Virus record (IMG/VR): IMGVR_UViG_3300027792_000033
Coordinates: 1-44,151 of that record
Reading direction: 5' to 3' (one strand)
Source of the DNA: a virus
DNA length: 44,151 nucleotides
Each line of letters opens with the position of its first letter. The first letter of the stretch is position 1. Made by a program: the position numbers and the translations under genes. Positions 1 to 44,151 of the stretch are shown one piece after another. The notes beneath the pieces are model-generated. The model made no database searches. It saw only the letters and a list, made by a program, of their open reading frames with translations, and had not been told where the DNA came from.

Positions 1-138
1 AATAATCGCGGGGAATAAAACTGCAGCCTGCGCCGGGGAAATCGGCATGGATAATGTGCAGATCGTGGAGAGCGACGGCAGCAAAATAATTGCAGTTAAG
101 CGTACTGATCTTGACCTTAACGACAAACCCGCTCGTGC
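1..138. repeat. Left copy of terminal overlap
   Basis: The first 138 bases recur at 44014-44151 with two differences (127 A versus 44140 G; 130 C versus 44143 A). Both differences are third codon positions (Lys and Pro codons) of the ParB-like gene and are silent. Joining the ends restores one reading frame, so the unique circle is about 44,013 bp. Confidence 0.93.
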
Positions 139-490
139 GCTAGCTTTTGCTGATAACCGAGTTGCCGAAATAGATTTGGACTGGAGCGCTGAGGAAATTG
201 CTAGGGCACAATTGGACGGCGTGGATATTGAGGACTTTTTTACGCAGAGCGAAATTGATAATTTAACACCTATAGATATGGATTATGAAAAAGAGTGGGA
301 AGGGATGCCTGAATTTGATAACCCGCAAAAGGCATTTAAAAGTATTTACGTACATTTCGAGAATATAGAAGATTTTAATTCATTCATAAAAATTGTTAAA
401 CAAAATATTAACGAAAAAACTAAGTCTATATGGTACCCAGAAAAAAAACGCGAAAATATGAAAGATATTGGATATATAAATGAATCCTGA
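1..490 (+). CDS. ParB-like nuclease-domain protein, 3' part (continues from 43880)
   Basis: This is the C-terminal part of a protein whose start lies at 43880; across the circular junction it is 207 residues. The frame is open from base 2, so the ATG at 47 is internal. The N-terminal half looks like a ParB/Srx-type domain: 'IIAGNKTAACAGEIG' resembles the nucleotide-binding GxxR/T region, and 'LNDKPARALAFADNR' follows the usual ParB-N order. The tail ends in 'EKTKSIWYP', a segment I associate with phage ParB-like proteins next to DNA-modification genes. It overlaps the next gene, a TET-associated-type glycosyltransferase, by 11 bases, so the two are probably translationally coupled and act in the same pathway on phage DNA. 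The biochemical role is not known from sequence. Confidence 0.8.
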   Translation, partial: IIAGNKTAACAGEIGMDNVQIVESDGSKIIAVKRTDLDLNDKPARALAFADNRVAEIDLDWSAEEIARAQLDGVDIEDFFTQSEIDNLTPIDMDYEKEWEGMPEFDNPQKAFKSIYVHFENIEDFNSFIKIVKQNINEKTKSIWYPEKKRENMKDIGYINES

Positions 491-1325
491 ATATCCAATT
501 TATATTATCTCTAAAGGCCGATGGGATACTCGATTAACAAGCAAAACACTAGAAAAATTAAAAATCCCATATAAAATAGTGATTGAACCACAAGAATATG
601 AACAATATTCATCAGTAATAAATAAAGACAAAATATTAGTTTTACCTTTTTCTAATTTAGGGCAGGGTGGTATTCCGGCAAGAAATTGGGTATGGGAGCA
701 TTCAATTTCAGTTGGAGCTACAAGACATTGGATAATGGATGATAATATAAAGCATTTTCAGCGCAAAAATAATGGGAAAAGAATATATGTCCATGATGGG
801 ACTATATTTAAAGCTATGGAAGATTTCGTTGATCGTTATGAAAATATAGCACTTGCTGGACCTGATTATTACTTTATGGGTGACTTGTCGCTAACAAGAA
901 GGGCAAAAAAACCATTTTTACAAAATACAAGGATATACTCTTGTATTTTAATTAAAAATGATATCCCGTATAGATGGAGAGGCAGATATAACGAAGATAC
1001 AGACCTATCTCTAAGGGCATTAAAAGATGGCTGGTGTACGATACAATTCAAAGCATTTTTGCAAGGCAAATCAACAACAATGACTATGAAAGGCGGTAAT
1101 ACTGAAAGCCTGTATAAATTGCAAAACGAAGACGGCCGGTTATTAATGGCTAAATCATTGCAAGAGCAACATCCTGATGTAGCAAAAATTACAAAAAAAT
1201 GGGGAAGATGGCAGCATCAAGTAGATTATAGGCCATTTAAAAATAATAGATTGATTAAAAAAGATAATATTATTATACCAAAAGGTATAAATAATTATGG
1301 GATGGAACTAATAAAACTTATATGA
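480..1325 (+). CDS. TET-associated-type glycosyltransferase (TAGT-like), putative DNA base glycosylation
   Basis: A 281-residue protein resembling the TAGT family, glycosyltransferase-fold enzymes that phages encode near DNA hypermodification genes. Visible features are an N-terminal 'YPIYIISKGRWDTRLTSK' nucleotide-sugar binding start, the DxD-like metal site 'HWIMDDNI' near residue 90, the 'GRYNEDTDLSLRAL' block near residue 175, and a conserved end 'WGRWQHQVDYRPF'. It lies between a ParB-like gene and the terminase genes, as expected for an enzyme that modifies DNA before packaging. No TET/JBP oxygenase is seen in the window, so the acceptor base may be made by the host, by an unrecognised enzyme, or may be a different nucleotide. 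Family assignment is from motif memory; substrate is inferred. Confidence 0.7.
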   Translation: MNPEYPIYIISKGRWDTRLTSKTLEKLKIPYKIVIEPQEYEQYSSVINKDKILVLPFSNLGQGGIPARNWVWEHSISVGATRHWIMDDNIKHFQRKNNGKRIYVHDGTIFKAMEDFVDRYENIALAGPDYYFMGDLSLTRRAKKPFLQNTRIYSCILIKNDIPYRWRGRYNEDTDLSLRALKDGWCTIQFKAFLQGKSTTMTMKGGNTESLYKLQNEDGRLLMAKSLQEQHPDVAKITKKWGRWQHQVDYRPFKNNRLIKKDNIIIPKGINNYGMELIKLI

Positions 1326-1717
1326 ATACTTCAAATCCAGGAAAAAAAGAGCATAAAGGGACAAAAAATCTTATCCCTGTAAAAAAAGGTGAGCGCAGAA
1401 ATCCCACCGGACGCAATCAATACACCTGGCTGCGCGAATCCGGCATTAAAGTGCTTGAGGAAATGTTAGAGCACGGTGGGAAGAAAAAGGAGTCGCTTCG
1501 GCTTATCCTTGAAAAATTACGCTATGAATTTCTTGTTAAGGGCAATGTTGCTGCAGGTAAGGAATTGCTCGACCGTGTATTCGGCAGACCGCATCAAAGT
1601 GTTGATGTTACTACTAATGGACAAAATATAGGCGCTCTTCCGGTAGATATTGACGTGTCAAAGATAACAGAATCAGAAAAGGAAGCTTTAAGAAGTGCGA
1701 TCAAAAGATCGAAATAG
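1322..1717 (+). CDS. Putative terminase small subunit (DUF5681-like)
   Basis: A 131-residue basic protein that overlaps the preceding stop (ATGA) and the terminase large subunit start. The N-terminal 'KKGERRNPTGRNQYTW' and the later 'LLDRVFGRPHQSVDV' are typical of small proteins encoded just before large terminases. The expected role is recognition of the packaging site and regulation of the large subunit. The call rests on position and these two segments; no helix-turn-helix is obvious by eye. Confidence 0.65.
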   Translation: MNTSNPGKKEHKGTKNLIPVKKGERRNPTGRNQYTWLRESGIKVLEEMLEHGGKKKESLRLILEKLRYEFLVKGNVAAGKELLDRVFGRPHQSVDVTTNGQNIGALPVDIDVSKITESEKEALRSAIKRSK

Positions 1718-3260
1718 CATTGGCACTATAGACTATGAGACTAAAGAGGGGCTATTTAGTGCCGCTGTTGCATTGTCTAGATGCTATCTTGAGGACTTTG
1801 TATCTTTGACTTTTAGCGCGTTTCAATTCAAGTGGTATCACAAGCTTTTATGCTCTAAGCTTGACGATGTTATAACTGGTAAAATAACTCGCTTAATGGT
1901 TTTTATGCCACCTCAGCACAGCAAAACAGAGCTTGTGTCAAGAAGGTTTCCAGCTTTTTTACTCGGTCGTGATCCGTTTACAAAAATCGCATCTTGCACG
2001 TATAGTTCAGATTTAGCGCAAAAATTGAATCGTGATGTTCAGCGCATTATTGATGACGAGCTTTATAGATATATTTTCCCGCATACGACATTATCTGGTA
2101 AAAGCAGTTTAAACGTGCAAGATAACAGCACGTACACAAGAACGACAGATTTTTTTGAGATAGTAGGGTATAGAGGCATGTATAAATCTGTTGGAACAGG
2201 CGGACCGCTTACGGGAAACACTGTTGACTATGGAATCATTGACGATCCGATAAAGGATGCTGTTGAGGCGCACTCACAAACATATAGGAATAGAGTCTGG
2301 GAGTGGTACAATGACGTCTTTGTTACTCGTATGCATAACAACTCGCGACAAATAATTACTTTGACAAGGTGGCATGAAGACGATTTGGCAGGAAGAATAC
2401 TATCTTCAGAAAAAGACAAGTGGACAATCGTTTCTTTCCCTGCTATAAAAGAAGATGATAAAAATAAAGATGATATAAGAAAGATTGGTGAAGCCCTTTG
2501 GCCTGAACGACATAGCTTAGAAAGAATACTTGACATTAAAAGCAAATCGCAAAGAACATTTACTAGCTTATATCAACAGCGCCCATCTCCATCGGAAGGC
2601 GCGTTGTTTAAAAGTCACTATTGGAAGTACTGGATACCAAAAGGTTCATCGCTTCCTGTTGTAAGCAAAAAAATGCCGAATGGAAATTTTGTACAATGCG
2701 AAACAGTAGAGCTCCCGGAAGATATGCACAATATAATTGACGCATGGGATTTATCGTTTAACAATTCTCCGACAAGCGCAAGATGCAGCGGACAAAAGTG
2801 GGCGATAAAGGACAATAAAAAATACCTGCTTAACTCAACTGTCGGACTATTTGAATATGTTCAATCTATCGAAGAAATAAAAAAACTAAAATCTATTGAC
2901 CAAAGAACAACGGCAGTTCTTATTGAGGAAGCAGCTAACGGGCATGCTGCTATATCTGAGCTCAGAACTAGAATTGATGGAGTAATCGGTATAAAGCCAA
3001 TAGGATCAAAAACAGCAAGAGCTCTTGATGTTACGCACTCAATGAGCGTTGTTGCTCAATGCGAATCTGGGCAATTGTATTTGCCTCATCCTATGCTTTT
3101 TGGCTGGGTTGACGAGTTTATTGAAGAATTCTCGATGTTTCCTAACGGTAAATATTGCGACCAGGTTGACGCCACCGTACATGCGATAGTTTACTTGTCT
3201 TCATGCGGCGGCGTAATGGTAACTGCTGAATCACTTCTTGAGGAAGGTTTTTTTGAGTGA
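1695..3260 (+). CDS. terL: Terminase large subunit (packaging ATPase and nuclease)
   Basis: A 521-residue DNA packaging motor. The ATPase half shows a Walker A-like 'MPPQHSKTE' at residues 71-79, Walker B 'DYGIIDDP' at 178-185 and the coupling-type 'LTRWHEDD' near 223-230. The nuclease half shows RNase H-fold acidic sites: 'IIDAWDLSF' near 347-355, 'VLIEEAANG' near 408-416 and 'DQVDATVHA' near the end. It starts at GTG 1695 with an AAAGGAAG ribosome site upstream and overlaps the small subunit gene. Length is normal for the family. Headful packaging is compatible with the permuted ends but is not proven by the sequence. Confidence 0.93.
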   Translation: MRSKDRNSIGTIDYETKEGLFSAAVALSRCYLEDFVSLTFSAFQFKWYHKLLCSKLDDVITGKITRLMVFMPPQHSKTELVSRRFPAFLLGRDPFTKIASCTYSSDLAQKLNRDVQRIIDDELYRYIFPHTTLSGKSSLNVQDNSTYTRTTDFFEIVGYRGMYKSVGTGGPLTGNTVDYGIIDDPIKDAVEAHSQTYRNRVWEWYNDVFVTRMHNNSRQIITLTRWHEDDLAGRILSSEKDKWTIVSFPAIKEDDKNKDDIRKIGEALWPERHSLERILDIKSKSQRTFTSLYQQRPSPSEGALFKSHYWKYWIPKGSSLPVVSKKMPNGNFVQCETVELPEDMHNIIDAWDLSFNNSPTSARCSGQKWAIKDNKKYLLNSTVGLFEYVQSIEEIKKLKSIDQRTTAVLIEEAANGHAAISELRTRIDGVIGIKPIGSKTARALDVTHSMSVVAQCESGQLYLPHPMLFGWVDEFIEEFSMFPNGKYCDQVDATVHAIVYLSSCGGVMVTAESLLEEGFFE

Positions 3261-5482
3261 ATACACAAATTTCGCCGATTTTAAACGAGTATGGAGAGAA
3301 TATAATAAAGTCTGTAATACCTAATCTTGATCCGTATTTTTTTGTGCCTGCAATTGCTGGCACCAATATAACAAGTGAAAATATATCTGAGCAGCCTTAC
3401 AAGTTTCATCCGTGGGTATACAGATGTGTAAATGTAATAATGATAAACTTGGCAAGGCTAAAAAAAATAATTGTAACAATAGACGGAAGCGAAACAATAA
3501 AAGACCACGAGGCACTAAATGTCCTTAGAAACCCGAATGAGTTATTGTCTGAAAATGATTTGTGGCAATCTATAATTTGCGCTTTACTTCTTCCGTGCGG
3601 TGTGTCAACTGGTTCAACAGTAAAGGGCGGTACGTGTTTTTTAATTGCAGATTCAGGTAAGGAGTACGATGGCGGGAGAGTAAATCTAAGAAAAGGCGAA
3701 ATACCTGAATATTTTTATCCTTACGATGAATCCGCAGTTACACCTGTTACAGAAGTGAAGGGCGGTATAAAGCGGCTTGTAGCGTGGTCTTTAAAAACAA
3801 ATGCTTCAAAAGGTAAATTGTATAAACCTGAAAATTTAATCCGGATAAGGATGTACAACCCTTACGACTGGCTTAGCGGTATAGCGCAATTCACACCGGC
3901 ACAATTAGCTATGTCACAAGATATAAGGGCAGATGTATACAACACGAAGTTTTTTGATAATAACGCTGTTCCTGCAGGAATACTTAAAGCAAAGCAAAAT
4001 GTGACTACTGAACAGCTAAAAATGGCTGTTAAAATGTTTTACCAAAACTATGGCGGTGCTGGAAATGTCAATCGTGTTGCAGCTTTACCAATGGATATGG
4101 ATTATCAACACATAGGATTCACTCACCAGGACATGCAATGGAAGGATCAAAAAGATTATAACAGGAACGAAATAATATCAGTTTACGGGCTTAATAAAAT
4201 AGCGGTTGGCGATTATGAAAACATCAACTATGCTACTATTAACGCTGGGCGGAAGATGCTTTGGACTGACACGTATATACCTCTAAACGAGATTATATGG
4301 TCTGCGATAAATACGCAATGGATCAGTAATATACCTGGTGTTAGTGTTCTAGGTACAAGCGATTACTCAACAGTAGAGGCGTTGCAGGATGACTATGAAA
4401 GCAAGTCAAGAATAGCGGCTGTCATGGTAAAGGATTTAGGGTTCCCGCCTGTCATGGCTGCTAAAATTGCTAAAATCCCTATTAGCAATGAAGATATAGA
4501 GAAGTACCCGTGGTTAAGTGAAAAGCAGACTTATGGGCCGTCTATAAACATACCTGATTTTGATGAAAGTTATAGCGATAAAAACGGTGGCAACGATAAT
4601 GATGAAAGTAAAAAATATATTAAAAAAGCGATAGAGTTACCGAGCCTTATAAATAAAATAGAAGTCGGTAGTGATGAGTGGACAAATATATCTCGTGATT
4701 ATATCGCAAAGGCGCTTGAGCCAGGTGAGGCAGAGTTCATCTACTTTGTAAACAAATTTTTTGTATCTCAAAGAAATATGTTACAAGACAAAGTTGACGA
4801 ATGGCTTGAGATGCAGAAAACAAGCAAAACTATACTTGTTAAGGATTTATCTATAATAACGTTTGAAGAGTTCCTATTTGATAAAACAATTGAGACTGAA
4901 AAGATTGTGAAGGCTCTTACTCCTGCTTATAAGCAACAAATAAAAAGAGCGTCAATAAGGGTTGGTAATGAAATCGGAGAGCTTATAAATTGGAATCTCA
5001 AAAGCAAAGACATTGACAGGTTTATAGAAAAGAGAATAAAAGATTTAAAAGAAATAAACAACACTACGTTTGAAGCCGTAAAATCAAGCGTCAGCGACAC
5101 GATTACAGATGCTATAAAAAACAATTGGACGCCTCAACAAATTGCAAAAGAAATAAAGACAAATATTTTTGACAATTTTGAGACAAGAAAAAATCAGTCA
5201 ATGACAATAGCAAGAACCGAAACCGGAATAGTAAGTTCAGACGTAAGGTATGATGCGTTCAAAGCTGAGGGTATAGAATATCATCAATGGCTTAATGCGG
5301 CAGATGAACGGGTAAGAAGTTCTCACATTGAAAACACTAGCGGCGGTGAAGGTGGTAACGTAATTAAAGTTGGCGACAGGTTCCCGGTAACCGGCCTTAT
5401 GCACCCGAACGATACATCAACTGGAAACCTTGCTGAGTTCATAAATTGCAGATGTGTTGCTATAGCTTATAAGGGGGATTAG
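3257..5482 (+). CDS. Portal protein fused to MuF/SPP1 gp7-like minor head domain
   Basis: A 741-residue protein. The first ~430 residues match HK97-type portals ('HPWVYRCVNVIM', 'YNPYDWLSGIAQFTPAQLA', 'YGLNKIAVGDYENINYATIN'). The last ~150 residues match the MuF/SPP1 gp7 minor head family ('ARTETGIVSSDVRYDAFK', 'EYHQWLNAADERVRSSH', 'FINCRCVAIAY'). The portal forms the 12-subunit packaging vertex; MuF-type proteins sit in the head and sometimes carry effector domains. In most phages these are two genes; here they form one chain through a ~200-residue linker with helical, charged character. The GTG start at 3257 overlaps the terminase stop; AGGAAGG lies upstream. Confidence 0.88.
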   Translation: MNTQISPILNEYGENIIKSVIPNLDPYFFVPAIAGTNITSENISEQPYKFHPWVYRCVNVIMINLARLKKIIVTIDGSETIKDHEALNVLRNPNELLSENDLWQSIICALLLPCGVSTGSTVKGGTCFLIADSGKEYDGGRVNLRKGEIPEYFYPYDESAVTPVTEVKGGIKRLVAWSLKTNASKGKLYKPENLIRIRMYNPYDWLSGIAQFTPAQLAMSQDIRADVYNTKFFDNNAVPAGILKAKQNVTTEQLKMAVKMFYQNYGGAGNVNRVAALPMDMDYQHIGFTHQDMQWKDQKDYNRNEIISVYGLNKIAVGDYENINYATINAGRKMLWTDTYIPLNEIIWSAINTQWISNIPGVSVLGTSDYSTVEALQDDYESKSRIAAVMVKDLGFPPVMAAKIAKIPISNEDIEKYPWLSEKQTYGPSINIPDFDESYSDKNGGNDNDESKKYIKKAIELPSLINKIEVGSDEWTNISRDYIAKALEPGEAEFIYFVNKFFVSQRNMLQDKVDEWLEMQKTSKTILVKDLSIITFEEFLFDKTIETEKIVKALTPAYKQQIKRASIRVGNEIGELINWNLKSKDIDRFIEKRIKDLKEINNTTFEAVKSSVSDTITDAIKNNWTPQQIAKEIKTNIFDNFETRKNQSMTIARTETGIVSSDVRYDAFKAEGIEYHQWLNAADERVRSSHIENTSGGEGGNVIKVGDRFPVTGLMHPNDTSTGNLAEFINCRCVAIAYKGD

Positions 5483-5650
5483 ATGATTGATGGATTAAAT
5501 GTTAAAAAGCGTGGACGGCCTAAAATTGATAAAGACAAGTATAAAGAAGTAGAAGAAGATTTGATTAGACAAGATAATATTGTGCATGCAAAAGTAAGTA
5601 ATTGCTTTATACTTCGTCAACCAGTTAACAGGATGATTGTAATGATCTAA
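5483..5650 (+). CDS. Small basic hypothetical protein, AT-hook-like
   Basis: A 55-residue ORF starting directly after the portal stop, preceded by a strong AAGGGGG ribosome site. It contains 'VKKRGRPKIDKDK', a GRP core flanked by basic residues as in AT-hook DNA-binding peptides, then a charged helix. Its function is unknown. The tight spacing and ribosome site argue that it is real. Confidence 0.6.
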   Translation: MIDGLNVKKRGRPKIDKDKYKEVEEDLIRQDNIVHAKVSNCFILRQPVNRMIVMI

Positions 5651-5672
5651 TTAATGAGCGGACTGGTCATAT

Positions 5673-5870
5673 ATGGATATTGTTTATGAGTGCAGGTGCG
5701 TAAATTGCAACAGACTTTTTTTTACTCTTGATAAAATATCAGGTGAAATTGAAATAACTATTTTATGTCATCGATGCGCTGTTAAAAATTACATTATTAT
5801 TTCATCAACTACTATCGGGAAGGTTGGTAACAATGGAAGCTTTAGAGTTAGAAAAAATATACGGGACTAG
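5673..5870 (+). CDS. Com-like zinc-ribbon protein
   Basis: A 65-residue protein with 'CRCVNCNRLFF' and 'ILCHRCAVKNY', two CxxC knuckles about 20 residues apart. This matches the Mu Com family of small zinc proteins, often found among phage head genes. In Mu, Com binds mRNA and activates translation of the DNA-modification gene mom. No mom is recognised here, though the phage has a TAGT-like modification gene. The last 38 bases overlap the prohead protease start. The ribosome site is weak (GAGCGGACTGG). Confidence 0.6.
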   Translation: MDIVYECRCVNCNRLFFTLDKISGEIEITILCHRCAVKNYIIISSTTIGKVGNNGSFRVRKNIRD

Positions 5871-6846
5871 TGACGAGGAGCAAATTATAAAGCTAAAAAC
5901 AGTCGATAAGCAAGTAAAGGCGATTTCGTTTAAACCAAAACTTGTTGAGATTGACTCTAAGACTTGCAAAAGCATGTGTGATAAAATAGGTCTTGAGTAT
6001 TTGTCAGGATACGAAAATAGAATATTACAGTATAAAATATCAGATGAATCGTGCGACAGGTACGGCGACATAGTAAGATACAGCGGGGCAGATATTAAAG
6101 ACTACATGAATAACCCTGTTGTTCTGTTTGCGCATAATTATCAAGACTTTCCAATAGGAAATTCTTTAAAGGTATGGAAGGATAACGCATCTAAATGTTT
6201 ATGGTCTTGGGCGATATGCTTTGATGATAGAGTTGATTCTACCGGAAGAAGTGATATTGCTTTTAAATTCGCCTCATCTGGCGCGATGCCTGGATGCTCT
6301 ATCGGATTTATGCCGATAGAATCAAGATCACCATCAAGTGACGAAGAGCGAAAATCTATAGGGCTTGGAAAGTATGGCGTAGAACATGTTAAATGGTCTA
6401 TGCTTGAGTTTAGCGCATGTAGCGTGCCCGCTAATCCTAACGCACTGCTAAATTGCATTGGAACAAAAAGCCTATTTACAAATAGCAATATAAAAAGAAT
6501 TGTTGACGATAGAGATTTTTTCTCTCAATTTATTAGTGACGATATAGCTGAAAAAATAAAGGAGTGTTACAAAAGCTCTAGTTCTATTATCGTTCAAAAT
6601 GATATTAATGAATTAAGCAATAGCGACAATATTGACGATATAATACAAAAGTCTATAATTGAAACGAGAGCCGCTGTTGATAGTGTCGCTTTAGAAATAA
6701 AAGAATTAAAGAAAAAGCTAGATTCTATTGTTGATCTTGTTACTGAAATGTCAAAATGTATCGAACCAAAAAAAGCTGATAAGTCTACCCATTGCGGCAG
6801 CGACATTACCAGTTTTTATAGAGAGATACTGCTTAATAACAAATAA
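5833..6846 (+). CDS. HK97-type prohead protease
   Basis: A 337-residue serine protease of the U35/HK97 prohead family that processes the scaffold part of the capsid protein during head maturation. The catalytic histidine segment 'NPVVLFAHNY' and serine segment 'MLEFSACSVPANPNAL' are both visible in the N-terminal 200 residues. The C-terminal ~130 residues are charged and partly coiled coil and probably act as scaffold. ATG 5833 with AAGG upstream is preferred over a TTG at 5824. It lies directly before the capsid gene, as expected. Confidence 0.9.
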   Translation: MEALELEKIYGTSDEEQIIKLKTVDKQVKAISFKPKLVEIDSKTCKSMCDKIGLEYLSGYENRILQYKISDESCDRYGDIVRYSGADIKDYMNNPVVLFAHNYQDFPIGNSLKVWKDNASKCLWSWAICFDDRVDSTGRSDIAFKFASSGAMPGCSIGFMPIESRSPSSDEERKSIGLGKYGVEHVKWSMLEFSACSVPANPNALLNCIGTKSLFTNSNIKRIVDDRDFFSQFISDDIAEKIKECYKSSSSIIVQNDINELSNSDNIDDIIQKSIIETRAAVDSVALEIKELKKKLDSIVDLVTEMSKCIEPKKADKSTHCGSDITSFYREILLNNK

Positions 6847-6860
6847 CAGAAGGAGTTATC

Positions 6861-8171
6861 ATGGATAACAATTTTGACGAACTGAAGAAAACGCTTGAGG
6901 AGTTCAAGACGCAAAACGAAAAAACTGTTCAGGAGCTTGTATCCAAGCAGTCAAGCGCGTATAACGATACTATCGCAGAGTTAAAATCTGGTATCGAGAA
7001 AGCGCAAAAAGCAATTGAACAAGTAAAAGAAGAATCAGAAAAACGTAAAAATCTTGGCCTCCCGGGTGTTAATGACGAAAAAGAGAAGTTCTCTTTTGCA
7101 AAACTTTTCGGAGCGATGGTAAGAACTAGAGACGGCGAGCCAAACGCTTGGTCTGATGCAGGATTTGAGCGTGAAGTTCTTACAGAGTACGCTAAAAAGC
7201 GCGACGCGTCAAGCATTGACGGTACTAGCGGCGGGTACTTAGTTCCTGAAGAGGTTAAAGGCGATTTGATTGATCTTACTCTTGCACAGATGCCTATTGT
7301 AAATATGGGCATTACTAAGTTTACTGGCTTGTACGGCGATCTTCCTATTCCGAAGCTTACACAGAGACCTACCGCGTATATGGTAGGCGAGACTGCTGCA
7401 CCTGGTAAAACAGACGTGTCATTTGGTGAAATTACTCTGCGACCACATAAGGTAGCTGCTTTTACTAAAATGTCAAGACGTCTTGCATATCAGACTCGTG
7501 GCGCTGCTGAAACCATTATACGCAACTCTCTTTCTGAAGCAATGGCGCTCAAAATGCATGATCAGCTTATCAATGGTATCGGTGCTGCAAATGAGGTTCT
7601 TGGGCTTCGTAATCGCGTTGCTAATATGACCTCTACAACTGCAATCGGATCAAACGGCGGGCGGTTTAAGATCGATAAAGCTTCTGAAATGATCGAAAAT
7701 CTTGATGAAGCTAACGAATACCGCGACACTGGTATGTACGGCTGGTTAATGCGCCCTGTTGTTCTCGGCGGTATGAAGCGTGAGCGCGTGATTGAGTATA
7801 CTTCTGCCCCGTCTTCTGGTGGGATGCCTGTTCTCGGCGACAACCTGCTTATGAGCAATAAGGTACTTGAGGACAAGCTTGGGCACATGCTTAGAACCAC
7901 AACTCAGATTAGCGCAGCAGAAACAAAAGGGACTTCTTCGTCTTGTGCTTACAGTTATTTCGGTAACTGGAAAATGTTCTATCTTGGTTTGTGGCGTGAT
8001 TTTGAACTCCGCATTTCTGATGTTGCTAGTGACGCAAGCGGGAATAGTGCATTCCTGAATGATCAGATTTATCTTGTAGCTTTTCAGGAATTTGATTGCA
8101 GTATTGGTCGTGATACAGCTTTTACTTATGTGCCAGACTGCGAAACGACTAAAAGCTTGTGGACTGACTAA
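6861..8171 (+). CDS. HK97-type major capsid protein
   Basis: A 436-residue capsid subunit. Residues 1-70 form a charged coiled coil, the delta scaffold domain removed by the protease. The mature part begins near the 'SIDGTSGGYLVPEEVKGDLI' segment and contains 'HKVAAFTKMSRRLAYQ' and 'NGIGAANEVLGL', typical of the HK97 fold. The ribosome site AGAAGGAG lies 6 bases upstream of the ATG. The gene is somewhat more GC-rich than its neighbours, consistent with codon selection for high expression. Confidence 0.93.
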   Translation: MDNNFDELKKTLEEFKTQNEKTVQELVSKQSSAYNDTIAELKSGIEKAQKAIEQVKEESEKRKNLGLPGVNDEKEKFSFAKLFGAMVRTRDGEPNAWSDAGFEREVLTEYAKKRDASSIDGTSGGYLVPEEVKGDLIDLTLAQMPIVNMGITKFTGLYGDLPIPKLTQRPTAYMVGETAAPGKTDVSFGEITLRPHKVAAFTKMSRRLAYQTRGAAETIIRNSLSEAMALKMHDQLINGIGAANEVLGLRNRVANMTSTTAIGSNGGRFKIDKASEMIENLDEANEYRDTGMYGWLMRPVVLGGMKRERVIEYTSAPSSGGMPVLGDNLLMSNKVLEDKLGHMLRTTTQISAAETKGTSSSCAYSYFGNWKMFYLGLWRDFELRISDVASDASGNSAFLNDQIYLVAFQEFDCSIGRDTAFTYVPDCETTKSLWTD

Positions 8172-8239
8172 TATAACATAACGCTTAATTATAGCTATCG
8201 AATAGATGGCGCATAACACAAATTGTAAAGGAGATTTAT

Positions 8240-8680
8240 ATGTATAAAGGTTCTGGCAATTTAGGCGAAGACCTTAAAGTGGTCAAAGTGATGAACGGGC
8301 AAACGCTCACAGGTGTTGCCGCTCTGTTTAACGGCGCATCTACTAGCACGTCTGGAATAGATACGCAAGGTTTTAACGACGCTCTATTTCTGCTTAATAT
8401 TAATCAGATCGATAACCCAGCTACAATGACAGCGGCCATTTACGAATCTGATGTAAATAGCAGTGCTTCTGCCGTTGCTATTACCGGCGCAGATTTTGGC
8501 GTTTTCTCTAAAAGCAATCAGGGGCCATTTTCTGGATCAGTAAAGTGCTCTGAAAAAAAGCGGTATCTTTTTATGCGAACTCAACAGAGCGGCCCAACCG
8601 CGTCCTATAGCGCAACCGTCTTGCTCGGTGCAGCAGCGTCAAATCCTTGCTCAACTTCGTTGAACAAGTTTGAAGTGTAA
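8240..8680 (+). CDS. Probable head decoration protein
   Basis: A 146-residue protein rich in Ser, Thr, Ala and Gly, with alternating beta-like segments ('DALFLLNINQID', 'ATMTAAIYESD', 'ASYSATVLLGAAAS'). It has its own strong ribosome site (AAAGGAG) and is followed by a terminator. Its position directly after the capsid gene and its beta-rich composition suggest a capsid decoration or stabilising protein. No family is recognised with certainty. Confidence 0.55.
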   Translation: MYKGSGNLGEDLKVVKVMNGQTLTGVAALFNGASTSTSGIDTQGFNDALFLLNINQIDNPATMTAAIYESDVNSSASAVAITGADFGVFSKSNQGPFSGSVKCSEKKRYLFMRTQQSGPTASYSATVLLGAAASNPCSTSLNKFEV

Positions 8681-8703
8681 TTAGTATTATCTATAACAAA
8701 TAG

Positions 8704-8730
8704 CGGCGAGGGTAAAACCTCGCCGTATTT
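8704..8730 (+). terminator. Rho-independent terminator after capsid genes
   Basis: An 8-base-pair GC-rich stem (CGGCGAGG at 8704-8711 with CCTCGCCG at 8718-8725) with a 6-base loop, followed by TATTTA. It lies 24 bases after the decoration gene and may keep capsid expression above that of downstream genes. Confidence 0.75.
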
Positions 8731-8751
8731 ACAATTATCAAAGGCTATAAA

Positions 8752-9597
8752 ATGCTTTTATCTACATATCAAAGATTGAGACGGTATTGCACAGCCCAAG
8801 GAAGTAGCTCTCCACTAACAGATAATACACAAAATAAGCGAGAGCTGCTAACATGGTTAAGCGTTGTTTCTTCACAAATAGAGAAATACATCAACAGAAA
8901 ATTGTCTATAGAAGAAAGAACAGAATACTTTGATATTAGATATATGATGGACAAATTTTATCCAACCTCAACTCCTATAAAATCGATATCTAGCGTACAT
9001 TTAGATAGTACTGGTCTGTGGGATGGGTCAGAAAGCGAAGAGACGGACTATTTTATAGGCTCGGATGAGAACAGCATAATAATTGACAACCCTGTTGAAT
9101 ATGAGGCAGAAAAAGCCATTAAGATCGTTTATACTGGTGGATTGTCTTACAGTGCGGCAAGGGCAGTATATGCAATCGGATCAATAGCTCCCGCAGGTGA
9201 TGAGACAGGTCAGTATGTTTGCGGGAATTCTAGCAGCGCAATCGGGATAGTTTCGGCACTATCTGCGACTAGCATTGCAATCGATGTTTTATATGGCACA
9301 TTTGAAATAGGAGAAACTATAACTGTATGGTCGAATGAGGATTGTAACGATACAGAAGGTGTCACAGCAACAATATCATCATTAACAACAGATTGCCTAT
9401 CAATTTCTGCACCTGAAATAGTCGCCGCCGCTGAAATGCAGATTCGGTACAATTGGAAGCATAAGCATGATTTCGAGGTGACAGGAATTGACGAAAGAGG
9501 GCAAAGCAATAGAGCGCAAGCAAATAGTAGAATGCTTTCTTTACAGCCTGAAGTAGTAGCGATGCTTGACCCGTATAAAGTTAATTTTATATGGTAG
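8752..9597 (+). CDS. Head-tail connector, gp6-like, with an inserted beta domain
   Basis: A 281-residue protein. The N-terminal part ('WLSVVSSQIEKYINRKL', then 'YFDIRYMMDKFYPTSTPIKS') and the C-terminal helix ('EIVAAAEMQIRYNWKHKHDF') fit the phage gp6/gp15-like connector family, which forms a ring below the portal. Between them lies an extra Gly/Ser/Thr-rich segment of about 70 residues that looks like an inserted beta domain and makes the protein longer than usual family members. The last 7 bases overlap the next gene. Confidence 0.75.
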   Translation: MLLSTYQRLRRYCTAQGSSSPLTDNTQNKRELLTWLSVVSSQIEKYINRKLSIEERTEYFDIRYMMDKFYPTSTPIKSISSVHLDSTGLWDGSESEETDYFIGSDENSIIIDNPVEYEAEKAIKIVYTGGLSYSAARAVYAIGSIAPAGDETGQYVCGNSSSAIGIVSALSATSIAIDVLYGTFEIGETITVWSNEDCNDTEGVTATISSLTTDCLSISAPEIVAAAEMQIRYNWKHKHDFEVTGIDERGQSNRAQANSRMLSLQPEVVAMLDPYKVNFIW

Positions 9598-10115
9598 AAA
9601 TAAAGCTTAATGATAAAGAGTTTACATCTGCTATAACAAGAGTTAGAGAACTTAAAAAAACAGCTGGTGTCAATTCTTTAATAACTAACTCAGGGAAAAA
9701 AGGAATGCAATATTTCCTTTCTAAAGTTATTAGAGAGCAGATGCAGGGGAGGCCGGGCTTAAAAGTAGGAACAGGAAATTTAAGGAGAAGTTGGGTTGTA
9801 TCATCTAGCAGAATCGATGCAACAACAATTTCTATAAAGCTAGGCACTAGAACAAAATATGCAAGGATACATCAGTACGGAGGAACTATACGCCATCCAG
9901 GCGGAACACCATATTTCCCTTATCATATAGCTTATGAAGGGAAATTTATACCGCTAAATTCCAGTTGGAAAGGTGCACCAGGCGTTAAGCTTACTAAGCC
10001 TCACGACATTAAAATGCCAAAGAGATTGAATATATTAGAAGAGTTTAGTAATGTTGGCGGAAAGATGATAAGGGACGAAATAATGTCGTCTTTTATGTCT
10101 ATCGTGAATAAGTAA
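9591..10115 (+). CDS. HK97 gp10 / gpG-like head-tail completion protein
   Basis: A 174-residue protein with 'VGTGNLRRSWVV' and 'TRTKYARIHQYGGTI', hallmark segments of the phage virion morphogenesis (gpG) and HK97 gp10 families that complete the head-tail interface. The ATG overlaps the connector stop. It is the last gene of the head operon; beyond it transcription meets the oppositely oriented cassette array. Confidence 0.8.
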   Translation: MVEIKLNDKEFTSAITRVRELKKTAGVNSLITNSGKKGMQYFLSKVIREQMQGRPGLKVGTGNLRRSWVVSSSRIDATTISIKLGTRTKYARIHQYGGTIRHPGGTPYFPYHIAYEGKFIPLNSSWKGAPGVKLTKPHDIKMPKRLNILEEFSNVGGKMIRDEIMSSFMSIVNK

Positions 10116-10178
10116 TAGTGTTTAAATCGCTAATGTAAATGTACTCTCCACAGAGGAAAAGTTTATTTTGCCAAACAG

Positions 10179-10424
10179 TTAGTCAACATGCGCTGGTTGC
10201 GTCCATTCGCTACACTTATGATCTGTTACCATTTGGCACGTTCCAGTAAATCCACACTTTGTACACATAAATTTGTCCGCCGCAACTTGCGTACTTGGCA
10301 TGTTGGTGGATGTAAACTTTTCTTCCACCAGTTTGGCGACCTTTTGCGCCGCACTACGCGCTGACTCGTCGCATATACAACAGCCCGCTATTTCTCGTAA
10401 AACCTCATCTTCAAATGTCGCCAT
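10179..10424 (-). CDS. Cassette-borne zinc-ribbon protein
   Basis: An 81-residue protein, the last gene of cassette array A. It has an acidic helical N-terminus with 'ICDESARSAAQKVAKLVEEK' and a zinc-binding end with 'FMCTKCGFTGTC'. The ribosome site TTGGAGG precedes the ATG. The segment 'EEKFTSTNMPS' before the zinc knuckle resembles a stretch of the zinc protein at 38242-38505 in the other array. Function unknown; possibly nucleic-acid binding. Confidence 0.6.
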   Translation of the reverse strand: MATFEDEVLREIAGCCICDESARSAAQKVAKLVEEKFTSTNMPSTQVAADKFMCTKCGFTGTCQMVTDHKCSEWTQPAHVD

Positions 10425-10451
10425 ACAACCTCCAAGGGAAAATTTATTTAC

Positions 10452-10490
10452 ACCAACGCGTCAGGCACTCGCCCGAAGTGTCCACACGCA
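10452..10490 (-). other. attC-like recombination site (array A)
   Basis: CCAACG (10453-10458) marks the conserved 1R edge (GTTGG on the minus strand). The following arms GCGT/ACGC and GGCACT/AGTGTCC fold into an imperfect stem with a short loop. It lies between the cassettes of the 81- and 102-residue proteins, and the stop codon of the latter lies inside it, as is common for integron cassettes. Confidence 0.55.
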
Positions 10491-10769
10491 CGGACCCGAA
10501 TCACTGCACGTAATCCCGTTGTTGCTACCAACTCCCTGCCAGACACAATTAGCTAGTGGTTGGTAGTGTGGACATTTTGGGCTGCCTGTGTTGTTTGTCT
10601 GTAGCGGCAACTCCACCGAAGCGGTTGAGGCGCGTGCCAGTGGTAGCACCTGCTCTTTAAACGCCTCGTACGCCGGACGGTTAGCTCGCAACGCCTCGGT
10701 AAACTCCAAAAACATATGCCTGACCATACGCTCAATATGCACCTCTTTTAAGTCTATTGACGATTCCAA
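10461..10769 (-). CDS. Cassette-borne hypothetical protein
   Basis: A 102-residue protein read from TTG 10769 behind a strong GGAGGAGG ribosome site. The first half is helical and charged ('LKEVHIERMVRHMFLEFTEA'); the second half has scattered cysteines ('SPKCPHYQPLANCVW', 'TCSDSGPCVW') that could bind metal. No family is recognised. Overlapping ORFs in other frames lack ribosome sites. Confidence 0.5.
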   Translation of the reverse strand: MESSIDLKEVHIERMVRHMFLEFTEALRANRPAYEAFKEQVLPLARASTASVELPLQTNNTGSPKCPHYQPLANCVWQGVGSNNGITCSDSGPCVWTLRASA

Positions 10770-10825
10770 AGCTCCTCCTCCTCTAAAGTTTCTTTGCCGC
10801 TATTGCACACAACGGTTCGGCCAAC

Positions 10826-11065
10826 TTATGCTGTGCGGGGAATAAACTTGTGACAATTGACGCCGTGCATGACACACGCAGAATTTCCGCAATTGCAACA
10901 GGAGTGTCTTTCGCATGGCATAATTGGCCTGTTAGGCGTTGAATTTAGAAGACCCTTAATGTCGTCAAATTTGACCCATTCACCAGACTTGTCGGCAACA
11001 ACAACAAGCTCCGATTCGTGAGGATCTCCTTCTGCAAAAATAAAGTATCTTGTCAAATTTGACAT
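10826..11065 (-). CDS. Cassette-borne cysteine-rich protein with SGEWVKF motif
   Basis: A 79-residue protein with GAAGGAG upstream of ATG 11065. It contains 'ADKSGEWVKFDDIKGLL', shared in part with the cassette protein at 12275-12535 ('DESGEWVKFEEAM'), and a Cys/His-rich C-terminus ('CERHSCCNCGNSACVMHGVNC') that probably binds zinc. Function unknown. The shared motif implies a family of small proteins spread as cassettes. Confidence 0.6.
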   Translation of the reverse strand: MSNLTRYFIFAEGDPHESELVVVADKSGEWVKFDDIKGLLNSTPNRPIMPCERHSCCNCGNSACVMHGVNCHKFIPRTA

Positions 11066-11091
11066 ATAATATCGCTCCTTCTAAATTTTGC

Positions 11092-11127
11092 GCCTAACGC
11101 CACGCGCTATTGTGCTGGCTTGCCCGA
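11092..11127 (-). other. attC-like recombination site (array A)
   Basis: GCCTAAC at 11092-11098 is the exact complement of a GTTRRRY core (GTTAGGC). The adjoining GCCACGC and GTGCTGGC arms pair with one unpaired C, the extrahelical base typical of attC. It separates the cassettes of the 79- and 76-residue proteins. Confidence 0.65.
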
Positions 11128-11337
11128 CCCACCGCAACCACCACAAAGCTCGTAACAATTTTTACTTGCGGAATAAAAAGTCTTTTCGCCACGACACGAA
11201 GGGCAAACTGGCATAATAGCGCTGTTGGTTGATGTGTTTTCAACTACCACCAGTTCTGCGGTTTTCGGTTTACCGCAGTAGATACACCACTCCAATTGAG
11301 GATCGAAACTGATATTATGAGTAACACAATGTGCCAT
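11107..11337 (-). CDS. Cassette-borne double zinc-ribbon protein
   Basis: A 76-residue protein with 'CVTHNISFDPQLEWCIYCG' and 'MPVCPSCRGEKTF' plus 'CYELCGGCGGSG', giving several CxxC pairs, the last resembling DnaJ-type zinc motifs. Ribosome site AGGCGG lies in the leader TTTATAGGCGG, which resembles the 5' ends of the ORF-less cassettes nearby. Function unknown. Confidence 0.6.
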   Translation of the reverse strand: MAHCVTHNISFDPQLEWCIYCGKPKTAELVVVENTSTNSAIMPVCPSCRGEKTFYSASKNCYELCGGCGGSGKPAQ

Positions 11338-11377
11338 TTTAAAACCGCCTATAAATTAAAAATTGAAAACATTTCCA

Positions 11378-11502
11378 CCAACGTTTGCTAAATGCATGAA
11401 GTGGCGGCCCCACCCCGACTCGAACAGGGAATAATGGCTTTAGAAAAACCACAGTCTATCCAATTGACGTATGGGGCCGACATTTTATGCTTTAGCTGTT
11501 GG
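11378..11502 (-). other. attC site with a tRNA gene in its loop
   Basis: Outer arms CCAAC (11378-11382) and GTTGG (11498-11502) pair, as do GCTAAATGCAT (11387-11397) and ATGCTTTAGC (11487-11496) with one extrahelical base. These are the 1L/1R and 2L/2R elements of an attC. The terminal loop is about 89 bases long and holds a complete tRNA gene, whereas a usual loop is only a few bases or a simple stem. Confidence 0.75.
11402..11478 (-). tRNA. tRNA-Arg (anticodon TCT)
   Basis: All cloverleaf parts are visible on the minus strand: acceptor GGCCCCA/TGGGGCC, discriminator G and encoded CCA, a D arm with AATTGGATA loop, anticodon stem TGGTT/AGCCA around loop TTTCTAA (anticodon TCT), and T arm CCCTG-TTCGAGT-CGGGG. 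The body is 74 bases plus CCA. It reads AGA codons, which are frequent in this AT-rich genome, so it may boost phage translation. It lies entirely inside the loop of an attC site. Confidence 0.92.
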
Positions 11503-11722
11503 TTGCTGTACATTGGAGCCTCAATAATTTCAGCGGCGTTAGACTGTAACAAAGAATACCATACTGACCCACGGTAACGCGATGAACCTGTCAGCCGGGT
11601 AATATTAACGCATCGTGCAAGGACGAAACGCACCGCTTCCTGAATGGTACTTGACAAAACAACCTTTGTACTACGAAGAACGCCGCCTACACTCATAAAA
11701 GCCCCAATGTATTGCAACCAAC
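11498..11722 (-). other. ORF-less cassette with end-to-end stem (structured element 4)
   Basis: The two ends are complementary: GTTGGTTGC (11498) with GCAACCAAC (11714-11722), ACATTGGAGCCT (11510) with AGCCCCAATGT (11700-11710), and AGCGGCGTT (11532) with AACGCCGCCT (11679). Three other cassettes keep the same layout with different, compensating bases. The interior has further inverted repeats. No credible gene is present: an ORF through it starts at TTG without a proper ribosome site. Confidence 0.6.
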
Positions 11723-11771
11723 GTTCTCGGCAACGTGCGTAGTTTCCAATTATGCACTTGCCGTGTTGGGC
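11718..11771 (-). other. attC site (array A), 54 bases
   Basis: A textbook small attC: GTTGGGC at 11765-11771 (minus strand GCCCAAC, RYYYAAC) and CCAACG at the other edge. Inner arms CGGCAACGTGC (11728-11738) and GCACTTGCCG (11754-11763) pair with a single extrahelical base, around a short loop. Confidence 0.8.
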
Positions 11772-11787
11772 GATGTGCCCGTTTTGT

Positions 11788-11973
11788 TCAATAATGTTCT
11801 GCGGCGCATATTAGTCCGTAACGCTTTGCCACATCTTCTTCAAGTTCGTACACTTCGTCGCCAGTAGCAAGCCCTTCGTTCATGCACCACGGATTAAGGC
11901 CGATTTCGGAGCAAAGCGCGTCAAAATCGTTTGCTCTATTATTCATCTCTCGTATTGTTATGCTAATTTTCAT
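11788..11973 (-). CDS. Cassette-borne small acidic protein
   Basis: A 61-residue protein starting at ATG 11973 with 'MKISITIREMNNRANDFDAL'. It is acidic ('GDEVYELEEDVAKRYGL') and probably helical. The leader TTATAGGCGGCG supplies the ribosome site and resembles the leader of the 76-residue cassette protein. No family recognised. A longer frame reaching to 12075 would run into the attC and is rejected. Confidence 0.55.
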   Translation of the reverse strand: MKISITIREMNNRANDFDALCSEIGLNPWCMNEGLATGDEVYELEEDVAKRYGLICAAEHY

Positions 11974-12015
11974 GTTGCGCCGCCTATAATAAATTGTTTC
12001 AAAAACGGGCATTTC

Positions 12016-12120
12016 GCCCAACGGTTCGGCAAATGGGCGATAGTATGCGGCCAGGTTCACCACAGGCCCGTGCACTGGCTTTCAGTAGAGGCCGCATATT
12101 TCGCCCTTTGCCTGTTGTAA
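12016..12120 (-). other. Long attC site (array A), 105 bases
   Basis: GCCCAAC (12016-12022) and GTTGTAA (12114-12120) form the edges. Arms at 12028-12052 (GGCAAATGGGCGATAGTATG then CGGCC) and 12090-12112 pair over about 22 bases with a few unpaired bases. The loop of 37 bases contains no tRNA. It closes the ORF-less cassette at 12114-12268. Confidence 0.75.
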
Positions 12121-12268
12121 GATGTAAAGTGGTGCTCCATAGTGTAAGCGGCGATGTCCCGTTGTTCTTGGACTTATTACGGGCAAGCACAGCACACCGG
12201 CTCTAAAACCCCCATGCTTAATATTTACGCCGCCTACAACCATAAAACACCACTTTATTTCTTACAAC
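12114..12268 (-). other. ORF-less cassette with end-to-end stem (structured element 1)
   Basis: Ends pair as GTTGTAAG (12114-12121) with CTTACAAC (12261-12268), AAAGTGGTG (12126-12134) with CACCACTTT (12248-12256), and GTAAGCGGCG (12144-12153) with CGCCGCCTAC (12228-12237). Between stems lie semi-conserved loops CTCCATAGTGTA and TACAACCATAAA. This could fold as RNA from the minus strand or as single-stranded DNA. No convincing gene is present. Confidence 0.65.
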
Positions 12269-12297
12269 GTCTTGCTAAACGGCTGATAGTTGCCGCA
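12264..12297 (-). other. attC-like site, partly degenerate (array A)
   Basis: The minus-strand sequence GCCGTTTAGCAAGACGTTGT has the right half of an attC, including the ACGTTGTAAG edge. The left half pairs poorly (GCGGC with GCCG). The stop codon of the 86-residue protein lies inside it. Confidence 0.45.
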
Positions 12298-12535
12298 TTT
12301 CTGAGATACAGTCTAATACGTCGGGAGACTCCCGCATAGCGTATGCCCTTTGTAACCGCTCAACAATTGCGGCAATTTCGGCCTTTAGCTGTTGTAGGCT
12401 GTTTGAGGAGGCTTCCATAGCTTCCTCAAATTTTACCCATTCTCCCGACTCATCAACATAGGCTGGATCACGGTTACAATCTCCACACGAAGAACACCGC
12501 CCCATTTCATAACGGGGCAAATTTGCTATTGACAT
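12275..12535 (-). CDS. Cassette-borne hypothetical protein with SGEWVKF motif
   Basis: An 86-residue protein with 'GRCSSCGDCN' (possible metal site), 'DESGEWVKFEEAM' and a helical C-terminus 'NSLQQLKAEIAAIVERL'. The first motif is shared with the protein at 10826-11065, and the helix with the protein at 12568-12822, so the cassette proteins appear to be recombinations of a few modules. Ribosome site GAGGAGG lies before ATG 12535. Confidence 0.6.
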   Translation of the reverse strand: MSIANLPRYEMGRCSSCGDCNRDPAYVDESGEWVKFEEAMEASSNSLQQLKAEIAAIVERLQRAYAMRESPDVLDCISEMRQLSAV

Positions 12536-12562
12536 AAAAGCCTCCTCAAATTGACTACAACG

Positions 12563-12595
12563 TCCCGCTAAACGGCTGACAGTTGCCGCAATTTA
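12563..12595 (-). other. attC-like site, partly degenerate (array A)
   Basis: Minus strand GCCGTTTAGCGGGACGTTGT repeats the right half seen at 12264-12297. GCTAAA and GGC on the other side give a short pairing stem. The stop codon of the 84-residue protein lies in this site. Confidence 0.45.
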
Positions 12596-12822
12596 GCTAC
12601 TAAATGAGACACTGCTTCACTACGCAAACACCCAGAGTAAACATCGCAAAAGTTATTTACAAGAGCGGCAATTTCAGCCTTTAGCTGTTGGTTGGCCAAA
12701 GGCATACTGTTAAACTTTTCTTCCACAGTGCTGAAATATGCGTGTGCGTTACTCCACGAAGGTTCTTTACACCCAGCATCCATCTGACCCGCCATGTGAG
12801 CCTGACAAATTTCTTCACGCAT
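12568..12822 (-). CDS. Cassette-borne helical hypothetical protein
   Basis: An 84-residue protein, the first cassette gene of array A. The end 'NQQLKAEIAALVNNF' and the final 'KLRQLSAV' match the C-terminus of the neighbouring 86-residue cassette protein, whereas the N-terminal half differs. ATG 12822 is preceded by TTGGAG at a long distance. Function unknown. Confidence 0.55.
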   Translation of the reverse strand: MREEICQAHMAGQMDAGCKEPSWSNAHAYFSTVEEKFNSMPLANQQLKAEIAALVNNFCDVYSGCLRSEAVSHLVAKLRQLSAV

Positions 12823-12859
12823 ATTTTATACAATCTCCAATGAAAAGTTTAATTGCAAC

Positions 12860-12876
12860 CAACTAGATCAATCATG
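12860..12876 (-). repeat. 17-base sequence at the upstream edge of array A (copy 1)
   Basis: CAACTAGATCAATCATG recurs exactly at 39738-39754. In both places it covers the end of the last phage gene and the point where attC cassettes begin. On the minus strand it ends ...CTAGTTG, and the G followed by TT matches the integron crossover position. Confidence 0.75.
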
Positions 12877-13483
12877 CAGTTTTTTCAATATAATCTTTTT
12901 TGCTATTGCTTTCTGTTCTTTCTTCTCTCATGCGTACTAAAGTATTATAATATCCTTTTAAAAAATTTGATAAAGCTTCAACGTCTTCATGCGTTTTAAG
13001 ATATGGCTTTACTGAACCTTGTAACAAATTGTCAAGTATCGGACTAAATGTGTTTTTATCCTGATATTTTGACTTATACTCTAGTATGTCACAAATCGGC
13101 ATTGTTGCCTCTCGTGTAGTAACTAACTTTTGCTTGTGCCAAATTAGTATCTCTTGTGTTATCATCATCATCCACTGCCACTCTTTCGGAGACAAACTAT
13201 CCTTTCTAGACTCGCTCCAGTCTTGCGCTCTGTTTTTTCTTGACTCATCTATAAAGCGCAAATCGTCAATTCTATTTTTTAAATTCGCATATAAGCTGCC
13301 ATGCGGTGGATTGTTGATTATCTCAAAACAAGCTTGTTTAGCATGATTGTAGTCGCAATTTGTCAATAAATAAATACAAAGATCATAAGTCGCTTTGTGG
13401 AATCCCTTTTCACGGCTGGCCTCTATCTCCTCGAGCCATTTACTAGCCTGGTCTTTAGTAGCTGTTTTATATGTGTATGTCAT
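12872..13483 (-). CDS. Hypothetical phage protein upstream of array A
   Basis: A 203-residue, mainly helical, charged protein with no recognised domain. Segments include 'DQASKWLEEIEASREKGFHK', 'LSPKEWQWMMMITQEI' and a charged tail. The ATG overlaps the stop of the preceding gene (ATGA), so it is the third gene of a three-gene unit driven by the promoter near 13.96 kb. Its stop falls in the 17-base sequence shared with the second array. Confidence 0.65.
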   Translation of the reverse strand: MTYTYKTATKDQASKWLEEIEASREKGFHKATYDLCIYLLTNCDYNHAKQACFEIINNPPHGSLYANLKNRIDDLRFIDESRKNRAQDWSESRKDSLSPKEWQWMMMITQEILIWHKQKLVTTREATMPICDILEYKSKYQDKNTFSPILDNLLQGSVKPYLKTHEDVEALSNFLKGYYNTLVRMREERTESNSKKDYIEKTA

Positions 13484-13740
13484 ATCTTCTTAATATATTT
13501 AAAGTCCGCAGCTCCATTCCTTGATCGAATCGGGCTAGTCTTGTGTGAAACAAAAGACTTTGAAAACCCATTTCTACATAAGCATTTTGCAAGCCCGCCG
13601 TACCAATTCGCATGCAGAGGAAGTTTTTTTCTACGCTCGATCTCTTTTCTTAGATCAGAAAAGAAAAAGCTATTTTTATCACTAAAAATATTAGCGATAA
13701 TCATGCACTTTTCTTCCCAATTTTTATACGTGCAATTCAT
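13480..13740 (-). CDS. Small basic hypothetical protein, possibly winged helix
   Basis: An 86-residue basic protein with AAAGGA upstream of ATG 13740. 'LPLHANWYGGLAKCLCRNGF' followed by 'RSRNGAADFKYIKK' resembles the end of small phage winged-helix proteins in which the last strand holds a basic wing. The family call is tentative. It overlaps the next gene by 4 bases and the previous gene by 17. Confidence 0.55.
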   Translation of the reverse strand: MNCTYKNWEEKCMIIANIFSDKNSFFFSDLRKEIERRKKLPLHANWYGGLAKCLCRNGFSKSFVSHKTSPIRSRNGAADFKYIKKI

Positions 13741-13894
13741 TTTTAGCGTCCTTTTTTATTAAGTTTCTTATATGACTAGCTTTCATTTTCTTGCAATAAT
13801 CGTATAAATCTTTTGGCAAACATATACTATATTGCACTGTAGGCATGTTGCTTGAAAGCCTTGGCCTATGACCTCTCATTGCATCCGGTATCAA
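13724..13894 (-). CDS. Small ribbon-helix-helix-like protein
   Basis: A 56-residue protein if it starts at TTG 13894 behind GGAAGAGG; ATG 13879 would give 51 residues. 'MPTVQYSICLPKDLYDYCKK' then 'ASHIRNLIKKDAKNE' has the strand-helix-helix plan of ribbon-helix-helix DNA-binding proteins. It is the first gene after a strong promoter and may autoregulate the operon. The upstream in-frame extension to 14071 runs through the promoter and is rejected. Confidence 0.6.
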   Translation of the reverse strand: MIPDAMRGHRPRLSSNMPTVQYSICLPKDLYDYCKKMKASHIRNLIKKDAKNELHV

Positions 13895-13946
13895 ATACCT
13901 CTTCCAAGTTTTTTTAGACAAATTATATCTCCTTGTTTTTCTTTTT

Positions 13947-13975
13947 AATATACTCAAAAAAACAATAAATGTCAA
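13947..13975 (-). promoter_or_regulatory. Strong sigma70-type promoter for the 13.9-10.2 kb operon
   Basis: On the minus strand TTGACA (13975-13970) and TATATT (13952-13947) are 17 bases apart with a T-rich spacer ending in GAG. Three other minus-strand promoters in the genome have the same design. Confidence 0.85.
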
Positions 13976-14021
13976 CAAGAATAAAAAAAATATTTTTTTC
14001 CAATAAATTGTATACAAATTT

Positions 14022-14049
14022 TTGCATTTAATTATTTTTTTTGTATATT
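14022..14049 (+). promoter_or_regulatory. Putative promoter for the glycosyltransferase operon
   Basis: TTGCAT (14022-14027) and TATATT (14044-14049) with a 16-base spacer. The ATG of the first gene lies only 7 bases after the -10 box and has no ribosome site, so the message may be leaderless. It diverges from the minus-strand promoter at 13947-13975. Confidence 0.55.
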
Positions 14050-14055
14050 CATTAT

Positions 14056-14241
14056 ATGAAGAAAAAAGCAATTAAAAAAGAAAGTAAAATAGTAGTCGCT
14101 AGAATAAGCGTTGACACGTATAATTTTATGAAATGCGATGCTGCTGAAAACTATAGGACTATTTCTGGTCAGATAAGGTATATAATTGACGAGTGGTTAA
14201 AGTGCCGCTCTATAAAACACGATATTGGCGGTAATTTGTGA
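14056..14241 (+). CDS. Ribbon-helix-helix (CopG/Arc-like) putative regulator
   Basis: A 61-residue basic protein. 'SKIVVARISVDTYNFMKCDA' followed by 'RTISGQIRYIIDEWLK' fits the strand-helix-helix fold of Arc/MetJ/CopG DNA-binding proteins. It is the first gene of the glycosyltransferase operon and may repress its own promoter, which lies next to the divergent minus-strand promoter. There is no ribosome site upstream of ATG 14056. The last 4 bases overlap the next gene. Confidence 0.7.
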   Translation: MKKKAIKKESKIVVARISVDTYNFMKCDAAENYRTISGQIRYIIDEWLKCRSIKHDIGGNL

Positions 14242-14930
14242 AAGCAATATTATTTTCTCTCTGGGGAAGCAATGAGATGTATACTACTGGATGTCTTGTA
14301 AACATCATTAGATACAGCGAGATGCTACCAGACTATAAGTGTGTTGTGTTCTGCGATTCAGAGAGTGTCCCGGATAAAATTGTTTATGCCCTTAATAGCG
14401 GCAGGTACGGTGTTCAACTACACATGATGGCTCACCAGGAAGACTGCTTAGGGTTATATTGGAGATTCTACGGTTTTATTTCTGGAATGTACGAAAGATT
14501 TATTGTTAGAGACTCAGACAGCAGGCCGTCTAAACGGGAAATTAAAGCGATTAGAGAATGGGAAAATAGCGAGTGCGGATTCCACATAATTAGAGATCAT
14601 ATACAGCACGGGATACCAATTCTTGGCGGTACAATGGGCGCTGTTGCCGGTGTAGTTCCTGGATTTAGTTCTATGCTTGACGTGTGGTTAAAAAATTTAT
14701 TGCCAGATTACAAAAACCCACGAGGCTTATACCACAATTCGGATCAACTTTTTTTTGACAAGTTTGTTTGGCCGGTTGTGATGCTTAATAACATGGCTCA
14801 CGATAGATACTTTAATTTTTCTGGGCATTATGGAAGCGATTTAGGATGTGATAACGGTGATTTTATAGGAAAAACATTTGGAGTAAGCGATGAAGAAAGA
14901 ATGTTGGTTAAAGAAGCGTTTGGAATCTGA
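14238..14930 (+). CDS. GT-A-type glycosyltransferase-like protein
   Basis: A 230-residue protein of a family seen in polysaccharide loci. 'FIVRDSDSRPSKREIKAI' carries a DxD-like metal site, followed by 'FHIIRDHIQHGIPILGGTMG' (broken here at 20 residues) and 'YHNSDQLFFDKFVW', a conserved acceptor-side block. It probably transfers a sugar from a nucleotide donor. GTG start overlapping the regulator stop (GTGA). The acceptor is unknown. Confidence 0.7.
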   Translation: MKAILFSLWGSNEMYTTGCLVNIIRYSEMLPDYKCVVFCDSESVPDKIVYALNSGRYGVQLHMMAHQEDCLGLYWRFYGFISGMYERFIVRDSDSRPSKREIKAIREWENSECGFHIIRDHIQHGIPILGGTMGAVAGVVPGFSSMLDVWLKNLLPDYKNPRGLYHNSDQLFFDKFVWPVVMLNNMAHDRYFNFSGHYGSDLGCDNGDFIGKTFGVSDEERMLVKEAFGI

Positions 14931-15156
14931 GATACGCCTTAATAGTAGTAGTGGAAGTAGTTGCAAAATAGACGTCGTAAATGGGTCATCAGAAGACTTT
15001 TACGCATTTTCTGCTGAGTGCAATAAAATATCTGTTAAATTTGAAAATAATATTTCTAGAGAAATGATTACAGATATTATATCTGTGATAAAGAAGCATG
15101 ATTCAGGTGCGTTTCTGCTTGATGTCATGCGTGAAAGATGGGAAAAAAATGTATGA
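14890..15156 (+). CDS. Small hypothetical protein in glycosyltransferase operon
   Basis: An 88-residue protein starting inside the end of the previous gene (41-base overlap) behind TTGGAG; TTG 14920 is an alternative start. The body has two beta-like stretches ('KIDVVNG', 'NKISVKFEN') and a helix ('REMITDIISVIKKHD'). A similarly built 56-residue protein lies at 17639-17809. Function unknown. Confidence 0.5.
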   Translation: MKKECWLKKRLESEIRLNSSSGSSCKIDVVNGSSEDFYAFSAECNKISVKFENNISREMITDIISVIKKHDSGAFLLDVMRERWEKNV

Positions 15157-15901
15157 TAAAATAGTTTTGATGTGTCCCACATATAAAAGGTCTAAAACGC
15201 TACTCCCAAAATTTATATCTTCTGCAATTAATACGGCAGACTTAAAAGATAGCTTGCAATTTTGTTTCTGCGTAAACGGTACAGATGCAGATACAATAGA
15301 GTTTTTGAATGGATACGATTTCTGTGGATACGACTATGAAATAATATTAGAAAATACAAGGCAGCCTAATCTTGCTAAATATTTCAATATGATGTATGAG
15401 CGGTCGATGTTTTCATCCTGTAAAGAAACAGTTGTTACTATGCTTGGCGATGACATGGAATTCATTACTAATGGATGGGACAAGAAAATACTTGACTCTG
15501 TAAACGATAACAACGGAATAGGCGTGTTTTATTGCGACGATGATTATATAGCTCATGAATCTTTATGCGTAAATTTGTTTGTTACAAAGAAATTTGTAGA
15601 ATGCTGTTGCAGCAAGTTTATGGATGAGAGATTCGCTGCTGATATGATAGATGTGGTTTGGTATAATGCTGGTTTCTTCAGTAATACTCTTAGATATCTT
15701 GGAGATGTAAAGATCAGGCATAATCACAATACGCGTCTTGACAGGTCAAAGTTTGACGAGACATTTAACAGATTGATACCGATACAAGGTATAAATAGTA
15801 CAGAGCAAAACCATATTGTCGCTAAAGCTATAGGGGCGCGTATGGCTTCTGATATAATAAAATGCGGCTATGGTGAAAGCATATTCGAGGTGCTAAATTG
15901 A
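15149..15901 (+). CDS. Family 2-like glycosyltransferase
   Basis: A 250-residue GT-A-fold protein. It starts 'MYDKIVLMCPTYKRSKTL', the nucleotide-binding first strand of family 2 enzymes; the metal site is 'VTMLGDDMEFITNGWDKK', followed by 'GVFYCDDDYI'. ATG 15149 overlaps the previous stop by 8 bases and is preferred to an upstream start at 15098, which would overlap more and lacks a ribosome site. Sugar and acceptor are unknown. Confidence 0.75.
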   Translation: MYDKIVLMCPTYKRSKTLLPKFISSAINTADLKDSLQFCFCVNGTDADTIEFLNGYDFCGYDYEIILENTRQPNLAKYFNMMYERSMFSSCKETVVTMLGDDMEFITNGWDKKILDSVNDNNGIGVFYCDDDYIAHESLCVNLFVTKKFVECCCSKFMDERFAADMIDVVWYNAGFFSNTLRYLGDVKIRHNHNTRLDRSKFDETFNRLIPIQGINSTEQNHIVAKAIGARMASDIIKCGYGESIFEVLN

Positions 15902-16482
15902 GTAAAAAGTTGTCAATTTGTATATGCACTATAAACGGTAGAGAGGACATGCTAAACTCTCTTTTAGTAGATATAAACAAGCAGATAGAAGAAGCTAGCG
16001 CGTCTAATATTGTTGAAATACTGATTGATAAAGACAACCGAGAATCAACAATTGGTGCTAAAAGGAATAGGCTAGTAAATGGCTCTACTGGAAAATATAT
16101 CTGTTTCATTGACGACGACGATTTGATTTCTGAGAATTATATAAAGTTAGTAATTAATGCGATTTCTTCAAATTGCGATTGCGTAGGGATTAGAGGTATA
16201 ATCCGATCAATAGTAAACGAGTACAACGGTAAGATATTTGAGCATTCTATTGATTGCGCAGGTTGGTATACAGGAGCAAATGGTGTTTTCTACAGAACGC
16301 CGAATCACCTTAATCCGATTAAGCTTGACATAGTAAAAAAGGTTTTTTTTAATAGCGCAAAAAATGGCGGTGAAGACCAAGACTTCTCAAATAGGGTTAA
16401 GCAGCATATAAAGACTGAACAGTTTATAGATGAGCCGATTTATATATATAGGATGTATCAAGCTGGAGAAAGGACCTGGTGA
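15898..16482 (+). CDS. Family 2 glycosyltransferase
   Basis: A 194-residue enzyme with 'KLSICICTINGREDMLNSLL' at the N-terminus, 'RNRLVNGSTGKYICFIDDDD' containing the catalytic DxD region, and 'NGGEDQDFSNRVKQH' matching the ED motif that holds the catalytic base in family 2. It starts at TTG 15898, overlapping the previous stop (TTGA). It is short but holds the full catalytic core. Confidence 0.82.
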   Translation: MSKKLSICICTINGREDMLNSLLVDINKQIEEASASNIVEILIDKDNRESTIGAKRNRLVNGSTGKYICFIDDDDLISENYIKLVINAISSNCDCVGIRGIIRSIVNEYNGKIFEHSIDCAGWYTGANGVFYRTPNHLNPIKLDIVKKVFFNSAKNGGEDQDFSNRVKQHIKTEQFIDEPIYIYRMYQAGERTW

Positions 16483-16485
16483 CAA

Positions 16486-17667
16486 TTGAAATTCTTTAAT
16501 ATAGATCAACATATTTCTGTGATCGCTGATATAGCAAACATTTTTACAAAAAAAGGCCACATTGTTGAAGATGTTTGCTTGAGCGGCCATGCTGAAATAA
16601 TGGGAAAAAAACGCGGTGACATTCAATACCTTAATGCCGATCGATGGAGCGGTTTTATTGCAGATGGCAAAAGTAGCGTTTTTTATGAAGAGTATAAAGA
16701 TAAATTATCTGATGTTGACGCTTTTATAGTGTGTTACCCGCCGGCATTTGTAAGGTTATATGAGAAATTTAATAAGCCTGTAATAATGGACATCCCGATA
16801 CGGTTTGATTATTGTATGGCTGGTGACGAAAATACTTTTAATGATTATGTCCGGTTTATTAGGGATGGTGTTGATTGCGGGAAAATAATACTTGTAGCAA
16901 ACAGCAAGTACGATAAATTGTATACAGAAAATTTTGTTGATAGAGAAGTGGCGCATATTCCTTCACTATGCAAGTACACTGGAAATAACTACAACTATGA
17001 CAATGCAGAATTTAGGCAGGCGTTATACACTTGCCATTACAATGAAAATAATATGCCTATTGATAAAGATAGATGCATAAATAAAAATATGATATTGCAT
17101 TTTGGGTATAAATGGTCTGAACTTTTAAAATTTTCAGGCATGGTACATTTCCCTTATAACATTTCTACTATGTCAATATTTGAGCATTACACTGCAAACA
17201 TACCATTGTTTTTCCCGTCTAAAAAGTTTATACTGGAGCATTACAAAAGCTCTATCGATTTCATAGATTATATAACAGAAAATCACAGGAACGGGATACA
17301 GTTTGATTACAAAGGTAGGTACGTGTGGCTCGATCAAGTAAGTTGGAATTTCGTATTTAACCAGCAAAACAAGTCGATAGCAAAAGGTAGAAGTGACATA
17401 GATTTGAATGATTATAAATCATTAGACACCGTAAAGACGTGGCTTGATAACGCTGATTTTTTTGACGAAGAATGGATGCCGCACATAACCTATTTCGACT
17501 CTTTTGATGATCTTAATTCAGTGCTAGATAATTGCAACTTTAAAGACGTTAGTAATAAGATGTATTTGAAAAACATTTGGCGCGAGAGAGAAATTTTAAA
17601 GCGATGGGATACTGTTATAAACAAGGTTAAAGATTATAATGAAAAATTTACTAGCAGCAGATCGTGA
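16486..17667 (+). CDS. Putative GT-B-type glycosyltransferase
   Basis: A 393-residue protein starting at TTG 16486 behind AAAGGAC. The N-terminal part resembles a Rossmann-like domain ('GHIVEDVCLSGHAEIMG', 'DAFIVCYPPAFVRLYEKF', 'PVIMDIPIRFDYC'). The C-terminal part contains 'HFPYNISTMSIFEHYTANIP', which resembles the donor-binding region of GT-B enzymes, where a glutamate before the loop binds the sugar. Family call is by general resemblance. Confidence 0.6.
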   Translation: MKFFNIDQHISVIADIANIFTKKGHIVEDVCLSGHAEIMGKKRGDIQYLNADRWSGFIADGKSSVFYEEYKDKLSDVDAFIVCYPPAFVRLYEKFNKPVIMDIPIRFDYCMAGDENTFNDYVRFIRDGVDCGKIILVANSKYDKLYTENFVDREVAHIPSLCKYTGNNYNYDNAEFRQALYTCHYNENNMPIDKDRCINKNMILHFGYKWSELLKFSGMVHFPYNISTMSIFEHYTANIPLFFPSKKFILEHYKSSIDFIDYITENHRNGIQFDYKGRYVWLDQVSWNFVFNQQNKSIAKGRSDIDLNDYKSLDTVKTWLDNADFFDEEWMPHITYFDSFDDLNSVLDNCNFKDVSNKMYLKNIWREREILKRWDTVINKVKDYNEKFTSSRS

Positions 17668-17809
17668 CAACGGAATAAGCGTTGAAATATCTGGGCTTGA
17701 CATATCTATAAGGTGCGATACCCAAGACGCTTACGATACAGTCATCGAGCGGCTAATGGGTGTTAGCGGTAATGTTGACGAAGTTGACTTCACTATTTAC
17801 GATTGGTGA
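17639..17809 (+). CDS. Small hypothetical protein in glycosyltransferase operon
   Basis: A 56-residue ORF from ATG 17639 to TGA 17809 that overlaps both neighbours slightly. 'GISVEISGLDISIRCDTQDA' then 'YDTVIERLMG' suggests two strands and a helix, similar in plan to the 88-residue protein at 14890-15156. Function unknown. No strong ribosome site; it is probably coupled to the gene upstream. Confidence 0.5.
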   Translation: MKNLLAADRDNGISVEISGLDISIRCDTQDAYDTVIERLMGVSGNVDEVDFTIYDW

Positions 17810-17814
17810 TTATT

Positions 17815-19248
17815 ATGATTGATATTGTTTTTGAACGCGACACTGAACTTTTTTTAGATGGATGGAAGGCGCTTGATTTTGCAAGGTCTATAAAAAATTG
17901 CGCTAGTAATGAAGTTACAAATTTCCATTATTACTGGAGAGTTCCTAAAGAATTTGGACCAAAGCAAGCAACGGCAATAAAGTCTTGCATAGCTACTCAG
18001 GATTTACTAAACGATAAAGTAGTTATTAATGTGTGGAGTAATGTTGACTTGTCAAATAGTGAACACATGATACCATTATTGCCTTATATAGTACTTAGGA
18101 AATATGATCCCGTCGAAGAAGCAAAAGGCACAATACTTGAAGGGCGAACAGATCTTTTAACCGGCTCAGATAATGAGTGTTTTGTTGACGGTGATCTTTT
18201 TAGGATATTGATATTGTACAAGTATGGCGGCGTTTATTGCGATTGCGATACGATATTGCTTAGAAATTTTGCCCCGTTACTAGATAACGAATTCGTTTAT
18301 CAATGGGGAACAGAAAAAGATCAGATGAACGGCGCAATAATGCGGTGCAAGGCAAAAAGTAAATTTGCTTTAGAAATGATGATCGAAATTTACGAGAGCG
18401 AATGGGTTCCTTGTGGATCAGTTGGATGGGGCTCGCAGTTGTATAGAAAGGTTAGGGATAAATTTGATGAATTTACTGTATTCCCTAGCATTTTCTTTAA
18501 TTCGGAATGGCAAGTAGGACATAATATGGGCGAATCGCATCACCCTATGCGTAAGCATGAACAGGAAGTTGAGCTGTTTGATGGAGCGTTTGCTTGGCAT
18601 TGGCATAATAAATGGGACGATGTAGTTGAAGATGGAAGCAAGTTTGACATTATGAGCAAAATTGTTGATAGAAAGTTTTACTTGATGAAGGAATATTGTG
18701 TTGACGTTACTATTCCGCATGGAGGCGGGAATATCAGAGGCGGGGACAACGCAACATTTGTACCTGGCTTATGGAAGTGGCTTATTGAAAAGTTCCATAT
18801 AAAGTCAATGCTAGATATCGGGTGCGCAGAGGGGCACGCTGTATCCTGGTTTGATAGCAACGGTGTTATATCACACGGGATAGATTGCGTCAAAAAAAAT
18901 ATTGATAGAGCCCCTGAGTCATGCAAATTATTCGACCTTTGCGACGGATCGTATATTGTAGGAAGTGGGGTCGACTTAGTATGGTGTTGCGAGGTTGCAG
19001 AGCATATACATGAAGATTACGTAGAAAATCTAATTGACACATGCTGCAATGGCAAAGTAGTAGCGTTTACTTTTTCAAACGATTCAACAGCAGGATACAA
19101 CCATGTCAATTGTAAAAACTTGCAGTACTGGGTAAAAAAATTTGAATCTAAAGGGTACATACTAAATGCGGGTATGACTGAAGAAAGCAAAAAGTATGGA
19201 CATGGGCACTGGAACAATTCTGGCGTTATTTTTCAAAAAATATCATAA
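17815..19248 (+). CDS. DXD glycosyltransferase fused to SAM-dependent methyltransferase
   Basis: A 477-residue two-domain protein. Residues ~1-300 match the sugar-binding DXD glycosyltransferase family ('ILYKYGGVYCDCDTILL' near 133-149, with 'WGSQLYRKV' and a His-rich block after it). Residues ~325-475 are a class I methyltransferase: motif I 'MLDIGCAEGHAVSW', acidic 'GIDCVKKNIDRAP' and 'DLVWCCEVAEHIHEDYV'. A fusion could add a sugar and methylate it. ATG 17815 is chosen; GTG 17806, overlapping the previous stop, is an alternative. Confidence 0.82.
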   Translation: MIDIVFERDTELFLDGWKALDFARSIKNCASNEVTNFHYYWRVPKEFGPKQATAIKSCIATQDLLNDKVVINVWSNVDLSNSEHMIPLLPYIVLRKYDPVEEAKGTILEGRTDLLTGSDNECFVDGDLFRILILYKYGGVYCDCDTILLRNFAPLLDNEFVYQWGTEKDQMNGAIMRCKAKSKFALEMMIEIYESEWVPCGSVGWGSQLYRKVRDKFDEFTVFPSIFFNSEWQVGHNMGESHHPMRKHEQEVELFDGAFAWHWHNKWDDVVEDGSKFDIMSKIVDRKFYLMKEYCVDVTIPHGGGNIRGGDNATFVPGLWKWLIEKFHIKSMLDIGCAEGHAVSWFDSNGVISHGIDCVKKNIDRAPESCKLFDLCDGSYIVGSGVDLVWCCEVAEHIHEDYVENLIDTCCNGKVVAFTFSNDSTAGYNHVNCKNLQYWVKKFESKGYILNAGMTEESKKYGHGHWNNSGVIFQKIS

Positions 19249-19277
19249 TAAACAATTGATAATTGCAGAGGTTTTAA

Positions 19278-20108
19278 ATGATTAAAAACTTTTTAGAAGA
19301 AGTAATACATGGAGACAAGCTTGCAGACTTTGCCCATGTTTCTATAAACTGGCCCAGAAAATCACATAACATTGAAAATGTAGATAATAGTAACCAAATA
19401 ATTTTTTGTAAAACAGATTATATTGATGATTTATTTAAAGACATTGAGAATAGCGATAACAAACATATTCTCATTACTCATAATAGTGACTTTGTAATAA
19501 GCGAAGAAATCTATAGAAGCAAGCCTAAGTGCATTAAGAAATGGTATGCTGAAAACGTCTTTTTTAGTGACAAGGATTTAATACCTATTCCGCTTGGCGT
19601 TGAAAGACCTGACGGGATGGGATATTCTTCTGACATGACTGTATTAGACAAGGTATTAAATACAGATCGAAATCTAAAAAACATTGTTTATTCATGCATA
19701 AACATAGATAACAACCCAAAGTATAGATTAGAATGCGACAAGTTCGCCTCTGAAGAAATGTTTGTTACTCGTCAAGAGTACGGCGTACCATTTGATGAGT
19801 TTATTTTAAATATTTATAACCACGTTTTCACATTGTGTCCACGAGGAAACGGGATAGATACTCATCGATTATGGGAGACGTTGTACCTTGGGGGAATACC
19901 TGTGACTGAGCGCAATGTTTGCACTGAAAGCTTTCAAATTGTTGGAAGGCTCCCGATATTACTTGTTGATAATTGGGATGAATTAAACCTTAATATGTTA
20001 CTAAATACAATTAAAAAATTTAGCTGTACAGAATTTAACTCTTCATATTTAAAGTTGTCATATTGGAAAGACAGAATACAAAAAGACTATATGGAGTTAT
20101 GCAAATGA
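19278..20108 (+). CDS. Exostosin-like glycosyltransferase
   Basis: A 276-residue protein. The C-terminal 'VFTLCPRGNGIDTHRLWETL' followed by 'YLGGIPVTE' is the conserved donor-binding region of exostosin/GT47-like glycosyltransferases. The N-terminal half is less typical but has 'HILITHNSDFVISEE' and 'IPIPLGVERPDG'. It has an AGAGG ribosome site 6 bases before ATG. Overlaps the next gene by 4 bases. Confidence 0.75.
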   Translation: MIKNFLEEVIHGDKLADFAHVSINWPRKSHNIENVDNSNQIIFCKTDYIDDLFKDIENSDNKHILITHNSDFVISEEIYRSKPKCIKKWYAENVFFSDKDLIPIPLGVERPDGMGYSSDMTVLDKVLNTDRNLKNIVYSCINIDNNPKYRLECDKFASEEMFVTRQEYGVPFDEFILNIYNHVFTLCPRGNGIDTHRLWETLYLGGIPVTERNVCTESFQIVGRLPILLVDNWDELNLNMLLNTIKKFSCTEFNSSYLKLSYWKDRIQKDYMELCK

Positions 20109-20683
20109 GCTTTATTAAACCAGATTACAACCGAGACAGGATGGAAGGCGAGCTTGACCAAGAAGAAAGAGAGACGCTTTACCACTCAATAATAATAGCG
20201 AATGCGCGATCAGTGCTTGAAATAGGCACTAGTAACGGTGGCGGTAGTACATATATGATATCGTGTGCGCTAAACAATCTTTCGTCAATCGGCGCAAGTT
20301 GTTCTAATGATAAGTCAAGGATTTTAAAGACTGTAGATAATAATTCAGATAGGCATAAAAATGCTATAAATCTCTATACAAAAAGAGATTTGTCGCCACT
20401 TGGTGAATATGTGCGATTTATTACAAGCGATAGCATTGAATATCTTTTATCAATATCAGGATCGAAATTTGATTTTATTTTTATAGACGGTTCAGATAAT
20501 GAAAAAATAAACTTGCGCGAGTACGAGCTATGCAAGTCGATGATTGATCCAGGTGGGTATATATCTTTTCACGATTATGGTGCGAATAAAACTTTACTTT
20601 CAAAGCCAGTCATAGAAAAAGATGGAAGCATGAGAGAAGTAAGAAGATGCAATAGTCTAGTAGTTTTTAAAAGGATATATTGA
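20105..20683 (+). CDS. Class I SAM-dependent methyltransferase
   Basis: A 192-residue enzyme with motif I 'VLEIGTSNGGGSTYM', 'FDFIFIDGSDNEKINL' (acidic post-II/IV region) and 'DPGGYISFHDYG', as in CmcI-like and sugar O-methyltransferases. ATG 20105 overlaps the preceding stop (ATGA). In this operon it probably methylates the glycan made by the neighbouring transferases; the acceptor is not known. Confidence 0.8.
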   Translation: MSFIKPDYNRDRMEGELDQEERETLYHSIIIANARSVLEIGTSNGGGSTYMISCALNNLSSIGASCSNDKSRILKTVDNNSDRHKNAINLYTKRDLSPLGEYVRFITSDSIEYLLSISGSKFDFIFIDGSDNEKINLREYELCKSMIDPGGYISFHDYGANKTLLSKPVIEKDGSMREVRRCNSLVVFKRIY

Positions 20684-20685
20684 CA

Positions 20686-21867
20686 ATGAAAACGGTAGCT
20701 TTAAATATTATTGTTGGACCTGGTGAATCTTTCGAGCTTTTAAGAGCTATTGCGTCAGCTACTTCTAAACCATTTTTTGATGAGATAGTAATAGTAAATA
20801 CATCAAAAGACTTTGAGATTGACAATACTGTAAACAAGTTTAAAGAAATGTATCCATTTATAAAGCTTGTTAATGTCGGATGGACAAGCGAAAAGTATGT
20901 ATATGGGAATTTTTCAGCGGCAAGGAATGCAGCTATAAGGAATACTGAATCAGACTATATTTTTTGGCTTGATGCTGATGACATTATTGCTACAAAGTCT
21001 GACGATGGGCTTGAAAAGTTTAAAAAAGTAATAGACGATAACGATTTTGATTATTATTTAGTTGCGTATCATACAGAAATTGACAAAGAGACAAAAGATA
21101 TTCAGAGTATGGTATGGCGTGAGAGAGTATTTAAAAATCGTGCAGATATAGGATGGGTTAAAGCTTGTCACGAGCAAGTAACAGTTGAAGCAAATAGTAA
21201 CATTTTTGCTAGTGTAAATGGCCTAATAATTGAGCACTGGCCGACTAAAATAGGAAATGGTGGAATACTTAGAAATATAAATATAATGCAGCATGAGGTT
21301 GATTGCGGAAGAGCTGATGCACACGACATTTTTTATCTTGCGAGAGACAACTACATCTACGGTGATTTAGAAAAAGCTATGGAGCTTTTTAACGATATAC
21401 TCAAAAAACCAGGCGCTCCTGACAGCAACCGCTTTAATGCTCATGTTTTGATGGCTTTGCATTATTGCTATAAAAGCGATGGGAAAGGAAAGTACTATAT
21501 AAATAAAGACACGGTTGAAGTAGGAGAAAGGCACGCTAGAGCGGCTATAGAAATTTCTAAAAGCTATGCCGAGCCTTATGTGATAATAGGCGATATATCA
21601 ATGAGTAGAAACAATTTTGATGATGCGATAATAAATTTTAAGACTGCAATGACAAAAAAAATAGGCAACGGCGGAATGCAGCAAATACAGTATTACGAGG
21701 AACTGCCGGCAACAAGGCTCTATATAATTTATAATGAAATTGGAGATTTGGAGAGCGCATTGTATTACAATAAAATAGCTTTGTCAAGGTGCAAAAAAGA
21801 TAAAGAGTTAATTAATGGGCGAATTGAAATTATCAATAAATTGTATAATAGTATTGAAATTGGATAG
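20686..21867 (+). CDS. Family 2 glycosyltransferase with C-terminal TPR-like repeats
   Basis: A 393-residue protein. The N-terminal GT-A domain has 'GNFSAARNAAIRNTESDYIF' and 'WLDADDI' with the DxD metal site, and 'WRERVFKNRADIGW' after it. From residue ~210 on it has helix pairs resembling tetratricopeptide repeats ('GDLEKAMELFNDIL', 'NNFDDAIINFKTA', 'GDLESALYYNKIA'). This architecture is common in bacterial protein- or glycan-modifying transferases. ATG 20686 with AAGGA is preferred to TTG 20680. Confidence 0.82.
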   Translation: MKTVALNIIVGPGESFELLRAIASATSKPFFDEIVIVNTSKDFEIDNTVNKFKEMYPFIKLVNVGWTSEKYVYGNFSAARNAAIRNTESDYIFWLDADDIIATKSDDGLEKFKKVIDDNDFDYYLVAYHTEIDKETKDIQSMVWRERVFKNRADIGWVKACHEQVTVEANSNIFASVNGLIIEHWPTKIGNGGILRNINIMQHEVDCGRADAHDIFYLARDNYIYGDLEKAMELFNDILKKPGAPDSNRFNAHVLMALHYCYKSDGKGKYYINKDTVEVGERHARAAIEISKSYAEPYVIIGDISMSRNNFDDAIINFKTAMTKKIGNGGMQQIQYYEELPATRLYIIYNEIGDLESALYYNKIALSRCKKDKELINGRIEIINKLYNSIEIG

Positions 21868-21920
21868 TATTTTTATTATTATATAGTAGTTATTTAAAAA
21901 CAGGGGCACAGAGCTCGTTG

Positions 21921-21957
21921 AGGCCGGTCCGCTTATTAAGCGTTGCGGCCTTTTTTA
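21921..21957 (+). terminator. Rho-independent terminator after glycosyltransferase operon
   Basis: AGGCCG pairs with CGGCCT around an inner CGCTTATTAAGCG hairpin, followed by a run of six T. It separates the glycosyltransferase operon from the tail genes. Confidence 0.85.
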
Positions 21958-21974
21958 ATTTTGGAGGTTTATAT

Positions 21975-22286
21975 ATGTCACTTCACGATTTCAGGCTAGG
22001 AAGCGGTAAAAATTTTATAGCAATAACGCTTTCTGATAGCAATGATGTTTTTATCACTGACACAACGATAACAGATAAAACAGATGAAAATCTGATCGGG
22101 GCTTATTATCCGAGAGGTTTTCATTGCAGTGCAGCAGGTACTATTTATGTCGATGACGCAAGCGGTCAGCTAGTAAATAAACCGATAACACTAACTGCGG
22201 GAACAGAGTACCACTATTCTTTTAAAAGGTTTAGATCAACTGGCGCAAGCGGTATAACGCACGGTAATATATTGGCTTTTAGGTAA
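21975..22286 (+). CDS. Hypothetical virion protein
   Basis: A 103-residue protein behind a perfect GGAGG ribosome site, starting 'MSLHDFRLGSGKNFIAITLS'. It is beta-rich with a putative surface-like 'GAYYPRGFHCSAAGTIYV'. It opens the tail operon after a terminator. No family recognised; a neck or decoration role would fit its position. Confidence 0.6.
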   Translation: MSLHDFRLGSGKNFIAITLSDSNDVFITDTTITDKTDENLIGAYYPRGFHCSAAGTIYVDDASGQLVNKPITLTAGTEYHYSFKRFRSTGASGITHGNILAFR

Positions 22287-22311
22287 ACTAAATATTTTAC
22301 AGGAGATTAAA

Positions 22312-22626
22312 ATGTCAATCACAAATCCAACAGGAATTAAGTTTTCTAACGAGAAGATACGCAGAGCAGCAGATCAGCTTGCGAAATGCTACTACTTTGC
22401 TAAATCGCTTGTTGACGAATGGTATTCTACCAATATGGGGTCAATAATAACTGTTGACGGCGGCACAATAGAAGACGGATCCGAGACAGACGGACGCAAC
22501 GTAATAACCGGAAACGATGCAACAAATGTCGTTGTTCGGTGTACTGAGCTGATTGCGGACTTTGAGGCTAACAACAAAGCCAAGTTAAATACTGTCAATA
22601 AAGTTGCTGTGAATAGGGGCTTGTAA
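22312..22626 (+). CDS. Hypothetical tail-region protein
   Basis: A 104-residue protein with an N-terminal helix 'NEKIRRAADQLAKCYYFAKS' and a middle 'DGRNVITGNDATNVVVRCTE'. Small proteins of this build are common between head and tail genes of siphoviruses. It has a CAGGAG ribosome site. The function is unknown. Confidence 0.6.
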   Translation: MSITNPTGIKFSNEKIRRAADQLAKCYYFAKSLVDEWYSTNMGSIITVDGGTIEDGSETDGRNVITGNDATNVVVRCTELIADFEANNKAKLNTVNKVAVNRGL

Positions 22627-23801
22627 TGGCTGAGTATTGGCAGGGGGCTGGTGGTGACGACGGAAACGCTGGTACAAGCTGGGGGGCCAGGTTTGCGACT
22701 ATTCAAAAGTTATTAGATACTGGTGAACCTGGTGATACGTTGTATTTGCAGGGCGAAACTGTAGCAACACGCATAGATAATGATATGAACGGTGGAGGAA
22801 CTGCTTCACCAACAATCGGCAATCCGATATATGTGCGCGGTTGTGACAGCTCAGGCAATGCGCTAAACGGAGCTGGGCAAGCAATAATATTGGCTAGTGC
22901 AAGTATGACACATTTAGTATACTTGACTAATGCTGATTATTTTTTTTGGTACGATATAAAATTTGACGGCGGCGGCTCAGGAAAGGCCGATATCAGTTTT
23001 GGAACCAATCTTACCTATGACTCAGACGGGGTTTGTTTTTACAATTGCAGATTTACAAACGCTACCACACATTGCATTGTGACGAAATGCTCTATTACAT
23101 GGGCATTAAATTTCTGCGAGGTTGACAACGCAGGCAAAGGTGGAGCTACTGGAAGCGGAATATACGGTCCTGCGGCTGGACAGAGAAACTCAGTTTCTCT
23201 TAATAACTGCTCTGTGCATGACAATTTACAACATGGAATATTCACTTCTAGATCAAATACGCTATATCTATCCACTACACTTGTAAACTGTCTTGTGTAT
23301 AAAAACGGTGGATGTGGTGTATTACTTAATTCTGCTAGCGGTCCTACTGCTTTTTTTGTATCAGGATGCACCTTTTATGGAAACGGTAGCCATCATATAT
23401 CTGTAGCATCGTCATCGGTTGTGTTTTATGTGTATGGGATGTTTAACAACATTTTTTCGTCATCCGGTGGTTATGCGTATTATAATTACGGTGGGGCTGT
23501 ATCATATCTCAATCCGAGCCAGTGGGCAAACAACTGCTTTTACAACAATACAAGCGGTAATATTGATGTGCTTGGAGGAACGCCACCGGGTATAGGCAAC
23601 GTATACACTGACCCGCTTTTCAAGTCAACAACTGCTGGTAGCGAGGATTTTACTTTGCAGGCTGGTAGTCCGTGTAAAGGTACTAGTATTAAGCCTGTCG
23701 GATATTCTAGTGCTGGTGGTGATATTGGTGCAATTCAATCGCTTGCAGGTGGTGCGTCAACTAGTGGAAGGCAGGCAAGGATGAGGTATCATAATGTATA
23801 A
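22626..23801 (+). CDS. Right-handed beta-helix virion protein
   Basis: A 391-residue protein made of repeated short strands and turns ('VCFYNCRFTNATTHCIV', 'VSLNNCSVHDNLQHGIF', 'FFVSGCTFYGNGSHHIS', 'FNNIFSSSGGYAYYNYG'), the pattern of parallel beta-helix (pectate-lyase-like) proteins. Phage beta-helix proteins often bind or cut polysaccharides. No catalytic residues can be assigned by eye. Its place at the start of the tail operon is unusual for a tailspike, so a neck appendage is possible. Confidence 0.7.
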   Translation: MAEYWQGAGGDDGNAGTSWGARFATIQKLLDTGEPGDTLYLQGETVATRIDNDMNGGGTASPTIGNPIYVRGCDSSGNALNGAGQAIILASASMTHLVYLTNADYFFWYDIKFDGGGSGKADISFGTNLTYDSDGVCFYNCRFTNATTHCIVTKCSITWALNFCEVDNAGKGGATGSGIYGPAAGQRNSVSLNNCSVHDNLQHGIFTSRSNTLYLSTTLVNCLVYKNGGCGVLLNSASGPTAFFVSGCTFYGNGSHHISVASSSVVFYVYGMFNNIFSSSGGYAYYNYGGAVSYLNPSQWANNCFYNNTSGNIDVLGGTPPGIGNVYTDPLFKSTTAGSEDFTLQAGSPCKGTSIKPVGYSSAGGDIGAIQSLAGGASTSGRQARMRYHNV

Positions 23802-24300
23802 AAATTTTAGCGGTCAAAAAGTTTCTGTATACGCATACAATATCGCAAATAATACAGCCATAACAGGCGGTAGCTCCGCTATTACTGCGTATATATCTAA
23901 AGATGGAGCTGCAGCAGCGCAGAGCAATGACGTAAACCCTTCCGAGATCGACCCCGCAAACATGCAAGGCGTTTATACTTTTGACTTAACGCAGGAAGAG
24001 ACAAATTGTGATCTTTTTTTACTAAGTCCGAAAAGCTCTAATTCGAATGCACAGATTGATCCGGTATCAGTATATACTATTAATACTTCCATGACGATTA
24101 GTTCAAACTTGGTGTCAATCGGTGGTAGCGCTACTGTTGACAATGAAACGATGCTAACATGGGCAAAGAGGTTATATATATCACTTGTACGACCGTTTAC
24201 AGCTGACGCTACTGCTAAAACGAAAGCGTTTAAAGACAATGCGGGTGACACTGATTTTACGCATACATACGACGCTGATAATAGCAGGAGTTTATCTTAA
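23794..24300 (+). CDS. Hypothetical structural protein
   Basis: A 168-residue protein; residues 1-100 form alternating strands ('FSGQKVSVYAYNIANN', 'GVYTFDLTQEETNCDLFLL'), resembling small beta-sandwich domains of phage neck or baseplate proteins. It overlaps the preceding gene and is followed directly (TAATG) by the next. The precise role is not assignable. Confidence 0.55.
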   Translation: MYKNFSGQKVSVYAYNIANNTAITGGSSAITAYISKDGAAAAQSNDVNPSEIDPANMQGVYTFDLTQEETNCDLFLLSPKSSNSNAQIDPVSVYTINTSMTISSNLVSIGGSATVDNETMLTWAKRLYISLVRPFTADATAKTKAFKDNAGDTDFTHTYDADNSRSLS

Positions 24301-25115
24301 TGACTTATATAGTCGCTGGATTTCCTGAAATATGCACGGATGGTATCTTTCAAGATGATACTGGTGCCGCTGTTATATCGTCTATACTGCCTATCGGTAA
24401 AACGCACAACGATAAAATAACGATTTCAGGTGCAAATTTTAGCTCTACAAAAGGTACAGTTATTATTGGCGGATACACTTGCACAATAGTATCCTGGTCA
24501 GATACTGAAATAGTTGTAATAATATCTCAAAATGTAACACCTGGAACGAATACGGTATCATTAATAACATCTACAGCTTGTACAAGCAGCTCATACAATG
24601 TTGCATCTCCGACCGGGCAATTAAAATCTATACGTCAAAAATTGCGTGAAGCAATTGAATACGGAGTGAAACAGATAACCGTAGCAAACGGGTATAACTA
24701 CACCGTAAAAGGCGCTTATGACCCGCCGATTGGACTTGAGCAGATGCAAGAGTTCCCGTCTATAAACATAAGTTATGAGCAGGAAACGGCTGCAAACGCC
24801 GATCTTGGCTCGCATCTACAAACTGGTGGAAACGAGGCGTTATTGCATAATAGTTTTATCGTTCAATTTGATTGCTTATTAAGCGATATTGAAAACATGA
24901 GCGATTCGCAAGACAAGATGTTAGCTGATATTCAAAAATACTTTGGAAATTATTATTGGATTCCAGATTCAAACGGTAACGCTACGGCGTTTAATTGTAT
25001 CTATATGTCTAGTACTCCTTGGGGAGTGCATGAAAGAAAACCACTTACAGGAATTACCGTTGAGTATCTTGTGTGGTATCGTCAATATCTTACTAACCCA
25101 GCTGTGAGCGGGTAA
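24300..25115 (+). CDS. Tail-completion protein candidate with IPT/TIG domain
   Basis: A 271-residue protein. Residues ~35-105 look like an IPT/TIG immunoglobulin-like domain ('ITISGANFSSTKGTVIIGG', 'SDTEIVVIISQNVTPGTNTV'). The C-terminal part, 'QLKSIRQKLREAIEYGVKQI' onward, resembles phage tail-terminator or neck proteins that handle variable lengths of beta structure. Ig-like domains in virion proteins often bind cell-surface glycans. Ribosome site CAGGAG. Confidence 0.55.
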   Translation: MTYIVAGFPEICTDGIFQDDTGAAVISSILPIGKTHNDKITISGANFSSTKGTVIIGGYTCTIVSWSDTEIVVIISQNVTPGTNTVSLITSTACTSSSYNVASPTGQLKSIRQKLREAIEYGVKQITVANGYNYTVKGAYDPPIGLEQMQEFPSINISYEQETAANADLGSHLQTGGNEALLHNSFIVQFDCLLSDIENMSDSQDKMLADIQKYFGNYYWIPDSNGNATAFNCIYMSSTPWGVHERKPLTGITVEYLVWYRQYLTNPAVSG

Positions 25116-25129
25116 GTGGACAATAAAAT

Positions 25130-25861
25130 ATGGTAGTAATAACAAATCCGGATGCATGCGTTGCTGGGCAAACGTATAGAGAGTGCCCCACTACAGCTTT
25201 TGACGCTGATAATTATTACAGTATACAAAATGGAATCGTTACTGACGACTATATAGAATATTCTGAGACTACTAGTGGAAGCATGTATATTTGTCTTCGA
25301 CCTGGTAGTAGTTTTAAGAGGTATGCTAACCTCGTGCATATTGATAATAGAGTTGATGCTGGCGGCGCTGGATTTGTTACTGTTGGCCTCTATGGTACGA
25401 TGATGACGTCCGCCTCTAATGTTCCATATGCTGGCCTTGGGATATATATTTTCAATTACAATAATCATGGAGACATGGTAATACGAAAATACCAGGATAG
25501 CCAAGGTCCCGATCCAGGATTCGACACTGTTGGTATTGCGACTGGATGTTTTGATCTATTTATGTCAACCGTAATAACATTTTTGCCATACGACGGAACA
25601 CAGCACCCAACAATTTTTGAGTTAAAACTATATAACGGCGTTGACGATTTGCGGTTTTCATACTCGATGTTGTACAACTTTAAGATAACAACTATGTATA
25701 CTGGTCAGCTATACAAAAATATCCCAACATTCTCTATACCAGGGGAGGATCGTGTAAACGATGCCAGCAAAATTGTATACGAGTACTTGCAATGCACGAG
25801 CGGACTTCCTGAATCCTGCCGGGCTAGTATATATGCTGATTTTGATTATGAGGTTTTATAA
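25130..25861 (+). CDS. Hypothetical virion protein
   Basis: A 243-residue beta-rich protein with no recognised family. Aromatic-rich strands ('YAGLGIYIFNYNNHGDMVIR', 'FELKLYNGVDDLRFSY') suggest a jelly-roll or lectin-like fold, by composition only. It lies between the tail-completion candidate and the tail tube. Ribosome site is weak. Confidence 0.5.
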   Translation: MVVITNPDACVAGQTYRECPTTAFDADNYYSIQNGIVTDDYIEYSETTSGSMYICLRPGSSFKRYANLVHIDNRVDAGGAGFVTVGLYGTMMTSASNVPYAGLGIYIFNYNNHGDMVIRKYQDSQGPDPGFDTVGIATGCFDLFMSTVITFLPYDGTQHPTIFELKLYNGVDDLRFSYSMLYNFKITTMYTGQLYKNIPTFSIPGEDRVNDASKIVYEYLQCTSGLPESCRASIYADFDYEVL

Positions 25862-25916
25862 GTATATGACATATAAAATTAATTTTTTATAGCAACATTT
25901 TGTAAAGGAGAAAAAA

Positions 25917-26885
25917 ATGTCGTTTATTTTAATGAAAAGAACTCTTGGTTTTAAAATCGAAAGCACGCCGTATAGTGGCGAAACTCTTGCAGTTGGAGAT
26001 TACAACGTACCGGCATACAATATAAACTATGATCCAGAAATTGCAATGTATGCTCGAAAGCTTGCGCGTGGGGACTTCTCGCGTGATGCCTCAATAGCAG
26101 GGAAAAGAACTATAACAATTTCTTTTTCAGTAGACGTTGCTTACAGCGGAACCGCTGCAACCGCGCCATCATATTTTAAGTGCCTTCAGGCTTGCGGAAT
26201 GAAGCAGACTGCTCACGGGTCAACTGGCGTATCATTGGCCCCTAATTCTGACTATAGCAATGTACCTGCAACTATAGAGGTTATTGAAAAAGATGATGGG
26301 ACAACTCCTGTTCAACTTGCTATAAAAGCGACAGGATGTATGGGAAATGTTCGCCATGTCATGGACTCTGTAGGAAATCCAGTACGCATGGAGTTTGAAT
26401 TTAAAGGCGTTTTAAACGGTATAGCAGATAGAGCTTATGCATCAATTATAAGCCCTACTGCTTTCGACTCGCCTTTACCTGACGCGGTACTTGGCTCTAC
26501 AATAACGCTTTTTGCTGAAACGCAAAAGTGCAATTCTGTTACTATCGATCTTGGCAATCAAGTTGAGATATATACAGATCCTTCACGCGCACAAGGAGTT
26601 GACGGCGCGCGTATTGTTGATAGAAATCCGACTGTAGAGATTGATCCCGATATGGATTTAATCGCAAATCGCGGACTTTTTGCTAGGCATACGGCTAACA
26701 CTACAGGCGCATTGTACATGACTGTAGGATCATATATAAAGTATACTGCACCTAAGACACAGATAGCGCAATCGTACAAGCCTGGAGAGCGTGAAGGGCA
26801 TGTTACAAACCAATTGAGGCTTGAGCTTAAACGAGATACAAACGGGAATGACGAACTTGAAATTTTGCATGGAAGTAAATCGTAA
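25917..26885 (+). CDS. Major tail tube protein
   Basis: A 322-residue protein with a strong AAAGGAG ribosome site. It begins 'MSFILMKRTLGFKIESTPYS' and has 'KRTITISFSVDVAYSG', 'MKQTAHGSTGVSLAPN' and 'RMEFEFKGVLNG', a pattern typical of siphovirus tail tube subunits. It is followed by the tail chaperones and the tape measure, the expected order. The call combines pattern and position. Confidence 0.75.
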   Translation: MSFILMKRTLGFKIESTPYSGETLAVGDYNVPAYNINYDPEIAMYARKLARGDFSRDASIAGKRTITISFSVDVAYSGTAATAPSYFKCLQACGMKQTAHGSTGVSLAPNSDYSNVPATIEVIEKDDGTTPVQLAIKATGCMGNVRHVMDSVGNPVRMEFEFKGVLNGIADRAYASIISPTAFDSPLPDAVLGSTITLFAETQKCNSVTIDLGNQVEIYTDPSRAQGVDGARIVDRNPTVEIDPDMDLIANRGLFARHTANTTGALYMTVGSYIKYTAPKTQIAQSYKPGEREGHVTNQLRLELKRDTNGNDELEILHGSKS

Positions 26886-26995
26886 TAAACTGTTGCGGTA
26901 TTTGCGATTTGCATTGTTCCCAGTCCGACAATGCAGAAAACTTTTACCGCAATATTTAATGTCAAAACAATTAATTGGGCTGGAAGGGGACTGGT

Positions 26996-27508
26996 ATGGA
27001 AAAGCGGATAGATGTTGTAATGGATGAAGAAATGAAAAAAAAGCTTGACGGATTTGTTGCATTTGAACTAATTGCACCATTCAAGTATACTCCTGCTGTA
27101 TATGTTAAAAATGCACCTCGTGAAATATGGCCTATCTTTACGCTTCGATCAAAAGGCGGGTTAGAGATAGCACAGATCGAAGACGAGAGCGGGTATGTAA
27201 CTTATGATCCGGTATCAGGACAGCGAGTATTAAAATTTCAATCTGGCAAACAAAGAATAGTTACTCTGCAACGCGGTATTGTTGCTGTAGAAAACTTGCG
27301 TACAGAAGACGGTGGACGGATTGATTGGAACAACGTAACGAAGTGCGCTAAAATAACTAGCAGCATTGGAGAGGTAGAAAAGCTTGAGAATACCGATGTT
27401 GACTACATAATTGACAGATTGCCGCCTATGCTTCAGGTTGAATTGCAAGAGGCTATAAACGAAAGAAAGACTATATCCGATGAGGAACTTCTTTCTTTAG
27501 AATCTTAG
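26996..27508 (+). CDS. Tail assembly chaperone (first frame)
   Basis: A 170-residue protein starting at ATG 26996 behind GAAGGGG. It lies between tube and tape measure, the usual place of tail assembly chaperones (G of lambda). It is helical at the C-terminus ('LQVELQEAINERKTISDEEL'). A second frame opens at 27484, so a minority product extended by frameshift is possible. Confidence 0.65.
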   Translation: MEKRIDVVMDEEMKKKLDGFVAFELIAPFKYTPAVYVKNAPREIWPIFTLRSKGGLEIAQIEDESGYVTYDPVSGQRVLKFQSGKQRIVTLQRGIVAVENLRTEDGGRIDWNNVTKCAKITSSIGEVEKLENTDVDYIIDRLPPMLQVELQEAINERKTISDEELLSLES

Positions 27509-27609
27509 CCGGTTTACATTCTGGTATCTGGGGAGATAGATATATTTGCTCCAGGTGTCAAGAAAACGCAAATTTTAAAAAAGCGTGGGGCTGTGATGGA
27601 AAAGCTCAA

Positions 27610-27858
27610 ATGTCCGTACCCACATTTGAGGAGAAGATTGAGGGATGTGTTTATAGATATTGGAATTGCCCGGCAAAATTTATAACACCCTCAATGCGGA
27701 ATTTCCTATTAGTATATAGGTACTATAGGGATTTCCCTGGTGCTAAAATGCCAGATATTTATGATGTTAGCGATAAATTTTTGTTTTGCTATAGATATTA
27801 TGAAAGTCATTATGATAAGTATGCGCGTGATGTTCGTAATAAACAAAAGGAAAAATAA
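27610..27858 (+). CDS. Second tail assembly chaperone frame (T-like), possibly reached by frameshift
   Basis: From ATG 27610 this encodes 82 residues. The same frame is open from 27484 and its upstream part is protein-like ('RYICSRCQENANFKKAWGCD', with a CxxC and the WGCD block found in T-like tail chaperones), yet has no start codon. It can therefore only be read by a -1 (or +2) shift from the first frame within 27484-27508. No canonical slippery heptamer is seen there. It overlaps the tape measure start. Confidence 0.6.
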   Translation: MSVPTFEEKIEGCVYRYWNCPAKFITPSMRNFLLVYRYYRDFPGAKMPDIYDVSDKFLFCYRYYESHYDKYARDVRNKQKEK

Positions 27859-29849
27859 TGGCTGACGAGATATTATCTGTAGAAGCGAGATTGAAAGACC
27901 ACATATCGGCCAATATTGATAAGCTCGAAAAAAAGCTTGTCAACTTTGGCAATACTACAAAGGAGGCTACTGAAAAAGCCGCGTCTGGAACTGGAAAGCT
28001 GACATCATCATTTACTAATATGGCGGCATCTTTTGCAACTGGTCAAGTGGCTGTTAACTTAGCCATAAAAGCCTTGAAGGTCCTATACAATCAAACTATC
28101 GGGTCTATAGGTACAACGGCAAAATACGGCAATGAGATAGACAAAATGTCAAAACGTCTTGAGTTGTCTACTGACTTTATCCAGAAGTTTAGCTATGTTG
28201 CCGAGCTATCTGGTACGTCTATGGGACAGCTTGAGAAAGGGTTTCGGACAATAGAGGGCCTTGCAGCAGATGCCGGACGTGGTGTCAAGTTAGCAGAAGA
28301 CTCTTTTTTGAAGCTTGGAATAAGCATATATAACACCAATGGCACCTTAAAGTCTACTACCGAAATAATTAATGAATCAATAAACGCTCTTGCTGATGTT
28401 AAAGGTAGTACTGATCGGGTTGCTCTCGCCACTGACTTGTTTGGCGAAAGTGGTACGGCTATTTTGCCAATACTTTCAGATGGGAAAGACGGCATTAAGG
28501 CAATGATGGAAGAGGCCGAAAAGTATGGAGCTGTTCTTAGCGAAAAAGCTATAAAAACAACAGTTGACTTTACTAATAATATGTATCGGCTTAAAACGTC
28601 TTTTAATAGTTTTAAAATGAATGCGTTAATTCCAGTAATAAATGAGCTTGCAAACTATATCGCTACACTGCACGACGCAAACGGGTTGGTAGTTAGAGAG
28701 GTTTCAAAGATTAAGAGCGAAGTAGTAGACAATGAGATGTCGCGCCTTGAAAGGGAGTCAGATAGAGTAGGTAATTTAATAGGTGGAATTGCAGGCGCTC
28801 TTGCGACAAACGATTTGACAGCAGAAGAAAAGCGGGCAATTGATAAAAAAATGAAAATGCTTATTGCAGAGCAAGATAAAATAGATTCTGCAATAAAGAA
28901 GAGAAAAGGGCAATTAAGTGGTGGTGGCGGGCCAACAGGTCCGTCAAAAGAAGAATTAGACAAAAAATTTGATGCTGAATGGGAAGCGATGTGGCAGCTT
29001 GACGCCTTTATACAATCTGATAATGCAAGAAAATTAGCTGATATTGTAAAATTTGAGACTGATAAAAAAATGCTTTTAAGGGCAGAAAAAGACCTTGAAC
29101 TGGCAATGCTTGGTGAGTATGCAGGATACGAAAAAGATCTTCTTGCAGAGGCTCAGAAAAGAGAACTAGAAGACTTTGAAGGGAACGAAACTCAAAAATC
29201 TGCTTTACTTAAAAAGCAAGAGCTTGATAGGTATAACGCTCGTGAAAATACAAGGAAAAAAGACATTGAAAGAGAAAAGTATTATCACGACAAAAGAGTT
29301 GATCTAACTTTTTCGACTGCAAATAGCGTTACTTCAGCTACTAAAACAATAATATCTGCTTCCGGTAGAGAAACCAGATCGCGTCAAAGTATGCTCGCTG
29401 CTCTCACTGCTGCAGAAGGTATTGCGATGTCAATCAGAGCCGCGAGTGAAGCGTGGAAATCAGTAGAGACAGGCGATTTTTACTCAAAGGCAGCAATATC
29501 AATTGCAACAGCTGCGTCAATTGGTGCTTCTGTTGCTGGGGCAGTTGCTAGCATTAAGTCGCAAAATTTTAACTCTTATGCAATGGGAACAGATAGCGCA
29601 CGCGGTGGCAGGTCGTTAGTTGGAGAGCAAGGGATGGAGCTTGTGACAGGCCCAAGATTTGGGAATCTATCACCTGGAAGTGTCGTATATAATAACACTG
29701 AAACGAAAGAGTTATTAAAAGGCGATACTCTTGTTTTTAATTTCTCAGCAAACACTGATAGGAATACCGCAAGAGAGATAGAGAATATACTTTTGGAAGC
29801 TGAAAGAGACGGACGATTAGAAACCTTTAAACGGGTGATGGCTAGATAA
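27858..29849 (+). CDS. Tape measure protein
   Basis: A 663-residue protein with an N-terminal coiled coil ('KLEKKLVNFGNTTKEATEKA'), a central tape-measure domain ('GNEIDKMSKRLELSTDFIQK', 'DRVALATDLFGESGTAILPI') and a long charged helical second half (residues ~370-480) ending in a small hydrophobic region. It sets tail length: at about 0.15 nm per residue the tail would be near 100 nm. It is short for the family. Ribosome site AAAGGAAAAA; the start overlaps the chaperone stop. Confidence 0.88.
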   Translation: MADEILSVEARLKDHISANIDKLEKKLVNFGNTTKEATEKAASGTGKLTSSFTNMAASFATGQVAVNLAIKALKVLYNQTIGSIGTTAKYGNEIDKMSKRLELSTDFIQKFSYVAELSGTSMGQLEKGFRTIEGLAADAGRGVKLAEDSFLKLGISIYNTNGTLKSTTEIINESINALADVKGSTDRVALATDLFGESGTAILPILSDGKDGIKAMMEEAEKYGAVLSEKAIKTTVDFTNNMYRLKTSFNSFKMNALIPVINELANYIATLHDANGLVVREVSKIKSEVVDNEMSRLERESDRVGNLIGGIAGALATNDLTAEEKRAIDKKMKMLIAEQDKIDSAIKKRKGQLSGGGGPTGPSKEELDKKFDAEWEAMWQLDAFIQSDNARKLADIVKFETDKKMLLRAEKDLELAMLGEYAGYEKDLLAEAQKRELEDFEGNETQKSALLKKQELDRYNARENTRKKDIEREKYYHDKRVDLTFSTANSVTSATKTIISASGRETRSRQSMLAALTAAEGIAMSIRAASEAWKSVETGDFYSKAAISIATAASIGASVAGAVASIKSQNFNSYAMGTDSARGGRSLVGEQGMELVTGPRFGNLSPGSVVYNNTETKELLKGDTLVFNFSANTDRNTAREIENILLEAERDGRLETFKRVMAR

Positions 29850-30688
29850 TGGCTTCAGATGGGAAAATAACAGTAACACTATCAGATACAAGTAACGAAA
29901 TAAATGTAGCTGTACCGATATTCGGATATAAGACTAACATTTATTATCCGTATACTATTAATCAATTATCTAGTGGACATTTTAGCGCATTTGACGACGG
30001 ATCAGCTTACGATCATAGATCATGCGAAGTGTCGTTTGAAGTATCACCGGAAGATATGGCAACAATAAACAATTATATAACTTCAACAGGACGCGGTAAA
30101 AATAACCTGTTGTTGTCAATGAATAGTAATAGCGGATTTCATCCTTTTGCCCCCGATAAAGGTGATACCGGGCCATTTACAGTAGCAATAGAAATAAAAA
30201 AATATGGTAAAGTAACTAATGAGCCATTTAAATATTTTGTATGTGACGCTGTATTGCATAATACCGGCGAATACCCATCATATTCTCTGCCGTCTGAAAT
30301 TGATGAAGGTGAATTTACATTTGGTACAGTAACAAATTGTAGATTCCCAAAATCATATTTTAATCCATCTGCAAGATATGCGGTATATAATACTATGACA
30401 TATAGCGGTGCAGTTGAATATATCGATCAAGGCATTAATGGCGATTCGTATACTACAGACTTTTCTTTCACATGCAACGAATCAAAAACAGCTGCAATTT
30501 TAAGCTATTTAGATACTGTTAGGACTAATACGTTTACTGTTGTTGCGCCTTCTGATTATTACATGTTTGGAAGTGACAAGGGCGAAAGCGGCGAATACAC
30601 TGTAAAACTTATTCAGAATAGTATATCTGTCTTATGCGAAGGTTATAATCGTTACAGTTTCAATTTACAACTTGAGTATGTGAGCTAA
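29849..30688 (+). CDS. Distal tail protein candidate with internal duplication
   Basis: A 279-residue beta-rich protein, directly after the tape measure, where distal tail (Dit-like) proteins lie. Two halves resemble each other: 'FAPDKGDTGPFTVAIEIKKY' and 'FGSDKGESGEYTVKLIQNS' occur at the same place after matching helix-strand segments. An internal duplication of a tube-like domain is typical of tail-tip adaptors. Confidence 0.6.
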   Translation: MASDGKITVTLSDTSNEINVAVPIFGYKTNIYYPYTINQLSSGHFSAFDDGSAYDHRSCEVSFEVSPEDMATINNYITSTGRGKNNLLLSMNSNSGFHPFAPDKGDTGPFTVAIEIKKYGKVTNEPFKYFVCDAVLHNTGEYPSYSLPSEIDEGEFTFGTVTNCRFPKSYFNPSARYAVYNTMTYSGAVEYIDQGINGDSYTTDFSFTCNESKTAAILSYLDTVRTNTFTVVAPSDYYMFGSDKGESGEYTVKLIQNSISVLCEGYNRYSFNLQLEYVS

Positions 30689-30689
30689 T

Positions 30690-33600
30690 ATGCCAGAGAC
30701 CGTTTTTGGTTTTAAGATAAAGTTAAATGACTATAGGTCACCCGTTACGGCAAGCGACACGTTGGGGATTTATAACAGGTCGACAACGCTTACAGCAAAC
30801 GCATCCGGCGGGCAAACATATATTGATGTTTTTGATTCTTCATCTTTTGAATCTGGCGATATAATAAACTTGACTGATGATTTTAACGATAATCTTTATT
30901 CAGTTAAAAACGTATCTGGATCAAGAATCTTTTTGTCTGATATTATAGTTGCTGGAGTGGCTGTTTTAGACAACGCAACGGTTACCGCCGGGTCAGTAAT
31001 AAGACATGTCCAAGTACCGATAAGCGGGATTTCTACATCTTGGGGAAATAGAATACTGCTTGACGGGATGGATAAGTTTGGACGCGAGATAAATCTTGAT
31101 TACGGTGGGAATGTTGCTTCACCAGTAAATAGCGGTGTTGCACTAGATAATACTATACAAATAAATAAAGAGCTAGACGATAGGGGAATCTCATTAAACG
31201 GCGAGTACGTTGAGATAGGCGCTTTTTCCGGTACCACATACTCTAGCCTGTGGTACGGGTCTGTAGAGTCTCCGCATTTTGATTCTAAGCAGTTCTATAT
31301 ACCATTTAAAAGTCTATATCATACTAAAATAGCTAATATTGCAAAGACAATAAACTTGGAAGATTATGAAGGTGCTGACAATGATACTGAAGGCAAAACA
31401 ATACCAGTATCTTTTGGGCTTATAAATAAAGCAAAATTTATAAAAGCAAATAGTACAGAGGTAACATTAAGCACAACAGGTATTGCAGTTGGGACTTTTT
31501 CTCCAGCGGACGAAGTTTCATTCCCTATAATCGGTTCTTACTGGGAAACCGGATCAGAGGATGAAGAAAATGAAGTTCCTAGAAAATTAATTTATGATGT
31601 TCTAATAGGTAAAACTGTATCAATAACATCTGTAAATTTATTGACAAATATATATCTAAAAGTTATATCAGGTATAGGCGATGGGGAATATCGACTTATT
31701 AAATCTATAGCGCAAAGTCCTTCTAACTCAAAAGCACTAAGAATAACACTAGTGGATTTTCCATCTGTAGTCTATGTAGGGAACGCAACAGCGACAGAAG
31801 AAGAGAATACATGGATTCAGTTTATACAGATAGATAAGTCTTATATATGCGATTATTGGCCGATATACTCATATCTTGACGATGATTACAACCAAACTAG
31901 TACTTTTACTTCTGTATACAACTATACCTCTTCCGGTAGAATAGAGGTTGACAACGAAGAAAATTTAACTGAAAATGTATTTAACTACGAATCAAAATTT
32001 ACCTTGTTGCCAAATTACACATATTTATCATCCGGCACAAGTACAAAGAATAGCGTGCAATTATCACCAAGCGTATTTTATTCTGATTCAAGCAGCGTTT
32101 CAAGCGTAATAGAAATCCAGCCAGATGCTACAGGAATACGTCTATATTCAGGGCAATACGAAGACCCTTCAAATTTAGGGCTATTCGGTTTTACTGCTGG
32201 CGGTTATGAATCTTCAAGTTTTGAAATGGTTATAAATGGGTTATACTACGTAACAGGAATAAGCACCGCCACAATCGGGTACGTAAGCTCAACAGCAAAC
32301 TTTAATAATTGCGTTGACAAAGATGCAGATACGTATCACCTCATAAGATATAAGGGTTACAAAATAAGCTCTTCTGAGCTTCCGTCATTTGCTACATACG
32401 ACTTTGAACTCGTATTTGCTTACGAAATAGACCTGCCAGAAATAAACGATAATTTTGATTTTACAAATTTATATTTGGGAATTCGTCAAAGCATCGAAGC
32501 GTATGGAGAAGACGTTGGACAGGGAGTCCCAGCGTTCAATCCTTATGGCTCTGAAGACTGTAAAGTGATGATATATAAAAGAAGATGGATAGGAACACCG
32601 CAAAATTGCATAGATTCAGATATTGAAACATCAAAAACGGACTCTCTATATTTTAATACCGGCATAAAACTTGAATCATTTAACGACCTATATCTTGGTG
32701 AAAGTGAAAATAATAAAAATTTCAATCCTAAAATAGATTACAGCGTAATATCTAATACCTGGATAGGCGCCACTGTGCAATTTACAGATAAAAGCGGTTC
32801 GTATCTTGGTATAACGACATGGCTTTGGGATTTTGGTGATGGTAGTACTTCATCTGAACAAAACCCATCGCATGTTTATGCTAGTGGCGGTTCTTATGAG
32901 GTAACACTCACAATAAGCGGCGACGACGGCTCTGATTTTGTGACAGAAACCGTAGACATTTTAGGTACTCCGATTGATAATGATTGCTCATATCTTGTCG
33001 GACATAAAAATTATGACTTATCAATAAGGTCAAGAGACGAGTACATGTCTTATAAATCTGTAATAGTACTAGTGTATAAAAAATTTTCATTGACAAGAGG
33101 AGCACAAGTTGTCGGCGTACCAGTGACGAGATTAGATTGTTTTTTTGATGTTAAAACTTATGAAATAGCATTTATGTTTGAACGAAAAGGGAGTGCAGGG
33201 AAAGAAGTTTTTGCAAACATATACGGGAGAATATTTAACGATACTTTTGATTCAAGGTACAACTCTGCAGCATTAAATGGATATCCTCAATCACAATTAG
33301 AGGCTATTTGTAGGCTTCAAAATTGGCAGCATAGGGATGTGTCGCCGACTGATGGATGGGGCAAGGATTACGCTAGTAATGCGCTTATAAATACAACTAA
33401 CAACGGAGACGGATCGTTTAGCGACTCTTCATTATACGCTTATAATTACGTAAGATCATCAAGGCAAATATTGAGGTATGAAGATGCTTATACCGATCAA
33501 GTAAAGAGGGCTTTGTGTAGAAATTTTTGGTTTGCAAATTATATGGATATTAATGGGCGAGAATCTGTAAAGGTAGTATCTGCCAGCAATACAAGCCCGT

Positions 33601-34253
33601 CAGACACAATAACTCTTTCAAATATAACAGATAGAAAATCCATAAAGATCATAAATTCAAATCCGTCAAACGTATTTGTTGAACCATTCGTACGATATAA
33701 TCAAAACTACGCGACTGGTGAGTTTGAATCTATAATGCAAATAACAAATACGCAAGCGGACGTATACGATTCATCTTATGTAAAGGGCATATCAGGCAGT
33801 AATGCAGAAACGTATTGGAATTTATGCCATGAGTTATGGTTGAAATCAAAGGCGACAACGAAGCCCCCGTCAGACATGACGGATCTAGTATGGATAAACT
33901 CTTTTGATGCCAATGCTGATGATTACGCTGAGCAATACATTTACAATTGGATACAATGGATGTTTCATACTAATGTGTCATTTACAACGCATTACAATAT
34001 TGTAAGTGATTGGGTAGAGTGCCACAGGTTTAATTTGCAGTTGCCACATGAAACAAATAACGCAGTATACGAATGTATGCTTACGGGAATTGAAATAAAC
34101 CCCAACCCGCCATTCGATGTCAAAATAGATGCGATAATGTTTAATAATGATATAATTCCTGATATTTTATATATTGATGTTCCGCAGGATGTTACAACGC
34201 AATACATTGATAGCACAGAAGATCAAGCCATACAGTTAATTGATACAGCATAA
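30690..34253 (+). CDS. Large tail-tip protein with PKD domain
   Basis: A 1187-residue protein, the largest of the phage. Residues ~690-755 form a PKD (polycystic kidney disease) domain with the signature 'TTWLWDFGDGSTSSEQNPSH' then 'VYASGGSYEVTLTI'. The rest is beta-rich and contains no recognised enzyme motif. Size and position after the distal tail protein suggest the central tail hub or a host-binding tip. PKD domains often bind proteins or polysaccharides at cell surfaces. Confidence 0.7.
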   Translation: MPETVFGFKIKLNDYRSPVTASDTLGIYNRSTTLTANASGGQTYIDVFDSSSFESGDIINLTDDFNDNLYSVKNVSGSRIFLSDIIVAGVAVLDNATVTAGSVIRHVQVPISGISTSWGNRILLDGMDKFGREINLDYGGNVASPVNSGVALDNTIQINKELDDRGISLNGEYVEIGAFSGTTYSSLWYGSVESPHFDSKQFYIPFKSLYHTKIANIAKTINLEDYEGADNDTEGKTIPVSFGLINKAKFIKANSTEVTLSTTGIAVGTFSPADEVSFPIIGSYWETGSEDEENEVPRKLIYDVLIGKTVSITSVNLLTNIYLKVISGIGDGEYRLIKSIAQSPSNSKALRITLVDFPSVVYVGNATATEEENTWIQFIQIDKSYICDYWPIYSYLDDDYNQTSTFTSVYNYTSSGRIEVDNEENLTENVFNYESKFTLLPNYTYLSSGTSTKNSVQLSPSVFYSDSSSVSSVIEIQPDATGIRLYSGQYEDPSNLGLFGFTAGGYESSSFEMVINGLYYVTGISTATIGYVSSTANFNNCVDKDADTYHLIRYKGYKISSSELPSFATYDFELVFAYEIDLPEINDNFDFTNLYLGIRQSIEAYGEDVGQGVPAFNPYGSEDCKVMIYKRRWIGTPQNCIDSDIETSKTDSLYFNTGIKLESFNDLYLGESENNKNFNPKIDYSVISNTWIGATVQFTDKSGSYLGITTWLWDFGDGSTSSEQNPSHVYASGGSYEVTLTISGDDGSDFVTETVDILGTPIDNDCSYLVGHKNYDLSIRSRDEYMSYKSVIVLVYKKFSLTRGAQVVGVPVTRLDCFFDVKTYEIAFMFERKGSAGKEVFANIYGRIFNDTFDSRYNSAALNGYPQSQLEAICRLQNWQHRDVSPTDGWGKDYASNALINTTNNGDGSFSDSSLYAYNYVRSSRQILRYEDAYTDQVKRALCRNFWFANYMDINGRESVKVVSASNTSPSDTITLSNITDRKSIKIINSNPSNVFVEPFVRYNQNYATGEFESIMQITNTQADVYDSSYVKGISGSNAETYWNLCHELWLKSKATTKPPSDMTDLVWINSFDANADDYAEQYIYNWIQWMFHTNVSFTTHYNIVSDWVECHRFNLQLPHETNNAVYECMLTGIEINPNPPFDVKIDAIMFNNDIIPDILYIDVPQDVTTQYIDSTEDQAIQLIDTA

Positions 34254-34266
34254 AGGAAGCGTTAAA

Positions 34267-34944
34267 ATGAGTACACCAATAAATTTACAGAGGCATTATG
34301 ACACGGAAGCAAATTTGTATTCTGATTTGAGGAATTTACAAATTGGTATTAAAAGCGACGATAACAAAGATTTAGTATGGAAAGTTGGAAGCAACTATTA
34401 TCATGCAGCTGCATACAAGTATTATGATGGCGCGTCAGATAATTATCTTGACACAACATTTAATGCAGTGTATTCAAACACTACAATATCGTGTACAAGT
34501 GTTATATATAAAGACGAAACGCTAACTTCAATTTCATTTTCAGGCGGAACGTCAGCAAAAATCGGAGCATTTATTGGTGGTGTTGAGTTGCAGACATGGA
34601 ATGGAAACGGTGTAGGAGTTTATCAAACATATCCCAATTCTATTTTTCATATAGGCGCATCAATATCTATAGCAGTTACAAGTACTTCTGCAAATATTTT
34701 ATTATCAGACTTGCATCATTCTGTTAGAGTTGATACGAGCTCCGGAAACGTAACAGTTTCGCTCCCAGATTCCAGATCAATAACCGGGAGATGGTACAAG
34801 ATAAGAAAATCACATGATAGTAACGCCGTTATTATATCAGCTACTTTAGGACAAACAGTAGAAGGCCAAAACATATATCATCTGATTACAGGCGGCAGTG
34901 CTTTTGAAATTGCAGCGTTAAGCTCTAATTGGGTTCAAGTTTAA
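34267..34944 (+). CDS. Tail fibre / receptor-binding protein
   Basis: A 225-residue protein starting at ATG 34267 behind AAAGGAAG. The C-terminal ~80 residues ('VRVDTSSGNVTVSLPDSRSI', 'GRWYKIRKSHDSNAVIISA', 'GQTVEGQ') match a beta-structured module common at the ends of phage tail fibres. The N-terminal part probably docks on the tail tip. Confidence 0.7.
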   Translation: MSTPINLQRHYDTEANLYSDLRNLQIGIKSDDNKDLVWKVGSNYYHAAAYKYYDGASDNYLDTTFNAVYSNTTISCTSVIYKDETLTSISFSGGTSAKIGAFIGGVELQTWNGNGVGVYQTYPNSIFHIGASISIAVTSTSANILLSDLHHSVRVDTSSGNVTVSLPDSRSITGRWYKIRKSHDSNAVIISATLGQTVEGQNIYHLITGGSAFEIAALSSNWVQV

Positions 34945-34966
34945 AATTAAATGCAACGAGGTTAAA

Positions 34967-35140
34967 ATGAGCGAATATTGCGATGCGCATAGAGAAATTT
35001 CATCGAGAACTGATCGCAACGAAAAAGACATACAAGATTTATGGAAATCTGTAGAAAAAATAAGGACATGGATAACGCTAGGAATGGCTAGTGTTTTGTT
35101 GCAAGCGCTTGCCATTTTATTTCAATTCGTTACAAAGTAG
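34967..35140 (+). CDS. XhlA-like small membrane protein (lysis)
   Basis: A 57-residue protein with an amphipathic N-terminal helix ('REISSRTDRNEKDIQDLWKS') and one C-terminal membrane helix ('ITLGMASVLLQALAILFQF'). This is the plan of haemolysin XhlA-type holin partners. It has a GAGG ribosome site and lies directly before the endolysin gene, supporting a lysis role. Confidence 0.7.
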   Translation: MSEYCDAHREISSRTDRNEKDIQDLWKSVEKIRTWITLGMASVLLQALAILFQFVTK

Positions 35141-35147
35141 ATATAAT

Positions 35148-35729
35148 ATGACAACAAAAATTACTGATAATTTTTCATTAGATGAATTTACAAATAATGA
35201 CAAAAGTATAATTGTAAATGATGTAATGATGTTTATGATAAAATCGTTATGCGAAAATGTGCTAGAGCCGTTAAGAAATTTTTGGGGATGCAAAGTTAAA
35301 ATAAATAGCGGTATAAGGACTGAAAAGCAAAATAGCATTTTAATTAAAAATGGGTATAATCCAAGCGATAAAAGCGATCATTTTTATGGCGCTTCAGTAA
35401 AAACAAAAACAGAAAAAACAAGGAGACGGTATGGTGATACTTACAACTTCTCTGTCGGTGCTGTCGATATTATGCCTGTGTGTGGCGGATTCGCTCTTGC
35501 AGCGTTTGATAAGACAAGACAACTATTCCAGCCACAATATAACATGATAAATCTACCAGGTGGGGCAATAAAAATAGGGCAATTTATACTTGAGAAAGGA
35601 AATTCATATTGGATACACGTAAGTAATCATCCGTCTATAATTTATAGCAACAAATTTGTAAGTAGTTTTTTAGAAAAAAAACCATTTTTAATATCACTTG
35701 ACAACGGGAAAACTTATAAGGAGGCTTAG
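35148..35729 (+). CDS. M15-type peptidoglycan peptidase (endolysin)
   Basis: A 193-residue protein similar to D-Ala-D-Ala peptidases used as phage endolysins. 'NFSLDEFTNND' opens the fold, 'INSGIRTEKQNSIL' precedes the zinc site, 'SDHFYGAS' supplies the first His, 'VGAVDIMP' the Asp, and 'YWIHVSNH' the last His. About 25 residues with many basic side chains separate the His and Asp halves of what is normally one SxHxxGxAxD motif. It lies between two membrane-protein genes. Confidence 0.75.
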   Translation: MTTKITDNFSLDEFTNNDKSIIVNDVMMFMIKSLCENVLEPLRNFWGCKVKINSGIRTEKQNSILIKNGYNPSDKSDHFYGASVKTKTEKTRRRYGDTYNFSVGAVDIMPVCGGFALAAFDKTRQLFQPQYNMINLPGGAIKIGQFILEKGNSYWIHVSNHPSIIYSNKFVSSFLEKKPFLISLDNGKTYKEA

Positions 35730-35730
35730 A

Positions 35731-36099
35731 ATGAGTAATAAATTAAAATTAATTGTTTTATTTTCAATCGCATTATTCCCGTCTATTTGCTTTGCTAGAG
35801 CAGGATTTTTTAATCATGTTAAGGAAGCGGCTCCTGTAGGAATAGGCATAGCAGGTTTTTTTGTTGGTCTAATTGCAATATTTCCGACAATAAGGTTATT
35901 AGTGTCTCAACTAGAGTCTGCATCAAAGGCAACAACTGACTTTATATCAAAATATAAAAACATAATGTCAAAAGATATGCGAGCAGATTTTGACGATTTA
36001 ATTTACAGATATGATATAGTGCTTGAGACTTCTGCCGATATATGTGATAGATTTAGCCTTAAATCAATGTCAAGGATGCTTAGAAATATTATCAAGTAA
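35731..36099 (+). CDS. Membrane protein, holin or spanin candidate
   Basis: A 122-residue protein with an N-terminal signal-like segment ('LKLIVLFSIALFPSICFARA'), a second membrane helix ('PVGIGIAGFFVGLIAIF') and a charged C-terminal domain. The ribosome site AAGGAGG is strong. Position after the endolysin fits a holin or other lysis protein. Its end overlaps the convergent minus-strand gene by 30 bases. Confidence 0.6.
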   Translation: MSNKLKLIVLFSIALFPSICFARAGFFNHVKEAAPVGIGIAGFFVGLIAIFPTIRLLVSQLESASKATTDFISKYKNIMSKDMRADFDDLIYRYDIVLETSADICDRFSLKSMSRMLRNIIK

Positions 36100-36264
36100 T
36101 AAATCTGAAGCGCATATCATTCCGTTTATAATTTTAATCCTAATTTTTAAAACTTCTTTTTTTCCAAGATGTTCTATTTCATCTAAAATTGTCGATATAT
36201 CTTTATATATATCAACAATTTTAGATATATGATTTGCGGTATTTACTTTATTATTATTTTCCAT
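36070..36264 (-). CDS. Small helical hypothetical protein
   Basis: A 64-residue protein starting at ATG 36264 behind GGGAAAT. It is helical ('ISKIVDIYKDISTILDEIEH') with no recognised family. It is the last gene of the early minus-strand operon and overlaps the RusA gene by 11 bases. Confidence 0.55.
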   Translation of the reverse strand: MENNNKVNTANHISKIVDIYKDISTILDEIEHLGKKEVLKIRIKIINGMICASDLLLDNISKHP

Positions 36265-36661
36265 TATTTCCCATATCGTAAAAATTTTTAATTTCATCTA
36301 TTTCAATAATTGTTTTTTCTTCTTTATTATCGCTTAGTTTTGCAATTTGTATCGTTTTTGATATAAATTTCCAAGAATCGTCTTCTATGATTCCTGAACG
36401 AACAAGTGCATCTAAAACAGTTTCAAAAGAATTGCTCATATCTCTTCGCCGCATATTTTTGTACTCAAAAGTAGCTTTTACAGAAACAGGCGCAACCAAC
36501 ACGCGGCTTATTTTTGACTTAAATATTAACGATATTAAAACTTCTTGTTCGTTATATCCCTTTTGTGAAGCTATAAACCTTGTCCCGTCTTTTCTTTTTA
36601 ATATTCTTTTGCTGTTTTTCTTTGACATAGGAATAAAAGGTATAACAATTTTTATGCACAT
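36254..36661 (-). CDS. rusA: RusA-like Holliday junction resolvase
   Basis: A 135-residue endonuclease that cuts four-way junctions. The signature 'RRRDMSNSFETVLDALVRSG' followed by 'IIEDDSWKF' gives the catalytic aspartates (D74, D84, D94/D95) and the conserved N and E. Length is typical. It lies downstream of zinc-ribbon and ribbon-helix-helix genes in the early operon, where it would process replication and recombination intermediates before packaging. Confidence 0.9.
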   Translation of the reverse strand: MCIKIVIPFIPMSKKNSKRILKRKDGTRFIASQKGYNEQEVLISLIFKSKISRVLVAPVSVKATFEYKNMRRRDMSNSFETVLDALVRSGIIEDDSWKFISKTIQIAKLSDNKEEKTIIEIDEIKNFYDMGNNGK

Positions 36662-36662
36662 A

Positions 36663-36944
36663 TCAAGCGTTTTTATTAATGATCCCTTCCCTCAAAATTT
36701 TTGTTTCATTAAGTATTTTTTTTAACAGCCATCTCTTGCTAGTCTCGACAGTTATCGGATAACAACTGTCGCAAATAGTTTTTCCGTTTTTTGTTTCCTT
36801 CCCGCAGCGATTACACAAACCCTTCCTACAATTTTCGTTGTATCTTTTTTTTGATGTAGCACGATTTATTGCAAGATGCTTTTCACAAAGCGACTTTCCC
36901 TCTTTAGCCTCGTTACTACACCAGGCGCATTTATTATGATTCAT
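36663..36944 (-). CDS. Double zinc-ribbon protein
   Basis: A 93-residue basic protein with two zinc modules: 'CAWCSNEAKEGKSLCEKH' and 'CNRCGKETKNGKTICDSC'. Each has the form CxxC...CxxH/C. Such proteins are common in phage early operons and may bind nucleic acid. ATG 36944 is preferred over ATG 36956, given a GGAAG ribosome site at the right distance. Confidence 0.75.
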   Translation of the reverse strand: MNHNKCAWCSNEAKEGKSLCEKHLAINRATSKKRYNENCRKGLCNRCGKETKNGKTICDSCYPITVETSKRWLLKKILNETKILREGIINKNA

Positions 36945-37125
36945 TATTGCTTCCATTTTTTATGCCTTTGCGCGACAGCGTCCACTCCCTAATCGCAAAG
37001 CGATACTGATCAGTGACGGTCCTGCACTCTTCGCGTGCAATGCGAACAATTTCATTGTGATCGCTTTTGTATACTCGCAGTTTTATCGGATCGCCTAGAC
37101 GAACTTTTTTATTTAAATCTGGCAT
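36934..37125 (-). CDS. Ribbon-helix-helix-like small protein
   Basis: A 63-residue basic protein. 'DPIKLRVYKSDHNEIVRIAR' and 'VTDQYRFAIREWTLS' give a strand followed by two helices, as in ribbon-helix-helix DNA-binding proteins. It has a strong AAAGGAGG ribosome site. The target operator is unknown. Confidence 0.65.
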   Translation of the reverse strand: MPDLNKKVRLGDPIKLRVYKSDHNEIVRIAREECRTVTDQYRFAIREWTLSRKGIKNGSNNES

Positions 37126-37189
37126 ATCATCCTCCTTTAATTTAAATTTATGTGCTTAAACACTTTCTTGCGATTGCACGTACTCAACG

Positions 37190-37618
37190 TCAAGAACATT
37201 CTTTCCTCACCGTGTGTCGAACACGGTATGTTTCAACACAGGAATCGGTGACGCGATACTCGCGCCCGCCGCCTGCCAGGGTCTGAAACCCCGCCGACAC
37301 TATATATTGAGTATTCCCGACGAAATACTCAATGAAGATTGTACACCCGCAAAATATGTTTTCATAACATACTTTACGGCGGTACGCGTCACCGTCAAGG
37401 CGGTATTCCCGCCATTGCTCAGAGGTAGATTCCTCTGGAATACACTCTCGAAGAATTTCTACAATCCGATCCTCCGCTATCATCCCAACTGCGGTCGGGT
37501 GGAAATCCTGCTCTGCCGAAATTGCGGACAGAGCCGCCCGCAGAATCGTGGCAGATCCAGCCGCCGGGGTGATCAGTGCGGCGATTGCATCGGCATTTGA
37601 TTTAATCCTGTAGTCCAT
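37190..37618 (-). CDS. Hypothetical early protein
   Basis: A 142-residue protein starting at ATG 37618 behind AAGGAGT. The longer in-frame version to 37672 would overlap the gene upstream. 'YRIKSNADAIAALITPAAGS' and 'GGREYRVTDSCVETYRVRHT' are the ends; no family recognised. Its DNA is clearly more GC-rich than the surrounding phage genes, which suggests later acquisition. Confidence 0.6.
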   Translation of the reverse strand: MDYRIKSNADAIAALITPAAGSATILRAALSAISAEQDFHPTAVGMIAEDRIVEILRECIPEESTSEQWREYRLDGDAYRRKVCYENIFCGCTIFIEYFVGNTQYIVSAGFQTLAGGGREYRVTDSCVETYRVRHTVRKECS

Positions 37619-37643
37619 ATCAACTCCTTTTTTGCTATCCCGG

Positions 37644-37820
37644 TTACGCCGGGTCGGATTCAAGCACCTCATCTAAAATTCCACAGATTTCTATTAAATT
37701 ACCGTTTTCGTCATGCAAGCGCACCGATACAGTTTTGCCAACGAAATCCTCAACGCTTTGTCCGTTCAGTGCGTCGCTATCGATCGTACCTACAGTGTCG
37801 TCGTTAAGTCTTACTTTCAT
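37644..37820 (-). CDS. Small acidic hypothetical protein
   Basis: A 58-residue ORF from ATG 37820 to TAA 37644, with AGGAGA upstream. It begins 'MKVRLNDDTVGTIDSDALNG' and continues 'VSVRLHDENGNLIEICG', a small beta-barrel-like pattern. It ends 25 bases before the next start. Function unknown. Confidence 0.55.
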   Translation of the reverse strand: MKVRLNDDTVGTIDSDALNGQSVEDFVGKTVSVRLHDENGNLIEICGILDEVLESDPA

Positions 37821-37875
37821 ACTATTCTATTCTCCTCTGCTTGTGTTTTTCTTATCGCATGTGTTGCTGCGTTGC

Positions 37876-38103
37876 TTATTTCCCGTAAATTTCATAATCT
37901 ATTTTTTTTGCTATTTCATTCGCAAGCTCTGTGTAGTCTATGAGCCCGAAATTGATTTTAAGCGCCTCAGCTATTTGAGCCAAAAAAATTTCTATTTTTT
38001 CAGGATCACCAACTTTGATTCCCAATTTATTTATTTTGCAAAATTGATTATTATTAATTACAATTAAATCGATAATGTCGGTCTTGTTCATTTTACTAAT
38101 CAT
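37876..38103 (-). CDS. Small helical hypothetical protein
   Basis: A 75-residue protein starting at ATG 38103 behind GGGAGG. It is acidic and helical ('PEKIEIFLAQIAEALKINFG', 'YTELANEIAKKIDYEI'). It is the first gene behind the promoter at 38149-38177. The upstream frame to 38160 overlaps that promoter and is not used. Confidence 0.6.
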   Translation of the reverse strand: MISKMNKTDIIDLIVINNNQFCKINKLGIKVGDPEKIEIFLAQIAEALKINFGLIDYTELANEIAKKIDYEIYGK

Positions 38104-38148
38104 CTTGTCCTCCCATGTTTTGCGGTTAGTGTTTCTGCCTACACTTAT

Positions 38149-38177
38149 AATATACCACAAAAGACAACAAAAGTCAA
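38149..38177 (-). promoter_or_regulatory. Strong minus-strand promoter
   Basis: Minus strand TTGACT (38177-38172), 17-base spacer, TATATT (38154-38149), preceding the 75-residue protein gene. Same design as the promoters at 13947, 40127 and 43725. Confidence 0.8.
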
Positions 38178-38241
38178 CAAATATTTTATTTAATTTTCAT
38201 TTAATTTTTTTCAAGGTACGGCGCCTGGCTGTTTTGTCGAG

Positions 38242-38505
38242 TTACGCATCGCCATGCCGAAGTGTAAACATGTCAATATGATAGCGCTTGCAACTATAGC
38301 AGTCAATTTCATGATGGCCACGCTCTGCATTCCAATGTATGCACTGGTCGCATTTCTGTATGTTTGTGGATGTGGATGCCGTTAAATTTTTCACCTTAAT
38401 TTCGAGCCAGTTTACATATCTCAAAGTATGGTAATCCGAGCTGCTCTTACGATACATCGCTTTATCGCCCGTTTCGGCAAAAAATTGTTCTGTCAACTGG
38501 CTCAT
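38242..38505 (-). CDS. Zinc-ribbon hypothetical protein (array B)
   Basis: An 87-residue protein with 'CDQCIHWNAERGHHEIDCYSC' spread over two knuckles (CxxC ... CxxC), probably zinc-binding. The segment before it, 'LTASTSTNIQ', resembles the one before the zinc site of the array A protein at 10179-10424. ATG overlaps the HNH stop by 4 bases. Ribosome site TTTGGAG. Confidence 0.65.
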   Translation of the reverse strand: MSQLTEQFFAETGDKAMYRKSSSDYHTLRYVNWLEIKVKNLTASTSTNIQKCDQCIHWNAERGHHEIDCYSCKRYHIDMFTLRHGDA

Positions 38506-38879
38506 ATAATCTCCAAAGAAAACTGTTTTTCTTGCAAGGTTTTTTTCTTGAACCTTGTTGCGGCAGCATTTTTCATATGTGTTGCCAAATCGAGTCTACA
38601 GTGGCAACGTTGGCAAAGAGCAATAAGGTTTTGTTTTGTGTTGTCTTTTTTATCGTGATTAATATGGTGAACAGTTAAAACAATTTTTGTGCATTTGTAA
38701 TCAGGATCGTCACATAGCAGTACATCAGCCAACCTCCAAGGATGTACATCAGCCTTATCCCTGAACACTATCGCTCTATTTGGAGCATAGCACAATTCGC
38801 ACTTGTCCCCTGCGTCAGAAATTATCTGACGAGAAAGCCACTTCCAATTTTCTGGATATTCTTTGTAATCGCACGGCAT
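38502..38879 (-). CDS. HNH endonuclease (array B)
   Basis: A 125-residue HNH nuclease. Zinc-binding 'CELC' (27-30) pairs with 'LCQRCHCRL' (88-96), and the catalytic stretch is 'VHHINHDKKDNTKQNL' (70-85) with the central His, Asn and His. It is a compact single-domain enzyme in the same cassette as the zinc-ribbon protein. It could be a packaging-type or selfish nuclease; its location in an attC cassette favours accessory DNA. Confidence 0.85.
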   Translation of the reverse strand: MPCDYKEYPENWKWLSRQIISDAGDKCELCYAPNRAIVFRDKADVHPWRLADVLLCDDPDYKCTKIVLTVHHINHDKKDNTKQNLIALCQRCHCRLDLATHMKNAAATRFKKKTLQEKQFSLEII

Positions 38880-38933
38880 TTTCTTTTTCCTTTCTTCTGC
38901 GCGACCTTAATTGTCTTTACGGTGGAGAATTTC

Positions 38934-39073
38934 GCCTAACGATTCGATGCATGTATGCCGTGTGGTGCCCGGCACCTTAGCTGCGATTAGGGCTGTGTCT
39001 ACGCAGACCATCGACACCGGACTAAACCTTGATCCGCCACGGGCACCACATGGCATACTGCATTTGTTGTAAG
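38934..39073 (-). other. Long attC site with 68-base structured loop (array B)
   Basis: GCCTAAC (38934-38940) and GTTGTAA (39066-39072) are the edges. Arms at 38947-38971 (ATGCATGTATGCCGTGTGGT then GCCCG) and 39040-39063 pair over about 22 bases with extrahelical bases. The loop has local inverted repeats such as GTCTACGCAGAC but no canonical T arm, so it is not a normal tRNA. Confidence 0.75.
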
Positions 39074-39228
39074 ATGTAAAGTGAGCTACCAGAATGTAAG
39101 CAGTGACTGAAGTCCGCGGACACGAACCATCCCCACATATTTTTAACGAAGGCAGGGATACTCCTTCCTTTAACGTCCGTATTTTTTCACCGCTATAATC
39201 ATAAATAGCTCACTTTATTTCTTACAAC
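39066..39228 (-). other. ORF-less cassette with end-to-end stem (structured element 2)
   Basis: GTTGTAAG (39066-39073) pairs with CTTACAAC (39221-39228), AAAGTGAGCTA (39078-39088) with TAGCTCACTTT (39206-39216), and GCAGTGA (39100-39106) with TCACCGC (39187-39193, one mismatch). Compared with element 1 the second stem changes from GGTG/CACC to AGCTA/TAGCT, with both strands changed. No gene is seen. Confidence 0.65.
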
Positions 39229-39276
39229 GTTTGCGCAACGTGTGATCGTTTTAATGTCACACTTGCGCTGTTGTGT
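39222..39276 (-). other. attC site (array B), 55 bases
   Basis: A textbook attC: ACAAC and GTTGT outer pairs, inner arms GCGCAACGTGTGA (39233-39245) and TCACACTTGCGC (39257-39268) with one extrahelical base, loop of 11. The best single example in the window. Confidence 0.85.
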
Positions 39277-39430
39277 GATTTAAGAGGTTGCCTCCATAGT
39301 GTACTGTCGGTAGCGGACTTTTACCGCATCTGCCTGTACACAGCCGTGCTGACATAACCGTGTTGCCACAGCCACCGTATTACACCAACCGACATACAAT
39401 CTATAAAAGCAACCTCTTATTTCACACAAC
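39270..39430 (-). other. ORF-less cassette with end-to-end stem (structured element 3)
   Basis: GTTGTGTGA (39270-39278) pairs with TCACACAAC (39422-39430), TAAGAGGTTGC (39281-39291) with GCAACCTCTTA (39409-39419), and TGTCGGT (39305-39311) with ACCGACA (39388-39394). The loop CTCCATAGTGTA is identical to that of element 1 although the stems differ. Only a 24-codon reading frame is present. Confidence 0.65.
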
Positions 39431-39461
39431 GTCTTGCGAAACGTGCGACGTTACGTTCGCC
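39424..39461 (-). other. attC-like site (array B)
   Basis: ACACAACG edge, then GCGAAACGT (39436-39444) pairing with ACGTTCGC (39453-39460) with one extrahelical A. The stop codon of the 85-residue protein lies within it. The outer left arm is weak. Confidence 0.55.
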
Positions 39462-39708
39462 AATGACAATTTTTGTTTGGTCGACAATGATGATTGTTAT
39501 AAGCACAGCAACTTGTAGTTTCACATAATGGCGCACTTTCGCTGTTGTGCGATGCCTGAAAATTTTCCATAGCATCAAGAGCGGCTCTCCATGTATCTTG
39601 AGCCACCATAGATATTACTTTTTCATCAAATTTGCGTTTACCATCATTTGTTTTCAAATAATGATTCCACCAGTCAGTAAAATTATAGAATTGTTTTTTG
39701 CCGCTCAT
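39451..39708 (-). CDS. Cassette-borne hypothetical protein (array B, first cassette)
   Basis: An 85-residue protein starting at ATG 39708 behind GGGGATT. It begins 'MSGKKQFYNFTDWWNHYLKT', has a helical middle ('TWRAALDAMENFQASH') and a Cys/His-rich end ('CETTSCCAYNNHHCRPNKNC') that may bind metal. The longer frame to 39816 runs through the 17-base junction and is not used. Function unknown. Confidence 0.6.
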   Translation of the reverse strand: MSGKKQFYNFTDWWNHYLKTNDGKRKFDEKVISMVAQDTWRAALDAMENFQASHNSESAPLCETTSCCAYNNHHCRPNKNCHWRT

Positions 39709-39737
39709 ATAATCCCCAAAAATTTTCAGGTTTTGCA

Positions 39738-39754
39738 CAACTAGATCAATCATG
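39738..39754 (-). repeat. 17-base sequence at the upstream edge of array B (copy 2)
   Basis: Exact copy of 12860-12876 (CAACTAGATCAATCATG). It overlaps the stop of the 117-residue phage gene and precedes the first attC cassette, just as in array A. Confidence 0.75.
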
Positions 39755-40099
39755 TTTAAAACTGCGTACAATCTCTCGATCATAGCAAACTTTATCAAAA
39801 ATCTCATCGCAATCACACTTAAAATGTTTATCTAGGCACGAACCGCAATTCAGATAAAAGTCTATTGTGCTATCGCTCTCTGATGGCTCAACATTCAAAA
39901 TTAAAAAATCATGATACTTTCTTACCTGTTCTAGCAAAACATCAATCTCGTCCTGAGTGCCAGAAGAAACATTTACATATATCGGGCGCGCAACCATTTT
40001 GTCTTGGCACTTCCAGCACATACCTGTATCGTCGTTTTCATCGTGACTCGGGATATCATCTCCGAGGCCCGCTTTGCAACTTTTGCACTCTGTTTTCAT
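39746..40099 (-). CDS. Zinc-ribbon hypothetical protein upstream of array B
   Basis: A 117-residue acidic protein starting at ATG 40099 behind AAGGGAC. 'CKSCKAGLGDD' and 'MCWKCQDKMV' form one zinc site; 'CGSCLDKHFKCDC' may form another. It is the first gene after the promoter at 40127-40155 and the last before array B. Function unknown; no sequence similarity to the gene upstream of array A except in the terminal 17 bases. Confidence 0.65.
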   Translation of the reverse strand: MKTECKSCKAGLGDDIPSHDENDDTGMCWKCQDKMVARPIYVNVSSGTQDEIDVLLEQVRKYHDFLILNVEPSESDSTIDFYLNCGSCLDKHFKCDCDEIFDKVCYDREIVRSFKHD

Positions 40100-40126
40100 T
40101 TTGTCCCTTTTTTTCAAGTTTTCTTA

Positions 40127-40155
40127 AATATACACAAAAAAAATTGCAATGTCAA
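40127..40155 (-). promoter_or_regulatory. Strong minus-strand promoter before array B
   Basis: Minus strand TTGACA (40155-40150), 17-base spacer, TATATT (40132-40127). It drives the zinc-ribbon gene and, by read-through, the cassettes of array B. Confidence 0.85.
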
Positions 40156-40172
40156 TATTTTTTTTCTTTTTT

Positions 40173-41096
40173 TCACATATTCCTCAACTCATCTACAGTG
40201 TAGATCTTATTTTTACATCTTTTGCTTTCTTCTGTAGCTTTTTTGCTCCAGTCCTCAAGAAAGCAGTTTTTCTCTAAAAAGTTATACGCCTTCAAATTTC
40301 TGTATATCGACTCTTCACTTACACTTTCAAGAAAAGAATTAAAGTTTTTCACGCCTGAAATTATAGTTTCTGCTGTATGCGCTTCTAGGGCCCTTTTTAG
40401 CGCCCTTGAGGTCTCAGGGGATATTGCGCTATGCTTATCGTGATACAGGCTTGTAAATAGCTTTAAAACGCTTTTAAAATCAATCGACAACTCATGTTTT
40501 AAATTTTTATCAACGCGCGCGCGTTCTATATATAATATATCTTTATCTTTATATATATTTTTATCTATATCTTTATATATATCTTTACCTATATATATAT
40601 CTTTATCTATATCTTTATATATATCTTTATCTTTAGATTCAGATATAGATTCAGATACAGATACAGATACAGAGGGTAACGCACTGTAACGCTCTGTAAC
40701 GCTCTGTAACGCGTTACATGCGTTACATTTTTGTTCTGAGTTCATTTTTTCTCTGTATTTTTTAACTCTTTCTCTAGCCTGCTCTTTTTGTTTAAGTGAG
40801 TGCATTCTGTACTTGTCATCATTTAAAATTATCCACCCTCCTTCAACCGATTTAATTCTTTTCCCGTCGTAATCCTTTGTCCTGCTATCATCATCTTTAG
40901 ACTCAAGCGATTTTATCGCTATTTCAAAGTCATTCTCAGAGATATTAGCAGCCCTTCTTAGCCCGCTTTTTGCCGCGCTAACAAATCCGTTTTCATCTTT
41001 CATAGCGAGCATTGTAACCCATAGCACCCTTGTAGCTAACGGTTCTTCCCAGATGCTACTATTAATAATCCCGGAATCTAATTTTGCAAAAGCCAT
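40173..41096 (-). CDS. Replication initiator-like protein (O-like)
   Basis: A 307-residue protein. The N-terminus 'MAFAKLDSGIINSSIWEEPL' and 'LWVTMLAMKDENGFV' followed by a winged-helix-like region match phage replication proteins of the O/DnaD type. Residues ~142-195 are low-complexity (SVSVSVSES, then KDIYKDIDKDIY repeats) and link to a helical C-terminal domain that may bind a helicase loader. The DNA for the linker holds iterons and AT-rich repeats. GGAG lies before ATG 41096. No phage helicase or primase is seen, so host replication proteins are probably recruited. Confidence 0.7.
   Translation of the reverse strand: MAFAKLDSGIINSSIWEEPLATRVLWVTMLAMKDENGFVSAAKSGLRRAANISENDFEIAIKSLESKDDDSRTKDYDGKRIKSVEGGWIILNDDKYRMHSLKQKEQARERVKKYREKMNSEQKCNACNALQSVTERYSALPSVSVSVSESISESKDKDIYKDIDKDIYIGKDIYKDIDKNIYKDKDILYIERARVDKNLKHELSIDFKSVLKLFTSLYHDKHSAISPETSRALKRALEAHTAETIISGVKNFNSFLESVSEESIYRNLKAYNFLEKNCFLEDWSKKATEESKRCKNKIYTVDELRNM
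40520..40726. other. Candidate replication origin inside the initiator gene
   Basis: Four tandem GTAACGC units with 10-base spacing (40676-40715) are followed by two inverted copies, GCGTTAC (40711-40717 and 40720-40726). Next to them lies a 150-base AT-rich tract of TATATCTTTATC-type repeats (40520-40670). This is the layout of lambda-type origins: initiator binding sites plus an unwinding region within the initiator gene. Confidence 0.55.
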
Positions 41097-41130
41097 AAAT
41101 AACTCCGATCATAAAAAAAATTGCTATAAA

Positions 41131-41162
41131 AAAAGCGATTTAACATTAGCTAAACCGCTTTT
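41131..41162 (-). terminator. Terminator after the SSB-like gene
   Basis: On the minus strand AAAAGCGGTTTA pairs with TAAATCGCTTTT (one G-T pair) around a short loop, followed by a run of T. It lies between the SSB-like gene and the initiator gene and may reduce read-through to the initiator. Confidence 0.7.
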
Positions 41163-41182
41163 AACAATAATATTATTACACT

Positions 41183-41650
41183 TTAAAAAGGTAAGTCATT
41201 GTCGCTAAAAGGTGGGATGCTTTCATCTGTAGTGCTAACAGTTCTAATTGCAACGTCTTGTTTAACGCCGATGTAGTCACTTACGGCATTTCTATCCCTA
41301 TAAATCCCGTTCTTATCTTTTTCTATTTTAATATGAGCTTTACCAGTAAGATCAACTAAATAATTGATATCAAGAATACCGTTTTCATAATTTTTTGCAA
41401 GCCCAACTGACTCACAAAAATGCCTTATTTTCCATTGAAAATCTTCAAGCAAGTAATCGTAAATGCGAGCTACTGGATTTTCTTTTCCGTCGTAAAGACC
41501 AAGAACAAGCTCAATCATATCTTTGCCAGACTTGCTAATTTTATTAGTTGCAGATATTACAACAAAGTCATAATCGCCTTCAGATAAAAGAGTGTAACTT
41601 TTTTTTGACTGTTTGTCTGCTTCTTCTTTTGAAATTGGTGTGAATCTCAT
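41183..41650 (-). CDS. SSB-like protein (DUF669-like)
   Basis: A 155-residue protein of the type found next to Sak4-like ATPases. 'LSEGDYDFVVISATNKISKS' and 'MIELVLGLYDG' are typical of DUF669-like phage proteins. The last residues 'PPFSDNDLPF' form the acidic, hydrophobic-tipped tail used by single-strand DNA-binding proteins to dock partners. It is one base from the ATPase gene. Confidence 0.75.
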   Translation of the reverse strand: MRFTPISKEEADKQSKKSYTLLSEGDYDFVVISATNKISKSGKDMIELVLGLYDGKENPVARIYDYLLEDFQWKIRHFCESVGLAKNYENGILDINYLVDLTGKAHIKIEKDKNGIYRDRNAVSDYIGVKQDVAIRTVSTTDESIPPFSDNDLPF

Positions 41651-41651
41651 T

Positions 41652-42545
41652 TTACTTTAGCTCCTCTATTTTTTTGTTTAACCATGCGATTGTTTTTACA
41701 GCCTGCTCGCTGCTTAGTTCTGCCCACGAATCGGCCTTTGCCTTTCCAAGCACCTTATAGCACTCTTCAGCCGGCACCTTCAACGATTCCACCATCTTGA
41801 TGATAGACGCGACCTGCTCGGCGCTGGCAAGCTCTACCGTTGACGTGGCGGCCTCTATTGCGTCCTTGCCATACCGACGCCCGAACTCGTCATAAGTAAG
41901 CTCAAACGAGTCACAAAGATGGAATCCAGTCAAGCGAGATTTTGTCACGACACCGATTGCCGGGTAAGACGTACCGCGACGCACAACGCGTACTCCGAGG
42001 TCAAGCTCGTAAATCAGCTTATCCCATACATCCGGGATGCGTCCGACCTCTTCCCGCTGTCCGTTCTTTGGGTTGATTCCCCATTCTGCAGCCTCGTGCG
42101 CCACAAACCATACATTCATATCAAGACGCTCTGTCCAGTTGATAAGACGACGCATTTTTGATACTGCAGGTTTTTTACTTGCGCCGAAAGCGTCTTTATC
42201 TCCAAGCCGTTCCTGTTCTGTGGCGATTGCGCTCTGGAATACTTTAGTGATGCTGTCGATAATAAGCGTTTTGTATCCGTGCTTTTCTGTGGCGAGTGCC
42301 TTTATCTGGTCGAGAATGACATCAAAGTCAAGTGCGCCGTCTGTCGGGCCAAGGTACACGCCACCGGCACTTTTAAGCCGCTCTTGGTAATGTGCGAGAT
42401 CAGCTCCGCCTTCTGTGTCTATATAAAAAGGCGATGGAAACGCCAAACTAAACCATGTTTTACCAACACCTGATGCACCAAAGATTACTCCTTTACATTT
42501 TCCCGGCTTTACTGTCTCTGGTTCTCTCCCTTTTAGCTTACTCAT
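41652..42545 (-). CDS. Sak4-like RecA-fold ATPase
   Basis: A 297-residue single-domain ATPase. Walker A 'GASGVGKT' (23-30), the 'YIDTEGGADLAHY' block, Walker B 'TLIIDS' (93-98) and 'WFVAHEAAE' match the Sak4/AAA_24 family of phage recombinases that aid single-strand annealing with an SSB. Strong AAAGGAGG ribosome site. Its GC content is higher than that of the adjacent genes. It overlaps the HNH gene by 8 bases. Confidence 0.82.
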   Translation of the reverse strand: MSKLKGREPETVKPGKCKGVIFGASGVGKTWFSLAFPSPFYIDTEGGADLAHYQERLKSAGGVYLGPTDGALDFDVILDQIKALATEKHGYKTLIIDSITKVFQSAIATEQERLGDKDAFGASKKPAVSKMRRLINWTERLDMNVWFVAHEAAEWGINPKNGQREEVGRIPDVWDKLIYELDLGVRVVRRGTSYPAIGVVTKSRLTGFHLCDSFELTYDEFGRRYGKDAIEAATSTVELASAEQVASIIKMVESLKVPAEECYKVLGKAKADSWAELSSEQAVKTIAWLNKKIEELK

Positions 42546-42999
42546 TAGTGCCTCCTTTAACGGTTTTCCAGGTTACACCTCTTTTGATTTGACTTATTAC
42601 CGGCTGGCTAACTCCGTATTCCTTAGCAATATCTATTTGTCTGCGACAGTCTTTTCTTATAGATAGTATTTGAGAGTTTGAAAATTTATGATTTCCATGT
42701 TTTTCTCCACGCATTGAAACTTGGCGACCTTTTTTATCTCTGTCTTGGTTGTTTTCTTTTCTTGTTCCCAAAAACATGTGAGACGGATTTATACACGCTC
42801 TTTCATCGCATTTGTGGCAAACACACATTCCATCTGGAATTTTACTTTTTGTCGAGGCTTCATATACAGTTCTCGACAGGTTTACCATTTTACCATTAAT
42901 TGATTTTTGAGGGTATCCGTCTCTTTTACAATGGTTTACACATATCCAACACCCGTTTTTTTCTACGGTTTCAGGCTCGACAGCCTTTAGATTAGACAT
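42538..42999 (-). CDS. HNH homing-type endonuclease
   Basis: A 153-residue HNH_3-type enzyme. 'VCHKCDERACINPSHMFLGT' carries the zinc and catalytic residues, followed by 'RKENNQDRDKKGRQ' and a DNA-recognition helix-turn-helix 'IDIAKEYGVSQPVISQIKRG'. Its first 12 residues (MSNLKAVEPETV) nearly repeat the start of the adjacent ATPase (MSKLKGREPETV), as if the nuclease gene had been inserted at the ATPase 5' end. Confidence 0.85.
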   Translation of the reverse strand: MSNLKAVEPETVEKNGCWICVNHCKRDGYPQKSINGKMVNLSRTVYEASTKSKIPDGMCVCHKCDERACINPSHMFLGTRKENNQDRDKKGRQVSMRGEKHGNHKFSNSQILSIRKDCRRQIDIAKEYGVSQPVISQIKRGVTWKTVKGGTNE

Positions 43000-43145
43000 T
43001 TAACATCCCCTTCCTTTTCTTTTTTTTTGATCTTAGTCTTCCAGATTCCGTATATGCCATTTCCAAAAACAACTGGCTCACCTAGCCCACCTTCTGATCT
43101 ATAGCGGTGATCTTTAATTCTTTTTATTTTACCTTGAATCTTCAT
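42987..43145 (-). CDS. Small basic hypothetical protein
   Basis: A 52-residue very basic protein starting at ATG 43145 behind AAAGGAT. 'KIKRIKDHRYRSEGGLGEPV' and 'KTKIKKKEKEGD' suggest nucleic-acid contact. It overlaps both neighbours slightly. No family recognised. Confidence 0.5.
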   Translation of the reverse strand: MKIQGKIKRIKDHRYRSEGGLGEPVVFGNGIYGIWKTKIKKKEKEGDVKCLI

Positions 43146-43251
43146 CTTTTTTATCCTTTCTGTATTCAATTTCGTAAATCACAAACATTATTATAGAAGA
43201 AAAAAGAATTGACGCAAAAACTATCGCTGCTAAAAAGTTTAGTGAAAACAT
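43129..43251 (-). CDS. Small single-span membrane protein
   Basis: A 40-residue ORF (ATG 43251 to TAA 43129) with a good AAAGGGG ribosome site. 'FLAAIVFASILFSSIIMFVI' is a clear membrane helix followed by a charged tail 'YEIEYRKDKKDEDSR'. It could be a small inhibitor or membrane anchor made early in infection; function unknown. Confidence 0.55.
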   Translation of the reverse strand: MFSLNFLAAIVFASILFSSIIMFVIYEIEYRKDKKDEDSR

Positions 43252-43433
43252 TGGTTGCCCCTTTCGTTGTATTGTAGTATAAATTTATTAATCGCAATTC
43301 TTACAATATCACTTCTTGATATTAATACGCCAGTCCTTACATTTTCTTGCGGTATTATCACGTCATCTATAATCGATATAATATCAACTGGTATTCTTAC
43401 GCTCAAATGCGTAAAATCGGAGCAATCGTCCAT
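43239..43433 (-). CDS. Ribbon-helix-helix (CopG-like) DNA-binding protein
   Basis: A 64-residue protein: 'FTHLSVRIPVDIISIIDDVI' and 'ISRSDIVRIAINKFILQYNE' give the strand, helix and helix of the ribbon-helix-helix fold. AAAGGA ribosome site. It is the second gene of the leading early operon and a candidate regulator of the early promoters. Confidence 0.75.
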   Translation of the reverse strand: MDDCSDFTHLSVRIPVDIISIIDDVIIPQENVRTGVLISRSDIVRIAINKFILQYNERGNQCFH

Positions 43434-43445
43434 ATTTTTGATCCT

Positions 43446-43676
43446 TTACTTTAAAATTAATTTTGCATCGTAGTTGTTTAAGTAAAACCACTCTATGAGC
43501 CCTTTTTTAACATCTACGCTAGATAGATGTATAGTCGGACATTCGAAACATTGCAACACGTTTATACTATCCTCAAACACGTAATAAATGGATCCGTCAC
43601 GAGAAAGACTAAATTCGACATCTGTCAAAACCGGTTGCCCGTCTACCTGCACTTTAATAGTAGTCACCATTTTCAT
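43446..43676 (-). CDS. First early-operon gene, hypothetical
   Basis: A 76-residue protein starting at ATG 43676 behind AGAGGCG; ATG 43670 is also possible. 'TTIKVQVDGQPVLTDVEFSL' and 'RDGSIYYVFEDS' are beta-rich. As the first gene after the promoter at 43725 it should be among the earliest products. No family recognised. Confidence 0.6.
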   Translation of the reverse strand: MKMVTTIKVQVDGQPVLTDVEFSLSRDGSIYYVFEDSINVLQCFECPTIHLSSVDVKKGLIEWFYLNNYDAKLILK

Positions 43677-43724
43677 AAATCGCCTCTTGCTTGTGTGACG
43701 TTGTGACATTTTGTAATACGATTA

Positions 43725-43753
43725 AATATACTCAAAAAAATTATAAAAGTCAA
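43725..43753 (-). promoter_or_regulatory. Strong early minus-strand promoter
   Basis: Minus strand TTGACT (43753-43748), 17-base spacer with ATTTTTTTGAG, TATATT (43730-43725). The spacer end is identical to that of the promoter at 13947. It leads the early operon. Confidence 0.85.
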
Positions 43754-43802
43754 TACAAAAACAATAAATAGTAAAAAAAAGTAATTTATTTAGCTGTTCA
43801 TA

Positions 43803-43831
43803 TTGACGCGCAAAACATTTAAATGTATTGT
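43803..43831 (+). promoter_or_regulatory. Promoter for ParB-like and packaging genes
   Basis: TTGACG (43803-43808) and TATTGT (43826-43831) with a 17-base spacer, divergent from the early promoter at 43725-43753. It lies about 50 bases before the ParB-like start. Confidence 0.55.
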
Positions 43832-43879
43832 ATAGCTTTATATTGTAATAATAAATTTATAAAAATGGTCTATCTTTGT

Positions 43880-44151
43880 ATGGCAAAAATAAAAGATCTT
43901 ATTTTCGATGTAAAAAATGCAAATAAGGGCACTGCTCGCGGTTGCGGGATGCTTGAAAAATCCCTTTCAAAATACGGAGCTGGCAGGTCAATTCTGCTCG
44001 ACAAGAACAATAGAATAATCGCGGGGAATAAAACTGCAGCCTGCGCCGGGGAAATCGGCATGGATAATGTGCAGATCGTGGAGAGCGACGGCAGCAAAAT
44101 AATTGCAGTTAAGCGTACTGATCTTGACCTTAACGACAAGCCAGCTCGTGC
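43880..44151 (+). CDS. ParB-like nuclease-domain protein, 5' part (continues at 1)
   Basis: The N-terminal part of the protein completed at 1-490. ATG 43880 begins 'MAKIKDLIFDVKNANKGTAR', followed by 'LEKSLSKYGAGRSILLDKN', the classic first block of ParB-type domains. ATG 43865 is in frame and possible; neither has a clear ribosome site. It runs off the end of the window only because the circle was opened inside the gene. Confidence 0.8.
   Translation, partial: MAKIKDLIFDVKNANKGTARGCGMLEKSLSKYGAGRSILLDKNNRIIAGNKTAACAGEIGMDNVQIVESDGSKIIAVKRTDLDLNDKPAR
44014..44151. repeat. Right copy of terminal overlap
   Basis: Matches 1-138 except at 44140 and 44143. See the left copy for the meaning of the two silent differences. 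Confidence 0.93.

Follow-up and report, generated by a model that had tools for sequence, protein, structure and literature searches.

A predicted tRNA-Arg(TCT) gene within the terminal loop of an attC-like site in a phage cassette array

Introduction

An integron cassette is usually conceived as a gene with a recombination hairpin after it. The locus described here raises the question of whether the hairpin can itself hold a complete gene. The whole stretch of analysed DNA, called the window below, corresponds to a complete IMG/VR virus record (44,151 bases) with genes for terminase, portal, capsid, tail tube and tape measure, and with two arrays of cassettes (Table 1). An earlier note on this DNA had claimed that a complete tRNA-Arg(TCT) gene lies in the terminal loop of one attC site, and the ARAGORN call, the Rfam match, the flanking arms and the surrounding cassette array all uphold that claim. 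The best explanation of the locus as a whole, which we think is probably, though not firmly, correct, is that C5 is a phage cassette in whose attC the tRNA forms the terminal structure, with an integrase supplied in trans.

Table 1. Positions of the tRNA gene, the enclosing attC site and related features in the window
Feature	Position	Strand	Basis or remark
tRNA-Arg(TCT), 77 nt with encoded 3' CCA	11402..11478	minus	ARAGORN, Rfam RF00005; terminal structure of the C5 attC
attC of cassette C5	11375..11505	minus	Scanner; profile trained without the window; DNA fold z -5.1
R'' of C5 attC	11505-11498	minus	
L'' of C5 attC	11497-11479	minus	
L' of C5 attC	11401-11383	minus	
R' of C5 attC	11382-11375	minus	
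Cassette C5, 340 nt	11383..11722	minus	Owner of the tRNA-bearing attC
C5 ORF, 102 aa	11388..11696	minus	ATG at 11696, through the tRNA, TAG in L'; may be fortuitous
C1 attC, protein-coding loop	12562..12686	minus	L'' AGCTAAAG, L' TTTAGC
C2 attC, protein-coding loop	12269..12390	minus	Same L-box type as C1
Array 1, nine cassettes (C1-C9)	10177..12863	minus	
Array 2, three cassettes (D1-D3)	38941..39741	minus	
attI-like 17-mer CATGATTGATCTAGTTG	12860..12876	minus	Head of array 1
attI-like 17-mer, identical copy	39738..39754	minus	Head of array 2

The tRNA gene

The tRNA-Arg(TCT) gene is the sole tRNA that ARAGORN calls in the window, and a search of a short stretch with the Rfam model RF00005 matches it over the full model (positions 1-71), with a score of 46.4 bits where 29 is the cut-off and an E value of 1.8e-9. 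Rfam scans of the whole window and of 4-kb stretches, at the gathering threshold and at E<=1, did not call it, presumably because of speed filters. The covariance model score above cut-off and the TCT anticodon place the gene with tRNA-Arg(UCU). Base pairing holds in the acceptor helix of 7 bp, in the anticodon helix of 5 bp, which includes one G-U, and in the T helix of 5 bp. Reading of the sequence finds the conserved positions U8, A14, R15-Y48, G18G19, T54T55C56 and A58, as well as A20, C35, U36 and G73, which are identity elements for E. coli arginyl-tRNA synthetase. The D-stem is odd, with a C10-U25 mismatch, also flagged by the covariance model, and G11-C24 in place of the regular Y11-R24 pair. 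The cloverleaf of the unmodified tRNA lies 6.4 kcal/mol above the RNA minimum. RNase P cleavage or 3' maturation might also be impeded, since C(-1) is able to bond with G73 and the two arms of the attC close a leader-trailer helix around the tRNA. As evidence, the encoded CCA counts for less than one might suppose, because its CA falls on CACTTC, and a CACTTC or AACTTC motif is found in 14 of 96 attCs.

The codon read by this tRNA had been described as frequent in the phage, which holds within the arginine family, where AGA is the top codon, at 185 of the 421 arginine codons (a rate of 17.6 per 1000 among all codons), and does not hold overall, where AGA lies outside the commonest codons. AGA and AGG together make up 272 of the 421 (65%), and decoding them in phage genes is a plausible use for the tRNA. 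Processing, charging and activity of the predicted tRNA-Arg are inferred, and its activity is made less certain by the odd D-stem and by an ORF that reads through the gene. Phage-encoded tRNAs likewise match codons common in the phage; unlike this one, they usually lie in backbone clusters (as in G010 and G011) and not inside a recombination site.

The enclosing attC site and its array

On the minus strand the tRNA is flanked symmetrically, 19 nt from the AAC of R'' CAACCAAC and 19 nt from the GTT of R' GTTGGTGG, and the R boxes enclose inverted L''/L' arms. Pairing joins GCTAAA to TTTAGC and GCAT to ATGC, a single base being bulged. The arms described in the earlier note as pairing on both sides of a 77-base tRNA with encoded CCA are therefore present as claimed, in a site a few bases longer at each end than the span then given (11378-11502). 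They were also recognised as attC-like by a profile trained on 86 attCs of other phages and metagenome-assembled genomes (MAGs), none from the window, which scored the C5 attC at 58.5, rank 6 of 1597 AAC/GTT candidate pairs; ranks 1-12 are held by the 12 array attCs, the best pair outside the arrays scores 29.2, and shuffles score at most 28.1. The training attCs were picked by our own scanner, so that the profile shows family membership and not integrase activity.

The tRNA-bearing attC is a single instance in one metagenomic contig. A chimeric assembly was rejected, as the inner arms are found at the C5 attC alone and are complementary to each other. From about 200 of 44,000 start positions, a gene of 77 nt would fall between attC arms at one or other of the 12 sites, which gives an estimated p of ~0.005 for such a placement by chance.

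Copies of the 17-mer directly precede both arrays, overlapping the stop codons of two different genes, and the shared sequence looks like a phage-borne attI-like insertion site. A 16-base attI-like pattern had 41 matches in IMG/VR, none at a clear array, and these were taken as chance.

Folding of the hairpin

The earlier note had also suggested that the tRNA could fold at the tip of the attC hairpin in single-stranded DNA, and the predicted fold of the plus strand (the gene-antisense or 'bottom' strand) agrees, since it stacks the acceptor on the attC stem in a single hairpin made up successively of R, L and the acceptor stem (-27.3 kcal/mol, z -5.1, equalled by none of 200 shuffles). The other strand reaches a z of -2.5, and the bottom strand is favoured by 6.2 kcal/mol, as expected of an attC; it is the more stable strand in 76 of the 96 attCs, and A-C mismatches of the top strand are replaced in it by G-T pairs. 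The presence of the tRNA leaves the attC fold intact, because the arm-pairing probability of its site ranks 9th among 55 long attCs.

One feature departs from the textbook attC. The position of the extrahelical base as an attC-defining rule comes from class 1 and Vibrio sites, and calls for such a base in L'', the top-strand 5' arm. The C5 attC has it in L', as do 67 of the 96 sites (window and L076-L111), and 2 of the 96 have it in L''. With the base in L', integrase strand choice is uncertain and could be reversed.

Long attC loops as gene space

The attCs of this family fall into two length groups, ~38-96 and 107-134 nt, and a few are longer. In 43 of the 55 long sites the cassette ORF crosses the loop and has its stop codon in the 3' arm (L'), against 7.7 expected with shuffled loops, which marks the long loop as coding space in the family; among short sites such an ORF occurs in 10 of 41, with 8.3 expected. 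The tRNA-bearing attC belongs to the long group and has the L-box type of C1 and C2, two sites that share an attC-encoded C-terminus (QQLKAEIAA...RQLSAV) on differing N-termini. A gene in an attC loop, as pictured in the earlier note, is therefore less exceptional than it seemed, since most long loops contain the last (3') part of a protein gene; the new element is a stand-alone whole RNA gene in the loop slot. A broader proposition, that the terminal loops of attCs serve generally as a slot for cargo and that the tRNA is both a gene and the structural tip of the hairpin, under selection as DNA folded for the integrase and as RNA folded for translation, in a self-contained mobile tRNA cassette for phages, is one we regard as doubtful.

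A second tRNA inside an attC was found neither among the 96 attCs, nor in the arrays of ten phage and MAG stretches, nor in ~790 genomes of two phyla (395 each; best ten loci of each checked), and none passed the arm check in three IMG/VR pattern scans (for one of them, among the matches listed). The IMG/VR patterns assume particular arm sequences, and near copies of this record could have escaped the tools, so that the only case found is not necessarily the only case. ARAGORN gave 352 tRNAs across 268 loci; no conserved homologue of the C5 tRNA was found, and no attC with a tRNA in it was described in the literature searched.

Mobility and alternative explanations

A profile search with TIGR02249 found no integron integrase in the window, and cassette mobility would therefore need one in trans. 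With 12 attC-like sites and no such integrase, the record qualifies as a CALIN (at least two attCs, no integron integrase) if these sites are attCs. Two GTDB genomes with the same attC type likewise had no integron integrase over the cut-off. A reading of the locus as an attP, for a phage integrating into a tRNA gene, was set aside as far as tyrosine recombinases are concerned, the integron-integrase family search having given none in the window; that search also matches other tyrosine recombinases, in every control genome.

In the reading we prefer, a phage cassette with a tRNA-tipped attC, the acceptor stem would extend the attC stem, so that the single-stranded tRNA region forms the hairpin tip and leaves the R and L boxes undisturbed. 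Excision or insertion of C5 would take place at R', by an integron integrase that the host or a co-infecting element provides, and the tRNA would move with C5 as ordinary cargo, because the loop lies inside the cassette. Normal tRNA processing of an array transcript could free the tRNA, which would decode AGA and AGG. The supply of integrase in trans, the mobility of C5 and recombination with the tRNA in place are all inferred. The locus would work as an attC-bearing cassette in a phage CALIN does, a tRNA standing where the terminal structure would be, and its site is provisionally grouped with the attCs. If active, C5 would have its tRNA moved by integron recombination, and would offer a direct probe of what an integrase tolerates at the hairpin tip.

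The tRNA might instead be a passenger, captured into a long attC loop, where its one role is that of a terminal structure able to fold, and either in decay or never processed. The irregular D-stem, a cloverleaf that is not the RNA minimum, the leader-trailer helix and the failure to find a conserved homologue would all suit a passenger, as would the strong arm pairing that a folded loop maintains; yet the acceptor, anticodon and T arms are fully paired, positions 11 and 24 still pair, tertiary and arginine identity positions are retained, and the Rfam score is well over its cut-off. We consider this account possible, with the balance of likelihood against it. Another account gives the loop to a protein, the tRNA being overlapping or incidental to the C5 ORF, which stays open through the tRNA with the frame and stop position seen in C1 and C2, as the prevalence of coding long loops might lead one to expect. 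We judge it unlikely: the ORF has no Pfam match, blastn against the other loci found no similar DNA, its openness has a ~14% probability by chance, and a tRNA that scores 46 bits does not arise as a side effect of coding.

Lastly, the repeated sites could be hairpins of another mobile element or of a structured RNA, and not integron attCs. The extrahelical base, on the arm opposite to that in the sites of Tetrasphaera phage TJE1, and the long inverted repeats at cassette ends point in this direction. Against it stand the R''/R' AAC...GTT boxes (including GTTAGGC/GCCTAAC) in an AAC-arm-loop-arm-GTT geometry, the attI-like heads, the small ORFs between sites, the bottom-strand bias and the recovery of the TJE1 sites by the same scanner, and we find this account very improbable. 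What distinguishes C5 on the preferred reading, as a cassette with its tRNA in the attC, is that the hairpin itself holds a complete gene, while most long hairpins of the phage and MAG family hold the end of a protein gene.

Comparison with known systems

CALINs have been described in phages of Tetrasphaera (TJE1), Polaribacter (P12002L) and Pseudoalteromonas (PH101), and five of six phage CALIN attCs tested were recombined by IntI1 (PMC9892861). TJE1 is reported to have three attCs, two of which were tested, both recombining (PMC9892861), and our scanner recovers three sites in this phage. These CALINs resemble the window in being cassette arrays in a phage without an integrase; unlike the window, no tRNA is mentioned in them (PMC9892861), and all three sites of TJE1 are short and carry the extrahelical base in L''.

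Long attCs are known from Treponema, 132 bp in T. succinifaciens and 115 bp in T. brennaborense (PMC3607928). At 115-132 bp and with a long terminal structure they are like the C5 attC in length and general build, and no tRNA was reported in them (PMC3607928). A link to Treponema drawn in the earlier note is not supported, as the relatives reached that have the same type of attC are large phages and MAGs from lakes and sediments. Matches to a pattern for this attC type placed 2 GTDB contigs and 10 IMG/VR stretches in the family; some of the stretches come from phage records of ~200 kb with up to 20 sites. Three records (L093, L098 and L102; 213, 86 and 219 kb) are large phages with ~10-19 attCs in arrays and large tRNA clusters in the same record; in L102 two tRNA-Leu genes lie between parts of the array, none within an attC.

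Cassette ends

The ends of C5 (11722-11701 and 11519-11498) are mutual inverted repeats of 22 nt with 86% agreement. Such complementarity well past the R box is widespread, with 44 of 84 cassettes (C5 and 43 others) pairing at >=17 of 24 positions (another example in the window is 12002-12022 with 11765-11785), and pairing at >=10 of 16 positions occurs in 52% of own ends, versus 0.7% of mixed ends. A conserved AA/CA internal loop follows after ~9 bp, and the complementary ends would give a longer attC hairpin in the excised circle. ORFs that enter the downstream attC favour the usual gene-attC arrangement; homologous cassette bodies are few. Three cassettes, C3 (12023-12268), D2 (39229-39430) and D3 (38941-39228), have no obvious gene and share similar ends and inner inverted repeats, for instance GTAGGCGGCG...CGCCGCTTACAC; it is possible that they are structured RNA cassettes, and partial relatives of D2 and D3 occur in L111, L084 and L093. 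In mRNA, the complementary cassette ends often cover the gene start.
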